This document shows, piece by piece, positions 1 through 64,000 of a stretch of 64,000 bases of DNA. Position 1 is the stretch's first letter. Every line of letters starts with the position of its first letter. Origin of the DNA: Archangium lipolyticum (lineage in GTDB: Bacteria; Myxococcota; Myxococcia; Myxococcales; Myxococcaceae); NCBI RefSeq assembly GCF_024623785.1, contig NZ_JANKBZ010000007.1, positions 186,001-250,000 of the forward strand, written 5' to 3'. The notes under the pieces were generated by a model. That model did no database searches, was not told the DNA's origin, and saw only the letters and a list, made by a program, of their open reading frames with translations. Made by a program: the position numbers and the translations under genes.

Positions 1-315
1 GGCCGACGATACCTTCATAAATCCAGACTCGCCGTCGTCTACAACGGACAGGATGCAAACGTCTTCGGCCGAATCCGAGCCCATTTCACACTACAGAACT
101 CCGGGACCGGCGCTCTTGGTATCCGGTGGTATCCGCTCCACGACCGCCAATGGCACGTTTCCGCCTTGGCCTTGAAGCATCTTGAAGGGGACCGGTCTCT
201 CGACTATGCCGATCGGGAGATGATCAAGAGGTATTGCATAAGCAAGACCGGACGGATAGCCGTTGAGCAGATGTGGCGCACCATCTACGGCTGGCCGGTT
301 CTCTGCAAGGAATAG
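1..315 (+). CDS. C-terminal part of an unknown protein, cut by the window edge
   Basis: The first reading frame is open from base 1 to a TAG at 313-315, giving 104 residues that end in GWPVLCKE. The start lies outside the window. The composition is protein-like (mixed charged, aromatic and aliphatic residues, with YADREMIKRYC near the end), unlike the low-complexity Arg/Ala/Gly shadows seen elsewhere. I do not recognise the family. GC content is lower than in the core genes further right, which fits the accessory toxin/immunity island that follows. The product could also be a decayed fragment. Confidence 0.5.
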   Translation, partial: GRRYLHKSRLAVVYNGQDANVFGRIRAHFTLQNSGTGALGIRWYPLHDRQWHVSALALKHLEGDRSLDYADREMIKRYCISKTGRIAVEQMWRTIYGWPVLCKE

Positions 316-677
316 GGCCGTGGCCAAGCGCTGCCCGGTGTTACGCATAGGCGGAATAGAGGCCGTGTGGAGGGTGAGGGCTGGAGCGGTGTGGCCGAGG
401 AGGGCCGCTGACAGGTGCCGCCCGAGCAGTGAGCCCGGTCGGTGGAGGGGCAGCGCAGCCCCGTGAGGTACACGCCTGCCCATGCTGCCCGCCCATGGTT
501 CCATGAAGCCAGGGGCACGCGCACAGGGGTAGAGAACCGGGTTTCGTGCCAGCCCACCAGGTCCCTCTGACAACCCCATGCGTCCTGGAAAATGCGGCTT
601 GCCTCCCTATCCCATGTAGGGTGAACAATCACCGGCTCACGCTCCTGGGGTGCTCCGAGGGGCAGGAGGAGCCGGTC
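316..677. other. Intergenic stretch upstream of the AHH toxin
   Basis: No convincing gene, RNA or repeat is visible. The segment must hold the promoter of the toxin/immunity pair. A purine-rich ribosome binding site (GCAGGAGGA) sits at 662-670, seven bases before the toxin ATG at 678. A longer in-frame extension back to 546 exists, but it would place a non-hydrophobic leader before the signal peptide. Confidence 0.5.
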
Positions 678-2078
678 ATGCGTCAGCTTGTCACCCACGC
701 CCTGTGCCTGGTGCTGATACCGATGTTGGCTCGAGGCGCCCCGCCCGGCCGAGCACTCGAGCCTGTCGAAGTGCGCGAGTACGACGGCGGCTGGGGGCGT
801 AAAGGGGTCCAGCTCATCTTCAAGCGACTCCCTCCCGACCGCGACCAGGGGGCGCTGACCCTGGAGGACGGGCAAGCCATCCGTGCGGCCTTCGAAGAGG
901 TATACGGCAAGCAGGAGCCACTCCCTCCGCCACGGTACCCCGGCGGGACGAGGCTCGCGAGTGTGGGGACGCAATATGTCAGCACGGCCCCTCCAGAGTG
1001 GCAGGAGAAGATTCGCAAGGACTATGAAGAGCTTTACAGGAAGGGGCCGTCTGCCCTCGCGTTGCCAAACAACCTGGAAAACAGCCGCTTCTTCCAGGCG
1101 CTGAGGCTCTCCCCTCAATATATGGGAGAGAGCGCACGCGAGGCGGCCCTGGAGCTGTTCAGCTCGCCCGCTTTTATCGTATCCATGGCCGCCTCAATGA
1201 CTTTGTATCTCGCGGCGCTCGCGGCACCTGAGCCCGTTCTGAGTAAGGGTTTTGTGGCGGCTGTCTCGCTATGGCTCCTGGTCACCTATGGCGCTACGGA
1301 AATCATGAACGTAGCGATGGCGGTCAAGCAACTGTACCAGGAGGCCGAGGCGGCGCAGGACTTCGAGCAGCTGGACAATGCCGCCCAGAACTTTGGCCCG
1401 AAGATAGGCGGCACGGCGCTGAGAGTCCTTGTGACGATAGCTCTGGGGCGGCTGGCGGGGAAGCTGCCTCAGGTGCCCAAGGCGCCGGGAGGAGGTGGAC
1501 TGTGGACAAGGCTCGGCATGCCCCGGTACGCCCTGTCGAGAAATGTCACACTGCAAGGGGCACCGGTCGTGCAGGGGGCCGGTGCGCAGGTGACGGTCGT
1601 GGTCGGAGAGGCAGCGGTTACAGAGACCTCCGTGGCGAACGGGACGGTCCTGCTGATGGGGGCTCTGCTGGGCACAGAGGCCTCCGCGGCCAATGCAGCC
1701 ATCAAGGCGGCTCGGACAACGGGAGGCTGCCGGGAAGACAACAACAAGGGTGATGCTCCAGAACACCACATTGCCACCGACAAGAATGGCAAGGCCGAAG
1801 TCAGAGGCGGCCCCTGGACACCACAGTTTGAGCCTCTCTTCGAACGAGCCGGCATGAGCCTCAATGATCCAGCGAACAAACTCTTTGTTATTGGCCATAA
1901 GGGACCGCACCCCGAGCAGTACCATCAAGAGGTTTATGACCGCCTGAATGACGCAATCAAGCTGTGCGCAGGGCCAGACGAATGCAGGCGCAAACTTACC
2001 AATGCGCTTGATGAAATTGCGGGCGACCTCTGCAGGTCTGGCTCAAGACTCAATAAACTCGTTACAAAGAAGCCATGA
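678..2078 (+). CDS. Secreted polymorphic toxin with C-terminal AHH nuclease domain
   Basis: This 466-residue protein is a candidate kin-discrimination nuclease toxin. It begins with a Sec-type signal peptide (basic start, hydrophobic LCLVLIPMLARG). A middle region with two hydrophobic segments (about residues 170-220) may help delivery. The C-terminal 90 residues carry HHIATDKN followed by DPANKLFVIGHKGPHPEQYH, the His-His and Asn/His pattern of the AHH family of HNH-like nucleases. The start at 678 is chosen for a strong AGGAGGA seven bases upstream and for the signal peptide. Its stop overlaps the start of the next gene by 4 nt, the usual toxin-immunity coupling. From established knowledge, an AHH-type nuclease paired with an Imm11 protein (MXAN_0050/0049) mediates kin discrimination in Myxococcus xanthus. 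The DNase activity here is inferred. Confidence 0.8.
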   Translation: MRQLVTHALCLVLIPMLARGAPPGRALEPVEVREYDGGWGRKGVQLIFKRLPPDRDQGALTLEDGQAIRAAFEEVYGKQEPLPPPRYPGGTRLASVGTQYVSTAPPEWQEKIRKDYEELYRKGPSALALPNNLENSRFFQALRLSPQYMGESAREAALELFSSPAFIVSMAASMTLYLAALAAPEPVLSKGFVAAVSLWLLVTYGATEIMNVAMAVKQLYQEAEAAQDFEQLDNAAQNFGPKIGGTALRVLVTIALGRLAGKLPQVPKAPGGGGLWTRLGMPRYALSRNVTLQGAPVVQGAGAQVTVVVGEAAVTETSVANGTVLLMGALLGTEASAANAAIKAARTTGGCREDNNKGDAPEHHIATDKNGKAEVRGGPWTPQFEPLFERAGMSLNDPANKLFVIGHKGPHPEQYHQEVYDRLNDAIKLCAGPDECRRKLTNALDEIAGDLCRSGSRLNKLVTKKP

Positions 2079-2647
2079 GCACTCAGGATAGATATTTCCG
2101 TCTAACGGGCGATGTACACATTCCGGGGCGCTGGTACGTCCAAGGCCCATGGGACGCTGAGGGAAGGAGGATTATTCCCGGGCGACTACAAGAGGGAAAG
2201 GCTTTGAGCTTGGACTGGATGCCCTTCTTCTCTGTGCGTTACCCCGGGCAGGCACTCGATTATACAGAAACAGAGGCCACTGCCGTTGTAAGCCATCTCT
2301 TTGTTTCCCTGTGCGAGCAGCTAGGCATCCAGAACGACGTGCAGTTCATCCCGGCGCGAGTGGAGAACCAGTCTGAGCGGTATTTCATCCTCAACACACT
2401 CCACATCATCAGGTGTATTGATGAGGCTCGATGCGAGGAGGTTACGTTTTGGGAGCCCAGGCATGGAGAGCCAGAAAGGGTGGGCGAATACCGGAACGTC
2501 GCCGGTCTGAGGATAGACCCGACGAAGGTAGGCGGCGCTAATATCTTCCGTCCTTGGGGCTGGACGGTGGTGCTGATCGTCTCCGAGCGCGTCAAGCTGG
2601 CCATGGAGGAAGAAGGCCTCACCGGTGCCAAGTTCATCGAAGTGTGA
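2075..2647 (+). CDS. Imm11 (DUF1629) family immunity protein
   Basis: This 190-residue cytosolic protein is translationally coupled to the AHH toxin by an ATGA overlap. The features are those of the Imm11/MXAN_0049 family: no signal peptide, an N-terminal region starting YFRLTGDVHIPGRW, and a C-terminal section reading LRIDPTKVGGANIFRPWGW followed by VVLIVSERVKLAMEEEGLTG. The DPTKV...IFR...VSERVK pattern is characteristic. Its role would be to bind and neutralise the neighbouring nuclease, protecting sibling cells. Family and position both support the call; toxin specificity is inferred from adjacency alone. Confidence 0.8.
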   Translation: MSTQDRYFRLTGDVHIPGRWYVQGPWDAEGRRIIPGRLQEGKALSLDWMPFFSVRYPGQALDYTETEATAVVSHLFVSLCEQLGIQNDVQFIPARVENQSERYFILNTLHIIRCIDEARCEEVTFWEPRHGEPERVGEYRNVAGLRIDPTKVGGANIFRPWGWTVVLIVSERVKLAMEEEGLTGAKFIEV

Positions 2648-2755
2648 CTGGGAGCCTTCCGTTCGTTGCGTGCACCGGACCATGTGGAACACCGATTCCG
2701 GGCAAGTGAAACGCACCCGGGAGGTAGGCAACGGGATGGGTGACACCGTGGAGCG

Positions 2756-2930
2756 TTGACAGTGCTAGACGAGCTGCCGCCTCTGACCTCCCCCAAGGAG
2801 GTGTTGATGGCGGCAGAGAGGCTGTCCATGCGCAAGCTGAGAGAGTTGTTGAGGCAGAGGTTGGAGCTGAATCTGTCGGTGCGGGACACGGTAGGCACCG
2901 AAATAGGTGCTTTCTACTTGGCCGCTCGCC
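2756..2930 (+). pseudogene. Possible remnant of an IS21-type transposase (istA N-terminus)
   Basis: A short open stretch reads SMRKLRELLRQRLELNLSVR and then resembles a helix-turn-helix (VGTEIGAFYLAAR). This resembles the start of IS21-family IstA proteins, which open with M-R-K-L-R-E-x-L-R, a Glu/Leu-rich helix, then S-x-R and a DNA-binding helix. The match fades after about 60 codons, and neither the DDE catalytic region nor istB follows. I read it as a decayed insertion sequence in the island. The alternative is a chance open frame. Confidence 0.35.
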
Positions 2931-3249
2931 TCTTGGCCTCCGCCGCAAAAGCAGCTATCCATTTCTGCAAGGTGGCATTGTCAAACGAAGCGGCAGTCGC
3001 TTCCGCACTGATTTGTGATGCCCAGTGCTTTGCGAAATATCCAATCTCGTCGAATCCCTTGGCGGCGTGCTCAAAGGATGTGTACTGCCCAGCGCGTGCA
3101 ATATCTGCTGCTTTATAAGCGTCCTTGCTGATGTTCTCAAACATGGCTTGAAGCGAGCCTGGAGCATTGGTGGTCACGAGCACCTCTCGATGTGGAATAC
3201 CGCGTGCTGTGGCGATACGCCTAAGAAGTTGGCACCGTGCGTGTCTCAA
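2914..3249 (-). pseudogene. Unrecognised gene fragment, protein-like C-terminus
   Basis: An open frame that can begin at a TTG (3247-3249) encodes about 111 residues. From about residue 25 it is well balanced and helical-looking (FENISKDAYKAADIARAG, then YTSFEHAAKGFDEIGYFAKH, ending AAFAAEAKRRAAK). There is no credible ATG or ribosome binding site, and the first 20 residues look out of frame, so this is probably the 3' part of a truncated gene. The family is not recognised. It lies between the toxin/immunity pair and the tRNA-like fragment in clearly rearranged DNA. Confidence 0.3.
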
Positions 3250-3604
3250 AAGGTGATGTCAAGATTATTGAGGCGATTTTCGCAGAATCTATCGCTGCTC
3301 TCCTAGCCTGCCGTGTTCAACTCGGGCCCCGCGTAATAGAGATGCCCGAAGCACGGGACGGTGATGGCCACCAGGGCGCGGCAGGCGAGGCTCGGGGCGA
3401 TGGATGCTACCAGGGGCCCGGCATTAATAGGCTAGGGCATCGGCGCCAGAAGACAGCCCGAGGGGCGGAGTGCTCGCCGCTCATCGCCCGGCGAGGGGTC
3501 CAAGGGGATCAAAAAAGGACCAAACCAAACGGACGCGCCTGGACTCGCCCGGACAGATGGGCGCCCCATTTTCAGAGGGAAAACGGGGGGCCTTTGGTCC
3601 CGAG
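3250..3604. other. Non-coding stretch, no gene recognised
   Basis: About 350 bases with no supported gene. Open frames here are short and low-complexity. The segment leads into the tRNA-like 3' end at 3605-3650 but contains no matching 5' acceptor (a GGAGGCG or GGGGGCG followed by a D-arm), so no complete tRNA or tmRNA is present. Confidence 0.45.
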
Positions 3605-3650
3605 TGGGGGCGGCTCCGCCCTTGGCGGGTTCGATTCCCGCCGCCTCCAC
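3605..3650 (+). repeat. Isolated 3' end of a tRNA-Ser or tmRNA gene; candidate attachment site
   Basis: A T-arm is visible: stem GCGGG (3625-3629), loop TTCGATT (3630-3636), stem CCCGC (3637-3641). It is followed by the acceptor strand CGCCTCC and discriminator A (3642-3649). A GC-rich hairpin resembling a variable arm precedes it (3607-3622). The acceptor strand fits tRNA-Ser or tmRNA, both common integrase targets. No 5' half lies upstream, so this looks like the duplicated gene end left by integration of a mobile element. It separates the AHH-toxin segment from the decayed DUF4238 and immunity genes. Confidence 0.55.
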
Positions 3651-3669
3651 TGGAAGTTACATAAGACAC

Positions 3670-4365
3670 ATGACGGATAAAGAAGCGAAAACAGCATTAC
3701 GTCTGGGATTACTACCTGACTGCTTGGGCGACTCGCGGTTCAGCGTGGCGGCAACCGGTTCTGCACCAGCACGGAGAACATCGCCCACCGCCGTGACTTC
3801 TATCGGCTTCGAGAGATGCGCGAGCGCGACCTTGAGTTCGTGAAGATGCTCATCATCGATAAGATCAGCCCAGAGCTTCGGGTTCTGGCGAAGGGCTGGA
3901 TTCCACACTTTACTGAGGTGTTTCGTCTCCAGAAGCTGTATCGCGAGAGCGGAAGCCAGAACACTGAGCTAGAGAGGGAACTGGATACCGCGATCAACAA
4001 CCTCGAGGAGGATCTCCACTCAGGAATTGAAGATTCGGCGGTTCCGATTCTCGATTCGCTACGCCAGGGGGATGTTGCGCTCCTGGCTGACCCCGAGCGC
4101 TATATCGACTTCTCGTTGTTCATGGCGATGCAGTACATGCGCACTCCTTCTATCATGGACAAAGTGGTTCGTGCCGCGAACGGGTTCCCTCAGTTCGACT
4201 TCAACATCGATGCAGCCTGGGGGCTCATGCGCACCATCTATGCAACGAACATGGGCTCGGTCTTCTACCGCCTGCGCAACTCGACCCGGCTTACGATTCT
4301 CAATGCCCCATGTCCTCTTCACGAAGCTATACACCGACTTCGCCCACGCCATGTCTCAGGCCTGA
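3670..4365 (+). pseudogene. Frameshifted DUF4238-family gene
   Basis: Three frames must be joined to read one protein. After an ATG at 3670, one frame (about 3680-3735) reads KKRKQHYVWDYYLTAWATRG, the N-terminal QHYV...YL signature of DUF4238. A second frame (about 3735-4310) continues with GNRFCTSTENIAHRRDFYRL and a long helical part containing DFSLFMAMQYMRTPSIMDKV. A third ends as VLFTKLYTDFAHAMSQA at 4365. There is thus at least one frameshift near 3735, and another lesion or deletion near 4310 where the usual C-terminal section is missing. DUF4238 function is unknown. The gene starts 20 bases after the tRNA-like end, so it may be cargo of an integrated element. Confidence 0.65.
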
Positions 4366-4464
4366 CACGGTACGCAAATATCCAATACCACCGTCGACCC
4401 TGGCCCTTGTCAGGTGTGTCCACGAACCGGGGCCGCCTCGGCCCGTGGCCCCTGAACTGCGGAA

Positions 4465-4674
4465 TCAAAGCAGCTCGACCTTGCCGGAAGAATCATCAAC
4501 CACCACGACAACAGGGCCATCCATCACTGCGGTCCCGTCGAACCTGTCGAACACGACCACCCATTTCCCAGGCAGCCTGGGAATCTCTCGCGCGGCCGCA
4601 TTCAGGGGCAAGTCCCTACCCGTCCTTTCCCTGACATACCGCCGCGCAATTTCCGTGGCCTCTTCAGGACTCAT
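4465..4674 (-). CDS. YrhB/Imm35-like small immunity-type protein
   Basis: This 69-residue protein begins MSPEEATEIARRYVRERTGR and ends VVVVVDDSSGKVELL. The N-terminal helix with A...A..Y, the central PGKWVVVFDR strand and the acidic C-terminal strand match YrhB-domain and Imm35-like proteins, which often guard against papain-fold or similar toxins. The ATG at 4674 is preferred over one seven codons upstream because GAGAAGG sits seven bases before it and because the TGA of an upstream frame overlaps it as TGATG. That overlap is typical of toxin-immunity pairs, but the matching toxin is reduced to its last codons. Confidence 0.6.
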   Translation of the reverse strand: MSPEEATEIARRYVRERTGRDLPLNAAAREIPRLPGKWVVVFDRFDGTAVMDGPVVVVVDDSSGKVELL

Positions 4675-4748
4675 CAAAACACCTTCTCGATCCACGCCGG
4701 GCCAAAGCCTCCATCCGGTTTGATCAGGACATCAACCAGGCGCTCACA
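4674..4748 (-). pseudogene. C-terminal tail of a lost toxin
   Basis: Directly upstream of the YrhB-like gene, one frame is open for 24 codons and reads ERLVDVLIKPDGGFGPAWIE, then KVF and a TGA that overlaps the downstream ATG as TGATG. The sequence looks like the end of a real protein. An in-frame stop at 4749-4751 cuts it off on the 5' side. I infer that the toxin body was deleted and only its translationally coupled end remains, leaving an orphan immunity gene. Confidence 0.4.
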
Positions 4749-4769
4749 TCATCGCCATTCAACATGACT

Positions 4770-5243
4770 CTACATGGTGGGAAGACCCTTGAGCGTATGC
4801 GGCATGGTCACCAGGCTCAAACGCTCCGGGTTCCAGAGTCCAGAGCTGGTATCCAGGACCAGGTGGCCCTCTCGACGTAGCAACAAGACGTAATCCCCAT
4901 TGAACACGAGGACCGCATCACCCTGCACCTGGCGGATTACCGCCAGCACACCCCTGAGCATGGAGGCCACGGCTTGCTCCCATTCGCCAGGGACCGGGTC
5001 ATAAGCAAGCGTGAAGTGGACGGCCAACTTGGGCTCGATGGCCAGACTCTCCTTGTAGACCATCCTCACCGGGGCCGGCATGCAATACGCATATGTGAGA
5101 AATCCGGGACCCACGATATCCTCGTAGCATCCATCCTCCGACTGCCTGGCCTCCACCACCAGGCCCAACTCCGCCATCACCAGCCCCAAGATATGCTGTG
5201 GGTCCAGCTCGGATGCGACACAGAATTCATAATCGAGAGACAT
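4770..5243 (-). CDS. SitI3-family immunity protein (orphan)
   Basis: This 157-residue cytosolic protein starts MSLDYEFCVASELDPQHILG and continues with a stretch of alternating strands and helices (VHFTLAYDPVP, GDAVLVFNGDYVLLLRREG) ending in a short helix. The M-[AS]-L-[DE]-Y opening and overall length match the SitI3 family of Myxococcus swarm-inhibition immunity proteins. GGAG lies about ten bases before the ATG. No SitA3-type toxin gene is next to it, so it is either an orphan conferring protection against neighbours or the survivor of a deleted pair. Confidence 0.6.
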   Translation of the reverse strand: MSLDYEFCVASELDPQHILGLVMAELGLVVEARQSEDGCYEDIVGPGFLTYAYCMPAPVRMVYKESLAIEPKLAVHFTLAYDPVPGEWEQAVASMLRGVLAVIRQVQGDAVLVFNGDYVLLLRREGHLVLDTSSGLWNPERLSLVTMPHTLKGLPTM

Positions 5244-5270
5244 GAAGCATCTCCATCAACCATTCCCATA

Positions 5271-5963
5271 TCAAAAGAAGCGCTGCTGGAAGCGCTCGCA
5301 GTAGCGCACCAGGTTCTGCTGCGCCAGCGTGTACTTCCGAAGCGGTGAGTCCACCGGAAACGCGATGATGCTCACGATGAACGCGTAGAGCGCCGCGTCG
5401 AACGAGGTGGGGTTGTCTCCCAGGAGGAACGGCTTGTCGCCGAGCACCGTCGCTACCGCGGAGATGTCCGCCTTGCCCATCTCCAGGATCTCCTCCGGCC
5501 GGTGGCGGCCCAGGCCCTGGGTGCGCATCGCCTTGGTCATCCCCCGGCGAATCATGGGCACGACGAGCTTGCCGACGACAGGCGGGAAGATGGCTTCGAA
5601 GATGGGCTTGTAGATCCGCCACCCTTCCTGTGAGACCCAGCGCTCGTGGACGATGTGCCAGTAGAGGCTGTCCTCCAACACGCGCCGTACCAGGTGGCCC
5701 CCGGCGACCTCTTCCGCGCTGAGCTTCGCGTCGAGTGGGTCTCCGTGCTTGCGCTTGAGGTGCTCGATGATGAGCTGGGAGTCACCCAGGAACGAGCCAT
5801 CCTCCTCGATGAAGGGGATCTTCCCCTTGGGGGCCTTCCCGTAGTCGGCCTCCTTCGCCGTGTAGGGGAGCCCAGCCATCCGGAGATAGGCCTCCAGCTT
5901 CAGGCAGAAGGGGCTGATGTTGCCGATGCCGAACGCGGCGGGGCCTTGATGAAGGATGAGCAT
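5271..5963 (-). CDS. Glutathione S-transferase family protein (Fax/metaxin-like)
   Basis: This 230-residue protein has an N-terminal thioredoxin-like half (about 1-75) with NISPFCLKLEAYLRMAGLPY and the GST substrate-site pattern GKIPFIEEDG followed by LGDSQLIIEHL. The all-helical C-terminal half includes the late motif DKPFLLGDNPTSFDAALYAF, corresponding to the GST helix bearing the folding Asp. The pattern resembles the Fax/metaxin-like branch more than classical detoxifying GSTs. The glutathione-dependent reaction is unknown. It is the first gene right of the accessory island with typical high-GC codon use. Confidence 0.8.
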   Translation of the reverse strand: MLILHQGPAAFGIGNISPFCLKLEAYLRMAGLPYTAKEADYGKAPKGKIPFIEEDGSFLGDSQLIIEHLKRKHGDPLDAKLSAEEVAGGHLVRRVLEDSLYWHIVHERWVSQEGWRIYKPIFEAIFPPVVGKLVVPMIRRGMTKAMRTQGLGRHRPEEILEMGKADISAVATVLGDKPFLLGDNPTSFDAALYAFIVSIIAFPVDSPLRKYTLAQQNLVRYCERFQQRFF

Positions 5964-6081
5964 GGGGAGGAATCCTGCTTCCTCTCCAATGCCTGGTGCA
6001 GCTGGAAAACAACCTGTCGGTGGGCCGGGTGGAGGTGGTGACGCTCGAACAGGCTCCGAGAGCGGAAGAACATGGGCGGGA

Positions 6082-6759
6082 CTAACGCGTGAGGCGCGTA
6101 TCGACGCCGGTTCTCTCGTCCGTGCGCAGGGGAATCCACCAGCGCTCGCCCGCGGAGAGCCCCTCGCGAGGGCTGTAGAGCACGGCCACCGCGCGGCCGA
6201 GCAGATTCTCCCGGGGCACCAGTCCCCAGACGCGGCTGTCGGCCGAATTACCCCGGTGGTCCCCGAGCACCAGGTAATACCGCGGCGGGATCACCACCTC
6301 GTTCATCGCCGGCCCCTGGTAGGGCTCCGGGTCGAGGGGGTGGAGCGCTCCCGGCAGCAGCTCGAGCCGCGCTCCATCCTCGGTGAAGCGCTGCTCCACG
6401 GGCTGCCCGTTGAGGACGAGCGACTCCCCATCGAAGAGGACGCGGTCGCCCGGCAGGCCCACCAGCCGCTTCACCATCACCTTGCCATCGATGGGCGAGT
6501 CGAAGACGACGACGTCTCCCCGTAGGGGCTCCGTCTCGGTGAGCCAGATGTGGGTGAGGGGGATGCGCAGCCCGTATGCCCGCTTGTCCACTGCCAGGTG
6601 GTCCTGGATGCGCAGCGTGGGCTCCATCGAGCCGGAGGGCACGTGGTAGTGGTCGGCGAGACTGGCGCGGCCGACGAAGAGCACCGCCAGCGCGACCACT
6701 TCGACGAGGTACGGCCTCCACCTGGATCGGTTCGGTGTGCTGTCGTGTGTGCGACCCAT
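6082..6759 (-). CDS. lepB: Signal peptidase I
   Basis: This 225-residue membrane serine protease removes Sec signal peptides at the periplasmic face. One N-terminal membrane segment (about 17-35) is followed by the catalytic Ser motif PSGSMEPTLR (about 43-52), the Lys motif GDVVVFDSP...VKRLVGLPGD (about 80-105), and the conserved GDHRGNSADSRVWG near residue 170. The ATG at 6759 is chosen for AGGAGG five bases upstream and because it places the membrane segment at the N-terminus. Its divergent neighbour starts 100 bp away, so the two genes share a promoter region. The C-terminal tail is short, as in compact type I peptidases. Confidence 0.95.
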   Translation of the reverse strand: MGRTHDSTPNRSRWRPYLVEVVALAVLFVGRASLADHYHVPSGSMEPTLRIQDHLAVDKRAYGLRIPLTHIWLTETEPLRGDVVVFDSPIDGKVMVKRLVGLPGDRVLFDGESLVLNGQPVEQRFTEDGARLELLPGALHPLDPEPYQGPAMNEVVIPPRYYLVLGDHRGNSADSRVWGLVPRENLLGRAVAVLYSPREGLSAGERWWIPLRTDERTGVDTRLTR

Positions 6760-6858
6760 CGTTCCTCCTCGGCGCCTCCATTGTACGGCCGGAGCGCGTA
6801 CCCATTGCATTCTCCAGGGCTGCACGGGGGAAGGGCCTGTGGCATAGATGGTAAGGCC

Positions 6859-7941
6859 ATGTCCGACGCACTGCATCAGGAACTCGAGCGGCTTCAGTCG
6901 CTCGGCCGTACGCCCGAGGCCCTCGCCACCGGAGAGGCCCTGGCGGCCGATTGGGCCCGGCGCGGCCAGCCGCTGCGCGCCATCGCGGTGTGCAGGGTCC
7001 TCCTCCAACTCGACCCGGGCCATGTGCGCACGCCGCAACTGCTGGCGGACCTGTACGCGCGCTCCGATGCCTCGGGGGCGGCCGCTCCCGCCGCCGGCTC
7101 CGAGGCGCTGCCTCGAGTGCCCCTCTTCTCGCAGCTCGCCCGCGAGCCCTTCATGGAGCTGGTGGGCGCGGTGGAGCCGCGCTCCTTCCAGCCCGGACAG
7201 AGCCTCATCACCGAGGGCGAGCTGGGCAGGTCCACGTTCGCCCTCGTCGAGGGGCGGGTGGACGTGATGCGCCAGATGGAGGGCGGCGAGCGGCGCACAC
7301 TCGCCTCGCTGGGGGAGGGCGAGTTCTTCGGGGAGATCGCCCTCGTCTCCGAGAGTCCGCGGCTGGCGACCGTGGTGGCGACCCAGCCCACCGTGGCGCT
7401 CGAGCTGCCGCGGACGCGCGTGGAGCGGCTCGCCCTCAAGCACCCCGCCGTCGCCGAGACGGCGCACTCCTTCTACCGGGAGCGGCTGCTGGCCAACGTG
7501 CTGCGCAGCAACCCCGTCTTCTCCGCGCTGGCCCCCGCGCAGCGGCAGGCGCTGTCACGCATCTTCGAGCTGCGGACCGTGGAGGCCGGGCAGGTCATCA
7601 TCGAGCAGGGCCAGCGGGGCGAGGCCCTGTACCTGCTGTTGACGGGCCAGTGCTCGCCGGTGCTGCGCCAACCGGACGGGCGGCAGAAGGCGTTCTCCTC
7701 GCTGCGGGAGGGGGATGTCTTCGGGGAGATCTCCCTGCTGCTCGGCCGGCCGGCGAGTGCCACGGTGCGCGCGGACACCCAGTGCCACCTGCTGCGGCTG
7801 GGGCAGGAGGCCTTCGAGCAGCACGTCCTCAGTCAACCCGGAGTTCGCGCGGCGCTCATGCGTCTGGGCACGGAGCGCCTGCTGCACATCTCCAAGCTGC
7901 TCTCCGGCCGCGCCGCGCACGAGGGAGATCAGCGCGTCTGA
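6859..7941 (+). CDS. Protein with TPR-like N-terminus and two cyclic-nucleotide-binding domains
   Basis: This 360-residue protein has a helical, TPR-like N-terminus (about 1-70), then two CRP-type domains (about 90-205 and 220-335). The first phosphate-binding cassette reads FGEIALVSESPRLATV and keeps the Arg that contacts the cyclic phosphate. The second reads FGEISLLLGRPASATV and lacks that Arg, so it is probably structural or binds something else. There is no DNA-binding domain, so it is unlikely to be a transcription factor; a scaffold or signalling role is more likely. Transcribed divergently from lepB. Confidence 0.85.
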   Translation: MSDALHQELERLQSLGRTPEALATGEALAADWARRGQPLRAIAVCRVLLQLDPGHVRTPQLLADLYARSDASGAAAPAAGSEALPRVPLFSQLAREPFMELVGAVEPRSFQPGQSLITEGELGRSTFALVEGRVDVMRQMEGGERRTLASLGEGEFFGEIALVSESPRLATVVATQPTVALELPRTRVERLALKHPAVAETAHSFYRERLLANVLRSNPVFSALAPAQRQALSRIFELRTVEAGQVIIEQGQRGEALYLLLTGQCSPVLRQPDGRQKAFSSLREGDVFGEISLLLGRPASATVRADTQCHLLRLGQEAFEQHVLSQPGVRAALMRLGTERLLHISKLLSGRAAHEGDQRV

Positions 7942-7943
7942 CC

Positions 7944-8828
7944 TCAGTGGGCGACGGTGCAGACGCCTCCTCCGTTGAGGTGCGCCTGATCCACGATGCT
8001 CTGGGTGACGAACTCCTGCAGCGTCTTCACCGTGTAGGCACCCGGCTCGTAGACGACCGGCTTGCCCTGGTTGTCCCGCAGCTCGGTCCCGTCCGGGCCC
8101 CGCAGGTCCAGCAGTTTTTGTGAGGAGAGCCCCTCCGGGGTGATGACCTTCTTCGCATCCGCGGTGGCCGCGAAGGCGTCGAAGCGCAGCTGCACCCCAC
8201 GGTGCGTCCCCAGCCGGTCGTAGAACATGTGCTCGGCGTGGATGGTGACCTCCGCCTTCCCCACCGAGCCCTCCGGCACCACGATGCCCATCGTCCCGTC
8301 CGCGCCGTTGATGCAGTCCACCATGCGCGCGTCCACCGGGAACCCCATGCGGAAGCTGTAGACGCCCACTCCCTCCTTCACCGCCACGCCCTCCACCCAG
8401 TAGCTGTAGCCCCGCTCTCGCATCATCGCGAGGTCCTCCGCGGACACGCTGCCGTCGGGCAGCTTCGTGTCCTCCCTCGGCGGGCTCACCCGGAAGCCCA
8501 CGCCCCAGCGCCCCGCCGCCAGGCCCTTCAGCTCGGTGAGCGGGATGTCCCCCTTCTGCACGTCCACCAGCACGTGCTCGCTCGACGCGCGCTTCTCCCC
8601 CGCGGCCGACGTGAGCGTGAAGTCCCCCAGTGACACCAGGTACTTCGTGAACTGCACGGACCAGCCATCCTGGAAGAGGTGGCTCGGGTAGCCGCGCTGC
8701 GTGCCGTCCCCGCCACTCATCGTCACCTGCACGTCCCCCTCGGCCACGGGCTCACATCCCGCCCCCGCCAGGGCCAGTGCCACGAGCGCCGCGCGCCACG
8801 TCCGGGTTCTCCATGATCCGATGTGCAT
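7944..8828 (-). CDS. Lipoprotein of unknown function, divergent from a TonB-dependent receptor
   Basis: This 294-residue protein has a lipoprotein signal peptide (ALALAGAGC). The mature part contains GWSVQFTKYLVSLGDFTL and several His residues (EHVLV, TIHAEHMFYDR, ending VCTVAH). The GW.V.[FL]....V.LG pattern recurs in the lipoprotein encoded just after the receptor (11447-12274), suggesting related periplasmic partners. I use the ATG at 8828 because it gives a clean signal peptide. It shares its upstream region, which contains a 7-1-7 inverted repeat (8845-8859), with the receptor gene. A cargo-binding or surface accessory role in metal uptake is inferred from context only. Confidence 0.7.
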   Translation of the reverse strand: MHIGSWRTRTWRAALVALALAGAGCEPVAEGDVQVTMSGGDGTQRGYPSHLFQDGWSVQFTKYLVSLGDFTLTSAAGEKRASSEHVLVDVQKGDIPLTELKGLAAGRWGVGFRVSPPREDTKLPDGSVSAEDLAMMRERGYSYWVEGVAVKEGVGVYSFRMGFPVDARMVDCINGADGTMGIVVPEGSVGKAEVTIHAEHMFYDRLGTHRGVQLRFDAFAATADAKKVITPEGLSSQKLLDLRGPDGTELRDNQGKPVVYEPGAYTVKTLQEFVTQSIVDQAHLNGGGVCTVAH

Positions 8829-8844
8829 GCAATCAAGGAGTAGA

Positions 8845-8859
8845 TGCAACGGTGTTGCG
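8845..8859. promoter_or_regulatory. Fur-family-like operator, site 1
   Basis: TGCAACGGTGTTGCG is a 7-1-7 imperfect inverted repeat located between the divergent lipoprotein (ATG at 8828) and receptor (ATG at 8895) genes. It is the first of four related sites in this locus. A neighbouring half-site (ATGCAATCAAG, 8827-8837) is identical to the left half of site 4. Binding of a metal-responsive regulator is inferred. Confidence 0.55.
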
Positions 8860-8894
8860 AGTCAAGGGTGGGGTGGTGTATCTCGCGGTCACCC

Positions 8895-11450
8895 ATGTGG
8901 ATTTCCTGTCTGGTGCTCTGCCTGCTGGGCGCCGCGGCCGATGTGCCAGTGACTCCCCCTGTGCCCCTGGAGGCCGCTCCCCCGGTGATGCCCGCGGACG
9001 CGCCCCCTCTGGCTGCCCCCGCCACCGTGCTCCTGCGCCTCACCATCGACGCGCAGGGCGAGGTGTCCCACGTGGAGGTCCGTGAGTCGGCCGGGGTTTC
9101 GTTCGACCGCGCCGCCATGGCCGCCGCCGTTCGCTGGCGCTTTCAGCCCGCTCGGCGCGGCGAGGTGCCCCTGGAGGTCCAGGCGGATGTGCCTGTGACT
9201 TTCACGCCTCCTGAACCGGTGGCCGGCGTTGCGCACGGGGATGACCCTCACCCCAGCCCTCTCCCAGAGGGAGAGGGGGCGGACACGGCGGGGAGTACGG
9301 GCGCGGATACCCTCACCCCGACCCTCTCCCGGAGGGAGAGGGAGGAGGGGGGGCCTTCGTTCGCCACCACCGTTCGCGGTCAGACGTCCGCTCCTCCTCC
9401 CGCCGCCGTCGGTGACTTTCATATCCCCGTGGGGCAACTCGCGGATGTTCCTCGTAACTCCGCCTCCGATCTCATGTTGTTGGCCCCCGGTGTCATGCTC
9501 GCCAACCACGGCGGCGAGGGCCATGCGGACACCATCTTCATCCGTGGCTTCGACGCCGGTGAGGGCAAGGACGTCGAGTTCCGTCTCAATGGTGTCCCCC
9601 TCAATGAGGTGTCCCATGCCCATGGTCATGGTTACGCGGACACCTATTTCATCATCCCCGAATTGGTGGATTCGCTGCGCGTCACCGAGGGGCCCTATGA
9701 CCCCTCCCAGGGTGATTTCGGCGTGGCAGGTACCGTGGAGTACCAGCTGGGTTTGAAGCGCCGTGGACTGACCGCGTCCGCCAGCTATGGCAGCTTCGCC
9801 TCGCGCCGGTTGTCCCTGGTTTGGGGGCCTCCCGAGTCCAGTGAGGCCACCTTCGTGGGCCTGCTGCTGCGCCAGGGACATGGTTTCGGACCCAACCGCG
9901 CCTACGCCAACGCGGGCGCCATGGCCCAGGTGGAGTTCCGCGTGGGCGACGAGACGCGGCTCCGCCTCTTTGGCGCCAGCTACGCCGCGCGTTTCTCCTC
10001 GGCGGGCGTCGTCCGCGAGACGGACGTGGTGGACGGGCGCATGCCCTGCGCGGCCGACGCGGACGCCCAGTTCTTCTGTCTCTACGACCCGAACCAGGGC
10101 GGCGCCGGACAGCGCCACCTCGTCTCCGCCGAGCTGCAGTCGCGGCTGCGCCGGGGCGGGCGTTTCGTGCAGCAGGGCTTCGTCGTGCTGCGGCAGATGC
10201 GCATCCGCGACAACTTCACCGGCTTCCTCAATGACGAGCCCCCCATCGGCGAGCAGCAGCGCGGCGACAACAACGAGCAGTACTACCGAGGCACCACCCT
10301 GGGCCTGCGCGGGCGCTATACGCCGGGGCTCACCTGGCTGAAGCAGCCGCAACCGCTGGAGCTGGGCTACGTGGCCCGCTTCGACGATGTCCTCACCCGC
10401 GCCCGGCGCCTGCGCGACCACGGCGGCGCTCCCTACCGCACCCTCTTCGACAACCAGGTGCGCACCACCAACCTGGGCGCCTACGCCTCTCTCCGGCTCG
10501 CTCCGCTCTCCTGGCTCACCCTGAGGGGTGGCCTGCGCTTCGACACCTTCCTCTTCGGCGTGGAGGACCAGAACCGGCCCGCCTCCGACAGGCAGGGCAC
10601 GCGCATTCCCGAGGAGTCCGTCGAGGCCTATGGCTTCTTCGCCAGCCCCCGCGCCTCCGCCGAGGTGCGGCTGTCTCCCCACCTCACCTGGCTCACCAGC
10701 GCGGGTCTGGGCGCGCGCTCCAGCGACGCCGCGGCGCTCTCCGACGCGGAGCTCGCTCCCTACGCCCGGGTGACGTCCGCCGAGACGGGCCTGGGTTGGA
10801 AGCTGGGCGGGGAAGGGCGGCCGTACTCGCTGGAGGCTCGCGGGGCCGTGTTCGCCACCCGTGTCTCGCAGGACCTCGTCTTCGACGAGACGGCCGGCCG
10901 CAACCAGCCCGTGGGCCCCTCGCAGCGGCTGGGCGCCTTCGCCTCCTCGCGCTTCACCCTCGAGGAACGCTTGGATGTCCAGGCCAGTGTCGCCTGGGCT
11001 CGCGCCACGCTGCCCCTGCCGGGTGCCTCGCCGTGGAAGCCGTGGGAGGGCACCGTCATGCCCTACATCCCCCAGCTCCTCGGCCGGCTCGATGCCTCCG
11101 TGCGCGGCGACGTCTCCATCGCCGGGGTGCCGGTGGGATGGAACCTGGCGCTGGGGCACAGCGCCATCGGACCCAAGCCGCTGCCGCTCGACCGCTACAG
11201 CGACCCCATCTTCCTCTTCGACGTGGCGGCTCGGGCCCGGTGGAACTGGATGGAGCTCGGTGTGTCCGTGACGAACCTGTTGGACGCGCGCTGGCGCGAG
11301 GCCGAGTTCAACTACGTCTCCAATTTCCGCGGCCCGGACGCGCCGGCCTCTCTCATGGCCACGCGCCACTTCTCCGCGGGAGCCCCTCGCACCTTCCAGG
11401 GCACTCTCACCGTCTACCTGGACTTCGAACAGGAGGAGCCACAGCCATGA
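8895..11450 (+). CDS. TonB-dependent receptor with N-terminal TonB_C-like domain and repeat-derived linker
   Basis: This 851-residue outer-membrane receptor has a signal peptide (ISCLVLCLLGAAA). Residues about 37-105 form a TonB C-terminal-like domain (LRLTIDAQGEVSHVEVRES...AAVRWRFQPAR). A Pro/Glu-rich linker (about 117-155) is translated from two dispersed palindromic repeats. The plug begins near 160 (SASDLMLLAPGVMLANHG, DTIFIRGFDAGEG), with a His-rich HAHGHGYADTYF from residue 241, followed by a beta-barrel ending in an aromatic strand (TLTVYLDFEQEE). The start at 8895 is chosen for the signal peptide; an ATG at 8844 with AAGGAG close by is possible but would put operator site 1 inside the gene. 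The substrate is unknown; the His cluster and neighbours suggest a metal or metal complex. Confidence 0.85.
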   Translation: MWISCLVLCLLGAAADVPVTPPVPLEAAPPVMPADAPPLAAPATVLLRLTIDAQGEVSHVEVRESAGVSFDRAAMAAAVRWRFQPARRGEVPLEVQADVPVTFTPPEPVAGVAHGDDPHPSPLPEGEGADTAGSTGADTLTPTLSRREREEGGPSFATTVRGQTSAPPPAAVGDFHIPVGQLADVPRNSASDLMLLAPGVMLANHGGEGHADTIFIRGFDAGEGKDVEFRLNGVPLNEVSHAHGHGYADTYFIIPELVDSLRVTEGPYDPSQGDFGVAGTVEYQLGLKRRGLTASASYGSFASRRLSLVWGPPESSEATFVGLLLRQGHGFGPNRAYANAGAMAQVEFRVGDETRLRLFGASYAARFSSAGVVRETDVVDGRMPCAADADAQFFCLYDPNQGGAGQRHLVSAELQSRLRRGGRFVQQGFVVLRQMRIRDNFTGFLNDEPPIGEQQRGDNNEQYYRGTTLGLRGRYTPGLTWLKQPQPLELGYVARFDDVLTRARRLRDHGGAPYRTLFDNQVRTTNLGAYASLRLAPLSWLTLRGGLRFDTFLFGVEDQNRPASDRQGTRIPEESVEAYGFFASPRASAEVRLSPHLTWLTSAGLGARSSDAAALSDAELAPYARVTSAETGLGWKLGGEGRPYSLEARGAVFATRVSQDLVFDETAGRNQPVGPSQRLGAFASSRFTLEERLDVQASVAWARATLPLPGASPWKPWEGTVMPYIPQLLGRLDASVRGDVSIAGVPVGWNLALGHSAIGPKPLPLDRYSDPIFLFDVAARARWNWMELGVSVTNLLDARWREAEFNYVSNFRGPDAPASLMATRHFSAGAPRTFQGTLTVYLDFEQEEPQP
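9244..9277. repeat. Dispersed palindromic repeat, copy 1 (inside the receptor gene)
   Basis: A 34-bp element starting ACCCTCACCCCAGCCCTCTC and ending in GGGAGAGGG, with CCCTCTCCC/GGGAGAGGG arms able to form a hairpin. It lies in frame in the receptor linker and differs slightly from copies 2 and 3. Confidence 0.8.
9309..9342. repeat. Dispersed palindromic repeat, copy 2 (inside the receptor gene)
   Basis: A 34-bp element starting ACCCTCACCCCGACCCTCTC, identical to the intergenic copy at 19755-19788. It is in frame and encodes TLTPTLSRRERE in the receptor. Its spacing from copy 1 (about 31 bp) suggests a paired, REPIN-like unit. Confidence 0.8.
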
Positions 11451-12274
11451 CTTCCCCCCTCCGCACCACGCGCCGGGCCTTCACCACCCTGCTCGGGGCC
11501 TCGCTGCTCGGCGGCGTCCAGGCCTGCGGGTTGTCCGGCACCGGTGGCCGGAGCATCACCTTCCGCATGGGCCTTCGCACCGCGCGTGCTCCTGGCGAGA
11601 CGGCTCCCGGCCACTTCACCACCGATACCGGCTGGCGGGTGGAGCTGTCGTCCGCGCGCATGGTGCTCGGCCCCATCTACCTCTTCGAGAACCCCTCGCC
11701 CCTTCAGCCGACCGTCACGGGCCACTGGCTGCGCCGCATGGGCGAGGTGCTCGTCCCCAGCGCGCACGCGCACGACTCCTTCTTCTCGGGCGGCCGGGTG
11801 CTGGGCGAGTGGGACCGGGAGGTGGTGTTCGATCTGCTCGCGGAGGGTGGTGCGACGCGCGTGCTCGGCCGCTCGCCGGGGATCGCCGGTGTGGCGCGCT
11901 CCTTCTCGCTGCTGCTCCAGCCTCCATCGCGAGCCCTGGGCGCGGAGGCGGCGCCGCTCGAGGGCCGCTCGGTGGTGTTGGCGGGCACGGCCTCGCGCGA
12001 GGGGCACACCGTGTCCTTCCGGGCCGCCCTGGACTTCCCCCCGCCGGTGGAGCTGCAGCGGGTGGACTTCGTCCCCATGGAGGTGGAGCTGGACGACGAG
12101 GGCCTCTTCGTCGTGGAGCTCCAGCCCCACCGCTGGTTCGAGGGCACGCTCTTCGAGCGGCTGGAGGTACCGGCCAGCGGGGCGGCGGTGACGGTGCCCC
12201 CGGAGAGCCAGGTGCACCGCGCGCTGCTCGTCAACGTGCGGCGGCACACCGCCTTCTCCGCCGCCTGGGAGTGA
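11447..12274 (+). CDS. Tat-type lipoprotein, partner of the TonB-dependent receptor
   Basis: This 275-residue protein overlaps the receptor stop by 4 nt (ATGA) and must be co-translated with it. The leader contains a twin-Arg stretch (RTTRRAFTTLLGASLLGG) and a lipobox (VQAC), so export may be via Tat with lipidation. The mature part has TDTGWRVELSSARMVLGPIY, recalling the lipoprotein at 7944-8828, and a His cluster in PSAHAHDSFF. Family not recognised. Tight coupling to the receptor suggests a periplasmic substrate carrier or surface subunit. It converges with the next gene only 5 bp away. Confidence 0.7.
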   Translation: MTSPLRTTRRAFTTLLGASLLGGVQACGLSGTGGRSITFRMGLRTARAPGETAPGHFTTDTGWRVELSSARMVLGPIYLFENPSPLQPTVTGHWLRRMGEVLVPSAHAHDSFFSGGRVLGEWDREVVFDLLAEGGATRVLGRSPGIAGVARSFSLLLQPPSRALGAEAAPLEGRSVVLAGTASREGHTVSFRAALDFPPPVELQRVDFVPMEVELDDEGLFVVELQPHRWFEGTLFERLEVPASGAAVTVPPESQVHRALLVNVRRHTAFSAAWE

Positions 12275-12279
12275 GCGGG

Positions 12280-13515
12280 CTACTTCGCGTACCGCTCCAG
12301 GACGAATTCGAGCGTCGAGGCGTCGGTGGGCCCGAAGCGCATCATGTAGCTGCGGACCCCCATCGCGGCGGTGAAGCGCGCCCGGTGGGTGATGCCAGCG
12401 CAGGCCGGGGGCGTGGCCTGGTAGTCCACGGGGACCTCGACTCCGTCCAGGTCATCGTAGGCACCCACCTGGACTCCCTGGTTGAGGTACAGCACGACGT
12501 CCTCGTCCAGGGTGGGCTTGGACACGAACTCCGTGTAGCCCTCGCGGGGGCCCTCACCCGGGAGTGTCAGCCGGTAGCGGATGTGGCCCTCGTCCGTCGG
12601 GGGCGGGAACCCGAAGGGCGGGCGGGCTGTGGCGGCCGTGACGGGCCGTGCCGAGCCGATGAAGGTATGGGAGCAGGCGTGCTCGAGGTTGCCGTCGCGC
12701 TTGCCGGTCGTGAAGTCCAGCTTTCCATCACCCAGGACGGCGGTGGCATCGAGCCGGTTGCCCACGGCGGCGCTCCTCAGCGCGGAGAGATCCAGCGTGT
12801 ACGCGGACTCCTCCTCCAGCGGCGGTCCTCCCTCCTCGGGGGCGGAGACGAGCACGGTCAACGTGAGGCCATCGGAGGTCCACTGTCCCGTCAGGGTGCG
12901 CGGCGGGATGCTGGAGTCGGTACGGTTCACCAGGGTCACCTGCGCGAAGGCCGGATTCATGGCCTCGGTGAACGTCACGGTGAGCGTCTTGCGGAAGTAC
13001 GTACCCGGGCGGCTCGCCGAGTCGTCGTAATACATCTCCACGGGGTAGACATCCCGGGTCCCCTCCGCCGGGCTCGCGGAGGCCACGGCCGGGCGGGGGC
13101 GGTCCGAGGAGGTGCGGAAGTCCAGCCGCCCGTCGCCCAGGAAGGCCGTGCCGTCCAGCGCGTTGCCAGCCACGTCCCGGAAGCCCTTCAGCTCGATGGC
13201 GTAGGCGTCGTCATGGCGGATGCTCGTGACGGGCACCTTCAGCGTCCTGTCCGACCAGGTGGCGGCGCCGAGCGTCAGCCCTTCCGACGGCACCAGGGTG
13301 CCCGCCTCCGGGTCCATGGGCTCACTGAAGGTGATGGACACCTCGGTGGTGGCACCCGGAAGCAGTCCCTCCGCACGCTCGGCGGGAGCGGTGGCCGTCA
13401 CCGTGGGGGCCTGGGTGTCCGCCGGGGACGGGCCGGGGGAAGGGGGAGCGTCGTTGCAGGCCGTCAGGGCCAGGGCACAGGCGGTGAGCAGGGCATTGCC
13501 AGGGAAGGAGCGCAT
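12280..13515 (-). CDS. Lipoprotein with SbsA-type Ig-like repeats and C-terminal HxCxH domain
   Basis: This 411-residue protein has a lipobox (ALTAC). Residues about 35-275 contain two Ig-like (SbsA/Big_5) units, each opening with ITFSEPMD or VTFTEAMN and ending GDGRLDF or GDGKLDF. The last 130 residues form the HxCxH domain found in three neighbouring genes: HACSH at 279-283, then GHIRYRLTLPG, then a Cys in PPACAG, ending MMRFGPTDASTLEFV. The Ig repeats would hold the metal-site domain away from the membrane. GAGG precedes the ATG. No operator was seen directly upstream, unlike its paralogues. Confidence 0.75.
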   Translation of the reverse strand: MRSFPGNALLTACALALTACNDAPPSPGPSPADTQAPTVTATAPAERAEGLLPGATTEVSITFSEPMDPEAGTLVPSEGLTLGAATWSDRTLKVPVTSIRHDDAYAIELKGFRDVAGNALDGTAFLGDGRLDFRTSSDRPRPAVASASPAEGTRDVYPVEMYYDDSASRPGTYFRKTLTVTFTEAMNPAFAQVTLVNRTDSSIPPRTLTGQWTSDGLTLTVLVSAPEEGGPPLEEESAYTLDLSALRSAAVGNRLDATAVLGDGKLDFTTGKRDGNLEHACSHTFIGSARPVTAATARPPFGFPPPTDEGHIRYRLTLPGEGPREGYTEFVSKPTLDEDVVLYLNQGVQVGAYDDLDGVEVPVDYQATPPACAGITHRARFTAAMGVRSYMMRFGPTDASTLEFVLERYAK

Positions 13516-13608
13516 CGTTCGGGATTCCTCGCGGGAAATGACACCGGGGCAGCCTCGGAGTGAGGCCGCCCCGGCTCGCGGGCACTCGCCCGCTACTTCA
13601 GGTTGTGA

Positions 13609-14340
13609 CTAGTTCGTCAGCGAGCCGTTGCAGTTCTCGTCCACGCTGTTGCCGGTGATCTCCGCGGCCGAGGGGTTGATGCTGGCGTTCGTGTCGTTGC
13701 AGTCGTAGCGCTGGGTGATGTAGCCGGCCGGCGGCACGCACGCGGTGAGCACGGAGACGCTGCTGTTGCCCCAGGCGTCACCATCCGAGTCCTGGTAGTA
13801 GCGGACGGTGTAGTCCTCCACGCGCTCGGCGACCACGCCCACCAGGTTGCCCGACGCGGGCCCCAGCACCACCTGATACGCGGTGGTGGTGCTGCTCAGG
13901 TTGTACACGGCCACCTTCGTCAGCGAGCAGCCGCTCACGGAGTGGGTGAGGGCGGCGCTGAGCGTGTTGCCCGCGCTGTCCTTCACCGTGATGGCGGTGT
14001 TCTGCGTCAGGTAGAAGGCCCAGGAGCCCGCGGTGGCCGGCTGGAACTTCACCGTGCCCGCGGCGCTGGCCGGCAGCGTCACGTCGAACTGCTTGTGGGC
14101 GGTGCTGATGCCCGGCGTCGCGGCGGTGAGGCCGCTCGTCGCCGTCACGCTCACGTGATCCGCGCTGTTGGTCGAGTGCGCGCAGGAGTGCGAGGTGATG
14201 CCGGAGCCGAGCGCCGTGCAGCCGGCCTCCAGCTCCTGCTCCTGCTGCGAGGTGCCCTGCTCCTCCTCCAGGCCCGGGCCGCAGGCCGCGAGCGACAGGC
14301 CCATGAGCGCACCGCAGATGTTCCGCATCGTCATCTTCAT
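13609..14340 (-). CDS. Lipoprotein with HxCxH domain and MopE-type metal-binding motif
   Basis: This 243-residue protein has a lipobox (SLAAC). The HxCxH domain starts with HSCAH at residues 51-55, followed by STAHKQFDVTLPA and a later Cys in SGCSLTK. The C-terminal 60 residues are a MopE-type repeat: YYQDSDGDAWGN, then C..PAGYI, YDCNDTNASINP and ENCNG. MopE repeats bind metal (copper in methanotroph MopE, from established knowledge). Two putative metal-binding modules on one lipoprotein support a metal-handling role for the cluster. The ATG at 14340 has AGAGGA upstream. Operator site 2 (14429-14443) lies about 90 bp upstream. Confidence 0.8.
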   Translation of the reverse strand: MKMTMRNICGALMGLSLAACGPGLEEEQGTSQQEQELEAGCTALGSGITSHSCAHSTNSADHVSVTATSGLTAATPGISTAHKQFDVTLPASAAGTVKFQPATAGSWAFYLTQNTAITVKDSAGNTLSAALTHSVSGCSLTKVAVYNLSSTTTAYQVVLGPASGNLVGVVAERVEDYTVRYYQDSDGDAWGNSSVSVLTACVPPAGYITQRYDCNDTNASINPSAAEITGNSVDENCNGSLTN

Positions 14341-14428
14341 GATTGGTCCTCTTCAGGGTGTACCGGGAGCGGCGCGGAGCCTTGCACCGCCACCGCGCGC
14401 TCCTCGGCGCCTCCACTGATGACGCATG

Positions 14429-14443
14429 TGCAACTGAGTTGCA
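14429..14443. promoter_or_regulatory. Fur-family-like operator, site 2 (perfect 7-1-7)
   Basis: TGCAACTGAGTTGCA is a perfect inverted repeat with seven-base arms and one central base, about 90 bp upstream of the MopE/HxCxH lipoprotein gene and just past the stop of the gene behind it. It is the best match to the locus consensus TGCAAYNNNRTTGCA. Confidence 0.65.
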
Positions 14444-14471
14444 ATAGCCGTCTGGCTCTTCGCCGCGCCGG

Positions 14472-15134
14472 TCACTGCAGGTGTTCGATGACCACACCCA
14501 GCTCGGGCAGGGAGGAGGGGCCGAACGTGACGGTGTATTGCACCTTGTCCGTCAGCTCGTAGCCCACCATGCCCACCAGACCGCCCTGGCACACCCCATC
14601 GCGGATGTCCGGGGGAATGGGCGCGGTGGCCACCGGCTGTAGGACCTTCGTTCCCTCACGCACGGTGACGGGGACGCTGGCGTCGCTCAGGTAGACGACG
14701 AAGTCGCCCGTGGCGTAGCCCTTGAAGTTGAAGGTGCCCACGTACTGCCCGTCTTCCGGGCGCAGCTTCACCGTGTAGTACGTGTGGAAGGAGTCCACCC
14801 GGGGCTGCCGGTCCAGGGACGCCGTCACCACCGCGAAGGGCCCGTTGGTGACGTGCCAGCACGCGTGCTGGCCGTTGTCACCGAAGTCGAACCCATCCCT
14901 CGGGACGTAGAACGGATCCTTCTCGCACGACAGGCCCTGTTTCGACGCCAGGTAGCCGCGATCACAGTGGCACCAGTCGCCCGTGGCCTCGCGGTGGATG
15001 TGGCCGTTGGGCGCGCACGGGTCCGTCTGCTCCTGGGTCGGCGGCGGTTCGGTCTCGGGCCCGGAGGGGGTGCCACAGGCGGCGAATACCACCGCGCAGG
15101 CGGCCCGCACGAGGAAGCGTTGGGTCGATCGCAT
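14472..15134 (-). CDS. Lipoprotein with HxCxH domain
   Basis: This 220-residue protein has a lipobox (VFAAC). An N-terminal Cys-rich segment (PCAPNGHIHREATGDWCHCD...LSCEKD) looks like a small disulphide or metal module. The HxCxH domain begins with HACWH at residues 90-94, then SFHTYYTVKLRP, GTFNFKGYATGDFVVYL, a Cys in DGVCQG, and ends YTVTFGPSSLPELGVVI. Its layout is closest to the 15269-15847 protein. Operator site 3 (15167-15181) lies 33 bp upstream of the ATG, where a repressor would block the promoter. Family not recognised. Confidence 0.75.
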   Translation of the reverse strand: MRSTQRFLVRAACAVVFAACGTPSGPETEPPPTQEQTDPCAPNGHIHREATGDWCHCDRGYLASKQGLSCEKDPFYVPRDGFDFGDNGQHACWHVTNGPFAVVTASLDRQPRVDSFHTYYTVKLRPEDGQYVGTFNFKGYATGDFVVYLSDASVPVTVREGTKVLQPVATAPIPPDIRDGVCQGGLVGMVGYELTDKVQYTVTFGPSSLPELGVVIEHLQ

Positions 15135-15166
15135 GACGGATTTCCTACATGTACGGGCGTATCAAA

Positions 15167-15181
15167 TGCAACTAGGATGCA
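15167..15181. promoter_or_regulatory. Fur-family-like operator, site 3
   Basis: TGCAACTAGGATGCA keeps the 15-bp geometry of the other sites, with its left arm identical to site 2. It sits 33 bp before the start of the 14472-15134 lipoprotein gene. Confidence 0.55.
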
Positions 15182-15268
15182 GATGTGTCACGAAAGGACA
15201 TGAAATGGCGGGGACCGCGGGCGCACTGGCCCACGGTCCCCGGCTGGGCCCTGGGGCCCGGGGAGGAA

Positions 15269-15847
15269 TCACTCCTCGTGGTGGTGGGCGGCTTCCTCGA
15301 CGATGAGGGTGAACTGGGAGTTGCTCTGCTTGAGCGTCTGGAACTCGATGCGGTACTCCACGCCGGCCTCGAGGTCCGCGACGATGCCGGTGCGCAGGAC
15401 GCCGCACACGTCCGTGGGCACCTGGTAGCGGCACTCACGGCCCACCTCGGTGGTGCCGTTGAAGATGCGCAGGTTGGGGTAGCGCGACATCAGGAAGGCG
15501 AACTCGCCGGACTCCTCCGGGATGAAGTTGACCGCGCCGCCCCAGCCGCAGCTGGAGGTCTTCGCCGGCAGGGTGATGACGTAGCCGGTGTGCGGCAGGT
15601 TGACGTCCACGAAGGGAACCGTTCCCAGCGCGGCGGCCGTCACGTTCTGGAAGGGACCGAACTCCGCGTGGATGCACGCATGCTCGGCCACCTCGGCGAG
15701 CTCCGCCGTCTCGGTGCAGGCGGCGAGCAGGCCGCTCTCCTGGGTCTCCAGCTCGCTCTGCACGGGCTCCGCCTCCGTCCCGCCGCAGGCGGCGAGCAGC
15801 AGTGACACGCTCGAGATGAGCAGGCTCTTCTTGAACAGGTTCTTCAT
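15269..15847 (-). CDS. Lipoprotein with HxCxH domain and His-rich tail
   Basis: This 192-residue protein is almost entirely one HxCxH domain after a lipobox (LLAAC). HACIH is at residues 56-60, followed by LPHTGYVITLPA, a strand-rich middle (GAVNFIPEESGEFAFLM), a Cys in TDVCGV, and YRIEF. It ends in AAHHHEE, a further likely metal ligand cluster. Being the simplest member, it defines the domain boundaries (about 125 residues). AAGGAGA precedes the ATG at 15847, and the longest operator (site 4) lies about 70 bp upstream. Metal binding is inferred from the ligands; no family assignment can be made. Confidence 0.75.
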   Translation of the reverse strand: MKNLFKKSLLISSVSLLLAACGGTEAEPVQSELETQESGLLAACTETAELAEVAEHACIHAEFGPFQNVTAAALGTVPFVDVNLPHTGYVITLPAKTSSCGWGGAVNFIPEESGEFAFLMSRYPNLRIFNGTTEVGRECRYQVPTDVCGVLRTGIVADLEAGVEYRIEFQTLKQSNSQFTLIVEEAAHHHEE

Positions 15848-15913
15848 GGTGTGACTTCTCCTTGGTTGGGGGGTGAGCTGCCTGGTGCGGACGGAAATGT
15901 GCCACGTGGATTC

Positions 15914-15934
15914 AAATGCAATCAAGTTGCATTT
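15914..15934. promoter_or_regulatory. Fur-family-like operator, site 4 (extended palindrome)
   Basis: The core TGCAATCAAGTTGCA (15917-15931) is extended on both sides by matching A/T bases, giving nine-base arms around a five-base centre. A wider GCCACGT (15901-15907) / ACGTGGC (15940-15946) inverted repeat encloses it. It lies about 70 bp upstream of the 15269-15847 lipoprotein gene and could also affect the divergent permease gene. Confidence 0.65.
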
Positions 15935-16090
15935 GTGGGACGTGGCGTTTTTTCCGGGAAGCCCGCTCCGGCCCGAGGGGGAGGGCAGCCAGCCGGGCGG
16001 GCGGTCGTCATCCCGGCGGTGCACTGCCGTTCGGGTCGACGGAGGCGCAACTTCCCCGGAGCCCACACGGGGAAGGGAAAGGGAGGGGGC

Positions 16091-17275
16091 GTGGATTCAG
16101 ATAGGCCCGTTCGACCGCCAGTCGAGCCGGTGAATGATCGCGAGCCGGTGCCGGTGCCGCGTTCTCAGGTGACGGTGAAGACGGTTCTCACCATCTGCGC
16201 CACGGTGGTGGGAGTGCTGGCGGCCATCTACCTGCTGTTCCACGGCATCGTCACCATCACCCTCTGTGTGACGGCCATCCTCCTGGCGGTGGCGTTCAAC
16301 CACGGCGTGGAGCGCCTGGAGAAGTGGGGGCTGAGGCGGCCGGTGGCCATCGGGGTGGTGATCTCCCTGTGCCTGGGAGCGCTCGTGGGCGTGAGCTTCC
16401 TCATCATCCCTTCCGCGGTGGCGCAGGTCCGGGAGATGGCCGTGCGCTTGCCGGAGCTCAACGCACGCATCCACGAGACCCGGATCTTCCAGTGGCTCGA
16501 CGCACGCATCCACATCGATCAGCGGCTGGGGACGCTCGGCCAGGGGAACCCGGGGCTCTTCCAGCAGGCGGTGGATCCGGCGCTGCGCATGGTGGGAAGC
16601 GTGCTGGCCGGACTGGGTGCCTTCGTCACCGTGCTCTTCCTCGTCGTCTTCATGCTCATCTATGGCGGCTCGGTGGTGCGGGGACTGCTCGCCGAGTCCC
16701 TCCCGGCCCACCGCCAGCGCTACGAGCGGGTGCTGGGCAAGGTCTACACCTCCGTGGGCGGCTACCTCAGCGGACTGGCCCTCATCGCCGTGGTGAACGC
16801 CACCTGCACCACCCTCTTCCTGGCCATCCTCGGCGTGCCCTTCTTCCTACCGCTCGGCATCCTCTCCGGACTGGGCAGCCTCATCCCCCTGCTGGGCGCC
16901 ACCATGGCCGGCGCGGTCCTCTGCCTGGTGGCGCTCGCCTCGGGCAGTGCCTGGGACGCGCTGGCGGTCTTCGTCTTCGCCGTGCTCTACCAGCAGTTCG
17001 AGAACCACGCGCTGGCGCCCATCGTCTACAAGCGCACCGTGGAGCTCAACCCGCTGGTGACGTTGCTCGGCATCATCCTCTTCGCCGAGCTGGCCGGTGT
17101 GCTCGGGGCCTTCCTCGCGGTGCCCATCGTGGGCACCTGTCAGATCGTCATCCGCGAGCTGCTCCTCCTGCGGCGCGAGCGCCTGGGCCTGCCCTTGAAG
17201 GGAGACGTGGCCGCGGAGCTCGAGAAGCGAGGCCGCTGGCGTCCCAACTTCTGGCGCCGGCCCCGGCACGTGTGA
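16091..17275 (+). CDS. AI-2E family transporter (PerM-like permease)
   Basis: This 394-residue inner-membrane protein has about eight transmembrane segments: TVLTICATVVGVLAAIYLLF, then VTAILLAVAFNHGVERLEKW with a Glu/Arg pair, a long periplasmic helical region (about 95-150), and a second membrane block with GGYLSGLALIAVVNATCTTL, GILSGLGSLIPLLGATMAGA and PIVGTCQIVIREL. These are hallmarks of the AI-2E/PerM family, some members of which work as Na+/H+ antiporters. A GTG at 16091 after a purine-rich run is taken as start; an ATG/GTG about 14 codons later is possible. The substrate cannot be predicted. Confidence 0.85.
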   Translation: MDSDRPVRPPVEPVNDREPVPVPRSQVTVKTVLTICATVVGVLAAIYLLFHGIVTITLCVTAILLAVAFNHGVERLEKWGLRRPVAIGVVISLCLGALVGVSFLIIPSAVAQVREMAVRLPELNARIHETRIFQWLDARIHIDQRLGTLGQGNPGLFQQAVDPALRMVGSVLAGLGAFVTVLFLVVFMLIYGGSVVRGLLAESLPAHRQRYERVLGKVYTSVGGYLSGLALIAVVNATCTTLFLAILGVPFFLPLGILSGLGSLIPLLGATMAGAVLCLVALASGSAWDALAVFVFAVLYQQFENHALAPIVYKRTVELNPLVTLLGIILFAELAGVLGAFLAVPIVGTCQIVIRELLLLRRERLGLPLKGDVAAELEKRGRWRPNFWRRPRHV

Positions 17276-17361
17276 AGGGAGGACGGCATGCCTCGGGACG
17301 TCATGGACTCGGATGGACCCACCTGGCCGGGAGCAGTGAGCCTCCGGCCCGGCACCACCGC

Positions 17362-18168
17362 TCAGGGCTCGGGGCGGTAGAGGGCCGCCGTGCGCTGGGC
17401 CAGGAAGCCGCGCGGGAGCATCCTCGCGGCCAGGGCCAGCGTCTGGTTGATCAGCCCGGGCACGTAGAGCTCCCTGCGGTGGATGAAGGCCCGCACCGCG
17501 TGCGCGGATGCCTGCTCGGCCGTCATCATCCCCAGCTCCCCCGCCTTGAAGCGGTTGGACAGCCCCGTCCTGTCCAGCATCTCCGTGGAGATGCCGCCCG
17601 GAACGAAGACGGTGACGGACACGCCCGTGTGCCGCACCTCCTGCGCCAGCGCCTGGCCATAGCTGGTGACGAAGGCCTTGGTGCCGCTGTAGGCCGCCTG
17701 GTACGGCACCGGGATGATGCTCGCCATGCTCGACACGAGCATCACTCCGCCCTTCATCCCCCGCTCGACGAGGTAGCTCATGAAGAGCGTGGACAGGCGC
17801 ACCATGCTGGTGACGTTGGTGTTCAGCATGGACTGGAACTCGCTCCAGCTCAGCTTCAGCGCCTCGCCCCAGTACGTCACCCCGGCGTTGAGGACCACGG
17901 CGTGGATGTCCCGCTCGCGCGTGGCCTCGGTGAAGACGCGCTCCACGTCCTCCGGGTGTGACAGGTCGGCCGTGATGCAGGCCGCCTGCACCCCGTGGCG
18001 CGAGCGCAGCTCCTCGCACAGCGCCTCCAACCGGTCGCGCCTCCGCGCCACCACGAGCACGTTGCCGCCATGGTCCCTCGCGATGGACCGGGCGATCTCC
18101 ACGCCCAGCCCCGACGAGGCTCCGGTGACGAGGGTCCACTTCCCTCGAAGCTCCAGCTTCTGACTCAT
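17362..18168 (-). CDS. Short-chain dehydrogenase/reductase
   Basis: This 268-residue classical SDR has a Rossmann motif TGASSGLG (about 16-23), a cofactor-preference Arg-rich turn VARRRDRLEAL suggesting NADP(H), NAGVTYWG, the catalytic Ser in VSSMASIIPVP and the Tyr-Lys pair in YSGTKAFV. The C-terminal extension (YVPGLINQTLALAARMLPRG) looks membrane-associating, as in acyl or sterol reductases. An ATG at 18168 is preferred to a GTG three codons upstream because GGG lies at suitable spacing. It converges on the AI-2E gene across 86 bp. The substrate is unknown. Confidence 0.85.
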   Translation of the reverse strand: MSQKLELRGKWTLVTGASSGLGVEIARSIARDHGGNVLVVARRRDRLEALCEELRSRHGVQAACITADLSHPEDVERVFTEATRERDIHAVVLNAGVTYWGEALKLSWSEFQSMLNTNVTSMVRLSTLFMSYLVERGMKGGVMLVSSMASIIPVPYQAAYSGTKAFVTSYGQALAQEVRHTGVSVTVFVPGGISTEMLDRTGLSNRFKAGELGMMTAEQASAHAVRAFIHRRELYVPGLINQTLALAARMLPRGFLAQRTAALYRPEP

Positions 18169-18225
18169 GTCTCGCACCCTACAGGAACGCCCGGGATGTT
18201 GAAGGACTCGTTCCTCGCCCCCGGC

Positions 18226-19665
18226 TCACGCCGCCAGCGGAGGTGCCCCGGTGGCACCCGCCTGCTCCTCGCCTCCGGGGGAGACCGTTCCGCTCCCCTC
18301 CGCCGGGTGGCTCCCCAGCGAGGCGACGACCGCCGCGAGCACCGTGGCGCCCACCTGGTAGTAGTAGTTGCAGAACGCTTGGCGGCCCAGGAAGAAGAAG
18401 ACCCCGAAGGCCAGGGCGCTCCCCAGCAGCAGCACCTCCGGCCCCCGGCGGCGGTGCCTCAGCGCCAGGGCCCAGATGCCCAGGGCGCCCGCGAACCCCA
18501 GCCAGCCAGGCAGCGACTGCCCCCGGTGGAGGAACCACGCCGTCAGCGAGAGCGAGTCCGGCCGGAAGGGGTTGGTCAGGTGGTGCACCACCAGGTCCCT
18601 CCACAGCCCTCCCGGCGTCCACGCGAGGAAGGGGACGAAGGTGGCCGCCGCCGTCCCCACCGCGACGGCCACGTGACGCCAGACCGGGCCGGGCAACAGC
18701 AGGGCGAGGGGCAGGTACAGCACGAAGTGCTGCTTCGTCGCGCACAGCAGACCCAGCGCCACCGCCGCGGCCGTCCTCCGGCCTTCGCCCAGGAAGTAGA
18801 CGAAGGCCCCGAGGAAGGGCAGCGCGAGTGGCTCGCCCCAGGCCTGCTCCAGCGTGAAGAGTCCTCTCGGGTGGAAGACGAGGCAGGCCACGAGCAGCTC
18901 GGGCAGCGGATCTCCCGGCTCCACCCGGCGCCGCGCGGCACGCCAGAAGAAGAAGGCCCCCAGCAGGAGGCACGCGAGCTGGGCGTGCCGGGTCTCCCCC
19001 GTGACGGCATACGCGGCGGTGGTGAGGAGCAGGTTGAGCGGCGGGTAGGCGTAGGAGTCGATCTCCCTCGCGAAGCTGTAGGAGTCGATGGTTCGCAGGG
19101 CACCGCCGTACACCGGCAGGCCGCTCAGGAGCGCTTTCGCCCCCTGCTGGTGGACCTCCCAGACGTCGATGTGCGGTGCGGGGGACGCGGCGATGAGCTG
19201 CCACCCGAGCGCGAGCGGGAGGGCGAAGATGCCCACCGTGCGCACCGCATGGAGGCGCCGGGTGGTTCGTGAAGCGGAGTCCGGTGGCACGGCACAGCTC
19301 CCCACGAGCAGCACCGCGAGCCCACCCAGGAGCGCGAAGGGCCGGAGGTCCGTCCCGGCTCTCAGGTTGGTACCCGGCTCGAGGACCAGGTCGTACAGGG
19401 TGAAGAATGCCGCCACGCCCCACGCCCAGGCTCGTGTCCTGGCTCGTGCCACCTCCGCCCGCACCGGACGTGTGATGCCCAGTCCCACCAGCCAGAGCAG
19501 CAGGATGCCTCCGACCAGGAAGATGAAGTCGCCGTTGTAGTGCCCTCTCGTCCGCGCCAGCGCGAAGCCCAGCAGCGCATGGCCCGCCAGGGCCATGGGC
19601 CCGAGCCATCCTTGTGATCCGGAGGCGGGAGATGGGGGGGGTGCCAGGGTGATGGGCGCGGTCAT
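18226..19665 (-). CDS. Polytopic membrane protein, probable GT87/GT-C-type glycosyltransferase
   Basis: About 479 residues with roughly ten hydrophobic segments. Features of DUF2029/GT87-type polyprenol-sugar transferases are an early periplasmic loop with acidic and His residues (APHIDVWEVHQQGAKALLSG), then VYGGALRTIDSY and YAYPPLNLLLTTAAYAVTG, which resembles the YxYPP motif of that family, and later ATKQHFVLYLPLALLL. It would transfer a sugar from a lipid carrier at the periplasmic face. An ATG at 19665 is used; a GTG five codons upstream is possible. The function is inferred from motifs only. Confidence 0.65.
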   Translation of the reverse strand: MTAPITLAPPPSPASGSQGWLGPMALAGHALLGFALARTRGHYNGDFIFLVGGILLLWLVGLGITRPVRAEVARARTRAWAWGVAAFFTLYDLVLEPGTNLRAGTDLRPFALLGGLAVLLVGSCAVPPDSASRTTRRLHAVRTVGIFALPLALGWQLIAASPAPHIDVWEVHQQGAKALLSGLPVYGGALRTIDSYSFAREIDSYAYPPLNLLLTTAAYAVTGETRHAQLACLLLGAFFFWRAARRRVEPGDPLPELLVACLVFHPRGLFTLEQAWGEPLALPFLGAFVYFLGEGRRTAAAVALGLLCATKQHFVLYLPLALLLPGPVWRHVAVAVGTAAATFVPFLAWTPGGLWRDLVVHHLTNPFRPDSLSLTAWFLHRGQSLPGWLGFAGALGIWALALRHRRRGPEVLLLGSALAFGVFFFLGRQAFCNYYYQVGATVLAAVVASLGSHPAEGSGTVSPGGEEQAGATGAPPLAA

Positions 19666-19754
19666 CCGGTGGGCGCGCACCTTATCACCCGGGCCGTGTA
19701 CCTCGATGCCCGGGGTCCTCCTCTTCCACTCGGAAGAGGAGGACGGTGACGAAT

Positions 19755-19788
19755 ACCCTCACCCCGACCCTCTCCCGGAGGGAGAGGG
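19755..19788. repeat. Dispersed palindromic repeat, copy 3 (intergenic)
   Basis: Identical over 34 bp (and a few flanking bases) to the copy at 9309-9342: ACCCTCACCCCGACCCTCTC, then CCGGAGGGAGAGGG. It sits between the upstream ends of two minus-strand genes and can form a CCCTCTCCC/GGGAGAGGG hairpin. Confidence 0.85.
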
Positions 19789-19852
19789 AGGGGGTGGGGC
19801 AGGGCGGTGGGGCCGAGAGGGGCAGGGGGGGTTGCCCGCTTGCTTCGTTCGG

Positions 19853-20953
19853 CTACGGCGCCGCCGGGTCCAGCAGCGACATGATCCAGCCCGCGCGCTC
19901 GTGGCCCCACTTGTTCCACTGCGGATTCTGGCCGTTCACGATCTGCGCGTCCGTGAAGTCCGCACCGCCCGAGCCCGAGCCCGTTCCTCCGAAGAAGCCC
20001 ACCGACACCGTGGACGACAGGTAGTACGTCGGGTGCGTGTTGTCCGACTGGATGTAGTCGTAGCTCGTGCTCGAGTTGGCGAAGTGCGTGTTCGCGTCGC
20101 GCAGCGTCGAGCTCAGCGTCGAGGTGACTCGCGTCACGTACGCCGCCTCCGTCTCGCCCGAGCGGTAGCGGATCGCGTCCCGGTCGATCTGCCCGTCACC
20201 GTTCGAGTCGTAGTCGGCCGCCATGTACTCGGCGAAGGCATCCGCGCACTTGAAGCCGTACTTCTCCGCCAGGCTACACGTCCGCCAGTTGCTCTTGGCC
20301 AGGTACGGCAGGAACTTGCCCCGCTTGTTGATCCGGGTTCCCGTCGCCGGATCCGTGCAGTTGGTCTGCACGTTGTCCGCGTCGAAGCCCGGATAGTAGA
20401 TGTTCATCACGATCTTCGCCTTGGCCGCCGTCGCATACGTGTTGATGGCCTGCATGGCCTTCTCCGTATACGAGGTGCAGTTGGCCAGCGCCGTGTCCAG
20501 GCCGGAATAGTTGCACGTGCCCGTCTGGTCCGTGAACGCGGAGCGCGCCTGCAGGTAGTCGTTACCGCACATCTCGAACATCACCACGCGGGTGTTGCTC
20601 GTCTGCATGTACGAGCGCTCGGCGACGATCTTGTTGTTGTAGATGTCGCTGGCGACCGCGCCCGACTTCGTGCGCCGGAAGATCTCGATGTTGGCGTTGA
20701 AGTCCTTGGCCAGGTACTCGGCCTCGACGTTCGGCGCCGAGCGCCGCGCCACGCTGCTCAGCGAGCCGTTGTAGCCCGCGAAGATCGAATCTCCATACGC
20801 CACGACGCGGTACGTCGAGGTCGCGCCGCTGCGGTTGAGGGTCCACGAAACGTTCTGGTTGATGGTGCTCGCGAGCGCGTCGCTGCCCACCGTGAGGCTG
20901 GCCGCGAGCGCAACGGCAAGGGATACCCCTTGCCCGTTGATACGAGAGAACAT
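19853..20953 (-). CDS. Secreted SGNH-family hydrolase
   Basis: This 366-residue exported protein has a signal peptide cleaved near SDALAS. It contains the SGNH blocks: catalytic Ser in VVAYGDSIFAGY (block I), Gly in block II, Asn in MFEMCGNDYLQ (block III) and the Asp-His pair in SDNTHPTYY (block V). It is longer than simple lipolytic members (about 200 residues) and contains two internal Cys pairs and a Ca-like DYDSNGDGQIDRD loop. It would hydrolyse an ester or acetyl group on a lipid or polysaccharide outside the cell. AGGAG lies five bases before the ATG. Confidence 0.85.
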   Translation of the reverse strand: MFSRINGQGVSLAVALAASLTVGSDALASTINQNVSWTLNRSGATSTYRVVAYGDSIFAGYNGSLSSVARRSAPNVEAEYLAKDFNANIEIFRRTKSGAVASDIYNNKIVAERSYMQTSNTRVVMFEMCGNDYLQARSAFTDQTGTCNYSGLDTALANCTSYTEKAMQAINTYATAAKAKIVMNIYYPGFDADNVQTNCTDPATGTRINKRGKFLPYLAKSNWRTCSLAEKYGFKCADAFAEYMAADYDSNGDGQIDRDAIRYRSGETEAAYVTRVTSTLSSTLRDANTHFANSSTSYDYIQSDNTHPTYYLSSTVSVGFFGGTGSGSGGADFTDAQIVNGQNPQWNKWGHERAGWIMSLLDPAAP

Positions 20954-21286
20954 GACGGCTCCTGGAATGTCGGGATTACTTCGTGAGTCGGGGGCTCGGC
21001 TGATTCGCCGGCTTCAGGGATATAACAGAAAGATTGCAGAATAAGAAATCATTGGGAGGCCGGTAACCCCGATTAGGCTGCTCCCAAGTGTTTGCTGGTG
21101 AAGACTCACGAAACACAACGCAGTGCGCCACGAGTGAGCGTGGAGCCCGTAGCGTCTCCCACGCGCCAGTGGCGTGGTCCTGGCGTCGCATGGATGCGGT
21201 GCGCCATTTCACGGTACGAAGCGATGGGCACCATCCATGTGTCTGTTGTCGAAGGGGGGGCCGGGGGCACGACGCCTGGCCGGAAC
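20954..21286. other. Divergent promoter region between SGNH hydrolase and histidine kinase
   Basis: About 330 bp with a locally AT-richer part (21010-21060). It must carry both promoters. No inverted repeat or clear sigma-54 site was found. The kinase start is uncertain, so part of this segment may be coding. Confidence 0.4.
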
Positions 21287-23290
21287 ATGCACCGATTGGT
21301 CTCCACCGCCGCCGCAATGGTGCTCATCCCCGTGTTGATCGCGGTGGGGGGGCTGGTGGTGGTGCTCCAGGTGGTTCAGCGGGAACGAGACGCACTGCGT
21401 CGTTACACCGTCGCCGCCGAGCGGGCCCTGGATGCCGAGCGCCTGCACGCGGAGCGTGTGCTCGCGGGCCAGGCGCCGGACGAGGAGCTTCAGCTGTTGT
21501 TGCGCACCCGGCGGGATGAGATGGATTCCGCGCGGGACGGGGCCCGACAGTGGATTGACCGGGCGGTGGGGGTGTACCTGCTGGGGGTGCCCTTCGCCAT
21601 GTCGGTGCTGGTGGCGCAGGCGGTGCTCGTGGTGCGCGAGTTCCGCCGCACCCGGGACGCACGGGAGGTGGCGGAGCGCAACGTGGCGGAGCGCGCGGCG
21701 TCGGAGGCCCGGTTCGCGGGCATCGTCTCCATCGCCGTGGATGCCATCATCTCCATCGACGAGGCGCAGCGCGTCACCATCTTCAACTCCGGGGCCGAGG
21801 CCATCTTCGGCTACAGCGCGTCGGAGATGCTTGGCCAGCCATTCGACAGGCTCATCCCCGAGCGCTTCAGGGCCAACCACCATCGGTTCGTCCAGGCCTT
21901 CGTCGAGGGGCACGAGCAGGCCCGGGGAATGGGGGAGCGCCGGCTCGTCCTCGGTCTGCGCAAGAGCGGGGAGGAGTTTCCCGCCGAAGCCGCCATCTCC
22001 AAGCTCGAGGTGGACGGCAGGCGCATCCTGACGGTCATCCTGCGGGACGTCTCCGCCCGCCAGCGGGTGGAGGAGGAGCAGCGCTTGCTGGCGAGGGCAG
22101 GGGAGATCCTCTCCTCCTCTCTCGACATCGAGCGGACGCTCTCCAGTATCGCCCGGATCGCGGTGCAGTCCGTCGCGGACTGGTGTCTCGTCTACCTGCA
22201 GGAGGGCGAGCAGGTGCGCCGATCCGAGGTGGCCCACCGCATGCCCGAGCAGCAGGAGGTAGCGGAGGCGCTCCAGCGCATCCCCCTCGATTTCCAGCAG
22301 TCCCGCTTCGTGCACGAGGTGATGTCGCGCCGGGAGCCGCTGCTCGTTCCCCACGTGCTGGCCGAGCAGCTCACGGCCATGATGCAGAGCCCCGAGCACC
22401 TCTCGCTGCTCCACCGGCTGGAGCCTCGTTCGCTCATGTGTGTCCCGCTCGGGGCGGGCGAGCGGTCTCTCGGGGCCCTCCTGTTCATCTCCTCCGCTCC
22501 CGGGCGTGCCTATGACGCGGCGGACCTGGAGTTCGCGCGGGGGTTGGGGAGGCTCGCCAGCCTGGCGGTCGAGAACGCGCGCCTGTACCAGTCCGCGCGC
22601 CACGCCACCCATGCTCGCGACGAGGTGCTGGGCATCGTGGCCCATGATCTGCGCAGCCCGTTGAACGCCATCGTCCTCAGCACCCAGTTGTTGCAGCGGC
22701 AGGCGGGAGAGCGGAGCCAGGAGCTGCTGGGGACGATCCTCTCCTCCGCCCGGCGCATGAGCCGGTTGATCGACGACCTGCTGGACGTGACCCGGATGGA
22801 GGCGGGGAAGCTGTCCCTCAACCCGAGCCCACAACCCACCGCGGCCCTCCTCCGGGATGCCGTCGAGGCGGCGCGCCCGCAGGCCGGAGAGGTCCAGCTG
22901 GTGCTCGGGGAGATTCCAGAGCTACCGCCGGTGTTCGTGGATCGCGACCGGCTCCTGCAGGTCTTCTCCAACCTGCTGGGCAACGCGCTGAAGTTCACCC
23001 CGCCCGGAGGCGAGGTGCGGGTCGGTGCCCGGATGGAGGGCGAGGCCGTCTGCTTCTTCGTGCGTGACACCGGGCCGGGCATCTCCCCGGAGGTGCTCGA
23101 GCGCATCTTCGATCGCTTCTGGCAGCTGGACCGGAGTGACCGCCGCGGGGCCGGGCTCGGGTTGTCCATCGCCAAGGGACTCATCGAGGCTCACGGCGGG
23201 AAGATCCGCGTGAGCAGCGAGCCGGGCCACGGCAGCACCTTCTTCTTCACCGTGCCCGTCGTGCCCAGGGCTCCCGGGGCCTCGGCCTGA
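21287..23290 (+). CDS. Hybrid-input sensor histidine kinase (membrane, PAS, GAF)
   Basis: About 667 residues. Two membrane segments (about 5-30 and 100-125) enclose a short periplasmic helix. A PAS domain follows (IVSIAVDAIISIDEAQRVTI...NSGAEAIFGYSASEMLG), then a GAF domain (about 290-440), then HisKA with H-box VLGIVAHDLRSPLNAIV. The HATPase part has N-box FSNLLGNALKFTPPGG, G1 VRDTGPGIS and G2 GAGLGLSIAKG. It would autophosphorylate in response to a cytosolic ligand or redox signal. No response regulator is adjacent, so it is an orphan kinase, common in myxobacteria. The ATG at 21287 just before the first membrane segment is preferred; one at 21224 is possible. Confidence 0.9.
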   Translation: MHRLVSTAAAMVLIPVLIAVGGLVVVLQVVQRERDALRRYTVAAERALDAERLHAERVLAGQAPDEELQLLLRTRRDEMDSARDGARQWIDRAVGVYLLGVPFAMSVLVAQAVLVVREFRRTRDAREVAERNVAERAASEARFAGIVSIAVDAIISIDEAQRVTIFNSGAEAIFGYSASEMLGQPFDRLIPERFRANHHRFVQAFVEGHEQARGMGERRLVLGLRKSGEEFPAEAAISKLEVDGRRILTVILRDVSARQRVEEEQRLLARAGEILSSSLDIERTLSSIARIAVQSVADWCLVYLQEGEQVRRSEVAHRMPEQQEVAEALQRIPLDFQQSRFVHEVMSRREPLLVPHVLAEQLTAMMQSPEHLSLLHRLEPRSLMCVPLGAGERSLGALLFISSAPGRAYDAADLEFARGLGRLASLAVENARLYQSARHATHARDEVLGIVAHDLRSPLNAIVLSTQLLQRQAGERSQELLGTILSSARRMSRLIDDLLDVTRMEAGKLSLNPSPQPTAALLRDAVEAARPQAGEVQLVLGEIPELPPVFVDRDRLLQVFSNLLGNALKFTPPGGEVRVGARMEGEAVCFFVRDTGPGISPEVLERIFDRFWQLDRSDRRGAGLGLSIAKGLIEAHGGKIRVSSEPGHGSTFFFTVPVVPRAPGASA

Positions 23291-23306
23291 CGCTCACACG
23301 GGGCGC

Positions 23307-23741
23307 TCAGCGTACGAGCCGCAGCGCGCGATAGCCCGGCACCTCCGCCGCGCGTGCCCGGACCTCGAACCAGTTGTCGCGGTACGGATGGCCTCCGCGC
23401 GTGAACTGCCACAGCGAGGCGAGGCCGTAGAGGGGGAGGAACAGCGGGCCGAGGAAGAGGGTCTGCACCACGTGCGCGCGCTCGTGACGCATCAGCCGGA
23501 TCTGCCTCGGGCCGTCCGCTCCCGCGTAGGTCACCACTGCGCCCAGGGCGAAGGCGTTGATGTGGAAGCGGCGCATGTACCAGCCGAGTGGACTGTCCGG
23601 CACGACGACGAAGTGGAGGATTCCCTCGTCGTCCACCGAGTCGAGCTGGGTGAAGGGCAGGGTCAACAGCAGCCCCACCAGTGTCACCGGGAGCGCCCAG
23701 AGATAGCCCGCGAGCCAGAGCACCTTCCTCATGCCATTCAT
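23307..23741 (-). CDS. Small membrane protein with an HExxH motif
   Basis: This 144-residue protein has an N-terminal hydrophobic helix (VLWLAGYLWALPVTLVGLLL), then a soluble part with RLMRHERAHVVQTLFLGPLF, where HERAH fits the zinc-metallopeptidase HExxH pattern, followed by another hydrophobic stretch and GGHPYRDNWFEVRAR. No third ligand can be assigned with confidence. It may be a minimal membrane-bound metalloprotease-like protein or a structural relative without activity. GGAG lies ten bases before the ATG at 23741. It converges with the kinase gene 16 bp away. Confidence 0.6.
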   Translation of the reverse strand: MNGMRKVLWLAGYLWALPVTLVGLLLTLPFTQLDSVDDEGILHFVVVPDSPLGWYMRRFHINAFALGAVVTYAGADGPRQIRLMRHERAHVVQTLFLGPLFLPLYGLASLWQFTRGGHPYRDNWFEVRARAAEVPGYRALRLVR

Positions 23742-23866
23742 GATGCCAGCTCTCCAGGGAAGAGTTGCGAGCCGTGTCCACCTACCGGGGCTGAGCTGGC
23801 TTCTTCCTGACAGCTCGCCGTGAAGACAGGTCAACCGGACAACCGCCGCGTGTAAGACGTCCGGTC

Positions 23867-25225
23867 ATGGCGGATGGCGAAGACACACCTTCCTCGCAAC
23901 CGGCGCTGGCCCGGACCATGGGGCTCACGACGTTGGTGGTCTACGGCGTGGGCGACATGCTCGGGGCTGGCATCTACGGTCTGATTGGCAAGGCCGCCGG
24001 CCTCATGGGCAACGCCGTCTGGCTGGCGTTCTCCCTGGCGATGCTCGTCGCCCTGCTGACGGGCTTGAGCTACGCCAACATCGGCTCGCGCTACCCCCGC
24101 GCGGCGGGCGCGCCCTATGTCGTCCATCGCGCCTTCCGGGCCCCGTTCATCTCGTATGTCATCGGGCTGGGCGTGGCGGCCTCTGGCCTGACGTCCATGG
24201 CCACCGGCTCGCGTGTCATCGCGGGCTACGTGCAGTCCCTGGGCGTGCGGCTGCCGACCGGCGTCCTGGTCGTTGCGTTCCTGGTGCTGCTGTCGCTCGT
24301 CGTCTTCCGGGGCATCCGCGAGAGCACGTGGATGAACATCCTCTGTACAACCGTCGAGCTCACCGGACTGCTGATCATCATCGTGGTGGGTGTGCGCTAC
24401 TGGGGCTCGGTGAACTACCTCGAGACGCCAGCCACGGCGGGGGAGGGGAGCGTGGCGGCCGGCATCTCCGCGGGCCTGCTGCTCCAGGGCGCGGTGCTGA
24501 CGTTCTTCTCGTTCATCGGCTTCGAGGACATCCTCAACGTCGCCGAGGAGGTGAAGCGTCCCCGTACGACCCTGCCGCTGGGGTTGCTCCTGGCGCTGCT
24601 GATCGCCACGTGCCTCTACATCCTGGTGGCGATCTCCGCCGTGTCGGTGCTGCCCTACCGCGAGCTGAGCCAGTCGAAGGCCGCGCTGGTGGACGTGGTG
24701 CGCAAGGCGGCGCCCGCCTTTCCTCCCATCCTCTTCACGGGCATCAGCATCTTCGCGGTCGCCAACACGGCCCTGCTGAACTACGTCATGGGCTCCCGGT
24801 TGTTGTATGGCATGGCGCGTCAGGGATTGCTGCCGGCCTGGTTGGGCCGGGTCCATCCCGTCCGACGCACGCCGCATGCCGCCATCCTCGTCCTGCTGGG
24901 AATCGTGCTGACCCTGGCCCTGGCGGGGGACATCCGGCAGCTCGCCGACGCCACGTCGCTGCTGCTGCTGGGCGCCTTCGTGCTGGTGAACGGCGCGTTG
25001 CTGGTGCTGAAGCTCCGCCCGGGCGAGCCTCGGGGGGCCTTCGAGGTTCCGGTGTTCGTCCCCGCGGCCGGCGTGCTGGTGTGTCTGGTGATGATCGTTG
25101 GCAGGGTCCTCGGCCGTGAGGCGGATGCCCGCGCTCCGCTCATCGCGGGCGGTGTCGTCGTGGGGATCTCCCTGCTGTATGCCCTCCGGCGGCCGAGGCA
25201 CGTGGTGCTGGACGAGGCACCGTGA
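23867..25225 (+). CDS. APC-superfamily amino acid permease
   Basis: This 452-residue protein has about twelve membrane segments. The first reads VYGVGDMLGAGIYGLIGKAA, the conserved G-x-G-I-[YF] unwound substrate site of APC transporters, and later SFIGFEDILNVAEEVKRPRT matches the F.GFE....EE.KNP..T signature. It would import an amino acid or amine with protons or by exchange; the substrate is not predictable. It is transcribed divergently from the HExxH protein with 125 bp between. Confidence 0.9.
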   Translation: MADGEDTPSSQPALARTMGLTTLVVYGVGDMLGAGIYGLIGKAAGLMGNAVWLAFSLAMLVALLTGLSYANIGSRYPRAAGAPYVVHRAFRAPFISYVIGLGVAASGLTSMATGSRVIAGYVQSLGVRLPTGVLVVAFLVLLSLVVFRGIRESTWMNILCTTVELTGLLIIIVVGVRYWGSVNYLETPATAGEGSVAAGISAGLLLQGAVLTFFSFIGFEDILNVAEEVKRPRTTLPLGLLLALLIATCLYILVAISAVSVLPYRELSQSKAALVDVVRKAAPAFPPILFTGISIFAVANTALLNYVMGSRLLYGMARQGLLPAWLGRVHPVRRTPHAAILVLLGIVLTLALAGDIRQLADATSLLLLGAFVLVNGALLVLKLRPGEPRGAFEVPVFVPAAGVLVCLVMIVGRVLGREADARAPLIAGGVVVGISLLYALRRPRHVVLDEAP

Positions 25226-25295
25226 CGTCCGGCTGCTCGGTCCCCCGGCCTGGGGCCAGCATGCACGCGAGGGGCGCGTTATAGATCTTCCCCGA

Positions 25296-26159
25296 ATGAC
25301 CGCCTCCCTGGAACGACCGTCTGCCCTGTCCGCGAACGAAGGAGTCGACGCCCTGGCCTCGCTGCTGCGGGGCCGCCGGCTCGTGGTGCTCACCGGCGCC
25401 GGGTGCAGCACCGAGTCGGGCATCCCGGACTACCGGGGGCCCGGCACCCGGGCCCGTGCCCGCAATCCCATCCAGCACCGCGAGTTCCTCTCCCGGCCCG
25501 AGGTGCGTGCGCGCTACTGGGCCCGGAGCCTGCTCGGCTGGCCGCGCTTCTCGTCGGCCCGTCCGAACGCGGCGCACGCGTCGCTCGCGGCCCTGGAGCG
25601 CCAGGGCCACGTGTCCGGCCTCATCACCCAGAACGTGGACAGGCTGCACCACTCCGCCGGCAGCGAGCGCGTCATCGAGCTCCACGGCGCGCTCGCCCGG
25701 GTGCGCTGTCTGGACTGCGACGCCATCGAATCCCGGGCGGAGTTGCAGGAGCGGTTGCTCGCGCTCAACCCCGGCTTCTCGGAGCGCGCCGCCGAGCTGC
25801 TGCCCGATGGGGATGCCGAGCTGCCGCTCGAGGCGGTGCGGGCCTTCCAGGTCGCCGCGTGTACCCGCTGTGGCGGGACGCTGAAGCCAGACGTGGTGTT
25901 CTTCGGCGACAACGTGCCTCCGCCCACCGTGCAGGCCGCGTTCGCGATGCTCGAGCAGTGCGATGCGCTGCTGGTGGTGGGCTCGTCCCTGGCCATCTAC
26001 TCGGGCTTCCGCTTCCTCCAGCGCGCCGTCGATCGCCACATGCCCATCGGCCTCGTCAACATCGGCGAGTGCCGCGGGGAGGAGCTGGTGGACGTGCGCG
26101 TGGAGGCTCGCGCCGGCGAGGTGCTCCCCCGGCTCGCGGCCGCGCTCGCCGGGGGCTGA
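25296..26159 (+). CDS. Sir2-family NAD-dependent protein deacylase
   Basis: This 287-residue sirtuin has a Rossmann motif VVLTGAGCSTESGIPDYRG (about 30-48), TQNVDRLHH, the catalytic His in IELHGALARVRC, four zinc Cys residues in two pairs (RCLDC and CTRCGG), then PDVVFFGDNVP and VGSSLAIYSGF for NAD. The spacing between the Cys pairs is unusually long (about 50 residues), as in the SIRT4-like class II sirtuins often found in bacteria. It removes acyl groups from protein lysines in the cytoplasm. The next gene, a GNAT acetyltransferase 74 bp downstream on the same strand, may be a functional counterpart. Confidence 0.92.
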   Translation: MTASLERPSALSANEGVDALASLLRGRRLVVLTGAGCSTESGIPDYRGPGTRARARNPIQHREFLSRPEVRARYWARSLLGWPRFSSARPNAAHASLAALERQGHVSGLITQNVDRLHHSAGSERVIELHGALARVRCLDCDAIESRAELQERLLALNPGFSERAAELLPDGDAELPLEAVRAFQVAACTRCGGTLKPDVVFFGDNVPPPTVQAAFAMLEQCDALLVVGSSLAIYSGFRFLQRAVDRHMPIGLVNIGECRGEELVDVRVEARAGEVLPRLAAALAGG

Positions 26160-26232
26160 GCCCCGAGTCCTGTTGTCTGGCACGGCGCTCCGGGCCAATC
26201 TCCCGGCGCCCCCGAAGCCCCGAGAGGACCGA

Positions 26233-26703
26233 ATGCCCGCAGTCATCCGTCCCGCCACCCTGGAGGACCTCCCGGCACTGGCCGCCGCGCTGGCGCCACT
26301 CCCGCTCTTCAAGGCCTATGGCCTGGATGCCACCACCCTGGCCGCCCGCTTCCGCGGCGCGCTCGAGCGCGGCGAGGGGCTGCTCATGGCCACCGACGAG
26401 AGCGGCCCGGTGGGCGTGTGCTGGTTCCTCACCCGGGGCACCTTCGGCACCGGCGCCTACCTGCGCACGCTCGCCATCCGGGAGGAGCGCCATGGCTCGG
26501 GTCTCGGCGCCCAGCTGCTCGCGGCCTACGAGGCCGGGTGTGGAGATCCGCCCGGCGGCTACTTCCTGCTCACCTCCGACTTCAATGAGGGCGCGCAGCG
26601 CTTCTACCAGCGGCACGGGTACCGTCAGGTGGGCCAGCTCCCGGGCTTCGCCGTCCCGGGCGTCAGCGAGCTCGTCTTCTGGAAGCCCCGCGTCAGGGGA
26701 TGA
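26233..26703 (+). CDS. GNAT-family N-acetyltransferase
   Basis: This 156-residue protein has the GNAT fold: RPATLEDLPALAAAL at the start, LRTLAIREERHGSGLGAQLL carrying the acetyl-CoA pyrophosphate loop (R-x-x-G-x-G/A), and FYQRHGYRQVGQLP near the end. GAGAGG lies five bases before the ATG. It is co-directional with the sirtuin and could form an operon with it. The acceptor is unknown. The last 11 bp overlap the convergent deacetylase gene. Confidence 0.85.
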   Translation: MPAVIRPATLEDLPALAAALAPLPLFKAYGLDATTLAARFRGALERGEGLLMATDESGPVGVCWFLTRGTFGTGAYLRTLAIREERHGSGLGAQLLAAYEAGCGDPPGGYFLLTSDFNEGAQRFYQRHGYRQVGQLPGFAVPGVSELVFWKPRVRG

Positions 26704-27523
26704 TTTCCGCCACCACGGGACGCACCGGCTCGTCGGAGGGCTTGCACGTGGGCCAGGCCGTGTCCTCGAGCAGTGTGCCCACGGTGACCAGCTCGAAGCC
26801 GCGCCTGCGCAGTCCCTTGATGACGTCCGGCAGTGCCTGGGCGGTGGGGAAGCGCTTGTGGTTCATGTGCATCACCACGATGGCTCCGGGGGTCGCCTTC
26901 TTCACAACCCAGTCCACCAGCCGCTTCGGGGTGATGGTCCCATCCGGGTCTCCCGAGGGCAGGTCGAAGTTGAGGGTGACGAGCGACGCCCGCGACGCGA
27001 GCCAGGCGACCCGGCTGTCCACCTCGCCGAAGGGTGGGCGGAAGTACCTGGGGATGCGGCCGGTCTGCTCGTAGACGATCCGCTGCGTGCGCTGCAGCTC
27101 CTCCAACACCTTCTGGTCATCCCTCACCTCGGGCATGTGAGGGTGCGAGAAGGTGTGGTTGCCGAACTCGAAGCCCGGGTACTGCGCCAGCTCCTGGAGA
27201 CGTCCCGGGTTGGCCAGCGCCCAGCCGCCACCGATGAAGAGGGTGGCCGGCGTGCCGGTCTCCAGCAGCGTGCGGATGACGCGCTCGTCGTACTCGTTGC
27301 GGCGCGTGGTGCAGGCGTCGAAGGTGAGGGCGACCCGCATCCGGTGGCGGCTGCCGTTCGTCACGATGGGCGCCGTCATGCAGGCCGGAAGCCCCTCGGG
27401 CGCGGACGCATTCTCCGCCACCTCCAGGGCCGCCTCGGGCTCCTCGGGAGCAATCCACGCGCACGCGCTTGGCGTGAGCGCCACCAGCACCAGGAAGAAT
27501 CGCACGGGAGAGCGACGAGCCAT
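26693..27523 (-). CDS. Polysaccharide deacetylase family lipoprotein with altered metal motif
   Basis: This 276-residue NodB-domain protein has a lipobox-like leader (TPSAC). Motif 1 reads ALTFDACTTRRNEYD, where most family members have TFDDG. The catalytic-base Asp is kept, but the second, metal-binding Asp is Ala. Motif 2, GNHTFSHPHM, has both zinc His residues, and motif 3, RYFRPPFGEVD, is intact. Motif 5 is represented by IVVMHMNHK. A TFDAC variant is known in a subset of these enzymes, so activity is possible. The likely substrate is cell-wall or exopolysaccharide GlcNAc, in the periplasm or at the surface. Confidence 0.85.
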   Translation of the reverse strand: MARRSPVRFFLVLVALTPSACAWIAPEEPEAALEVAENASAPEGLPACMTAPIVTNGSRHRMRVALTFDACTTRRNEYDERVIRTLLETGTPATLFIGGGWALANPGRLQELAQYPGFEFGNHTFSHPHMPEVRDDQKVLEELQRTQRIVYEQTGRIPRYFRPPFGEVDSRVAWLASRASLVTLNFDLPSGDPDGTITPKRLVDWVVKKATPGAIVVMHMNHKRFPTAQALPDVIKGLRRRGFELVTVGTLLEDTAWPTCKPSDEPVRPVVAEIIP

Positions 27524-27721
27524 GGACCCGAGCAGGTATAGCGCGGATGGCTCGGGACTTGTTGAGTGTGCAACGAGCAGTGCACCCGTGTGACGGGCCG
27601 TGTGGTAACGGCGGCGGAGATTTACGGAGTCCTCGAATTCGGATGTCTCCGCGACACCCGCGGGGAGGCTTGACGCGCGGGGCGGACCGCGTCCTCGCGG
27701 TGGCCCCGGCCACGTCTCCGC

Positions 27722-28927
27722 TCAGGCTCGCGCGTCGGCGAACAGCGTGAGGCTGAGGGAGAGATCCTGGTGCACGTTGCCCAGGCCCGGGATGTAGCCC
27801 TGCTCGCCGAAGGTGCACAGGCCCAGCAGGGGAACGCCGGGCAGCAGCCGCGAGAACGTCCGCAGGCCCTCGTCGATGCGAGGCCCCAGCGCGCCCGCGC
27901 ACCCCGCGCAGAAGATGAGCGCCGCGCCCTTCACGTCCCGCGCCGTCAGGTTGCCCTGCGCCAGCGCCATGTCGATGAGGTGGGCCACGTCTCCCACCAG
28001 CCCCTCGGCGGTGCCGGTCATCAGACACACCTCGTCCTGGGGCTCGATGCGGGCGAAGACGTCCACCGTTCCCCGGTCCGCGTGGACATGGGCCGGGTGC
28101 ACCGTCACGTAGTGGTCGCGCGTGTCCAGGTTCCGGCGCACGGCGATGGGCCGCAGCGCCGTCTGCGCCAGGATGTTGCCACCCGAGCGCACCTGATCGT
28201 CGATGGAGCCCTCCATCCAGCGCCCCAGTACCTGCGCGGCCGGTTGGCCATCCAGCGTCAGCAGGGTCCGGCCCTCCGTCCCCGTGGCCCGGGCGTGCAC
28301 CCCCGTGGGGCTGTAGGGCGTGGACAGCGCCGTTCCGATCCGCACCTCGCCGAAGAGGCCCAGCAGGGACACACCCGATTGAACCACTCCCTTCTGGGTG
28401 AAGACGCTCCACTGTCCGGCGATGGCATGGTCCGCGGCGCTGCCGCCCTGGCACGGCACGTCCGGACAGACGCTCGCGATGCCCTCCAGCATCGCCTCCT
28501 CCACTCCGGGTGAGGCGTTGAAGAGGATGACCCGCGGCATCTTCCCGCCGGACTGGCGCAACAGCTCCCGCGCCGCGGCTTCTCCGGCCCGGCGCCCGTC
28601 CGCCTCCGTGGAGTAGGCCACGAAGGCCGTCCCCGGGGTCCCCCCCACCAGCATCACCGCCACCGCGCCGAGGCCGTCGTTGCGCACGCCCGCCGAGGTG
28701 AGCACGCCCAGCGACGTGGTCACCCCGTGCAGGGGCACCCCCTCCAAGGCCTCCCGGAAGGCGGCGTGCACCCGCGCGGCGTCGTAGTCCACCGTCGAGG
28801 TGATGTAGGCCGCCCGGGCGGGTGCTCCTCCGAGCTGCGCGCGTGCCTGCTCCACCGCGGACTGGACGGCCTGCTTCACATCCGCCGCGTCTCCGACTCC
28901 AACTCCGATCGAGACCGTCATCTTCAT
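27722..28927 (-). CDS. FIST domain sensory protein
   Basis: This 401-residue cytosolic protein combines FIST_N (about 30-230: GVTTSLGVLTSAGV, VMLVGGTPGTAFVAY, VILFNASPGVEEAMLEGI, CQGGSAADHAI) and FIST_C (about 240-385, with VCLMTGTAEGLVGDV, ALIFCAGCAGALG and LGLCTFGEQGYI). FIST domains are predicted small-ligand sensors, often linked to signal transduction; in some bacteria they are coupled to nitric-oxide or amino-acid sensing. It is the last gene of a four-gene operon, overlapping the 72-residue gene by 4 nt. No kinase or cyclase is fused here. Confidence 0.88.
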   Translation of the reverse strand: MKMTVSIGVGVGDAADVKQAVQSAVEQARAQLGGAPARAAYITSTVDYDAARVHAAFREALEGVPLHGVTTSLGVLTSAGVRNDGLGAVAVMLVGGTPGTAFVAYSTEADGRRAGEAAARELLRQSGGKMPRVILFNASPGVEEAMLEGIASVCPDVPCQGGSAADHAIAGQWSVFTQKGVVQSGVSLLGLFGEVRIGTALSTPYSPTGVHARATGTEGRTLLTLDGQPAAQVLGRWMEGSIDDQVRSGGNILAQTALRPIAVRRNLDTRDHYVTVHPAHVHADRGTVDVFARIEPQDEVCLMTGTAEGLVGDVAHLIDMALAQGNLTARDVKGAALIFCAGCAGALGPRIDEGLRTFSRLLPGVPLLGLCTFGEQGYIPGLGNVHQDLSLSLTLFADARA

Positions 28928-29142
28928 GCCTCCGAGAGAAGCTTCTGGAGCTCCTTGAGCTCCTGGACCGTCAACAATTGGGGCAGCGCCTGCTCCAGGC
29001 GCCGCAGGGCGTCGGGCGGGTCCGGATCATTCGGGCCGAAGCTGCGAACGTTCACGCCGCTCATCATGATGAGGCGCGCGACGCCGAAGCCGAGCTTGTG
29101 TTTCTCGACGAAGGCGGTGATGCGGCTGATCCTGTTGGCCAT
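28924..29142 (-). CDS. Conserved small protein of unknown function, FIST operon
   Basis: This 72-residue protein (ANRISRITAFVEKHKLGFGV...LLTVQELKELQKLLSEA) has no signal peptide or Cys. It has an amphipathic N-terminal helix and a C-terminal Leu-rich helix typical of small interaction proteins. The stop overlaps the FIST ATG (ATGA), and the upstream dehydrogenase ends 9 bp before it, so it is surely co-transcribed. It may be a partner of the FIST protein. Family not recognised. Confidence 0.65.
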   Translation of the reverse strand: MANRISRITAFVEKHKLGFGVARLIMMSGVNVRSFGPNDPDPPDALRRLEQALPQLLTVQELKELQKLLSEA

Positions 29143-29151
29143 CGGGTTCTC

Positions 29152-30318
29152 TCACCGCGAGCGGACGACGATCTCCGTGAGCTCCTCGTCCGTGAGGGGC
29201 AGGGGGTTGGCCTTCATGCTGCTGGCTGCCTTCGCTCGGGTCACGAGCCTGGGGACGTCCGCCTCCATCAGGCCGTAGTGCCCCAGACCTGGAACGCGCA
29301 GCGACTGGCACAGCTCCCTCACCCAGGAGATGCCGTCCTCGGCCCGAGCCCCCGCCCGCCCGGTGAGCAGGACGGCCACTTCCTGGAAGCGTGGCAGCGC
29401 GGGGTGCGCGGGAGCACGGGCCCTCAGCGCGCGCAGGTTGACCTCCAGCGTGGCGGGGAGCAGCGCCGCGCAGACCGCGCCATGGGGCGCCTCGAACATG
29501 CCTCCCACCGGGGCCGCGAAGCCGTGCACCGCGCCCAGGCCCGCGTTGGCCAGGCACAGGCCCCCGAAGAGGCTCGCCAGGGCGAGGTCCTCCCGCGCCG
29601 CCGCGTCCGGGCCTTCCAACACCGCGCGCCGCAGCGAGCGGGCCGAGCGGCCCATTCCCTCGCGGGCGAGCGCGTCGGAGAGCGGATTGGCCCGGGCCGA
29701 CAGGAAGGGCTCGATGAGCTGGGAGAGCGCGTCCAGTCCGCTGGAGGCGAGCACTGCGGGAGGCACACCCGCGAGCAGGTCCGGATCCACGAGGGCCAGC
29801 CGGGGCAGCATGAGGGGGCTGCGCAGGCTCGCCTTCACCTGGGCGTCCTTCACCCCCAGCACCGCGTTGCGTGTCACCTCGGAGCCCGTGCCCGCGGTGG
29901 TGGGAATGGCCACCAGCGGCAGCGAGGGCTTCGTCAGCGGCAGGCCCCGGCCCACGACCTCCAGGTAGTCGAGCGGGTCTCCTCCGTTGGCGGCCAGCGC
30001 GGCGATGGCCTTGCCCGCGTCCAGCGCGCTGCCTCCGCCGAACGCCACCACCGCGTCACACCGCTCGGACACGGCGAGGGCCGCCCCGTCCCGTGCCAGC
30101 TCCACGGTGGGCTCACCCCCCACCGCGAAGGTGACGCTGGAGAGTCCGAGCTGGCCGAGCCCCTCGCGCAGCGGTCCGGCACGCGTGGAGTCCCTGCCCG
30201 TGACCACCAGCACCCGGGTTCCGCCCAGGGCCTTCACTTCCCGCGGAGCCTCCGCCAGCCGGCCCGCTCCGAAGAGGATGCGCGTGGCGGTGGCGAACTC
30301 GAAGCCGCTCACGCTCAT
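29152..30318 (-). CDS. Iron-containing alcohol dehydrogenase family protein
   Basis: This 388-residue group III dehydrogenase has ATRILFGAGRLAEAPREVK, the NAD-site GGGSALDAGKAIAALAANGG (about 88-107), IPTTAGTGSEVTRNAVL, and a metal-binding set Asp/His in SSGLDALSQLIEPFLSARANP and VHGFAAPVGGMFEAPHG. These match maleylacetate-reductase-like or lactaldehyde-type members. It oxidises or reduces a small alcohol/aldehyde or keto acid. The ABM monooxygenase gene ends two bases before its start, suggesting linked steps, possibly aromatic or quinone metabolism. Confidence 0.88.
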   Translation of the reverse strand: MSVSGFEFATATRILFGAGRLAEAPREVKALGGTRVLVVTGRDSTRAGPLREGLGQLGLSSVTFAVGGEPTVELARDGAALAVSERCDAVVAFGGGSALDAGKAIAALAANGGDPLDYLEVVGRGLPLTKPSLPLVAIPTTAGTGSEVTRNAVLGVKDAQVKASLRSPLMLPRLALVDPDLLAGVPPAVLASSGLDALSQLIEPFLSARANPLSDALAREGMGRSARSLRRAVLEGPDAAAREDLALASLFGGLCLANAGLGAVHGFAAPVGGMFEAPHGAVCAALLPATLEVNLRALRARAPAHPALPRFQEVAVLLTGRAGARAEDGISWVRELCQSLRVPGLGHYGLMEADVPRLVTRAKAASSMKANPLPLTDEELTEIVVRSR

Positions 30319-30319
30319 G

Positions 30320-30637
30320 TCACCACTCCCCGTCCTCGGGGAAGCGGTTGACGTATTTCCGGGACGTGCGCGGCTCGGCCATCATGGGCGCCACGGTGTC
30401 GCGCCAAGTCAGATAGTGGGCCGTCTCCTTGTGCGCGGCCGGCGCCTGGGGGTTCTTGTAGACCTCGACGAGCACGAACCGTGTCGGGTCCTCGGTGTCC
30501 TGGATGACATCGAAGCGGGCGATGCCCGGCTCCTTCACGCTCGCGCGTGCATTGGCCAGGGTGGCTTCACGGAAGGCGTCCACGGACTCGGGCTTGACGT
30601 GCACGTGGACGTGGACGATCAGCAGGCTGTTGGACAT
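30320..30637 (-). CDS. Antibiotic biosynthesis monooxygenase (ABM) domain protein
   Basis: This 105-residue dimeric alpha/beta-barrel protein has [20 protein letters not shown], then [21 protein letters not shown], and [18 protein letters not shown]: the strand-helix order and His of ABM/YgiN-like quinol or LsrG-like proteins. It is the first gene of the operon with the alcohol dehydrogenase, the 72-residue protein and FIST. The LsrG resemblance hints at handling of a small reactive carbonyl, but that is inference. Confidence 0.82.
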
Positions 30638-30850
30638 GCGCCGAGGATACTAGAGAGGCCCCCTCTTCAGGGGTTTCCGCATGGGCGGCGTCCAATACCC
30701 CCAGCATCGTGGACAGGGTTGTCTGATCGAGCACACAGTCCGGGGACACCTGGGGCAGTCCGGCGCCCCCCCTCGCGTGGCGGCCCGCCCGGTGGACGGG
30801 CCTGCGTTCGACCAGCATCCGGACGGCGGCTTTGTTATGCACGGGCACCC

Positions 30851-32077
30851 ATGGGGAGACTCTTCTTCACCGCCCTCGTCAACCTTGGTGCCTACTTCGT
30901 CCTGCGCCGGCTGTGGCCGAGCATTCGTGAGGGGTGGCGTCATCAGACCTTCCTCGCGCTGGCGGGGCTGTCGCTTCTGGGCCTTGCCCTTCCGCTGGTG
31001 TTCGGGTTCGGCGATCACGGCGTGGTACCGATGGTGGGCCTGCCGCTGAAGCTCTTCAGCTCGGGCTGGCTCATCGCGGTGGGGTTGGTGATGCTCCTGG
31101 GGTGGCCTCTCGCGCTCCTGCTCAAGCGGCGTGCGCCGGCCCCCGCGAGCGTGGCTCCGGTGGTGCAGGTGACCGAGGGAGGGGCGGCGCTCGTGGCGGC
31201 GCCTCCGGTCGACCTGGAGCGGCGGAGTCTGCTCGTGGGCGCGGGGCGGGCGTTGCCGCTGTTCGCCGCGGCGACGAGCTCGGCGGGGATGGTGGCCGGC
31301 TCCTCCGGCTTCGTGCTCCGCGAGGTGGATGTGCGGCTGCGTGGCCTTCCCCCGGCGCTGGACGGCTTCCGGATCGGACAGATCACCGACGTCCACATCG
31401 GCACGTTCATCGACACCCAGTACCTGCGCGCCACCGTGGAGGCGATGAACCAGGCCGGGGTGGACCTCCAGGTGATGACGGGAGATCTGATCGATGATCT
31501 CTCGCAGCTCGACGAGACGATGGCCGCGCTCGAGATGTGCCAGGCGCGGCACGGGATGCTCGCCATCCTCGGCAACCACGAGCACTGGCGGGGCCTGCCC
31601 GCCGTCCGCGAGGCGTACGCGGCGAGCGCGCGCCGCGGCGGCCCGGTCCGCCTCCTGGTGGATGAGGCGCACGTGCTCGAGCATGCCGGGCACCGGGTGC
31701 GGGTGGTGGGCGTGGACTATCCCATCGGGCCGCGCCGCAGCGTGAGCGCGAAGGCGGATCGCATGCGGCGTTCGGCGGAGGTCGCCTTCCGGGGCACGTC
31801 TCCGGACGAGCTGGTGCTCTGCCTGTCGCACCACCCGGACTTCTTCCCGCTCGCGGTGGAGCGGGGCGCGCGGCTCACGCTCTCCGGCCACACGCATGGC
31901 GGGCAGGTGGCGCTCCTCGGCATGCCGCTGTTCCGGTTCGCCTTCGACTACATGCTGGGGCGCTACCGGCGCGGGGAGGGACAGCTCTACGTGTCGGGAG
32001 GCACGGGGCACTGGCTGCCGTTCCGCATCGGCGTGCCGGCCGAGGTGACCCTCGTCACGCTCCGCGCGGAGGCCTGA
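30851..32077 (+). CDS. Membrane-anchored metallophosphoesterase
   Basis: This 408-residue protein has four N-terminal membrane segments (about 5-110) and a further hydrophobic stretch after ERRSLLVGAG. The calcineurin-like catalytic domain (about 155-405) carries GQITDVHIGTF, VMTGDLIDD, LGNHEHWRG, LCLSHHPDFF and LSGHTHGGQVAL, the full set of metal ligands. This matches YkuE-type phosphoesterases facing the periplasm or membrane surface. The ATG at 30851 is divergent from the ABM operon across 213 bp. Lipid-related phosphoesters are the likely substrate class. Confidence 0.92.
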   Translation: MGRLFFTALVNLGAYFVLRRLWPSIREGWRHQTFLALAGLSLLGLALPLVFGFGDHGVVPMVGLPLKLFSSGWLIAVGLVMLLGWPLALLLKRRAPAPASVAPVVQVTEGGAALVAAPPVDLERRSLLVGAGRALPLFAAATSSAGMVAGSSGFVLREVDVRLRGLPPALDGFRIGQITDVHIGTFIDTQYLRATVEAMNQAGVDLQVMTGDLIDDLSQLDETMAALEMCQARHGMLAILGNHEHWRGLPAVREAYAASARRGGPVRLLVDEAHVLEHAGHRVRVVGVDYPIGPRRSVSAKADRMRRSAEVAFRGTSPDELVLCLSHHPDFFPLAVERGARLTLSGHTHGGQVALLGMPLFRFAFDYMLGRYRRGEGQLYVSGGTGHWLPFRIGVPAEVTLVTLRAEA

Positions 32078-32089
32078 GCGCCCCGTCCG

Positions 32090-33973
32090 TCAGTCGACCG
32101 TGGGCTCGGCGCGGGCCTGGCAGGCGAAGGGGAGCGGCGCGGCGAGGGCCTCCTGATACTCCGCCTCGCTGATGTCGCCTCCCTCGTACATGTCCGTCAG
32201 CAGATCACCCACGACCTTCATCCAGGTGTCCGAGAGCGCTCCCCGGGAGCAGTACCCGTGGTAGCGCACCGGGTTGGGGATGATGGTGGCGAGAAAGGCG
32301 GCCTCGCGGATGCTCAGCTCGCGCGCGTTCTTGTCGAAGTAGTGCCGCGCCGCCTCTCCAATGCCGTAGACGTTGGGGCCCCACTCGATGAGGTTGAGGT
32401 ACACCTCGAGCAGCCGCTCCTTCGACACCGAGGCCTCCAGCCCCAGTGTGAGGAGCGCTTCCTTCACCTTGCGCGCGTACGTCCTCTCCCGCGACAGGAA
32501 GAGGTTCTTCGCCAGCTGCTGGGTGAGGGTGGAGCCTCCGCGCAGCTTGTCGTCCTCGGGCGCCAGCACGATGTTCCGCAGCGACTCGAAGTCGAAGCCC
32601 TGGTGGATCCAGAAGGCGGCGTCCTCGCTGCGCAGCACCGCGCGCACCAGCGGACGCGGCAGCTCGGCCAGGGGCACGTAGGCGGGATTGGCCGGGCCGA
32701 TGCGCAGCTCCCGTCCGCGCCCCTCGGCCGTCAACGGACGGTAGTCGAAGGACTCGCGCACCCAGGCCAGCGGTCCCGTCCTGGCCGCGCGCTTCAGCTC
32801 CGGCGGTAGCTCCAGCTTCGCCTGCACCGCCCAGTCGCGGCGCCGGTACACCGGACCGGAGAGCGCCAGCGAGGCCCGGAACTGGCCCTCCAGCCGCGCC
32901 AGCTCGACGTCGGGCACCAGGGAGGGAGGCAGCGCCGTCAGCGCCTCTTCAAAGGAGAGCGGTTGCAGCTCCGCCCGCAGCCAGAAGCGGGGCTCTCCCA
33001 CCCAGGTGGTCTCGCCGTGCACCTCGACGCCCGCCTGACGGCGCTCACCCATCGTCAGCCGCAGGGACTCGAGCACCACCTTCCGGCTCTTCACGTCCCA
33101 GTTCACGCGGCCCTGGGCGGAGAAGGTGAAGGGGCCCACCGGCTCCGGGGCCAGCTGGGGACTGGCCACGGTGAGGCCCGTCATCGCCCCGGAGAAGGTG
33201 AGGCGGGAGGCATCCGCCTGGAGCTCGCCCTCCAGCGTGCCTCCTTCCACGCTCAGGGGAAGCTCGGCGAGCGACAGCAGGGGGCCCGCGGGCACGCCTC
33301 GTATCCGGAGCGTCCCCGAGGGGCCCGACTCCGCGCGCACGACGGTCAACGCCGCGCTCCCGCCTCCGGGCAGCTCGGCCGTGGCCTCCAGCCGGGGCTC
33401 CTCCTTCGTGCCCTCCACCCGCACCCGGCCCGCGAACGGGCCCCACTCCCTCCGGCCCTGGTGCTCGAAGGCCAGGTGCACGTTCTTCAGCACCACCTGG
33501 GGAAGCTCGCGGGAGGTGCCCGGGTCCGAGGACGCGGCGGGGCGCCGGTCCTTCCGGGCCTCGCGGACCCGTTCGACGAGGGCCCGCAGCTCCTGCCCGT
33601 CGGGACCGGCCTCGACCGTCACCCCCGCGAGCTCCACCCGGCTCGCCTCGACGTGGCCCCTGAGCAGGGCCATCCGCCGGATGCGGACGGTGACGCGCGA
33701 GACGCGCACCACGGGAGGGCCCTCGGGCCGCGTCCCCGGAATCTCCACGGGTCCCAGGGACACCGTGCCCGTCCACCCGACGTGGAAGTCGTTCCCGATG
33801 TGCACCGGGCCCAACCGGGACTCCAGGGCGGGTTCTACCCGGGCCAGCACCCGGGCGCGTGCGTCCTCGCCCTGCAGCCATGCATACCCCGCGGCCCCGC
33901 CAACGGCGAGCAGGAGCGCGAGCAGCAGGAGGACGAGGAGCCCTTTCTTGGACAAACGGCGCGAGGAGGACAT
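32090..33973 (-). CDS. AsmA-like protein fused to a GT51 peptidoglycan transglycosylase
   Basis: This 627-residue protein has one N-terminal membrane helix (LLVLLLLALLLAVGGAAGYA). Residues about 35-400 form strand-rich AsmA/DUF748-like repeats (VRVSRVTVRIRRMALLRGHV, VVLKNVHLAFEHQG). The C-terminal GT51 domain (about 430-620) carries EDAAFWIHQGFD with the catalytic Glu, GGSTLTQQLAKNLF, RKVKEALLTLGLE, LLEVYLNLIEWG and AAFLATIIPNP. It polymerises glycan strands from lipid II without a transpeptidase domain, like MtgA. The attached lipid-bridge-like region is unusual. GGGAGG lies nine bases before the ATG. Confidence 0.85.
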   Translation of the reverse strand: MSSSRRLSKKGLLVLLLLALLLAVGGAAGYAWLQGEDARARVLARVEPALESRLGPVHIGNDFHVGWTGTVSLGPVEIPGTRPEGPPVVRVSRVTVRIRRMALLRGHVEASRVELAGVTVEAGPDGQELRALVERVREARKDRRPAASSDPGTSRELPQVVLKNVHLAFEHQGRREWGPFAGRVRVEGTKEEPRLEATAELPGGGSAALTVVRAESGPSGTLRIRGVPAGPLLSLAELPLSVEGGTLEGELQADASRLTFSGAMTGLTVASPQLAPEPVGPFTFSAQGRVNWDVKSRKVVLESLRLTMGERRQAGVEVHGETTWVGEPRFWLRAELQPLSFEEALTALPPSLVPDVELARLEGQFRASLALSGPVYRRRDWAVQAKLELPPELKRAARTGPLAWVRESFDYRPLTAEGRGRELRIGPANPAYVPLAELPRPLVRAVLRSEDAAFWIHQGFDFESLRNIVLAPEDDKLRGGSTLTQQLAKNLFLSRERTYARKVKEALLTLGLEASVSKERLLEVYLNLIEWGPNVYGIGEAARHYFDKNARELSIREAAFLATIIPNPVRYHGYCSRGALSDTWMKVVGDLLTDMYEGGDISEAEYQEALAAPLPFACQARAEPTVD

Positions 33974-34024
33974 GGGGCTCGCGCCTCCCTATCGGCAGGA
34001 GGCGCGAGGTTCAAGCGCGGTGAA

Positions 34025-36322
34025 TCAGCGCGTCGCGCAGTAACCAAAGCTGGTGCTGCCACCCGGGCCCAACTGGCCGTTCCAGTCCTGGCCCACGAAG
34101 GTGGTCTGGCCCCCGGAAGGCGTGGCCGTGGCGTTCCACACGTGCGTGAGGTTGCCTCCCACGCTCATCGTGGCCCGCCAGGTGATGGTGTCCGTCCCGG
34201 GGTTGGTCACCTTGACGTTGGTGCAGTAGCCGCTCCCCCAGTCATCCTGCGGGAGCATGGTCACCTTCACGTTGCCGGAGGCCGCCGGGTCGGTCGTGCC
34301 ACCCCCGCCGCCATTGCCCGGCGTGCCGCCGCCACCACCTCCCGGCTTCGTTCCCGGATCTCCCAGTCGCTCGGTGAAGCGCGGCAGCTGCGTCAGCGTC
34401 ACGAGCAGCTCCGGGATGCTCTGCCCGCCCTCGCGGAAGCGCTCGGTGAGCTGACGGGCCACGCAGGACTCGTCATCCCCGGAGGAGCCGTAGGCGAAGC
34501 GCAGCCACTGCATCGAGAAGCAGGACGCGACGTCCGCGCTGGCGCCCAGCTTGCTCTGCAACTCCTCCACGCCGGTGAAGGTGCCGTCGGTGCCGGGCGT
34601 GGGCGCGGACCACACCGCGCCCGTCGCATCCACGGGCTGCCCGTCCGCCTGCGCCGGCCGGTAGCGGCCGACACTGTCGAACTGCTCGAAGCCGAAGCCG
34701 ATGGGGTCCATCAGCTTGTGGCAGGAGGCGCAGGCCGCGTTCGTCGAGTGCTCCTGGAAGCGCTGGCGGTTGGTCGAATCGGGGTCCACCGGGGACAGCT
34801 GCACGTTGAGGCCCGGGGGAGGCGGCGGGAGCGGCTGGCACAGCATGCGCTCGCGCACGAGCTTGCCGCGCAGCACGGGCGAGGACGTCTGCGGCGTGGC
34901 GTGGCTGGCCAGGATGCTGCCATGGGTGAGGATGCCCTTGCGGCCCGTGCCGGACAGGTTCCACATCCGCATGCCGCTGGTGTTGGCCGTCGAGGAGCCC
35001 ACCTGCCCCGCCAGGCCATAGAAGGACACCAGCGCGTCCGTGGCGAACGTGTAGTCGGCGGAGAAGAGCTCGGGGAGCCGGCCGGTGCTGCTGCGCACGA
35101 CATGGTCGAAGAACTCCGTCGTCTCGTTCTTCATCGCCGCGCGGATGTCGGAGGTGAAGCTCTCGAAGGCCACGGCGTCCTTCTGCGCCTGGTCGAGCTT
35201 GCCCAGGTCCAGCCACTGGCTCACGAAGTGGTCGAGCATGGGGCGGCTCCGGGGCGACGCCAGCATGCGGCGCGCCTCGGCGGAGATCTGCTCCGGCGTA
35301 TGCAGGGTCCCGGCGCGCGCCTTGGCGAGCAGCGCCTCATCCGGCATGGAGCCCCAATAAAGGTACGACAGCTCCGAGGCCACCTCGTAGTCCGTCAGCA
35401 CGTACTTCCCGCTGCTGTTGTACTCCCCCAGCTCCGAGCGATAGAGGAAGTTGGGGGACTGGAGCATGGCGGCGATGACGGCCTCGATGCCCTCGGTGTA
35501 GCCGTCCTCCGACGCCACGCTCGTGTAGAGCGACTGGTAGCGGGTGCGCTCCCCGTCCGTCAGCGGGCGGCGGAAGGCGCGCTCGCCGAACTTCTGGATG
35601 AACTGCTGCGCGCACGCCTCTCCCGGCTCGCAGGTGACGTGCTGGGACAGGTTGACCACGGCCGCCTCGGCGGCCTGCTCGGCGGTGCTGAGGAGCTTGT
35701 CGGTCAGCAGGGTGCCCACCGCGCGCGCGTCCGAGTTGTTGTCGAAGCCGTGCACCACCTCCTCCGCCGGCAGGGACTTTCCCCAATCGGAGCTCAGGTA
35801 GAGGAGGTCGCGCAGGGTGTTGTCGTACTCGAAGCGGGTGAGCATGCGCAGCCGGCGCCGGGCGGCGGGGTCCACCTGGCCCGGGGTGCACGCCACCACG
35901 GCGGTGGCCTCGCAGGCCCCGGCGACTCCGTTGATGCGGTCCGCGAAGGCCTGGAGGTCCGTGTAGCGGTTGGTGCCCTGGGCCACGAGCGTGCCGCCGC
36001 CGTGACCCTTCGGGTGGGTGCCCGCGGGCTTCATCACCAGCAGGGGCGCGCCGGCGCTCATGTCGCGCGCGAGCCCCCGCACCGTCATGAAGTTGGCCTC
36101 CACCGCGCCCTCCTCGTTGGGGGGCAGCAGCACCAGGCGCGTCCCGGCCGCCAGGCCGTCGGACTTGTGGCAGGCGATGCACTGCGTGGACAGCACCGGC
36201 TCCCAGAGTTTGGTGCGGAAGAACTCCAGGTCATCGGGGCAGCCGTCCTGCTTGGTGCAGGCGGAGAGGGAAGCGGAGAGAACGAGGGCGCCAAGGGCAG
36301 CGAGGTGCCGAGAGGTGAGCAC
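34025..36322 (-). CDS. DUF1592/DUF1588/DUF1585 lipoprotein with CxxCH sites and C-terminal CBM2-like domain
   Basis: This 765-residue lipoprotein (lipobox SLSAC; GTG start with GGAGGCAGG upstream) opens with a cytochrome-like CIACHKSDG. DUF1587 (LTRFEYDNTLRDLL), DUF1595 (FGERAFRRPLTDGER), DUF1592 (AAMLQSPNFLYRSE), DUF1588 (GILTHGSILASHATPQTSSP and CASCHKLMDPIGFGF) and DUF1585 (CFSMQWLRFAYG) follow. After a Gly-rich linker, the last 85 residues (VTMLPQDDWGSGYCTNVKV, then WNGQLGPGGS) resemble a family 2 carbohydrate-binding module. It pairs with the DUF1552 gene upstream. Such pairs occur in myxobacteria and planctomycetes and are thought to act on extracellular polymers; the chemistry is unknown. 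Confidence 0.85.
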   Translation of the reverse strand: MLTSRHLAALGALVLSASLSACTKQDGCPDDLEFFRTKLWEPVLSTQCIACHKSDGLAAGTRLVLLPPNEEGAVEANFMTVRGLARDMSAGAPLLVMKPAGTHPKGHGGGTLVAQGTNRYTDLQAFADRINGVAGACEATAVVACTPGQVDPAARRRLRMLTRFEYDNTLRDLLYLSSDWGKSLPAEEVVHGFDNNSDARAVGTLLTDKLLSTAEQAAEAAVVNLSQHVTCEPGEACAQQFIQKFGERAFRRPLTDGERTRYQSLYTSVASEDGYTEGIEAVIAAMLQSPNFLYRSELGEYNSSGKYVLTDYEVASELSYLYWGSMPDEALLAKARAGTLHTPEQISAEARRMLASPRSRPMLDHFVSQWLDLGKLDQAQKDAVAFESFTSDIRAAMKNETTEFFDHVVRSSTGRLPELFSADYTFATDALVSFYGLAGQVGSSTANTSGMRMWNLSGTGRKGILTHGSILASHATPQTSSPVLRGKLVRERMLCQPLPPPPPGLNVQLSPVDPDSTNRQRFQEHSTNAACASCHKLMDPIGFGFEQFDSVGRYRPAQADGQPVDATGAVWSAPTPGTDGTFTGVEELQSKLGASADVASCFSMQWLRFAYGSSGDDESCVARQLTERFREGGQSIPELLVTLTQLPRFTERLGDPGTKPGGGGGGTPGNGGGGGTTDPAASGNVKVTMLPQDDWGSGYCTNVKVTNPGTDTITWRATMSVGGNLTHVWNATATPSGGQTTFVGQDWNGQLGPGGSTSFGYCATR

Positions 36323-36369
36323 GGGCCTGCCTCCTAAATCTGAAGGTGGACGGTCAGGTGGGGGCGGGG

Positions 36370-37662
36370 TCAGACGAGCCCGGCGAGCGGGCCGCTGGCC
36401 TTGGTGACATCGCCGAAGGTGTCGATGGTGACGCCCAGGGCATGGCAGACCGAGGTGAGCAGCTTCTGGTGCGGCGCCCCGTTGAAGCGCAGGTAGCGCC
36501 CGAAGCGGAAGTAGCTGTTGGCGCCTCCCGCGATGACGAAGGGCACGGAGCGGCAGGTGTGCAGCCGGCTGTCACCGAGCTCCTTGGCCCAGAGCACCAG
36601 GGTGGAGTCGAGCAGGGTGCCGCCGCCCTCCAGGTCGGGGTAGGACTCGAGGGCGTCGAGCAGATAGGCGAACTGCTCGGCGAACCAGCGCTCGCACTTG
36701 ACGAAGTTCGCCACCCCGGCGGTGTTGGAGTCGTCCTTGTGGGACAGCTCGTGGTGGGCCTCGCCCATCCCCATCCAGTTGAACACCTGGGGGGCGATGG
36801 TGTGGGCCCACTGGATGGAGGCCACGCGCGTCATGCCGCAGGCGAGCGCGCTCACCATCAGGTCCATCTGGGCCTTGCCCACGGCGGGGAAGTTCCCGTT
36901 GGCCATGGCGTCGATGGGCGTCGGAGCGGTGGCGGAGGGGCACCCGGGCAGCGCCGCGGGCTCGGTCAGCCCGCGCTCCGTCTGGCGCAGCGCCTCGAGG
37001 TGCTGATCCAACTTCTGCTTCTCCTGCGCGCCCGCGCGCTGGGCCAGGTCGTTCATCTCGCCGCGTACCAGGTCCAGGATGCTCTTGCGGCGCCGCAGCA
37101 GCTTGTCGGTGGTGGTCGTGTCACCCCCGAGCGCGCCGAAGAGGCGCTGGAAGGCGTTGCGCGGGTTGTCCTCGGGCGAGGCGAAGACGCCGGGGGCCGA
37201 GTACGACATACGCGTCGAACGCGCGGCACCCCAGGCGCTCGTCTGCACGCCGAACTCCAGGGACTGGAAGCGCGAGCCCTGGCCGATCTTGCTCGCGATG
37301 TACTGATCGACGGACAGACCTCCGGAGGCACTGCCCGCCGTGCCTCCGCCGGTGAGCATGTTGGACATGCCCGCCTCGTGGTTGTCCACCTCCACGAAGT
37401 CGATGCCGTCGCAGATGAGCAGCTTGGAGCGGTGGCGCGCGAGCGGCTCCAGGATGCCGCCGGCGGGGAACGCGAACTCCGTCTCCGTTCCGGTGGGGCG
37501 CCAGTGGTTGTGCACCGTCCCATTGGGCGAGAAGAAGACGATGAGCCGTTTGGCCTGCTGGGTCGCGGCCCGGGCCTCTCCGCTGAGCAGTCCCAACAGG
37601 GGGCTCGCCAGCAGCGAGGCTCCCAGGCCGGCGGTGAACTGTCTTCGCCCAATCCGAATCAT
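36370..37662 (-). CDS. DUF1552 family Tat-exported protein
   Basis: This 430-residue protein has a twin-Arg leader (RIGRRQFTAGLGASLLASP). Conserved blocks include LIVFFSPNGTVHNHWRPTG, HRSKLLICDGIDFVEVDNHE, LEFGVQTSAWGAARSTRMSY and TRVASIQWAHTIAPQVFNWM, typical of DUF1552, which resembles sulfatase/DUF1501-like proteins. It lies 47 bp upstream of the DUF1592 gene on the same strand and forms an operon with it. The ATG at 37662 is chosen over upstream codons because GGGAG precedes it and the Tat motif follows at once. Confidence 0.88.
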   Translation of the reverse strand: MIRIGRRQFTAGLGASLLASPLLGLLSGEARAATQQAKRLIVFFSPNGTVHNHWRPTGTETEFAFPAGGILEPLARHRSKLLICDGIDFVEVDNHEAGMSNMLTGGGTAGSASGGLSVDQYIASKIGQGSRFQSLEFGVQTSAWGAARSTRMSYSAPGVFASPEDNPRNAFQRLFGALGGDTTTTDKLLRRRKSILDLVRGEMNDLAQRAGAQEKQKLDQHLEALRQTERGLTEPAALPGCPSATAPTPIDAMANGNFPAVGKAQMDLMVSALACGMTRVASIQWAHTIAPQVFNWMGMGEAHHELSHKDDSNTAGVANFVKCERWFAEQFAYLLDALESYPDLEGGGTLLDSTLVLWAKELGDSRLHTCRSVPFVIAGGANSYFRFGRYLRFNGAPHQKLLTSVCHALGVTIDTFGDVTKASGPLAGLV

Positions 37663-38262
37663 GCGCGTCTGCTCCCGTTGCCGTGGTTTCGACTCGGTGG
37701 CCTGCTCGTGGGCAGGCCCTGGTGGCAATGACTGTCTGTTACTTCAAGGTGAGACCCTGCGTGTAATAGCTCACCGCAGCCTGGATGAGGACTCATGCCA
37801 CCCGGCATCGACCACAACTCAAAACATTTTTTGAGTCACCAGAGGTGGGTGGGAGTGATTCCTTGTCCACCCATACCTACTGTGCAATTCTCAATTATCC
37901 GGATGTCGTCGGAAATGTCGAGGCTTCTTACGAGGGGGACATACGAATTTCACGCGAATGTCTTGCAATATTTGCTGTCCGTGAGCCGATTCGCACGCGG
38001 ATGCGGATTTTCCGTCTGGATTCAAAACGGGGGCCGGTGAGCGCCGTGCTGTGGTGGCGTAATCTTTGAGAGTCTTCAGCGTTTTTGGTCCGCGTGTGCC
38101 GGAGAGTGCGTGCGGGTATGCAGTCCGGCGCCAGCCTCCCTCCTTCCTGGCTGGGAGCCATGCGCGCCACCATTCAGGCGGTCATCGCACATCTGCTCCC
38201 CCTCGCCTTGGCATACGCTGAAGGTGCATGATTGTGTGGAGATCGAACCCGAAGGGGGAGTC
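37663..38262. other. 600-bp AT-richer divergent intergenic region
   Basis: This region separates the DUF1552 operon from the che operon and must hold both promoters. Roughly 37790-38060 is much less GC-rich than its surroundings. A frame open across 37785-38069 could encode 94 residues but lacks a ribosome binding site and has unusual composition, so I leave it out. An exact 20-bp palindrome lies at 37817-37836. No tRNA or other RNA was recognised. Confidence 0.5.
37817..37836. promoter_or_regulatory. Perfect 8-4-8 inverted repeat, candidate operator
   Basis: ACTCAAAACATTTTTTGAGT has eight-base arms around CATT. It sits between divergent operons where both promoters must be, so an operator is more likely than a terminator, although the T-rich right arm could act as a weak terminator for readthrough. 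Confidence 0.4.
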
Positions 38263-38739
38263 ATGCCCAGGCAGGGGTCGCGCTGCTTCCTCGTGGTGAG
38301 GGCGCAGGAGTGGATGTGCGCGCTGCCGCTCGAGGAAGTGGAGGAGACGATGAGGCCGCTGCCGGTCGCCCCGGTGTCGGCCGCGCCCGTCTTCGTGCGT
38401 GGCGTGTGCCTGGTGCGAGGCACCCCGGCGCCCGTGGTGAGCCTGGCGATGCTGTTGGGGGGGCAGGCCGTCCTGTCCGGCTCCGGCCGGCGCTTCGTCT
38501 CGCTGCGCGTGCCCGAGGGGCGCCTGGCGCTTGAGGTGGATGAGGTGCGCGGCCTGCGGTGGGTGGAGGAGGGCCAGTTGGACTCCGTGCCTCCGCTGCT
38601 GCGCGCCACCGCCAGTGGCCACCTGCGGCACCTGGGCTCGTTGGATGGGCGGCTGATGGCCGTGCTCGGCGCGGCCCACCTGCTGCCCGAGGAGATCTGG
38701 GACCGTCTGGAGAGCTCCTCGGGTGAGGGGAGCGCGTGA
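38263..38739 (+). CDS. cheW: CheW-like chemotaxis coupling protein (first)
   Basis: This 158-residue CheW domain reads CFLVVRAQEWMCALPLEEVE at the start, VRGVCLVRGTPAPVVSLAML in the middle and LSGSGRRFVSLRV...LALEVDEVRGL further on. It would link a chemoreceptor to CheA or act with the CheR that follows. The ATG at 38263 has GGGGGAG just upstream. The stop overlaps the next start (GTGA). It is the first gene of a seven-gene chemosensory operon. Confidence 0.85.
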   Translation: MPRQGSRCFLVVRAQEWMCALPLEEVEETMRPLPVAPVSAAPVFVRGVCLVRGTPAPVVSLAMLLGGQAVLSGSGRRFVSLRVPEGRLALEVDEVRGLRWVEEGQLDSVPPLLRATASGHLRHLGSLDGRLMAVLGAAHLLPEEIWDRLESSSGEGSA

Positions 38740-40115
38740 TCGCTCGTTTCGTCGCGCTCGTGCAGCAACGCCTGGGGCTGGTCATCGACAAGGGCCAGTG
38801 GGGTGAGCTGGAGCCGCTGCTCGCGGAGCGTGCCGGCGGTTCCGTGGAGCGCTACCTGGAGCGGCTGGCCTCCTCGTCCGCTCAAGAGGAGTGGAAGGCC
38901 CTCGCCGAGCGGCTCACCGTGGGGGAGACGTACTTCCTGCGCCACCTCACCCAGCTCGAGACGTTGGTGGATGAGGTGCTTCCCTCCTTCCTCCGCCAGT
39001 CCTCCAACATCCGCGTGCTGTGCGCCGGCTGCTCCAGCGGAGAGGAGCCCTACTCCGTGGCCCTCCTGGCCCGTGAGCGCGGGCGGGTGGATGCCTCCCG
39101 GCTGCGCATCCTCGGCATCGACGTCAACCCTCGCGCCATCGCCCAGGCCCGCCGCGCCTGCTACTCCTCCTGGTCCCTGCGCGCCGTGCCCCTCGCCCTG
39201 CGCGAGCAGTGGTTCAAGCGGACCCCCGAGGGGTTCGCCCTCCGGCCCCAGGTGAGGGATCAGGTCATCTTCGAGGAGCGCAACCTGTTGGAGGATGCCC
39301 CCGCCTTCTGGGCCCCGGGCTCCTTCCACGCCATCCTCTGCCGCAACGTCGTCCTCTACTTTCCTCCCGAGGTGACGCGAAGGATCATCGCCCGCATGGC
39401 CCAGGCGCTGGTCCCTGGCGGCTACCTCTTCCTGGGGCCCAGCGAGACGCTGCGGGGCATCTCCGAGGAATTCGAGCTGCTGCGCCGCGGGGACGCCTTC
39501 TACTACCGCCGGCTGCCGGTACCGTTGCCCACCCTGGCCTCCTCGCGGGCGCCGCCCCTGCTTCCGCCGCCCCCCTCCGCCGTGGCCCTCCCGAGGGGCT
39601 CGAGCACTCCTCCTCCGGTGGACGGGTTGGAGGCGGTGCTGCGGCTGCTCGAGGCCGAGCGCTACACCGAGGCCTGGGCGCGGCTGGAGTCGCTCCCCCA
39701 GGAGGAGCAACCCAGGGGCCTGCTGCTGCGGGCGGTGTTGCACCTGCACGCGGGACGCCTGGAGGCGGCCGAGCACCTGGGCCGGCAGCTCACCTCGGCG
39801 AGCGCCACCGAGGCCCCGGCCCAGTACCTGCTGGGGCTGTGCCTGGAGCAGAGCGGGAACGAGGTGGGAGCCCGGTCCCGTTACGCCGCTGCGGTGCGTG
39901 CGGATCCCACCTTCGCCCTGGGGTACCTCCGCGCGGGTACACTGGCGCGCCGGGCCGGTGACCTGGCGGACGCCCGGGTGGGCCTGCGCATGGCCCTCTC
40001 TCTGCTGCCCCAGGAGAAGCCGTTGTATCTGTCACTCTTCGGCGGAGGTTTCGGCCGCCACGGGCTGATGCAGGTGGGCCTGCAAGAGCTCCATGCCTGT
40101 ACGGAGGTTCCATGA
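38736..40115 (+). CDS. cheR: CheR chemoreceptor methyltransferase with C-terminal TPR region
   Basis: This 459-residue protein has an N-terminal helical CheR domain (about 1-75), then the SAM-dependent methyltransferase domain with VLCAGCSSGEEPYSVALL, LRILGIDVNPRAIAQARRA, FHAILCRNVVLYFP and GGYLFLGPSETL. After a Pro-rich linker (about 265-290), about 150 residues form TPR-like helices (LLLRAVLHLHAGRLEAAEHL, AQYLLGLCLEQSGNEVGARS). TPR tails on CheR occur in myxobacterial and other alternative chemosensory systems and probably dock it to partners. It methylates receptor glutamates for adaptation. GTG start overlapping the cheW stop. Confidence 0.92.
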   Translation: MIARFVALVQQRLGLVIDKGQWGELEPLLAERAGGSVERYLERLASSSAQEEWKALAERLTVGETYFLRHLTQLETLVDEVLPSFLRQSSNIRVLCAGCSSGEEPYSVALLARERGRVDASRLRILGIDVNPRAIAQARRACYSSWSLRAVPLALREQWFKRTPEGFALRPQVRDQVIFEERNLLEDAPAFWAPGSFHAILCRNVVLYFPPEVTRRIIARMAQALVPGGYLFLGPSETLRGISEEFELLRRGDAFYYRRLPVPLPTLASSRAPPLLPPPPSAVALPRGSSTPPPVDGLEAVLRLLEAERYTEAWARLESLPQEEQPRGLLLRAVLHLHAGRLEAAEHLGRQLTSASATEAPAQYLLGLCLEQSGNEVGARSRYAAAVRADPTFALGYLRAGTLARRAGDLADARVGLRMALSLLPQEKPLYLSLFGGGFGRHGLMQVGLQELHACTEVP

Positions 40116-40651
40116 GTCTCCCTCGCACCCGCGCGGCCCAGCGGCTGGACGAGCTGCGCGAAAGCTTCGACTCCTCCTTCTCCCGGCCCCCCGCGCCGCG
40201 GCAGGAGCCCGGCGAGGCGTTGCTGCGGCTGCGCGTGGGCGGTGCCCCCCTGGGCGTGCGCCTGGGGCAGCTGTCGGGTCTCCACCTCCTGCCGCGCCTG
40301 GTGCGCCTGCCGGGCAGTCCGGACTCGTTGCTGGGGCTGGTGGGGCTGCGAGGCCAGCTCATCGCCGTGCACGACCTGGCGGCGCAGCTGGGCCTCTCGT
40401 CCGGAGAGCCTCCGCGGTGGTTGCTGCTGGCCGGTGGTACCCGGCGCGTGGGCCTGGCGGCGGCTGGCTTCGAGGGCCAGTTGCGCGCCACCCGTGAGCA
40501 GATGCGTTCTGGCGGGGGCTCCTCCTCCGCCCACCCCTTGCTGAGCACCAGCGTCCTGCTGCCGGACGCCCCGCCGTTGCCGGTGCTCGATGTCGATGCC
40601 CTCGTGAGAAAGCTGCTGGAGGAGGCCTCCGCCCCCCAGCAGGGGAGATGA
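40112..40651 (+). CDS. cheW: CheW-like chemotaxis coupling protein (second)
   Basis: This 179-residue CheW domain has an N-terminal 25-residue extension ([20 protein letters not shown]). The domain reads [40 protein letters not shown] and [20 protein letters not shown]. Two CheW proteins in one operon are frequent in systems with large arrays, or with one CheW dedicated to a CheR or another output. Overlaps cheR by 4 nt and the receptor gene by 4 nt. Confidence 0.85.
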
Positions 40652-42129
40652 TGAAGATGTTCTCGAATCGGACGTTGGGACAGCAGTTCACCGCCGTGGT
40701 CATCGTGGTCTCGGCGTTGATCGTGCTCTTCGTCGTCATGTCCCTGAAGAGCATCCGGGATTTCACGGACGCCGCCACCACCGTGGGGCGCACCCATCAG
40801 GTCATCACCGGGCTCGAGCGGGTCCTCTCCAGCGTCAAGGACGCGGAGACGGGTCATCGCGGCTACGTCCTCACCGGGGATGAGGCCTTCCTCGCGCCCT
40901 ACAACGAGGCGCAGGCCAGCATCGACAAGGAGCTGTCGCTCCTGAGGGAGCTCGTCTCCGGCAACCCCGAGCAGGTCCGGCGCCTGGAAGTGCTGCGGCC
41001 CGCCATCTCCCGGAAGCTCGCCAGTCTGAAGGCCAGCATCGAGCTGCGCCGCACCAAGGGCTTCGATGCGGTCCAGACCAGCACCGGCATGAGCGAGGGC
41101 AGGGAGATGATGGAAGCCATCCGGGGCACGGTGGCCGAGATGCGCCTGTCGGAGGAGAAGCTGCTCCAGGAGGGCGACGCGCAGATGGACGCGGACGCGC
41201 TCTCGTTCATGCGGGTGTTCTTCTGGGGCGGAGTCGTGGCGCTGGTGGTGGTCATCGGGGCCGCCACCCTCGTCGGTATGGGTCTTCAGAAGAAGATCGG
41301 CTCGGCCATCTCGGGGGTGCAGGGCTCCTCGGCCGAGCTCCAGTCGGCGGCCTCGCAGCAGGCCACGGGCGCGCGCGAGCAGGCCTCGGCCACGACGGAG
41401 ATCTCCACCACCGTCAAGGAGCTGCTGTCCACCTCGCGGCAGATCGCCGGCAGCGCGCAGCAGGTGGCCCGCGTGGCGGACGAGACGGCGGGCGCGGCCC
41501 GCACCGGCAACGAGACGGTGCAGCACGCCCAGGAGGCCATCGACACGGTGCGCCGCCAGGTGGACGCCATCGTCAACCACATGCTGGAGCTGGGCAAGCG
41601 CTCGCAGGAGATCGGCGGCATCGTGGACATCATCAACGAGCTGGCCGAGCAGACGAACATCCTGGCCATCAACGCCACCATCGAGAGCGCCGGGGCGGGG
41701 GAGCACGGCAAGCGCTTCGCCGTGGTGGCGGAGGAAATCCGCAAGCTGGCGGACCGCGTGGGCGGCGCCACCAAGGACATCCGCGTCCTCATCGAGGAGA
41801 TCCGCGCCGCCTCCAACACCACCATCATGGCCACCGAGGACGGCTCCAAGGCGGTGCAGAGCAGCGCCAAGCAGTTCAGTGACGTGGCGGGCAGCTTCCG
41901 CCGCATCGCCGAGCTGGTGCGCGCCAACCTGGACGTGGCGCGGGAGATCGAGCTGAGCACCCAGCAGCAGACGACGGCCGTGGAGCAGGTGAACACCGCC
42001 ATCCTCGAGGTGGCGCAGACGGCGCGTCAGGCCGAGTCCAGCTCCGCGCAGACGTTGCAGACGGCCACCCGGCTCATCCAGCTCTCGCAGCAGCTCAACG
42101 CCATCATCGACTCGCGCGCCAACGCATGA
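40648..42129 (+). CDS. Methyl-accepting chemotaxis protein with CHASE3-like sensor
   Basis: This 493-residue receptor has two membrane helices (about 12-32 and 190-210). The periplasmic part between them contains [20 protein letters not shown], the CHASE3 signature. The cytoplasmic coiled coil contains the hyperconserved hairpin tip [20 protein letters not shown] followed by [20 protein letters not shown]. No separate HAMP domain is evident, the coil following the second helix directly. The tip sequence has ESAGAGEHG where Escherichia receptors have EAARAGEQG, matching non-flagellar myxobacterial receptors. The signal is unknown. Confidence 0.92.
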
Positions 42130-44237
42130 GCCTGGACAGCGATCCCTACCATTACTTCCGCATCGAGGCCCGGGAGCTGATCGAACAGCTCACGCAGGGC
42201 CTGCTCTCGCTGGACGATGGCGAGGGCGGTGCGCAGGCCGTGCCGGAGCTCTTCCGCTACGCGCATACCCTGAAGGGAGCGGCGCGGGTGGTGGGGCAGG
42301 TGCGCATGGCGGAGATGGCGCACGCCGTGGAGGACGCGCTGTCGTCCTACCGCGAGGCTGGCCAGTCCCTGCCCGCCGACAGCATCCGCGAGTTCCTGCG
42401 CCTGGTGGGGCAGATGGCGGAGCAGTTGGATGCGCTGGACACCCCGCCGCCGCCGCCCGAGGAGGCCCCGTCCGAGGAGGGCGCTCCGGCGCTGGCGCTC
42501 CCCGAGGCGCCGACGTCCGAGGTGGTGCGCGTGGATCTGGCGCGGCTGGACACGCTGCTGGAGGGCCTGTCCGAGGCGGTGGTGCAGCTCGGAGGCCTGC
42601 GCGGGGCGGTGGAGTCGCTCGGACAGGCGCAATACGGAGCGGGCAGCCTCATCGAGCAGCTCTCCGCGCCCGTGGTCAGCAACGGCTCGCCCGCGGAGCG
42701 CGCCCGGTGGCTGTCGCGCGTGCTGTCCACGGCCGAGGGCCTGCGCTCCGTGCTGGTGAAGGCGGGGCGGCAGCTCGGCGGCGGGCTGGGGCAGGTGGAG
42801 TCGGAGCTGGCGCGCCTGCGGGATGGGGCACACACCCTGCGGCTCGTCCCGGCGCAGACGCTCTTCGGGCCGCTGGAGCTGGCCGCTCGCGACGCGGCCG
42901 CCTCCCTGGGCCGCCAGGTGGAGATGCACGCCGAGGGCGGGGACATCCAGATCGACGGGCACGTGCTGGCGGCGGTGCGCCAGGCCCTGGTGCACGTGGT
43001 GCGCAACGCGGTGGACCACGGGGTGGAGCCTCCCGAGGAGCGGCGGGCGCTGGGCAAGCCCCCCACGGGCCGCTTCTCCTTGAAGGTGCAGCGGCGCGGC
43101 GGACGCGTCCTCTTCCGGTGCGAGGACGATGGGCGCGGCGTGGACCTGGGCCGGGTGCGCCAGGTGGCGGTGCAGCGGGGGCTCGTCTCCGCCTCCGAGG
43201 CGGACGCCCTGGACGAGCAGGGGCTGTTCGGGCTGCTCTTCCAGCCCGGGTTCAGCACGGCCCGCACCATCACCGAGGTGTCCGGCCGGGGCGTGGGGCT
43301 GGACGTGGTGCGGGACATGGTGCTGCGGCTCAAGGGCGAGGTGCACATGACCTCGCGGCCGGGGCTGGGCAGCTGTCTCACGCTGGAGGTCCCCCTCACG
43401 CTGGCCTCGTTGGAGATGCTGGGCGTGGAGGCCGGTGGGCAGCGCCTGCTGGTGCCGTTGGAGGCGCTGAGCGGCGCCATCCACCTGCCCGCCGAGGCCG
43501 TCTCCTGGACGGGGGCGCGCGCCTGCATCTCCCACGAGGGCGAGGCGCTGCCCTTCCTCCCGCTGGTGGACGCGCTGGGCGGCACGAGCAGCGCGCAGCG
43601 GCCACGCACCTGGTCCGTGCTGGTGCTCGACGCGGGCACGGCGGGCCGGGCCGCGGTGGGGGTGGAGAAGCTGCTGGGCATCTCCCGCCGGGTGAGCCGG
43701 CCACTGCCCGCCACCGTGCCCAACCTGCCGCTGGTGGCCGGGGCCAGCTTCGACGAGCAGGGCCTCCCCCTGTTGCTGCTGGACGCGGCTGGCCTGGTGC
43801 GCCGGGTGCAGGCGGGCTCCTCCGGCGGGGTTCCCCAGGTCAAGCCCTCGCGGCGGCACCTCATCCTCGTGGTGGATGACTCCGTCACCACCCGCATGCT
43901 GGAGAAGAGCATCCTCGAGGCCGCGGGCTATCAGGTGGAGCTGGCCGCCTCGGGCGAGGAGGGCTTCGAGAAGGCGCGGCGGGGCGGTCACTCGCTGGCC
44001 ATCGTCGACGTGGAGATGCCGGGGATCAGCGGGCTGGAGCTCACCCGGCGCATCCGCGCCACGCCCTCCCTTCAGGCGCTGCCCGTGCTCATGGTGTCCT
44101 CGCTGGCCACCGACGAGGACAAGCGGCGCGGCCGCGAGGCGGGCGTGTCGGCCTACATCGTCAAGGGCGAGTTCCAGCAGCACGGCTTCCTGGACACGGT
44201 CGCCCGTCTGACGGCCTCCGGGCGGAGGGCAGAATGA
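42126..44237 (+). CDS. cheA: CheA histidine kinase with C-terminal receiver domain
   Basis: This 703-residue hybrid kinase has an Hpt domain with the phospho-accepting His in [14 protein letters not shown] (about residue 46), an acidic/Pro linker, and a dimerisation helix pair. The catalytic domain has [42 protein letters not shown] and [15 protein letters not shown] CheW-like P5 domain follows, then a receiver (about 585-700: [32 protein letters not shown], and YIVKGE with the Lys). No CheY-binding P2 domain is obvious, consistent with phosphotransfer to its own receiver or to the double-receiver protein encoded at the operon end. Confidence 0.92.
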
Positions 44238-45304
44238 GCCGCCTGCGGGTCCTCATCGTCGATGACTCGCTGACGGTGCGCCGCCGGCTGGCGGATGCCT
44301 TCGCGTTCGACCCGTCGTACGAGGTGGTGGGGGAGGCCTCCGATGGTCAGCAGGCCTTCGAGCAGTGCCAGCGCCTGCGCCCGGACGTGGTGACGATGGA
44401 CCTGGTCATGCCGAAGGTGGATGGGCTCCGGGCCACCGAGCTCATCATGGCCCACTGCCCCACGCCCATTGTCGTCCTCTCGGCGACCGAGAATCGCACG
44501 GAGGGGCTGCGGACGTTGGACGCGCTGGCCGCGGGTGCGGTGGACGCGGTGGACAAGCCCTCGGGGACCCTGGACTCGCGGTGGATGGAGACGCTGGTGT
44601 CACGGGTGCGGGTGGCGGCGCGCGTGCGCGTCATCACCCACGTCCGGGCCCGGTTGCGGACGGAGGAGGCCCGTTCACACGCGCCGCCACCGCGCGTGCA
44701 GCCCCCCGTCGTGCCGCCCCGGTTGCTGGTGATGGGGGCCTCCACCGGAGGGCCCGCGGCCGTGCGCCACATCCTCCGTTCGTTGGCTCCGGGCTTCCCC
44801 CTGCCGGTGCTGCTGGTGCTCCACATCACCGAGCACTTCGACACCGCCATGGCCGAGTGGTTGGAGGCGCAAAGTGGCCTGTCGGTGCGAAGTGCCGTGG
44901 ACGGGGAGCCGCTGCCGATGCCGGGCCGGGTGGTGGTGCGGATGGCACCGGGCAACCGGCACCTCGTGGTACGGGGGGGGCGGTTGCGGTTGGTGGACGG
45001 GCCGGAGCGCCACTCGTGCCGTCCCTCGGTGGACGAGCTCTTCGAGTCGGTGGCCCGCGAGCTGGGGGCGGCCTCCATTGGCTGCCTGTTGACGGGGATG
45101 GGGCGGGACGGGGCCGAGGGATTGTCGGCGATGCGACGCGCGGGGGCCCCCACGGTGGTGGAGGATGAATCCACCTGCGTGGTATTCGGAATGCCCCGAG
45201 AGGCCATCCGGTTGGGGGCCGCGCAGCACGTGGTGGGATTGACGGAGATTCCTCCTCTGCTGGCGGCGCTCTCTCGCGGGGGGGCCAGGGAAGGATTGTC
45301 ATGA
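44234..45304 (+). CDS. cheB: CheB protein-glutamate methylesterase
   Basis: This 356-residue protein has a receiver (about 1-125: VLIVDDSLTVRRRLADAF, phosphorylated Asp in TMDLVMPKVDGL, Lys in VDKPSG) and a methylesterase domain (about 155-350). The catalytic triad is visible in GASTGGP (Ser), LHITEHF (His) and CLLTGMGRDGAEGL (Asp). It removes methyl groups added by CheR and so sets adaptation. It overlaps cheA by 4 nt, ensuring balanced synthesis. Confidence 0.93.
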   Translation: MSRLRVLIVDDSLTVRRRLADAFAFDPSYEVVGEASDGQQAFEQCQRLRPDVVTMDLVMPKVDGLRATELIMAHCPTPIVVLSATENRTEGLRTLDALAAGAVDAVDKPSGTLDSRWMETLVSRVRVAARVRVITHVRARLRTEEARSHAPPPRVQPPVVPPRLLVMGASTGGPAAVRHILRSLAPGFPLPVLLVLHITEHFDTAMAEWLEAQSGLSVRSAVDGEPLPMPGRVVVRMAPGNRHLVVRGGRLRLVDGPERHSCRPSVDELFESVARELGAASIGCLLTGMGRDGAEGLSAMRRAGAPTVVEDESTCVVFGMPREAIRLGAAQHVVGLTEIPPLLAALSRGGAREGLS

Positions 45305-46467
45305 AGGCACGTGTGCTCATCGTGGACGACAGCGTGACGGTCCGGGCGGACCTGCGCGGGGTGCTGAGCACCGCTGGCTTTGGCACCACGTTGTGCGAGA
45401 GCCTCGCGGTCGCCCGCAAGGCGCTGAGCGAGAGTGAGTTCGACCTGCTCATCCTGGACATGCTGCTGCCGGATGGTGACGGCGTGGAGCTGCTGGAGGA
45501 GCTGCGCCGGGTGCCTCGCACGGCGAACCTGCCGGTGCTGATGCTGTCCACCGAGGCGGCGGTCATCCAGCGGCTCAAGGGCCTGTCCCACGGTGCCAAC
45601 GACTACGTGGGCAAGCCCTATGACTCGGCCTACGTGGTGCGGCGCGCCCACGAGCTGACGCAGCTGCCGGATTCGGATGGCACGCCCCGGCTGGTGTCGG
45701 CCGGGCGGCGGCGCCGGGTGCTGGTGGTGGACGGCCGCATCGACTTCCGCCACCGCGCCGCGGATGCGCTGCGCAAGGACGGCCACGACGTCATCATCGC
45801 CGAGTCCGGCGACGACGCCATGCGGTTGCTGGAGGCGCAGCCGGTGGACTGCATCCTGCTGGACCTGGAGATGCCGGGGCTGGAGGGACCGGAGTGGGTG
45901 CGCGCCGTGAGGACCCTACCCGGGACGGCCCATGTGGCGGTGGTGGGGCTGACGGCCGGCTTCGACGCGAAGCTCATCTCCGAGGCCCTGGCGGTGAAGG
46001 TGGATGCCTTCTGCTCCAAGACGGAGGACATCGAGGTGCTGCGCGCCCAGGTGCGCACGGAGCTGCGGCGCCGGGCCGAGTCCGAGCAGGCCATGGCGGC
46101 TCCGTCCCCGGCCCATACCCCGGCCATTCCCGTCGTCCCGGTGGTGTCCGTGCCCGCCGCCCCGGCCGCGCACACGCCGTCCCCCGGAGGGATCCATGGC
46201 TCCCTCTTCGAGGCCCTGGTGGCGCGCTGTGGCCTGTCGCCCGTCATCGCCCCGTCCACCATGACGCGTGCGTGCCGCAAGGCCGGCGTGGAGCCGCAGA
46301 TGCTCACCCCCGTGACGCTGGCGAAGGCGCTGCCGAGCATCCGCGACATGCTGCACATCTTCCTCGACGCCCAGGAGGCGGAGCGGCGCATCCAGGCCAT
46401 CCAGGCGCTGGCCCAGGGGGAGCCCGCCAGCGCGGCCTCGCCGGAGAGCAAGAAGTCCCGCGTCTGA
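45301..46467 (+). CDS. Double-receiver response regulator, last gene of the che operon
   Basis: This 388-residue protein has two receiver domains. The first (about 1-120) is complete: VLIVDDSVTVRADLRG, Asp in LLILDMLLPDGDG, Lys in YVGKPYDS. The second (about 138-255) keeps the phospho-Asp in ILLDLEMPGLEG, but its acidic pocket reads VVDGRIDF, losing the second acidic residue. After a Pro/Ala linker, the last 95 residues are helical (LFEALVARCGLSPVIAPSTM) with no DNA-binding or enzymatic motif. Output is probably by protein binding. Confidence 0.88.
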   Translation: MKARVLIVDDSVTVRADLRGVLSTAGFGTTLCESLAVARKALSESEFDLLILDMLLPDGDGVELLEELRRVPRTANLPVLMLSTEAAVIQRLKGLSHGANDYVGKPYDSAYVVRRAHELTQLPDSDGTPRLVSAGRRRRVLVVDGRIDFRHRAADALRKDGHDVIIAESGDDAMRLLEAQPVDCILLDLEMPGLEGPEWVRAVRTLPGTAHVAVVGLTAGFDAKLISEALAVKVDAFCSKTEDIEVLRAQVRTELRRRAESEQAMAAPSPAHTPAIPVVPVVSVPAAPAAHTPSPGGIHGSLFEALVARCGLSPVIAPSTMTRACRKAGVEPQMLTPVTLAKALPSIRDMLHIFLDAQEAERRIQAIQALAQGEPASAASPESKKSRV

Positions 46468-46637
46468 TGGACGGAGGGGAATCTCCGTCGGAACAGAACG
46501 ACTCCTGGAGTCAGGCAGAGCCAGTCACGCCTTCACCAGCGCGCATGACGCAAGCTACGACCCCCGGGACCCGAAGCCGGACGGGGCCCTGCACCCGGGC
46601 GCCTTCGCCTCCCTGGGCCTGGGGGTGGGGGTGGACA
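46467..46637 (+). other. Intergenic segment with a possible truncated-gene tail
   Basis: An ATG at 46467 overlaps the receiver stop (TGATG) and has a Gly/Glu-rich start. A second frame reads AHDASYDPRDPKPDGALHPG followed by AFASLGLGVGVDNAL and a TGA at 46646-46648, just inside the toxin gene. Both look like pieces of one former operon gene joined by a lesion. This suggests that the toxin cassette replaced part of the original eighth che-operon gene. The segment otherwise provides the toxin's upstream region. Confidence 0.35.
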
Positions 46638-48947
46638 ATGCGCTCTGAAGCCCGGGCGCTCAGGTGGGCGGCGCTGCTGGGGGCTGTGCTGCTCTCCACC
46701 GGCTGCGTGACGCTGGCGCCGCGACAGGGCGGCAGCACCGTGGAGGGCCCGCGCACCCTTTCCACATTGCGAGACACGGCGGCCACTGCGTCCCCGTTCG
46801 AGGTGCCCTCCTTTATTGCGTCTACCGAGCTGGGCGAGCGCGCCCTCTCCGCCGAGCCGGGTGAGCAGGAGCGGCTGCACAGCCGCCGCAGCGCCCGCGG
46901 ACTGGGCCCGGACGCTGCCCTGGCGAGCTCGGGTGCCCCTCATGAGTCGCCCTCGTGCGGAGGGCAGGCCGTGCCCCCAGGCTGGCCCGACTTCTCCGCC
47001 GGCGACAGCGAAGCACTCCTCGCCCCCTTCCTCACGTGCACCTCGCCCGCGGAATACGTCACGCTCCAGGAGCGCGTGGACATGCCTCGGCTGGTGGAGT
47101 CGCTGACGGACTGGGATGCCGTGCGACTCGGCTCTCTGGGACCCGTGCGAGAGGACGCGGCCGGCATTCTCAACCGCAAGCGTCTCGCGTTCATCCTCCA
47201 TGCCACGGACAAGTATGGAGTCGCCCATGCCGAAGTGTTCGTCCGCTTCCTCCTCGACTCGGCCCATGACGATGAGCTGCGGGAGATTCTCTTCTGGCTG
47301 GCGCGGGACAAGTGGCTGGACACCACGCTGGGGCTGATGCCCAGGGCCCGTGCGGAGTTGGACGCGCGGAGCCTGAAGCTCTCGGCCCGTCCGGACAGGG
47401 ACTTCCAACCCGGAGACCTGATGCGGGGGGCTGGTCGCGCTGTCACCGAGCTGCTCACCCATGAGCAGGAGAAGAATGCCTGGTACACCCACTACACCCG
47501 GCAACGAGGCCAGCTCCCCCCGTCCTACCAGGAGGACCTCGACGAGGTGGAACGAGAGGTGGCGAAGCAGCACTACTCGGCGGGCAACGTGGTGCTGGGC
47601 AGCGTGGACCACCTCACCTTTGGCGTGCCGCTCGGCTTCTACTACCTCGGGGCGGGTACGGGCCACGGGCTGTATTCGCTCTCGCGGGGCGAGTACGAGC
47701 AGGCCATGCGCGAGCTGACGCCCGTCGCGCTGCTGGCAACCCTGTATGTGGGTGGCAAGGGCGTGCGCACGCTCTACGAAGCCCGGGGAGGAGGAGCCGG
47801 ACTCCAGCGGGGACTCGAGACGGTGCGGGTGCGAGTGAGTCTCCTCGCGGAGAGGACGCGGGAGCTGCAAGCACGGCTGGGCGCGGGCGTGGAGGGCCTG
47901 CGAGAGCTGGCCCGGTACATACAGGCCAGTCGTGAGGCGGGCCGCTTCGTAGCCGTGGGGGGGATGGACGCCGCGCTGGCGCTATACGAAGCGCGGGGGA
48001 ATGTGGCCAAGGCCCGCCCGCTCATGTCCAAGGCCAGGCCCGGGGCCACGGGCTCCCCAGCCGTGAATGGCGGTGAAGCGGCCGGCGCTGGAGAAGCCGC
48101 CGCCGCGGCCGACGAGGCCACACGCCCCTCTCCTATGAAGGCCCCCGCCACGGAGCGTCAGGGCACCCTGGCCTCGCTGGTGGACGAGGGCGTAGGCCAT
48201 ACGCGGGAGGTGGTGGAGGCGAAGCTCGCGGCGGTGGAGCTGGAGGCCACGGGCCCGCGCCTACCCAAGGACGCGAAGGTGCTGAAGCAGCACCAACCCT
48301 CCATCGACGCCGCCCCGCCCGAGGCCCGTGGCAATCCGCGCTGGCGCGAGTACGTCGACTACTACGAGAAGCGCTTGAAAGAGGTGAAGGAGGGCACGGC
48401 CACCGAGGGCCCCCTCAAGTGGGAGCCCTACGAGCGGATGCGCGCGTGGTTTGCCCGGGGGATGGCCTTCGAGCGCGACATGGTGAAGCTGTTGAAGGCT
48501 GACGCGGAGAAGCCTCGGGCCCAGCGCCGCTTCCTCGGGGACTTCGACAGGCCCCGCATTGAAACGCAGGTGGGCGTGAGGAAGTCGGGCCCCGGCCTCC
48601 GCTACGCGGACGTGCTCGTCATCGAAGAGGGGGGAGTTGGCGGGCAGCCACGGCGCGTGGAAACGTTCAGCTTCAAGAGCCGCAACTTCTCGGAACTAGA
48701 CAGCAAAGCAGTGGCAGCGCAGATGATCGAGGACGCCAGGGAAGCTCTGCGGAAGTACGGAGAGACGCTGGACATCCGCCGCGACTCTCTCCAACGTCTT
48801 TTCGGCGCGGCTGGCGAGGTGCCCGTCCAGCGGGTCTGCCTCATCTACGAGGGAGGCGCACTCAAGCCCACGGCTGTAGACGCCTTGAGGACAGCCGTGA
48901 ACGAAACCAAGAAAGCCGTTCCGGGAGTGGGGGTGTTGTTCCAATGA
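46638..48947 (+). CDS. SitA-like lipoprotein polymorphic toxin
   Basis: This 769-residue protein has a lipoprotein leader (AALLGAVLLSTGC). A long N-terminal and middle region (about 120-440) has an amphipathic/hydrophobic part (FGVPLGFYYLGAGTGHGLYS, LTPVALLATLYVGGKGVRTL) of the type seen in Myxococcus SitA delivery domains. An Ala/Pro-rich linker is followed by a C-terminal domain with YADVLVIEE, then RRVETFSFKSRNFSE and AQMIEDAREALRKYG, resembling a PD-(D/E)xK nuclease core. The stop overlaps the next gene by 4 nt. From established knowledge, SitA lipoproteins pass between cells by outer-membrane exchange and kill cells lacking the cognate SitI. The nuclease assignment is inference. Confidence 0.72.
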   Translation: MRSEARALRWAALLGAVLLSTGCVTLAPRQGGSTVEGPRTLSTLRDTAATASPFEVPSFIASTELGERALSAEPGEQERLHSRRSARGLGPDAALASSGAPHESPSCGGQAVPPGWPDFSAGDSEALLAPFLTCTSPAEYVTLQERVDMPRLVESLTDWDAVRLGSLGPVREDAAGILNRKRLAFILHATDKYGVAHAEVFVRFLLDSAHDDELREILFWLARDKWLDTTLGLMPRARAELDARSLKLSARPDRDFQPGDLMRGAGRAVTELLTHEQEKNAWYTHYTRQRGQLPPSYQEDLDEVEREVAKQHYSAGNVVLGSVDHLTFGVPLGFYYLGAGTGHGLYSLSRGEYEQAMRELTPVALLATLYVGGKGVRTLYEARGGGAGLQRGLETVRVRVSLLAERTRELQARLGAGVEGLRELARYIQASREAGRFVAVGGMDAALALYEARGNVAKARPLMSKARPGATGSPAVNGGEAAGAGEAAAAADEATRPSPMKAPATERQGTLASLVDEGVGHTREVVEAKLAAVELEATGPRLPKDAKVLKQHQPSIDAAPPEARGNPRWREYVDYYEKRLKEVKEGTATEGPLKWEPYERMRAWFARGMAFERDMVKLLKADAEKPRAQRRFLGDFDRPRIETQVGVRKSGPGLRYADVLVIEEGGVGGQPRRVETFSFKSRNFSELDSKAVAAQMIEDAREALRKYGETLDIRRDSLQRLFGAAGEVPVQRVCLIYEGGALKPTAVDALRTAVNETKKAVPGVGVLFQ

Positions 48948-50284
48948 AGGTGCTGAGCGTGCACGATTTGAAGCCGGAGGACAGCCTCCTGCTAACCTTC
49001 GACGGTGCCTTCAGTCCACAAGCGGCACTGGAGCGCGAGCTGGCGCCGGTTCTTCAGGCGCTCGAGGAGTACGCCGACGGGTGGATGCCGGACGTTGTCA
49101 AAGGCAAGCGGCAACGCAAGTACGCCCGTGCCGCCGTCTGGAAGTCCCTGGAAGAGGACCGCGATGGGAACAGAGCGGACCTCGGGCTCTACCGGACGGA
49201 GTGGCCCGCGTTGGACATGTGGCTCAGGCTTTGGCTCCCACCGCGAGCTCCCGACCTGGGCATCATGCTCACGGTGAAGCCGCTCTCTTTCTTCGCGGAA
49301 GCGGAGCGCTGTCACCACTTCGTGGAACTGGTGCGCGCCTGGGCCTCTCGCTACCCCGTAACCTATGCCATGGCCCACAGTACCGATGACAGAGCATTGG
49401 CGGGCGCTCCCAATTTCGGCCGTGACGATGAAACTGAATACAGAGACGGTTTCGACAAAATCTACGAGGTGTGCTGGCTCAACGTCTTTGGTCCGAAGTT
49501 GGTGGAGACTGTCGGTCGCGAGCGCATGCTGTCCACTCCAGCCCATCGTGTGGAGGAACTCCCTTCCGGCTCTGTCCTGCTGGTGACGTGGCCCAGCGCG
49601 GCGGATTTCGCGAGCAGGGAGGCCAGGCTCGCGCAGGCCCGCGCCCACGCCCACCTCCGGCCAGACCTCGACTTCGACGCCGTGCTGCGCACCTTGCATG
49701 AGCGGAGTGCCATGCTCGCTCCCGTGGAGCCCCGCTTCCACCCGGACCTGGCTCCGCTCCTTTCGCGTGTGGTGGACCGCGCTGCGAGTTACGAGCGCCA
49801 GCGCAGGATTGCCGAGCTCAGCGCGTGGCAACCACCCGAGCCCGAGGAGTGGCGCCCCGCCGACTCCGCCCTGCCTCCGGACGTGGAGGACATGGAGAGC
49901 GCTCGCAAGCATTACAGCACCCTTGCCGAGCACCTCGTGGCGCTGCTGCACACGGAGGTGCCCTCCGTCTTCGAGGCCACGCCAGAGTCGCTCACGGATG
50001 CCGACTTCTACTTCTGGCGCGAGGAATTCCCGAAGAGCCGCCTGCGGGAAGTCATCGACGAACACGCGGTGCCCGCCATTGGCGCGTACCTGGGCGAGGT
50101 ACTGGTGCGCAACCTTGGCGGCAGGTGGATACCGCGCCAGAAGCTCGAGGAGGCCCAGGTACTCGTGGGCAACCGCGTGTGGCTTCCCTTCGTTCGGGCC
50201 CGCAACTACATGCGCTCGCGACAGTCGCTCCTGGACTACTCCCTCACCTACCTCTACCGCATCGCCGAGCGGCACCGGGGCTGA
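48944..50284 (+). CDS. Immunity protein, Imm52-like, with extra C-terminal domain
   Basis: This 446-residue cytosolic protein is coupled to the toxin by ATGA. Residues about 75-260 resemble Imm52-type immunity proteins: YEVCWLNVFGPKLVETVGRE, then LSTPAHRVEELPSGSVLLVT and DLDFDAVLRTLHERSAMLAP. The last 130 residues form a second helical unit (DFYFWREEFPKSRLREVIDE, then VPAIGAYLGEVLVRNLGGRW). This is large for an immunity protein (typically 100-250 residues). The second unit may broaden protection or be a fused former gene. Function is inferred from position and partial family resemblance. Confidence 0.65.
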   Translation: MKVLSVHDLKPEDSLLLTFDGAFSPQAALERELAPVLQALEEYADGWMPDVVKGKRQRKYARAAVWKSLEEDRDGNRADLGLYRTEWPALDMWLRLWLPPRAPDLGIMLTVKPLSFFAEAERCHHFVELVRAWASRYPVTYAMAHSTDDRALAGAPNFGRDDETEYRDGFDKIYEVCWLNVFGPKLVETVGRERMLSTPAHRVEELPSGSVLLVTWPSAADFASREARLAQARAHAHLRPDLDFDAVLRTLHERSAMLAPVEPRFHPDLAPLLSRVVDRAASYERQRRIAELSAWQPPEPEEWRPADSALPPDVEDMESARKHYSTLAEHLVALLHTEVPSVFEATPESLTDADFYFWREEFPKSRLREVIDEHAVPAIGAYLGEVLVRNLGGRWIPRQKLEEAQVLVGNRVWLPFVRARNYMRSRQSLLDYSLTYLYRIAERHRG

Positions 50285-50433
50285 GGTGCGAAACGATACA
50301 GTGCGCGCGTCCCCGCGCCATATGCCCACGGACACTCCTGCCCCTTACGGGTGCTCCGGCCACTGGAAGTGGCTCAGCAGCCGCACCACGTTGGGCCAGT
50401 GGTGACGCATGAGGATGACGAGGACGCCGGTGC

Positions 50434-51435
50434 TCAGGCGCCCTGCTGGCGCTCCAGCGCGCGCAGCGCGGCGCGGGTCCGCCTCAGCCCCACCACGTAG
50501 ACGACGGCCAGCACCGCCAGGCAGGCCAGCCCCAGCCAGGTGTAGCGGCGGACGAGGTCCATCTCGCTCCAGCCGTAGGTGTCGGCGAGCACGGAGGGAT
50601 CGGACAGTCCGGAGCCCTCGTTCATGCCGAAGGGAATGAGCTCGAGGTTGCTTCGGGCGGCCCACCACTCGGTGAAGGCGTCCATGAAGGACACGGCGCC
50701 GATGACCAGGTAGCCCCAGTGCAGCCAGCCCCGGCGGAGGGCGGAGTCCCTGGGCGCGTAGAGGGTCGCCATCAGGAGGCTGCCGATGACCAGACAGCCC
50801 CCATCGCCGCCGAAGGTGAAGAACTGTCTGGCCGTGGAGACGGAGAACCCCACGGTGCACACGAGCTGCAGGACGAGCCCCGTGGCTCCGGCGATCATCA
50901 GGAGCCGGCGCTGGGTGAGATAACCGCGGAAGATGAGCGCTCCGAGCGAGGCGGCCAGCAACACGAAGACGACGCTGGAGCGCTCCCTCCAGATGGGGGT
51001 GAACCAGGGCCCGGGGATGGCGGGAAAGCCGCTGAACCAGGCGCAGACGGCGTGCCCCAGCTCGTGGATCCACATGGACAGGAAGGTGCGGAGCAGCGCG
51101 CGCAGCAGGGGCGACTGCATGAGCAGCCAGGCCACGGCCAGCGCCACGGGGAGGGCGAACCGGTGCAGCCGCAGCTCGTCCCGGGCGTCGTCGAGATCTC
51201 CCCTCCAGGAGAGGGTCTCCGGCGGGAGGTGGGGAGGGCGCTCGGGCTCGGGGAAGGCGAGGGCGGGAAGCGCCTGGGGCTCCTCCACGACGGGCACCGG
51301 GAGCGCGGCCTTCGCGGCGAGTTGTGCGGCCCGCGCTTCCGCCTTGGCGTAGAGGACGCCGCACCTCGGGCACTCCGGCGCGAGGATGCGGGGCTCTCCA
51401 CAGCGGGGGCAGACCTTGGGCTGGTGGCTCTCCAT
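50434..51435 (-). CDS. M50-type membrane metalloprotease with N-terminal zinc ribbon
   Basis: This 333-residue protein has an N-terminal zinc ribbon (CPRCGEPRILAPECPRCGVL, residues about 9-28), a Pro-rich linker, and about seven membrane segments. The HExxH site lies within the membrane block (MWIHELGHAVCAWFSG), as in site-2-type intramembrane proteases. A clear NPDG motif is absent, and a late GFSVSTARQFFTFGGDGG loop may supply other residues. It would cut membrane-bound substrates near the bilayer. The ATG at 51435 is only 14 bp from the divergent gene's ATG. Confidence 0.75.
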   Translation of the reverse strand: MESHQPKVCPRCGEPRILAPECPRCGVLYAKAEARAAQLAAKAALPVPVVEEPQALPALAFPEPERPPHLPPETLSWRGDLDDARDELRLHRFALPVALAVAWLLMQSPLLRALLRTFLSMWIHELGHAVCAWFSGFPAIPGPWFTPIWRERSSVVFVLLAASLGALIFRGYLTQRRLLMIAGATGLVLQLVCTVGFSVSTARQFFTFGGDGGCLVIGSLLMATLYAPRDSALRRGWLHWGYLVIGAVSFMDAFTEWWAARSNLELIPFGMNEGSGLSDPSVLADTYGWSEMDLVRRYTWLGLACLAVLAVVYVVGLRRTRAALRALERQQGA

Positions 51436-51449
51436 GGGATGTAGTGTAC

Positions 51450-53360
51450 ATGGCGCCCATGGGAAGGAACGAGGCGGGCGCCGGACGGTGGGCGCCGCTG
51501 GTGGCCGTGTTGCTCGGGACGTTGCTGTGGCCCTCGGCGTGGGTGGGGGAGCCACCGCACTCGGCCGACCACAACGTCCACCTGGCCAACGCGGTGGAGA
51601 CGGGGCTCCTGTTGCGCTCCGGGCGCCTGGTGGGCTGGAGCGACTTCCAGTTCGCGGGACATCCGGCCAACGCCTTCTACCCGCCGCTCGTCAACCTCAC
51701 CGTGCCCGCGCTCCACCTGCTCACCGGGGGCCTCCTGGGCTGGGATGGGACGTACTCGGCCGTCCTCCTGGTGTTCCTCGGGGGCTTCGCGCTGGCGCTG
51801 TTCCTGCTGCTGCGCCCGGTGCTCGGCCCGCTCTGGGCGCTGGGGGCGCTGGGCCTCTGCCTCTTCGTGGACAAGGGCGGCACGTACGCGGGTGGCCGGC
51901 ACTGGTACCTCGACATGGGCGTCTGGCCGTTCGGCGCGTCCGTGGCCCTGGTGCTGGCGGCGCTCGCGCGGCTGCCGGAGTACCTGGTGGGGGGAGGGCG
52001 CCGCGAGGCCCTCGTTCCGGGGGTATTGCTGGGCCTGGGCCTGCTGGCGCACCCCTTCGCGCTCGTCCTCTTCTTCCCGCTGGCCGCGCCGCTGGTGGCC
52101 CTCTTCTGGAAGGAGGCCGGAGGCGGACTCCGTGCCCCGCGGCGGTGGCTGGCCGTGTCCGCCATCGGCCTGGGTCTGGCGGCGTGGTGGCTCGTCCCGT
52201 TCCTCCTCCGGGGTGGGCAGGCCGAGCACGTGGGGTCGCCGCCTCAATCCCTGGCGAGGCTGTGGAGCGGAATCTGGGGCGGCGAGCTCGTGCCGGGGCT
52301 GCCGGGTTGGGTGGGGCCGTTGGCCGTGGTGGGGTCGGGGGTCGCGTGGTTGAAGGGAGGCGCGCGCGGGCGCTGGCTCGTGCTCGCCACCTGGGGCGCG
52401 TTGCTGCTGACGACGGACGGGCCGTACCGCCTCCTGGGGCTGGAGAAGAACCGGACGATCGAGGGGCTACAGGTGGTGCGCTTCCGGGCGGTGGGGCGCC
52501 TGTTTCTCGTGGGGCTCGCCGTGCTGACCGTGCGCGAGCTGTTCGCCACGCTGCGCGCGCGCCAGTGGAGGAGCGCGGGGGCGTTGGGGCTCCTGGCGTG
52601 CGCGGGCGTGGTGACGTGGCGTCTTCGAGGGGGAGATCCTCCAAGGGGCACCTCGGAGCCACCCAAGCAGTTCCAGTGCTACACGGCCGAGGAGGAGGCC
52701 GGGCTCGAGCAACTGCTGCGGGAGACCCTCCCGCGAATGGGGGAGGGTCGCCTGGCGCTCTACACTCCCTCTCCCCACCGCCACTGCCTGATGCTCGCGG
52801 TGTCCTGGGTGGAGCGCCCCTTCTTCAAGGTGGGCTACACGCCGGCCACCGTCTTCGGCGGCAAGTTCAGCACCACGGACCCGGTGATGCTGGGACACCT
52901 GGGAGTGACGGCGGTGCTGATGGACGCCCCGGCCGATGCGTCGCTGGCGGGCCTGCCGGTGCTCGCGCGGTGGGGGCGGTTCGAACTGCGGGAGCTCCAA
53001 CCCCTCCCGCGCGTCGTCACCGGGACGCCCGGAGCGCGGGTGGAGGTGCTGTCCTGGGAGGACGAGGCGGTGCGCCTGCGCATCACCGGGCCCGAGCCCA
53101 CCGACGTCTTGCTGTGGATGGGCTGGGCCCCCGAATGGCGTGCGACCCGGGAGGGACGTGAGGTGCCGCTCGAGCCCGCGCTCGTCGAGGACGCACGGCT
53201 GATGAAGCTGCGCGCGGCGCCGGGCGAGGTGGAGCTGCGCTTCGGGCCCTCGCGAGGAGCGCGTCCGGCGGCGCTCCTCACGGTGCTGACACTCCTGGGA
53301 ATGGCGTGGGCCGCATGGTCACGTCCACGCCCTTCCTCCGTCAGTGGATCGTCTTCTTGA
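51450..53360 (+). CDS. Polytopic membrane protein with C-terminal soluble domain, possible GT-C glycosyltransferase
   Basis: About 636 residues with roughly eleven membrane segments in the first 420. The first loop has acidic and His residues (GEPPHSADHNVHLANAVETG, then FAGHPANAFYPPL), as in GT39/YfhO-like lipid-linked sugar transferases. Residues about 430-610 form a soluble periplasmic part (ALYTPSPHRHCLMLAVSW, FFKVGYTPATVFGGKFSTTD), and a last helix ends the chain. The C-terminus overlaps the convergent ferritin-like gene by 20 bp. Substrate unknown. Confidence 0.6.
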   Translation: MAPMGRNEAGAGRWAPLVAVLLGTLLWPSAWVGEPPHSADHNVHLANAVETGLLLRSGRLVGWSDFQFAGHPANAFYPPLVNLTVPALHLLTGGLLGWDGTYSAVLLVFLGGFALALFLLLRPVLGPLWALGALGLCLFVDKGGTYAGGRHWYLDMGVWPFGASVALVLAALARLPEYLVGGGRREALVPGVLLGLGLLAHPFALVLFFPLAAPLVALFWKEAGGGLRAPRRWLAVSAIGLGLAAWWLVPFLLRGGQAEHVGSPPQSLARLWSGIWGGELVPGLPGWVGPLAVVGSGVAWLKGGARGRWLVLATWGALLLTTDGPYRLLGLEKNRTIEGLQVVRFRAVGRLFLVGLAVLTVRELFATLRARQWRSAGALGLLACAGVVTWRLRGGDPPRGTSEPPKQFQCYTAEEEAGLEQLLRETLPRMGEGRLALYTPSPHRHCLMLAVSWVERPFFKVGYTPATVFGGKFSTTDPVMLGHLGVTAVLMDAPADASLAGLPVLARWGRFELRELQPLPRVVTGTPGARVEVLSWEDEAVRLRITGPEPTDVLLWMGWAPEWRATREGREVPLEPALVEDARLMKLRAAPGEVELRFGPSRGARPAALLTVLTLLGMAWAAWSRPRPSSVSGSSS

Positions 53361-53772
53361 GGCGGCTCAGCCGCTCATGGGTGCGCTTCTGCGCGGGCAG
53401 CAACTCCATGCGGACCAGGCGGCGGGCCTCGCCGTGGGTCTTGTCCAGGTCGCGCTGGTAGTCCGCGAGGCCGTGGTCCTCGCCCTCCTCGAGCGCCTGC
53501 ACGGCTGCCTTCTCCCCGAGAAAATCGGCGCCCGCCTGGATCAGCTTCGAGAAGGTGCCCCAGATGCCCGAGCCTCCGGCGGGGGTGCCTCCGAGCTTCT
53601 CGATGCGCTCACGGAGGGTATCCACGCGGTGCTCGTGGTCATGCAGGCAGTCTTCCAACTGGCCGCGGATCTTCTCGTCCGACACGTGGCCGATGGCCTG
53701 ACGGTAGGTCTCCACGGCGGAGATCTCGCCACGAAGGAAGGAGTTGAGCGTCTCGACGTCGGTGTTCGCCAT
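53341..53772 (-). CDS. DUF2383 (PA2169-type) ferritin-like four-helix protein
   Basis: This 143-residue all-helical protein reads TDVETLNSFLRGEISAVETY with Glu residues spaced as in ferritin-like folds, then LEDCLHDHEHRVDTLRERIE, GGIWGTF-like Gly-rich turns, and a C-terminal helix pair ending RLSRLKKTIH. This matches DUF2383 stress or sporulation-type proteins. Metal binding is possible through the Glu and DHEH residues. The ATG at 53772 has GGGAG upstream. Confidence 0.82.
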   Translation of the reverse strand: MANTDVETLNSFLRGEISAVETYRQAIGHVSDEKIRGQLEDCLHDHEHRVDTLRERIEKLGGTPAGGSGIWGTFSKLIQAGADFLGEKAAVQALEEGEDHGLADYQRDLDKTHGEARRLVRMELLPAQKRTHERLSRLKKTIH

Positions 53773-53877
53773 GCGCGTTCTCCCTGCGGAAATGGGCTTG
53801 CGCAAAGGTGATGTCCGCTCACGGGGCGGCAACGAGCGCTCCGCCGCCCGTCTCCTCCTCGGGACGGAGATGCGAGC

Positions 53878-55020
53878 CTATCCCTGCTGGCCCTGTACCT
53901 TGGCCCAGAGCGAGAGCAACTCGGCCTCCCGTTCAGGGGAAAGTCCGGCACGCGGCTTGTCGCGGCGCTCCTGGGGTTGGCTCTTGAACCAGGCGAGCGC
54001 GTCCCGGGTGGTGATGACCGGCGAGCGGAGCTTCAATCCGGCCCGTACCGCCCGGGCATTGCTGCGCAGGTGCATGCCCGCGTAGGCCCCGAAGGCCGGA
54101 GCCCAGATGGGCAGGTCGCCCTCGCCGTCCTCGCCATTCTTCAGGAGGAACTCACCGGGCACCCAGGTGAGCTTCGTGTCCTTGCCCGTCACCTCCCTGC
54201 ACGCGGCGAACATCTCCCCCATGCTCCAGGGCTTCTCCGGCCCCACGGCGTTGAAGGTGCCGGTGGTGTTGTTCTCGATCATCAGCACGAGCCACTCGGC
54301 CAGGTCGCGCACGTCGATGATCTGCAGCGGATCCGACGGGCTGCCCGGGGCGAGCATCTCGCCGCCCTGCTCGAAACGCCGGGGGAAGTACGAGTAGCGG
54401 TCCGAACCATCCTCGGGGCCGACGATGTAGCCGGGGCGGACGAGGGTGGCGCGGCCGGGCAGCGTCTTCTCGACGGCCTCCTCGCACGCGCGCTTGAGTC
54501 CGCCGAAGTTCTCGTAGTTCTTGCCCATCGTCTCGACGGTGGGGTCCGCGAGCGTCGCGGTCGCGGCGGTCTCGTCCGCGTGGGGCGTGTCGTTCTTCGC
54601 GTACGCGGAGACGCTGGAGATGAAGACGTACTGCCCGACGTTGGGGGCCAGCAGCTCGGCGGAGGCCCGGACCATGCGCGGGTAGTAACCGGAGGTGTCG
54701 AGGACCGCGTCGAAGGAACGGCCCGCGAGCGCCTTCAGGCCCTCGCCCTTGTTCGGGTCCCGGTCTCCTTGCAGCTTCTCCGTGTCCGGGAACAGGTGTG
54801 GCCGCGTCTTGCCGCGGTTGAAGAGCGTCAGCGAGTGTCCGCGCGCCTGGGCGGCGGTGACGAACGCCGGCCCGAGGAAGCCCGTGCCACCGAGGACGAG
54901 GATCTTCTTCTTGGAGGAGGCGCGGCCCTCACCGGACGAGGCCCGCATGCCGGGCGCGCATGCCGTCAACGCGCTCGCGGCCAGGAGGTACTGCAGGAAT
55001 TGCCTTCGGGAAGTGCTCAT
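53878..55020 (-). CDS. Exported NAD-dependent epimerase/dehydratase-like protein
   Basis: This 380-residue extended SDR has KILVLGGTGFLGPAFVTAAQ (Rossmann), FISSVSAYA, the NxxxxK-type catalytic region replaced by NYENFGGLKRACEEAVEKTL (Tyr-x3-Phe-x3-Lys), and LVRPGYIVGPEDGSDRYSYF. It is preceded by a twin-Arg leader with a lipobox (TSRRQFLQYLLAASALTAC), so it would be a folded, cofactor-loaded lipoprotein exported by Tat. That is unusual for an epimerase but recurrent in myxobacteria. The ATG at 55020 is chosen for the Tat motif. Confidence 0.85.
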   Translation of the reverse strand: MSTSRRQFLQYLLAASALTACAPGMRASSGEGRASSKKKILVLGGTGFLGPAFVTAAQARGHSLTLFNRGKTRPHLFPDTEKLQGDRDPNKGEGLKALAGRSFDAVLDTSGYYPRMVRASAELLAPNVGQYVFISSVSAYAKNDTPHADETAATATLADPTVETMGKNYENFGGLKRACEEAVEKTLPGRATLVRPGYIVGPEDGSDRYSYFPRRFEQGGEMLAPGSPSDPLQIIDVRDLAEWLVLMIENNTTGTFNAVGPEKPWSMGEMFAACREVTGKDTKLTWVPGEFLLKNGEDGEGDLPIWAPAFGAYAGMHLRSNARAVRAGLKLRSPVITTRDALAWFKSQPQERRDKPRAGLSPEREAELLSLWAKVQGQQG

Positions 55021-55113
55021 GGTCGGGAGTCGAGGGGTGACCGGGAAGGGAAGCGATCGGGCCACGAACGGCCCGCCCCCTCGGTAGCTCTCCAAGACAC
55101 CCGACGGTTTTTC

Positions 55114-56760
55114 CTATTCCCCACGAGACTGGGCGTCGGCCTCGAGCTCGATGAGGGCCTTCCCATTGCTTCGAGCGCGCCCGAGCAGCCACAGCAGATC
55201 CGCGACCTCCGTGCCCACCTTCATCCAGACGCGGACGCATTGCATGCGATTGCCCCGCCAGAACGCCAGGCCCCCCATCTCCGTTCCGGTCTCGGGCTTG
55301 TCGGTGCCCGTCCTCGGGGACAGCGAACGCCGAGGGCCGAGCTCGAGCCATGTTTCCTTCTCGGGAGAGGACGTGTCGCAGTCCTGGGTGCCCACCTTCA
55401 ACGAGACCGTGGGAAGGGCGGCGGAGAACAGGAGCGCGACCTCTGGACCCACCCGCCGGAGGGCTGCCTTCGTCGAGGCGGGGGGCTGGTGGCCGGGACC
55501 CACCGCGAGCTCGAGTGACTCGAGGCCGATGTGCCTGGCCGCCGTGAGCAGCGAGGCCAGCGCCTGGACTGGCAATTCCTCCTGGAGCGCCACTGGGACC
55601 CAGGTGGGCGGGGTGACCCGTCCGCTGAGAGCGAAGAACGTCATGTCCCGGTGCTGGGCCTCCAGCACCCGGGCGAGGGCCTCGGTGCCCTCGCTCCAGG
55701 CCACCCGGGGACCGTGGGGTGAGGACAGTCCATCCGGGTGGGCGATGAGCGCCGGTGGGGGGACGTATGCCGGGTTGGGAACCTCGGCCTGGAGCAGGGT
55801 CGCGACATGGGCGTCATCTCCGCCGATACCGCCGGAGCGCTCCACCTCCCGGAAGATGAAGCGCTCTGCCATCCGGTCCACGCCGTGTGCGCTCACGATG
55901 ACGGCGAGCACGAACCCCCGGGTGACAAGGCTCACGGGAGGCGCCCGTGGAGCACGAAGGCCACGGAGGAGCCAGAAGCACGAGGACAGCAGCGCCACGG
56001 CGAGCGCGGCCTGGCGGAGCAGATGGAGCAGGGACCACCGTTCCGCGAGCACATCGTTCGTGGAATCCCATGTCTCCAGGTTCGACTGGGCGATGTTGGC
56101 GAGGAGGTCGAACGCGGTGCTCGAGGCGAGGCTGGCGCAAAGCCCGCTGACCACGAGACCGGCCAGGCAGAGTCCACCCAGGCGCCTGGTGCCAGCGTCC
56201 TCCGGGCGGGGGCCCGGGGATTCTCCGGATGGCTCGGGAACGAGCCCCACTCCGGCCACATCGAGAATCAGTGCCAGGATGAGCGAGCCGAGCAGCAGCA
56301 TGCTGCCGAGGATGACGATGAAGCGGACGCCCATGAGCGACGCCATTCCCACCGCCAGCGTCCCCATCGATTCGGGGAGCCCCACGGTCACCATGAGGCC
56401 CACGACGCCGTACTTGAGCTGGAGGCAGAGGTACAGCGAGCACAGGAGCCAGGGCAGCCCGATCAACAGCGAGGACGACTTCAAGGCGGGCCGCTGGTGC
56501 TTGCCCCAGCGGTAGAAGATCACCGCCAGGAGCACCGGGGTGAAGCGCAGCCATCCCAGGAGGAGCTGTTCCAAAAACGGGGTGTAGTGGCTGATTCCGA
56601 TCAGTGTGAACGGCCCGTCGTGTCGCCTCTTCGCTGCTTCGTACTGTTCGTGCAACTCGTGGGCAAACACCGGTCCGTACAGGAACAGCAGTGGCAGGCT
56701 GCCATAGAGCCAACCGCGCCAGTCTCGCGTCTTCCGTTGGGTGGACACGGCGCCCAGCAT
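55114..56760 (-). CDS. Large membrane protein of unknown function
   Basis: This 548-residue protein has about seven membrane segments in the first 300 residues (GWLYGSLPLLFLYGPVFAHE, LLLGWLRFTPVLLAVIFYRW, FIVILGSMLLLGSLILALIL), and then a soluble domain of about 240 residues (RDMTFFALSGRVTPPTW, AARHIGLESLELAVGPGHQP) ending in a Trp/Leu helix. The soluble part resembles TolR/ExbD-like biopolymer proteins only loosely (AALRRVGPEVALLFSAALP), so I make no assignment. It is probably co-transcribed with nothing; 24 bp separate it from the upstream M19 gene end on the same strand. Confidence 0.6.
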   Translation of the reverse strand: MLGAVSTQRKTRDWRGWLYGSLPLLFLYGPVFAHELHEQYEAAKRRHDGPFTLIGISHYTPFLEQLLLGWLRFTPVLLAVIFYRWGKHQRPALKSSSLLIGLPWLLCSLYLCLQLKYGVVGLMVTVGLPESMGTLAVGMASLMGVRFIVILGSMLLLGSLILALILDVAGVGLVPEPSGESPGPRPEDAGTRRLGGLCLAGLVVSGLCASLASSTAFDLLANIAQSNLETWDSTNDVLAERWSLLHLLRQAALAVALLSSCFWLLRGLRAPRAPPVSLVTRGFVLAVIVSAHGVDRMAERFIFREVERSGGIGGDDAHVATLLQAEVPNPAYVPPPALIAHPDGLSSPHGPRVAWSEGTEALARVLEAQHRDMTFFALSGRVTPPTWVPVALQEELPVQALASLLTAARHIGLESLELAVGPGHQPPASTKAALRRVGPEVALLFSAALPTVSLKVGTQDCDTSSPEKETWLELGPRRSLSPRTGTDKPETGTEMGGLAFWRGNRMQCVRVWMKVGTEVADLLWLLGRARSNGKALIELEADAQSRGE

Positions 56761-56784
56761 AGCTGGACGGGAACCTCCCGGAGC

Positions 56785-58542
56785 TCAGCGTGGCGGTTTC
56801 ACGCGAGGGCCGGGACGGGGCGTGGAGGGGGCGGCCGGCTTGGGCGCGGGTGGCTCGCCACCGAGGAGGGCCACGGAGCGGGCCTCGCAGGCCTCCCACA
56901 TGCGGAGGAAGGCCTCGGCCGAGGAGAAGAGCGGATCCATCTGCGCATCCGTCATGCCCACGTGGACGAGGTCGCGGATGAAGTCCGGCAGCAGGCCGAT
57001 GTGGGCCAGCCCATCGGTGTTGAAGTCGAACTCGCGCGTGTTGGCCCGTGCCTTCACGAAGGGCGCGTCCGAGCGGTACATGGTGCCCGCGTAGGGCAGT
57101 CGGGGCTTGTCGAGCTGGCGCCGCTGCTGGACGGGCCGCCGCTTCTCTCGTGCCTCGTCACCCTTCAGCCCGTAGGCGGCGTTGGGCCCGTAGCGGGGAC
57201 CCGGCTGCTGGTTGAGGCCGTTGAAGTCGGTGCCCAGGGCCACGCCGCCGGCGCCCACCTCGCGCAGCAGGGACAGGGCGTACTGATAGGACTGGGCCCA
57301 CGTCTTGGAGGAGCGCGCGCAGTCGTTCTCCACCGTGCAGCCGGGGAGGTCCTTCAGCTCGTGCTGGTTGGTGATGGGGGCCAGCAGTCCGCCCAGCGCG
57401 AGGATGCGCCGGGCCTGCTCGCGCGTCTTCTGGTACTCGCTGGCGCGCTTGGCCTTGATGCTCGTGTCCTGGGGTGCCAGGGCCTGCTCGCGGAAGGCGC
57501 AGTGCGAGGCGACGACGGGGTAGCCCGCCTGCTCCGCCAGGCCGAGGACCGAGTCGGTGCAGCGCTCGGACATGTGCTCCACGTCGAGGATGAAGCCCTG
57601 GCGCATGGCCTCGCGCAGGAAGCTCTCTCCCGTGGGCGTGAGGCCGAGCTGGTTGACGTGGCCCTGGCCCGGGGCGTTGAGGGCATAGCCGTGCGGGTAG
57701 TGTGCCCGGCGCGACAGCTCGTAGAAGGCGATGACCATCTTGGTCTGCGTCTCCAGGTCCTGTCCGAGCCGGAAGCCCACGCTGGGGTTGCCCTGGACGT
57801 CGAAGAAGCGCCCCCGCAGGAAGTGGTTCAACAGGTTGAACTTGTCGTCGTAGACGGCGGCGCCGCCGAAGCTGTTGTTGGCCAGGTGCAGCGGGGTGAT
57901 CATCCGGAAGCCCTGGTCCCGGAGCCACCGGAGGATGAGGGGCAGCCGTTCCTGGGGGAGGGCCTGCGTGTTGAGCAGCTCGCGGTCACCCAGGAGGCTG
58001 TCCATCGAGTCCACCTCCACGCCGGCCACCACGGCCAGCTTGCCGGACGCGATGAGCCGGCGGGCCTCCGAGGCGCTCAGCGCCAGCCCCATCCAGCCCG
58101 AGTGCCGCTCGGTGAAGCGGCGCAGCTCACGCATCTGCTTCTCGATGGAGCTCTGGTCCCTGTCGGGGTGGTGGAACTCCTCGGCCAGCAGCTCGTTGTT
58201 GACGGCCACGCTGCACAGCAGCCGCAGCCCTCCGGCATGGGCCCGCTGGAGCCAGTCCACGAAGACCTGCTGGTGCACCAGGCTGTTGAAGTGTGGCCAG
58301 TCGGCATAGGTGCCGTGGCCGCAGGGGCCGTGGCCCACGCCACCCTCGATGAAGGCCTGCACCAGGGGCCAGTTCTTCCCGAAGTTCCCCAGGCCCCACT
58401 TGCCGTGGAGGTGGATGTCACATCGGGCGAGCGCCTGCTCCATCTTCCCATCCGGGAACCCGGCGAGCACATGTCCGCCGAAGCCCAGGTGGGCCATCAC
58501 GTGGCAGTGGAGATCGGCGAATCCGAACACGGGGGAAGCCAT
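56785..58542 (-). CDS. M19 (renal dipeptidase-like) metallopeptidase family protein
   Basis: This 585-residue amidohydrolase-fold protein has the N-terminal metal site FADLHCHVMAHLGF, then VVAGVEVDSMDSLLGD, HLANNSFGGAAVYDD, LDVEHMSERCTDSVLG and VVASHCAFREQA, giving His/Glu ligands in M19 order, and VALGTDFNGLNQQPG near residue 440. It is longer than typical dipeptidases (about 330-420) because of large insertions (about 45-130 and 470-520). There is no signal peptide, so it is cytosolic. AGGAGA lies seven bases before the ATG. The radical SAM gene lies 49 bp upstream on the same strand, so the two probably form an operon. Confidence 0.82.
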   Translation of the reverse strand: MASPVFGFADLHCHVMAHLGFGGHVLAGFPDGKMEQALARCDIHLHGKWGLGNFGKNWPLVQAFIEGGVGHGPCGHGTYADWPHFNSLVHQQVFVDWLQRAHAGGLRLLCSVAVNNELLAEEFHHPDRDQSSIEKQMRELRRFTERHSGWMGLALSASEARRLIASGKLAVVAGVEVDSMDSLLGDRELLNTQALPQERLPLILRWLRDQGFRMITPLHLANNSFGGAAVYDDKFNLLNHFLRGRFFDVQGNPSVGFRLGQDLETQTKMVIAFYELSRRAHYPHGYALNAPGQGHVNQLGLTPTGESFLREAMRQGFILDVEHMSERCTDSVLGLAEQAGYPVVASHCAFREQALAPQDTSIKAKRASEYQKTREQARRILALGGLLAPITNQHELKDLPGCTVENDCARSSKTWAQSYQYALSLLREVGAGGVALGTDFNGLNQQPGPRYGPNAAYGLKGDEAREKRRPVQQRRQLDKPRLPYAGTMYRSDAPFVKARANTREFDFNTDGLAHIGLLPDFIRDLVHVGMTDAQMDPLFSSAEAFLRMWEACEARSVALLGGEPPAPKPAAPSTPRPGPRVKPPR

Positions 58543-58591
58543 GGGAATCTCCTGCGCCGGCTGTGAGAGGGGCCAGCATGCCCCGGATGCT

Positions 58592-59839
58592 TCAAGGCGT
58601 TCCAACGTCCAGCCACTTTCGTTTCTTCACCAACTCTCGGGGCGTGGGCGGGCGCGGGTCCGGGGCATCGAGCGGCTCGACGACGAGCTCGAACAGTCCG
58701 TTGTCGAAGGGCTGGCCGGGTGCGGGTGCCTTCGGGGTGAGGCGCTCGCGCAGGCCCTGCTTCGCCAGGGTCCGTGCGCGATAGTGACAGTAGGGGTTGT
58801 TGCCCGGCCTGCCGAACAGCGAGTGCGCGGTGAAGCTGCACCCGGCCATGCACGCCGCCGCGAAGGGGCAGGTTCGGCAGAAGCCCCAGAGGTCGTCCAC
58901 GGTGCGCGTGCGCGTGAAGGTGAGCTCCCGGGAGTTCTCCCAGATGTCGCGCAGCGGCTGCTGGCGCAGGTTGCCGCCCACGTAGTGCGCCGTCTGGAGG
59001 GAGGGGCAGCCCTTCACGGCGCCATTGGACTCGATGCCCATCACGTACCGTCCGGCCATGCAGCCCCGCCAGTGGTCCCCGGCGTCGGGACGCGGTGAGC
59101 GCAGCAGTCCCTCCTCGGGCCCGAAGTACCCCAGGTTGTTGCCGGGCATGAGGGTGATGCCGTCCTCGAAGGCGCGCGTCTTCAGGGCCGCGATGCGGGG
59201 GAGCAGGTCGATCAAATCCCACGGCTGGAGCAGCATGGCCGGACGGTCGGCCGCGCGTCCGAGCGGGGCGGTGATCTGAAGCTGCCAGGCGCGGATGCCG
59301 AGCCCCTCGAGGTGCTCATAGAGGGGTTCCAGGTCGGCCTGGTTGAGCCGGTTGACGTTGGTGTTGGCCGCTACGCGCACCCCCGCCGCGCTCAGGAAGC
59401 GCAGCGCCCCGGTGGCCGAGGCGAAGCTGCCCGGCGCGGCGCGCATCAGGTCGTGCGTGGGCTCCAACCCGTCGATGCTGACGGAGGCCGCGTACAGGCC
59501 CGCGTCGGCCACCTGCCGGGCGAGGGCCTCGGTGATGCCGCGGCCACCGGTGGTCATCCCCGGGCGGATGCCCGCCTCCTTCAGTGCGCGGACGATGTCG
59601 AGGAAGCCCGGGTGCAGGTACGCCTCGCCACCGATGAGCACCACCTCGCGGGCGCGCATCTCTCGGAGCTGCCGGACCACGCCGAGCGCCTCCTCGGTGG
59701 AGAGCTCATCGGGGCGGTGCGTGCCCGCGCGCGAGCCGCAGTGCGTGCAGGGCTGATCACACCGGAGGGTGAGCTCCCAGACGACGTAGGCCGGGTGGTG
59801 GTCCGATGGGGTGGGATCGAGTCGGCGCAACATGGACAT
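58592..59839 (-). CDS. Radical SAM/SPASM-like protein
   Basis: This 415-residue radical SAM enzyme has WELTLRCDQPCTHCGSRAG with the CxxxCxxC cluster (about 23-30), GGEAYLHPGFLDIVRAL, and SVSIDGLEPTHDLM. The C-terminal part has extra Cys residues (GCMAGR, GCPSLQ, FCRTCPFAAACMAGCSF, YCHYR), as in SPASM proteins carrying auxiliary iron-sulfur clusters that modify peptides or proteins. The ATG at 59839 is used; others are nearby. The dipeptidase-like gene follows in the same direction, and a small Cys-rich protein gene diverges upstream; it could be a target. Confidence 0.85.
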   Translation of the reverse strand: MSMLRRLDPTPSDHHPAYVVWELTLRCDQPCTHCGSRAGTHRPDELSTEEALGVVRQLREMRAREVVLIGGEAYLHPGFLDIVRALKEAGIRPGMTTGGRGITEALARQVADAGLYAASVSIDGLEPTHDLMRAAPGSFASATGALRFLSAAGVRVAANTNVNRLNQADLEPLYEHLEGLGIRAWQLQITAPLGRAADRPAMLLQPWDLIDLLPRIAALKTRAFEDGITLMPGNNLGYFGPEEGLLRSPRPDAGDHWRGCMAGRYVMGIESNGAVKGCPSLQTAHYVGGNLRQQPLRDIWENSRELTFTRTRTVDDLWGFCRTCPFAAACMAGCSFTAHSLFGRPGNNPYCHYRARTLAKQGLRERLTPKAPAPGQPFDNGLFELVVEPLDAPDPRPPTPRELVKKRKWLDVGTP

Positions 59840-60008
59840 ACGTTCGGATGGAGCAAGAAGCGGGCGCAACCCCCACCCCTGACAGACATGTCAGGGCGGA
59901 TGAACGGGAAAGCCCAGCCATTTCAGGGAGTTGGGAGCGGCACGTGATTCGCTCCAGGCCGGCCCGCCCGGCTACCATGCAGGTGGCCGCTGGATTCGAG
60001 GCATTCCG

Positions 60009-60368
60009 ATGATGGCTCTCTCTTCCTGTCAGAAATGTCGTGGTTTCGTTCCCCCCGCGAGTGCCGCGTGCGTGCACTGCGGTGCGCCGATGGCGGAGGC
60101 GGCGCCTCGCGGCGGCGTGCTGCTCAAGGGCCTGCTCGGTGTGGCGGGCGCGGGCGTGGCGGCCATCACCCTGATGGCCTGCTACGGCATGCCCCCGTGT
60201 GATGCGCCGCCGCCGGAGGGAAGCAACGACCCGTACCACTGCTACGACCTCGAGCCCTGCGTCAGGGACCTGCCGGATGGTGGCAGCGAGGCGTATTCCT
60301 GTGACGGGACGATCGGCGGGGATGCCGGCACGCAGCCCGCCGATGCCGGGGTGGACGCGGGTCACTGA
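60009..60368 (+). CDS. Small zinc-ribbon membrane protein with Cys-rich periplasmic tail
   Basis: This 119-residue protein has an N-terminal zinc ribbon (CQKC at 7-10, CVHC at 21-24), one membrane segment (GVLLKGLLGVAGAGVAAITL), then MACYGMPPCDAPPPEG and a tail with further Cys residues (YHCYDLEPCVRD, YSCDG) ending in an Asp/Ala-rich stretch. LMAC could act as a lipobox, but the long cytosolic ribbon before it makes a simple lipoprotein unlikely. Divergent from the radical SAM gene (170 bp). The ACYG.PPC motif may be a modification site; family not recognised. Confidence 0.7.
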   Translation: MMALSSCQKCRGFVPPASAACVHCGAPMAEAAPRGGVLLKGLLGVAGAGVAAITLMACYGMPPCDAPPPEGSNDPYHCYDLEPCVRDLPDGGSEAYSCDGTIGGDAGTQPADAGVDAGH

Positions 60369-60391
60369 TCGTCGAGGCGCTGGAGCCCGGG

Positions 60392-60901
60392 TCAGTGCGT
60401 GGCGGGGCCGATGAGCCAGTGCGCGCGGGCCCGGGCCACCACCTCGCCTTGCTCATCGGTGAGGTCCGCCTGGACGTGGTACTCGCGCCGCTCACCGGGC
60501 ACGGCGGTGGGGGCGCGGCACTCGGCGGTGATGGGCCCCCGGGCCTTCTTCAGGTAGTCCATCTCCAGGTGGGTGATGATGCCGCGCATGTCCTCGGGCA
60601 GGGCGGACATCATCGCCACGCCGGTGGCCACCTCTCCCAGGTTCATCAACGCGATGGCATGCACCGAGCGCAGATGGTTGCGGACGCGGCGCCGGTCGCG
60701 CATGCGCACCCGGGCGTAGCCCTCCTCCAGGGTGAGCACCTCCGGGTGGATGGTGCCGGTATAGGGCGCGAGGTTGCCGAGGATCTGCCCCATCAGGACC
60801 CCACCGCCGGGAGCGTGGCGCAGCAGGCTCCACGCGCGGCGCAGGGTCTCGGCCGAGGCGAGACGGGAGAGGGATTCGGTCAGGCTGGAGAGGGTGGGCA
60901 T
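60392..60901 (-). CDS. Hotdog-fold thioesterase-like protein (DUF4442)
   Basis: This 169-residue protein reads LGNLAPYTGTIHPEVLTLEE followed by YARVRMRDRRRVRNHLRSVH and AIALMNLGEVATGVAMMSAL, then MDYLKKARGPITAECR and DEQGEVVARARAHWLIGP. The N-H-L-x-S-V-H-A-x-A...N-L-x-E pattern matches DUF4442/PaaI-like hotdog proteins that hydrolyse acyl-CoA. The ATG at 60901 is preferred because it begins the conserved region. It converges with the zinc-ribbon gene 23 bp away. Confidence 0.85.
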   Translation of the reverse strand: MPTLSSLTESLSRLASAETLRRAWSLLRHAPGGGVLMGQILGNLAPYTGTIHPEVLTLEEGYARVRMRDRRRVRNHLRSVHAIALMNLGEVATGVAMMSALPEDMRGIITHLEMDYLKKARGPITAECRAPTAVPGERREYHVQADLTDEQGEVVARARAHWLIGPATH

Positions 60902-61067
60902 GGTCCAGGGACATAGCATCAGGCCGAGGCGTGGTCCGTCTCCTCGCCCTCCCGCCATGCGCAGTGTCCCCCTGGCCACGCCTCACGGGGTGCCTACTTT
61001 CGAGGAAACGGCTGAACGTGCTTTCAGTTGAGCGCGGCTCGGACGATTCCACGAGAGGACTTCATCG

Positions 61068-61520
61068 ATGGCACGCACAAGCAAGCAGCGCCGGAGCAGC
61101 AGCGGACGGGAGGCGCTCCGGAAGAACGGGATGATGGCGCACCTGCTGGACTCGCTCGACGCGGGCGAGGACATCGGCCACTTCGGCCGGCTCGTCTTCG
61201 CGATGGTGGCGCGCTACTTCATGGACGAGGAGGAACTGCGCGAGACGCTGATACAGGATCCGGCCTGTGACGAGCGGCAGGCGCTCGCGCTCATCGAGCA
61301 GGTGAAGCAGCGGGACTACAGCCCGCCCCGGCGCGAGAAGGTGCTCCAGTTCCAGGCGCAGCAGGAGTTCCCCATCTGCCCCAACGCGGAGGATCCGGAC
61401 GCCTGCAACGTCTACAAGGATCTCCAGTTCCCGGAGAGCGTCTACGAGCACATCTCCGAGTACCGGGAGCAGAAGGCGCACGCGCACGAGGGGGACTCGT
61501 CAGCCACCGGGCATGCGTGA
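61068..61520 (+). CDS. Conserved hypothetical protein
   Basis: This 150-residue soluble protein has a basic N-terminus (ARTSKQRRSSSGREALRKNG), then two helices (HLLDSLDAGEDIGHFGRLVF, VARYFMDEEELRETLIQDPA), a conserved-looking FPICPNAEDPDACNVYKDLQ with two Cys, and a His-rich end. The ICPN...DACNVY segment may bind metal. Family not recognised. It lies 49 bp upstream of the TPM-domain gene, on the same strand. Confidence 0.65.
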   Translation: MARTSKQRRSSSGREALRKNGMMAHLLDSLDAGEDIGHFGRLVFAMVARYFMDEEELRETLIQDPACDERQALALIEQVKQRDYSPPRREKVLQFQAQQEFPICPNAEDPDACNVYKDLQFPESVYEHISEYREQKAHAHEGDSSATGHA

Positions 61521-61569
61521 GGTGTGCGCATGGCGGCTTCGCGGCGGGGCGGGCTAGTGTTACCCCTCC

Positions 61570-63813
61570 ATGCGCAAGCTGCTGTGGCCGCTGTTGCTCT
61601 GCCTGCTGGGTTCCTCGGCCTTCGGGGCCACGATCGAGTCCATTCCCAGGCCCGGGACGGGTTCCTGGTGGGTGGACACGACGGGGACCCTGAACGTCCA
61701 CACCCGTGCCCAGGTGGACGCGCTGGCCCGCGAGGCGGATGCCTCCGGCGACGGCCAGCTCTACGTCGTGATGGTGGACACCACCGGTGGAGAGGAGCCG
61801 CACGCGTTCGCCACGAGGCTCTTCAACCACTGGGGCATGGGCCATGGGGGCCGGGACGACGGCGTGCTGCTCTTCGTCGCCCTGAACGATCGCAAGGCGG
61901 AGATCGTCCTGGGTGACGGGGTGGACGCGCCCGAGGATCTCGATCGCAGCGACCGCGTCATGTCCGGGCGAATCATCCCCGGCTTCAAGCGGGGGAACCC
62001 GAACGAGGCGGTGCTGGAGGGAGCCCGGGGGCTGCGCGAGCTGCTGGCCCGCTCGCCCCTGAACGCGACCCCGAAGGCCACCCGCCCCGTGATGGCCGAG
62101 GTGTCTCCTGCTCCTCTTGCTCCTCCTGCTCCGGTCAGGCTCCTGGTGGACGCGGCCGTGAAGGCCATTCCCCGCCCCACGAAGGGGTCCTGGTGGGTGG
62201 ATGGGAAGCGCGCCCTGTCCAGGAAGACGCGTGCCGAGGTGGACAGGCTGGCCCGTGAGGCCGACGCCTCCGGGGACGGGCAGCTCTACGTCGTGGTGGT
62301 GGACAAGGTGCGCAAGCCAGAAGTGCGCGCCTTCGCCAGGCAGCTCTTCGAGCACTGGGACATCGGCCACCCCGGGAAGGGCAACGGCGCGCTCCTCTTC
62401 ATCTCGACGAAGGACCGGAAGGCGGAGCTCGTCCTGGGAAGCGCGGTGGATGAACCCGAGGACCTCGCGCGCGGCGACGAGCTCATGACCGGGCGAGTCC
62501 TCCCCGCCCTCCAGCGAGGCGATACGAACAAGGCGGCTGTGGAGGGAGTCCAGGGGGGGCGCGAGCTGCTGTCCGCCTCCGCCATCAACCTGCTCAGGCG
62601 GCTGCCGCCAGCCCCTCCGGCGCCGGAGCCCGTGAAGGCCACGCCTCCCGCCGTCCCCGAGCCGCCACGGACCGTCACCGTCGAGAGCCCCCCACCACCT
62701 CCGGAAGAGGAGTCCTTCCCGTGGTTCACGACGTTGGGCTCGGGCGGAGTGGGGTTGCTCGCGCTGCGGCGGGCGGGGAGGCGCTACTACCCGCCACGCT
62801 GCACGAACTGCAAGAAGTGGTGCCAGAAGGTGAAGGACCCCGCGCGCAAGTCACGCCACCTGAACGAGGGGCAGCGGAACGAGGAGCAGCTCGGCTCGGT
62901 GAGCTACGACGTCTGGGTGTGCGGGAGCACGGATTGCCAGTTCGACGCCCTCCGGCGCTTCGAGCGGTTCTTCACCCCGCATCGCGAATGCGAGAAGTGC
63001 CACTACGTGACCTCGCAGAAGTTGAGCGAGTCCGATGATGACGCACACCTCGACGGGGGACAGCGGCTCGAGGAGCGGCTCGACTCGGTGAACTACGACG
63101 TCTGGCGGTGCGCGACGTGCGAGGACGTGCGGCTCCAACGCCAGGCGAAGTCCTCCTCCCAGTACCAGGCGTGCGGACAATGCGGCTACGTGACGGTGGG
63201 GACGACGACCCGCACCCTCATCGAGGCCACCTACAACACGACCGGAGAGATGGAGGTGACGCTGACGTGCGAACACTGCTCCCACGCGAGCTCCTCCGTC
63301 CACCAGACGCCGACGAAGCCGCTGCCTCCGGGCGCGCGCCGTTGCCAGCGCTGCCAGTGGGCCAGCGTGTGCCTCGATGAGCGGGCGGACGACGCGTACC
63401 TCGACCCGGGCCAGCGCCGGGAGGAGGCACTGCGCTCGGTGGACTATTCCGTCTGGTGGTGTGAGTCGTGCCGGGACGTGGTCATCGAGCGCGACAGCAA
63501 GTGGCTCACCTCCTACGAGAGCTGCCGGAGCTGCCGCTACGTGACGGCGAGGACGACGAGCGACACGCTCGTCCACGCCGACTACGACCATGGCGGGAAG
63601 GTGAGGGTGACGACGCACTGCGAGCACTGCCACCACGAGCACTCCACCATCCGCCATACCCCCCGGCTCACGAGGCCGTCTCCGTCACGTTCCAGTGACT
63701 CCGGCTCCTCCTCGTCGAGCTCCTCCTCATCGAGCTCCTCGAGTGGGAGTTCCTCGGGCGACAGCTCCTCGGGTGGGCGCTCGTCGGGGAGTGGCTCCAG
63801 CGGGAGCTGGTAG
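61570..63813 (+). CDS. Protein with two TPM domains, four zinc-ribbon-like repeats and Ser-rich tail
   Basis: This 747-residue protein has a signal peptide (LLLCLLGSSAFGA). Two TPM (YgcG-type) domains (about 20-155 and 195-340) are clear duplicates: both contain GSWWVD, VDALAREADASGDGQLYVV or its close match, and DRKAE[IL]VLG. After a Pro-rich linker and one membrane segment, four Cys-rich units follow (CTNCKKWC, CEKCHYVT, CGQCGYVT, CRSCRYVT), each about 70-80 residues and with Y[DS]VW repeats. The last 60 residues are almost all Ser/Gly, ending SGSW like many TPM proteins. Its role is unknown; TPM proteins are linked to photosystem repair or membrane-protein turnover. Confidence 0.85.
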   Translation: MRKLLWPLLLCLLGSSAFGATIESIPRPGTGSWWVDTTGTLNVHTRAQVDALAREADASGDGQLYVVMVDTTGGEEPHAFATRLFNHWGMGHGGRDDGVLLFVALNDRKAEIVLGDGVDAPEDLDRSDRVMSGRIIPGFKRGNPNEAVLEGARGLRELLARSPLNATPKATRPVMAEVSPAPLAPPAPVRLLVDAAVKAIPRPTKGSWWVDGKRALSRKTRAEVDRLAREADASGDGQLYVVVVDKVRKPEVRAFARQLFEHWDIGHPGKGNGALLFISTKDRKAELVLGSAVDEPEDLARGDELMTGRVLPALQRGDTNKAAVEGVQGGRELLSASAINLLRRLPPAPPAPEPVKATPPAVPEPPRTVTVESPPPPPEEESFPWFTTLGSGGVGLLALRRAGRRYYPPRCTNCKKWCQKVKDPARKSRHLNEGQRNEEQLGSVSYDVWVCGSTDCQFDALRRFERFFTPHRECEKCHYVTSQKLSESDDDAHLDGGQRLEERLDSVNYDVWRCATCEDVRLQRQAKSSSQYQACGQCGYVTVGTTTRTLIEATYNTTGEMEVTLTCEHCSHASSSVHQTPTKPLPPGARRCQRCQWASVCLDERADDAYLDPGQRREEALRSVDYSVWWCESCRDVVIERDSKWLTSYESCRSCRYVTARTTSDTLVHADYDHGGKVRVTTHCEHCHHEHSTIRHTPRLTRPSPSRSSDSGSSSSSSSSSSSSSGSSSGDSSSGGRSSGSGSSGSW

Positions 63814-63853
63814 CCCCGGCGGCGCTCGGCCGCCGGGGAGTGCGAGCGCGGGC

Positions 63854-64000
63854 TCAGTGCTGGATGCGCGTGCCCAGCACCTGGAGGAAGCCGGCGATCC
63901 ACTTCGGGTGCGCGGGCCAGGCCGGAGCGGTGACGAGGTTGCCGTCGATGACGGCGTCATCCACGGGGACCTGCACGTAGGTGCCCTTGGCGAGCGTCAC
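63854..64000 (-). CDS. C-terminal end of a DJ-1/PfpI family protein, cut by the window edge
   Basis: The last 48 codons of a minus-strand gene are present, reading VPVDDAVIDGNLVTAPAWPA then HPKWIAGFLQVLGTRIQH and a TGA at 63854-63856. The V..DGNLVTA...... pattern followed by a final helix is the usual C-terminus of DJ-1/PfpI-type proteins (glyoxalase/chaperone or isonitrile-hydratase-like). The nucleophilic-elbow Cys lies outside the window, so the activity cannot be judged. Confidence 0.65.
   Translation of the reverse strand: MTLAKGTYVQVPVDDAVIDGNLVTAPAWPAHPKWIAGFLQVLGTRIQH

Follow-up and report, generated by a model that had tools for sequence, protein, structure and literature searches.

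The window analysed here, a stretch of 64,000 nucleotides from Archangium lipolyticum, carries the gene of a TonB-dependent receptor. Its open reading frame (8844-11450) encodes 868 amino acids, with domain matches to TonB_C at residues 50-121, to a plug at residues 197-297 and to a receptor barrel. A codon-usage gene finder favoured a start at 8895 over one at 8844, and the ATG at 8895, where a signal-peptide-like MWISCLVLCLLG is read, is the probable start of the protein. In the linker ahead of the plug, a preliminary description had reported two 34-bp copies of a dispersed repeat, and both were located within the frame, at 9244-9277 and 9309-9342, with a mutual identity of 91%. As had also been claimed, the second copy proved identical to an intergenic copy at 19755-19788, in that the 33-base cores match and an A precedes both. 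Chance was excluded by a control of 100 shuffles, which gave no match at up to 3 mismatches. The features are as follows, the repeat being abbreviated TM (triplex motif).

8844..11450, + strand: TonB-dependent receptor gene, with N-terminal TonB_C-like domain, linker, plug and barrel (open reading frame and domain matches)
9245..9277, + strand: TM copy 1, with arms CCCTCACCC / CCCTCTCCC / GGGAGAGGG and loops CAG and AGA; read as PHPSPLPEGEG
9278..9309, + strand: spacer of the TM doublet, 32 bp; the spacers of other doublets resemble it in length and partly in sequence
9310..9342, + strand: TM copy 2, with loops CGA and GGA; read as LTPTLSRRERE, in a frame unlike that of copy 1
19756..19788, + strand: intergenic TM identical to copy 2; a TM lies at the corresponding place in the Archangium genome G047

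The two receptor copies have the same orientation and are both open in the receptor frame, which bears out the claim that a dispersed repeat lies in coding DNA with the frame kept. In the aligned coding sequence, the first base of copy 1 falls at codon phase 2 and that of copy 2 at codon phase 1; thus, one element is read in two different frames, giving two different peptides. The 33-mer is open in five of its six frames, and the sixth contains a TGA. From the open frame, we infer that both copies are translated as linker peptide. The hairpin of copy 1, computed as DNA, has a free energy of -9.7 kcal/mol.

On the reverse strand, each copy reads CCCTCTCCC-N3-GGGAGAGGG-N3-GGGTGAGGG, in agreement with the arm consensus and loop lengths of the E. 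coli motif TM_ECO, given as CCCTCNCCC-N3-6-GGGNGAGGG-N3-GGGNGAGGG by Holder et al. (2015, PMC4666352). By this consensus, the element fits the BoxC / PIT / intrastrand-triplex motif, with a putative triplex fold; Holder et al. report no in vivo evidence for a stable triplex in E. coli. The dispersal typical of the family was also found, with many near-identical copies, conserved arms and freer loops. The receptor copies depart from the family in lying outside intergenic DNA, a location that we take to be a habit of these motifs and not part of their definition. A 51-base query from the window matched 4448 of 5426 E. coli genomes, and none of the 30 entries listed had an annotated feature under its best match. 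One candidate, a TM inside a plasmid-borne ilvC gene, was rejected for one record of 154, in which the match abuts the 3' end of the gene by 5 bases. Exact TMs were also present in viral contigs, in at least 120 stretches.

Counted as the 34-mer with up to 2 mismatches, the 12.6-Mb genome of A. lipolyticum (G000) holds 515 copies, and all six Archangium genomes hold 258-583 copies each. Across the class, 21 of 147 genomes contain the TM; among these, five genomes of the same family outside Archangium (G042, G049, G051, G092 and G121) have 101-241 copies. Gene context was assessed with the codon-usage gene finder in 1.56 Mb of the A. lipolyticum genome (parts of two contigs), where the calls gave a coding density of 0.91; this plausible density and the known receptor are the only checks on the gene finder. 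Of the 59 TMs in this sample, 49 were intergenic, 9 lay at gene edges and 1 was inside a gene; the window's own TMs, one intergenic and the two receptor copies, come in addition to these 59. A second in-frame, in-gene TM, at G000:C2:682732-682764 (L214), is read as YPHPDPLPEGEGM in an N6-methylase-like protein and lies at the same place in G047. A flank-specific pattern found no match at the corresponding N6-methylase-like gene in the other four genomes, a pattern that a TM with other flanks would escape. Four predicted genes (G000 C1:96748, C1:525591, C1:757519 and C2:488588) run into a TM and stop at its TGA; since they end at the TM's own stop, the element would supply their last residues as well as the stop codon.

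Direct TM doublets, defined as a whole TM with the initial ten bases of a second, like-oriented TM 18-48 bp further on, occur at 38 places in the A. lipolyticum genome, where by our own arithmetic fewer than one would be expected by chance, and at 2-48 places in each of the other five Archangium genomes. Twenty-nine whole doublets were recovered from 30 loci, with repeats kept and not all independent; in these, the second loop was AGA in 27 first copies and in 2 second copies, and the gap was 32-34 bp in 22 and 26 bp in 4. Inverted TM pairs also occur elsewhere in the same genome. The receptor pair shares this recurrent arrangement, its copies being 32 bp apart. Insertion of a doublet in a single step therefore explains it more simply than two separate insertions, and the receptor copies are probably one captured doublet.

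The history of the site was followed in 56 receptor loci, some genomes being represented twice; 53 of these extend 200 bases or more upstream of the plug, a region that was scanned over at most 450 bases. All six Archangium genomes carry a TM at the receptor site. Two copies were seen in the six Archangium loci with a full linker (L034-L038 and L072), which represent the five fully visible genomes, L072 (A. lansinium MIWBW, G044) and L037 belonging to the same genome. In the sixth genome, A. violaceum Cb vi76 (G045), the linker of L039 and L064, on the same contig, is cut by the contig end, leaving one TM visible. In G044, the spacer is 3 bp shorter, with the frame kept; the receptor of this genome (L037) also has an in-frame run of SVEG repeats just 3' of the TM doublet, which lengthens the linker. 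The linkers of the 47 non-Archangium loci, of which 37 have at least 76% identity and 10 have 39-55% identity, contained no TM but other, often Pro/Ala-rich sequence. The orthologous receptors examined lack the element at this position, the comparison that had been asked for, and the search for distant orthologues sharing the linker was negative. Since all six Archangium genomes carry the TM and the 47 relatives are without it, a single capture in the Archangium ancestor probably accounts for the doublet. The non-Archangium comparison loci with a known TM count all come from TM-poor genomes, so that arrival of the TM in the lineage is not separable from its capture; the locus from TM-rich G121 (L052), outside Archangium, is cut before the linker.

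The preliminary description had further proposed that the insertion lengthened a linker without harm. Tolerance of length is borne out, as the linker ranges from 13 to 128 amino acids in the 33 parseable loci among the 50 outside the six full Archangium loci, and from 47 to 86 in Archangium; the neutrality of the insertion stays an inference.

The receptors of the six Archangium genomes were aligned by codon, with copy 1 present in five and copy 2 in six. All 54 arm columns were invariant, compared with 21 of the 60 other linker columns covered by at least five genomes (Fisher 1.8e-15), while 5 of the 12 loop columns were invariant. The same held at four-fold degenerate sites in five genomes: 9 of 9 were invariant in the arms, compared with 169 of 376 in the domains (163/343 in plug and barrel and 6/33 in the N-terminal part; p 8.6e-4), although nine sites are few and, as the six genomes share ancestry, the columns are not independent. 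Of the other four-fold sites in the linker, 1 of 3 was invariant in the loops and 2 of 4 outside arms and loops. The pairwise four-fold divergence of plug and barrel among the Archangium receptors is 9-35%; since the arms and their synonymous sites are invariant despite this divergence, neither recency nor peptide selection alone explains them.

Similar behaviour was observed outside the gene. Within 400 kb surrounding the receptor, A. lipolyticum has 12 TMs, the two receptor copies included, each of which has a counterpart in G047 when matched by order and neighbourhood; G047 has three extra. Across these 12 pairs, 2 of 324 arm positions and 14 of 72 loop positions differ, as do 181 of 1356 aligned bases in the 60-bp flanks next to them; in one pair (269630), only one side aligns well. 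The ten pairs without the receptor copies gave arms 2/270, loops 11/60 and flanks 143/1122, and removal of only the single ambiguous pair gave arms 2/297 and loops 10/66. In that ambiguous pair, one TM at G000:C7:349467 corresponds to two in G047, 808 bp apart (G047:C1 ~3793924 and 3794732). That two TMs flank a segment of ~0.8 kb in G047 where G000 has one suggests recombination between TMs, and it fits the TM-linked instability described by Holder et al. (PMC4666352).

Decayed copies were sought in 1.96 Mb of the A. lipolyticum genome at up to 4 mismatches, above which a reversed-motif control gives similar numbers. This sequence contains 71 TMs, of which 65 are perfect with 3-nt loops, 4 combine unaltered arms with a first loop of 4 nt and 2 have one arm substitution; none with 2-4 arm substitutions was genuine. 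Thirteen matches with 2-4 mismatches were rejected as decayed copies, as they look like opposite-strand readings of the palindromic core of intact copies. Taken at the level of sequence comparison, these data point to a constraint on the arms that acts on DNA and not on the peptide.

We therefore weighed other ways in which the arms could have remained identical. Ectopic gene conversion among hundreds of copies could keep the arms alike by concerted evolution, without any function; donors are plentiful, and in G047 copy 2 of the receptor carries the loops of copy 1, so some homogenization is likely. The loops also differ slightly more than the flanks do, as conversion would allow. However, at the flank rate ~43 arm changes would be expected in the 12 pairs where 2 were observed, and erasing ~40 changes in 12 copies would scramble the loops; both loops are instead identical in 5 of the 12 pairs, compared with 9% for random pairs (p 0.0028). 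Correlated switching of both loops would be proof of conversion, for which 12 pairs are too few. We thus consider conversion an unlikely cause of the frozen arms, although weaker conversion between TM copies is possible. Mutual correction of the hairpin arms could add to their identity, but it would put a T in place of the A at the centre of the third arm, a change seen in 1 of 27 copies in two 400-kb stretches (G047). Selection on the linker peptide itself, with the likeness to dispersed repeats being secondary, agrees with the conservation of the arm-encoded residues within Archangium, but the two copies encode different peptides in different frames, the nine four-fold arm sites are invariant, the relatives examined have no such peptide and TMs elsewhere are equally conserved; we regard it as very improbable. 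Slightly less credible still is the idea that every species recently acquired its own insertions at one shared hot spot, which would account for the perfect arms but not for the same position, frame and doublet across the genus, with spacers that are recognizably homologous.

REPIN/RAYT systems are defined by a RAYT gene in the genome, by repeats that flank this gene and by two REPs in inverted orientation. The preliminary description had called the receptor element REPIN-like and suggested a search for a RAYT-type transposase. High copy number, a short hairpin and paired copies speak for such a mobile repeat, as does an inverted TM pair that G047 has and the matching site of G000 lacks. This pair (G047:C1 ~3585687-3585877, matching G000:C7:132690) spans ~190 bp and may reflect insertion or loss; no clean target duplication was seen at the site. 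RAYT-like matches occur in five of the six Archangium genomes (2-8 each) and in TM-rich G121 (4), and three A. lipolyticum genes narrowly reach the threshold of Y1_Tnp, a broader Pfam family. The comparison with REPINs nevertheless fails on several points. The best A. lipolyticum score against the RAYT family NF047646 is 54.6 bits, compared with a cut-off of 80; no TM lies within ~1.5 kb of the three Y1_Tnp genes, a fourth RAYT-like match in this genome falling outside the sample; and TMs were found beside RAYT-like genes at 0 of 20 loci in other genomes and at 0 of 3 in A. lipolyticum. Nor does TM abundance track RAYT-like genes: in the NF047646 profile search of 144 genomes, at least 57 of which had no match, TM-rich G045, G042 and G092 had no match (a statement that leaves aside TM-rich G049 and G051, and that is soft for G045 and G092 because both assemblies are fragmented), whereas TM-poor G072-G074 had 7-10 each. 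In addition, the receptor pair is direct, unlike the inverted pair of a REPIN. RAYT-like genes as the motor of the TM are not convincing, and a REPIN-type origin seems improbable.

The reading that we prefer, and consider likely, is that a doublet was captured once, that its arms were then kept by constraint at the DNA level and that the linker peptide is a by-product of the DNA element. A doublet of ~98 bp, comprising a TM, a 32-bp spacer and a TM in the same orientation, would have entered the receptor linker once in the Archangium ancestor. It could have been read through because five of the six frames of the element are open, and the insertion is likely to have been neutral to the receptor because the linker, presumably periplasmic and flexible, tolerates changes in length. 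The three 9-bp arms of each copy would then have been held at the DNA level, synonymous positions included, while loops, spacer and flanks drifted. The likeliest cause would be a constraint on the DNA itself, through a hairpin or triplex fold or a putative recognizing factor. A broader proposal is put forward tentatively, in which the ~500 TMs of an Archangium genome would each be maintained in their own right, either as structures in the DNA or as recognition sites, and with enough force to outweigh codon drift within a gene.

BoxC and triplex motifs were found in the 1990s, and the literature covered here, as far as its accounts of them extend, shows no function for them. The captured TM serves as a ruler, in which frozen arms lie beside drifting loops, spacer and flanks, in coding as well as non-coding DNA, and the contrast between arms and loops suggests that these motifs are constrained copy by copy at the level of DNA. 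If individual TMs are maintained, part of the amino-acid sequence of a receptor would be dictated by a function of the DNA. With hundreds of TMs per genome and sites common to several species, Archangium makes such a constraint testable.

In its consensus, high copy number, conserved arms, freer loops and pairs of two loop types, the Archangium TM resembles the BoxC/PIT/TM of E. coli as described by Holder et al. (PMC4666352). In their account of E. coli K-12 MG1655, all 23 TMs are intergenic, and the five close pairs are all inverted and always join a type A to a type B; the receptor pair differs from these in being direct and in lying within a gene. The same palindrome is described in Enterobacter sp. 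638 as CCCTCTCCCXX(X)GGGAGAGGG, with 100 copies that are often duplicate or triplicate and lie at gene 3' ends, where they are presumed terminators (PMC2869309). The in-frame capture of palindromic repeats is already known from the descriptions of Rickettsia and enterobacteria. Rickettsia palindromic elements, of ~150 bp, lie in frame in protein genes, and nearly half of those first reported were in open reading frames (Ogata et al. 2000, 2002, via PMC10969869). Likened by description, both they and the Archangium TM lie in frame, although the TM is rarely inside genes; the receptor copies behave as such elements do, as a dispersed palindrome in frame in a conserved gene, absent in relatives and presumably translated through the open frame. 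Similarly, the RU repeats of enterobacteria are MITE-like units of 103-168 bp with open frames in annotated genes (Delihas 2007, PMC2759123), and by this description they share with the receptor TM the character of small dispersed sequences apparently translated in genes. In the literature searched, which included few subscription journals, we found no BoxC/TM copy conserved in frame within a gene. What the present case adds is a BoxC/TM doublet that was captured in frame and retained across the genus, with arms that are conserved at synonymous sites.
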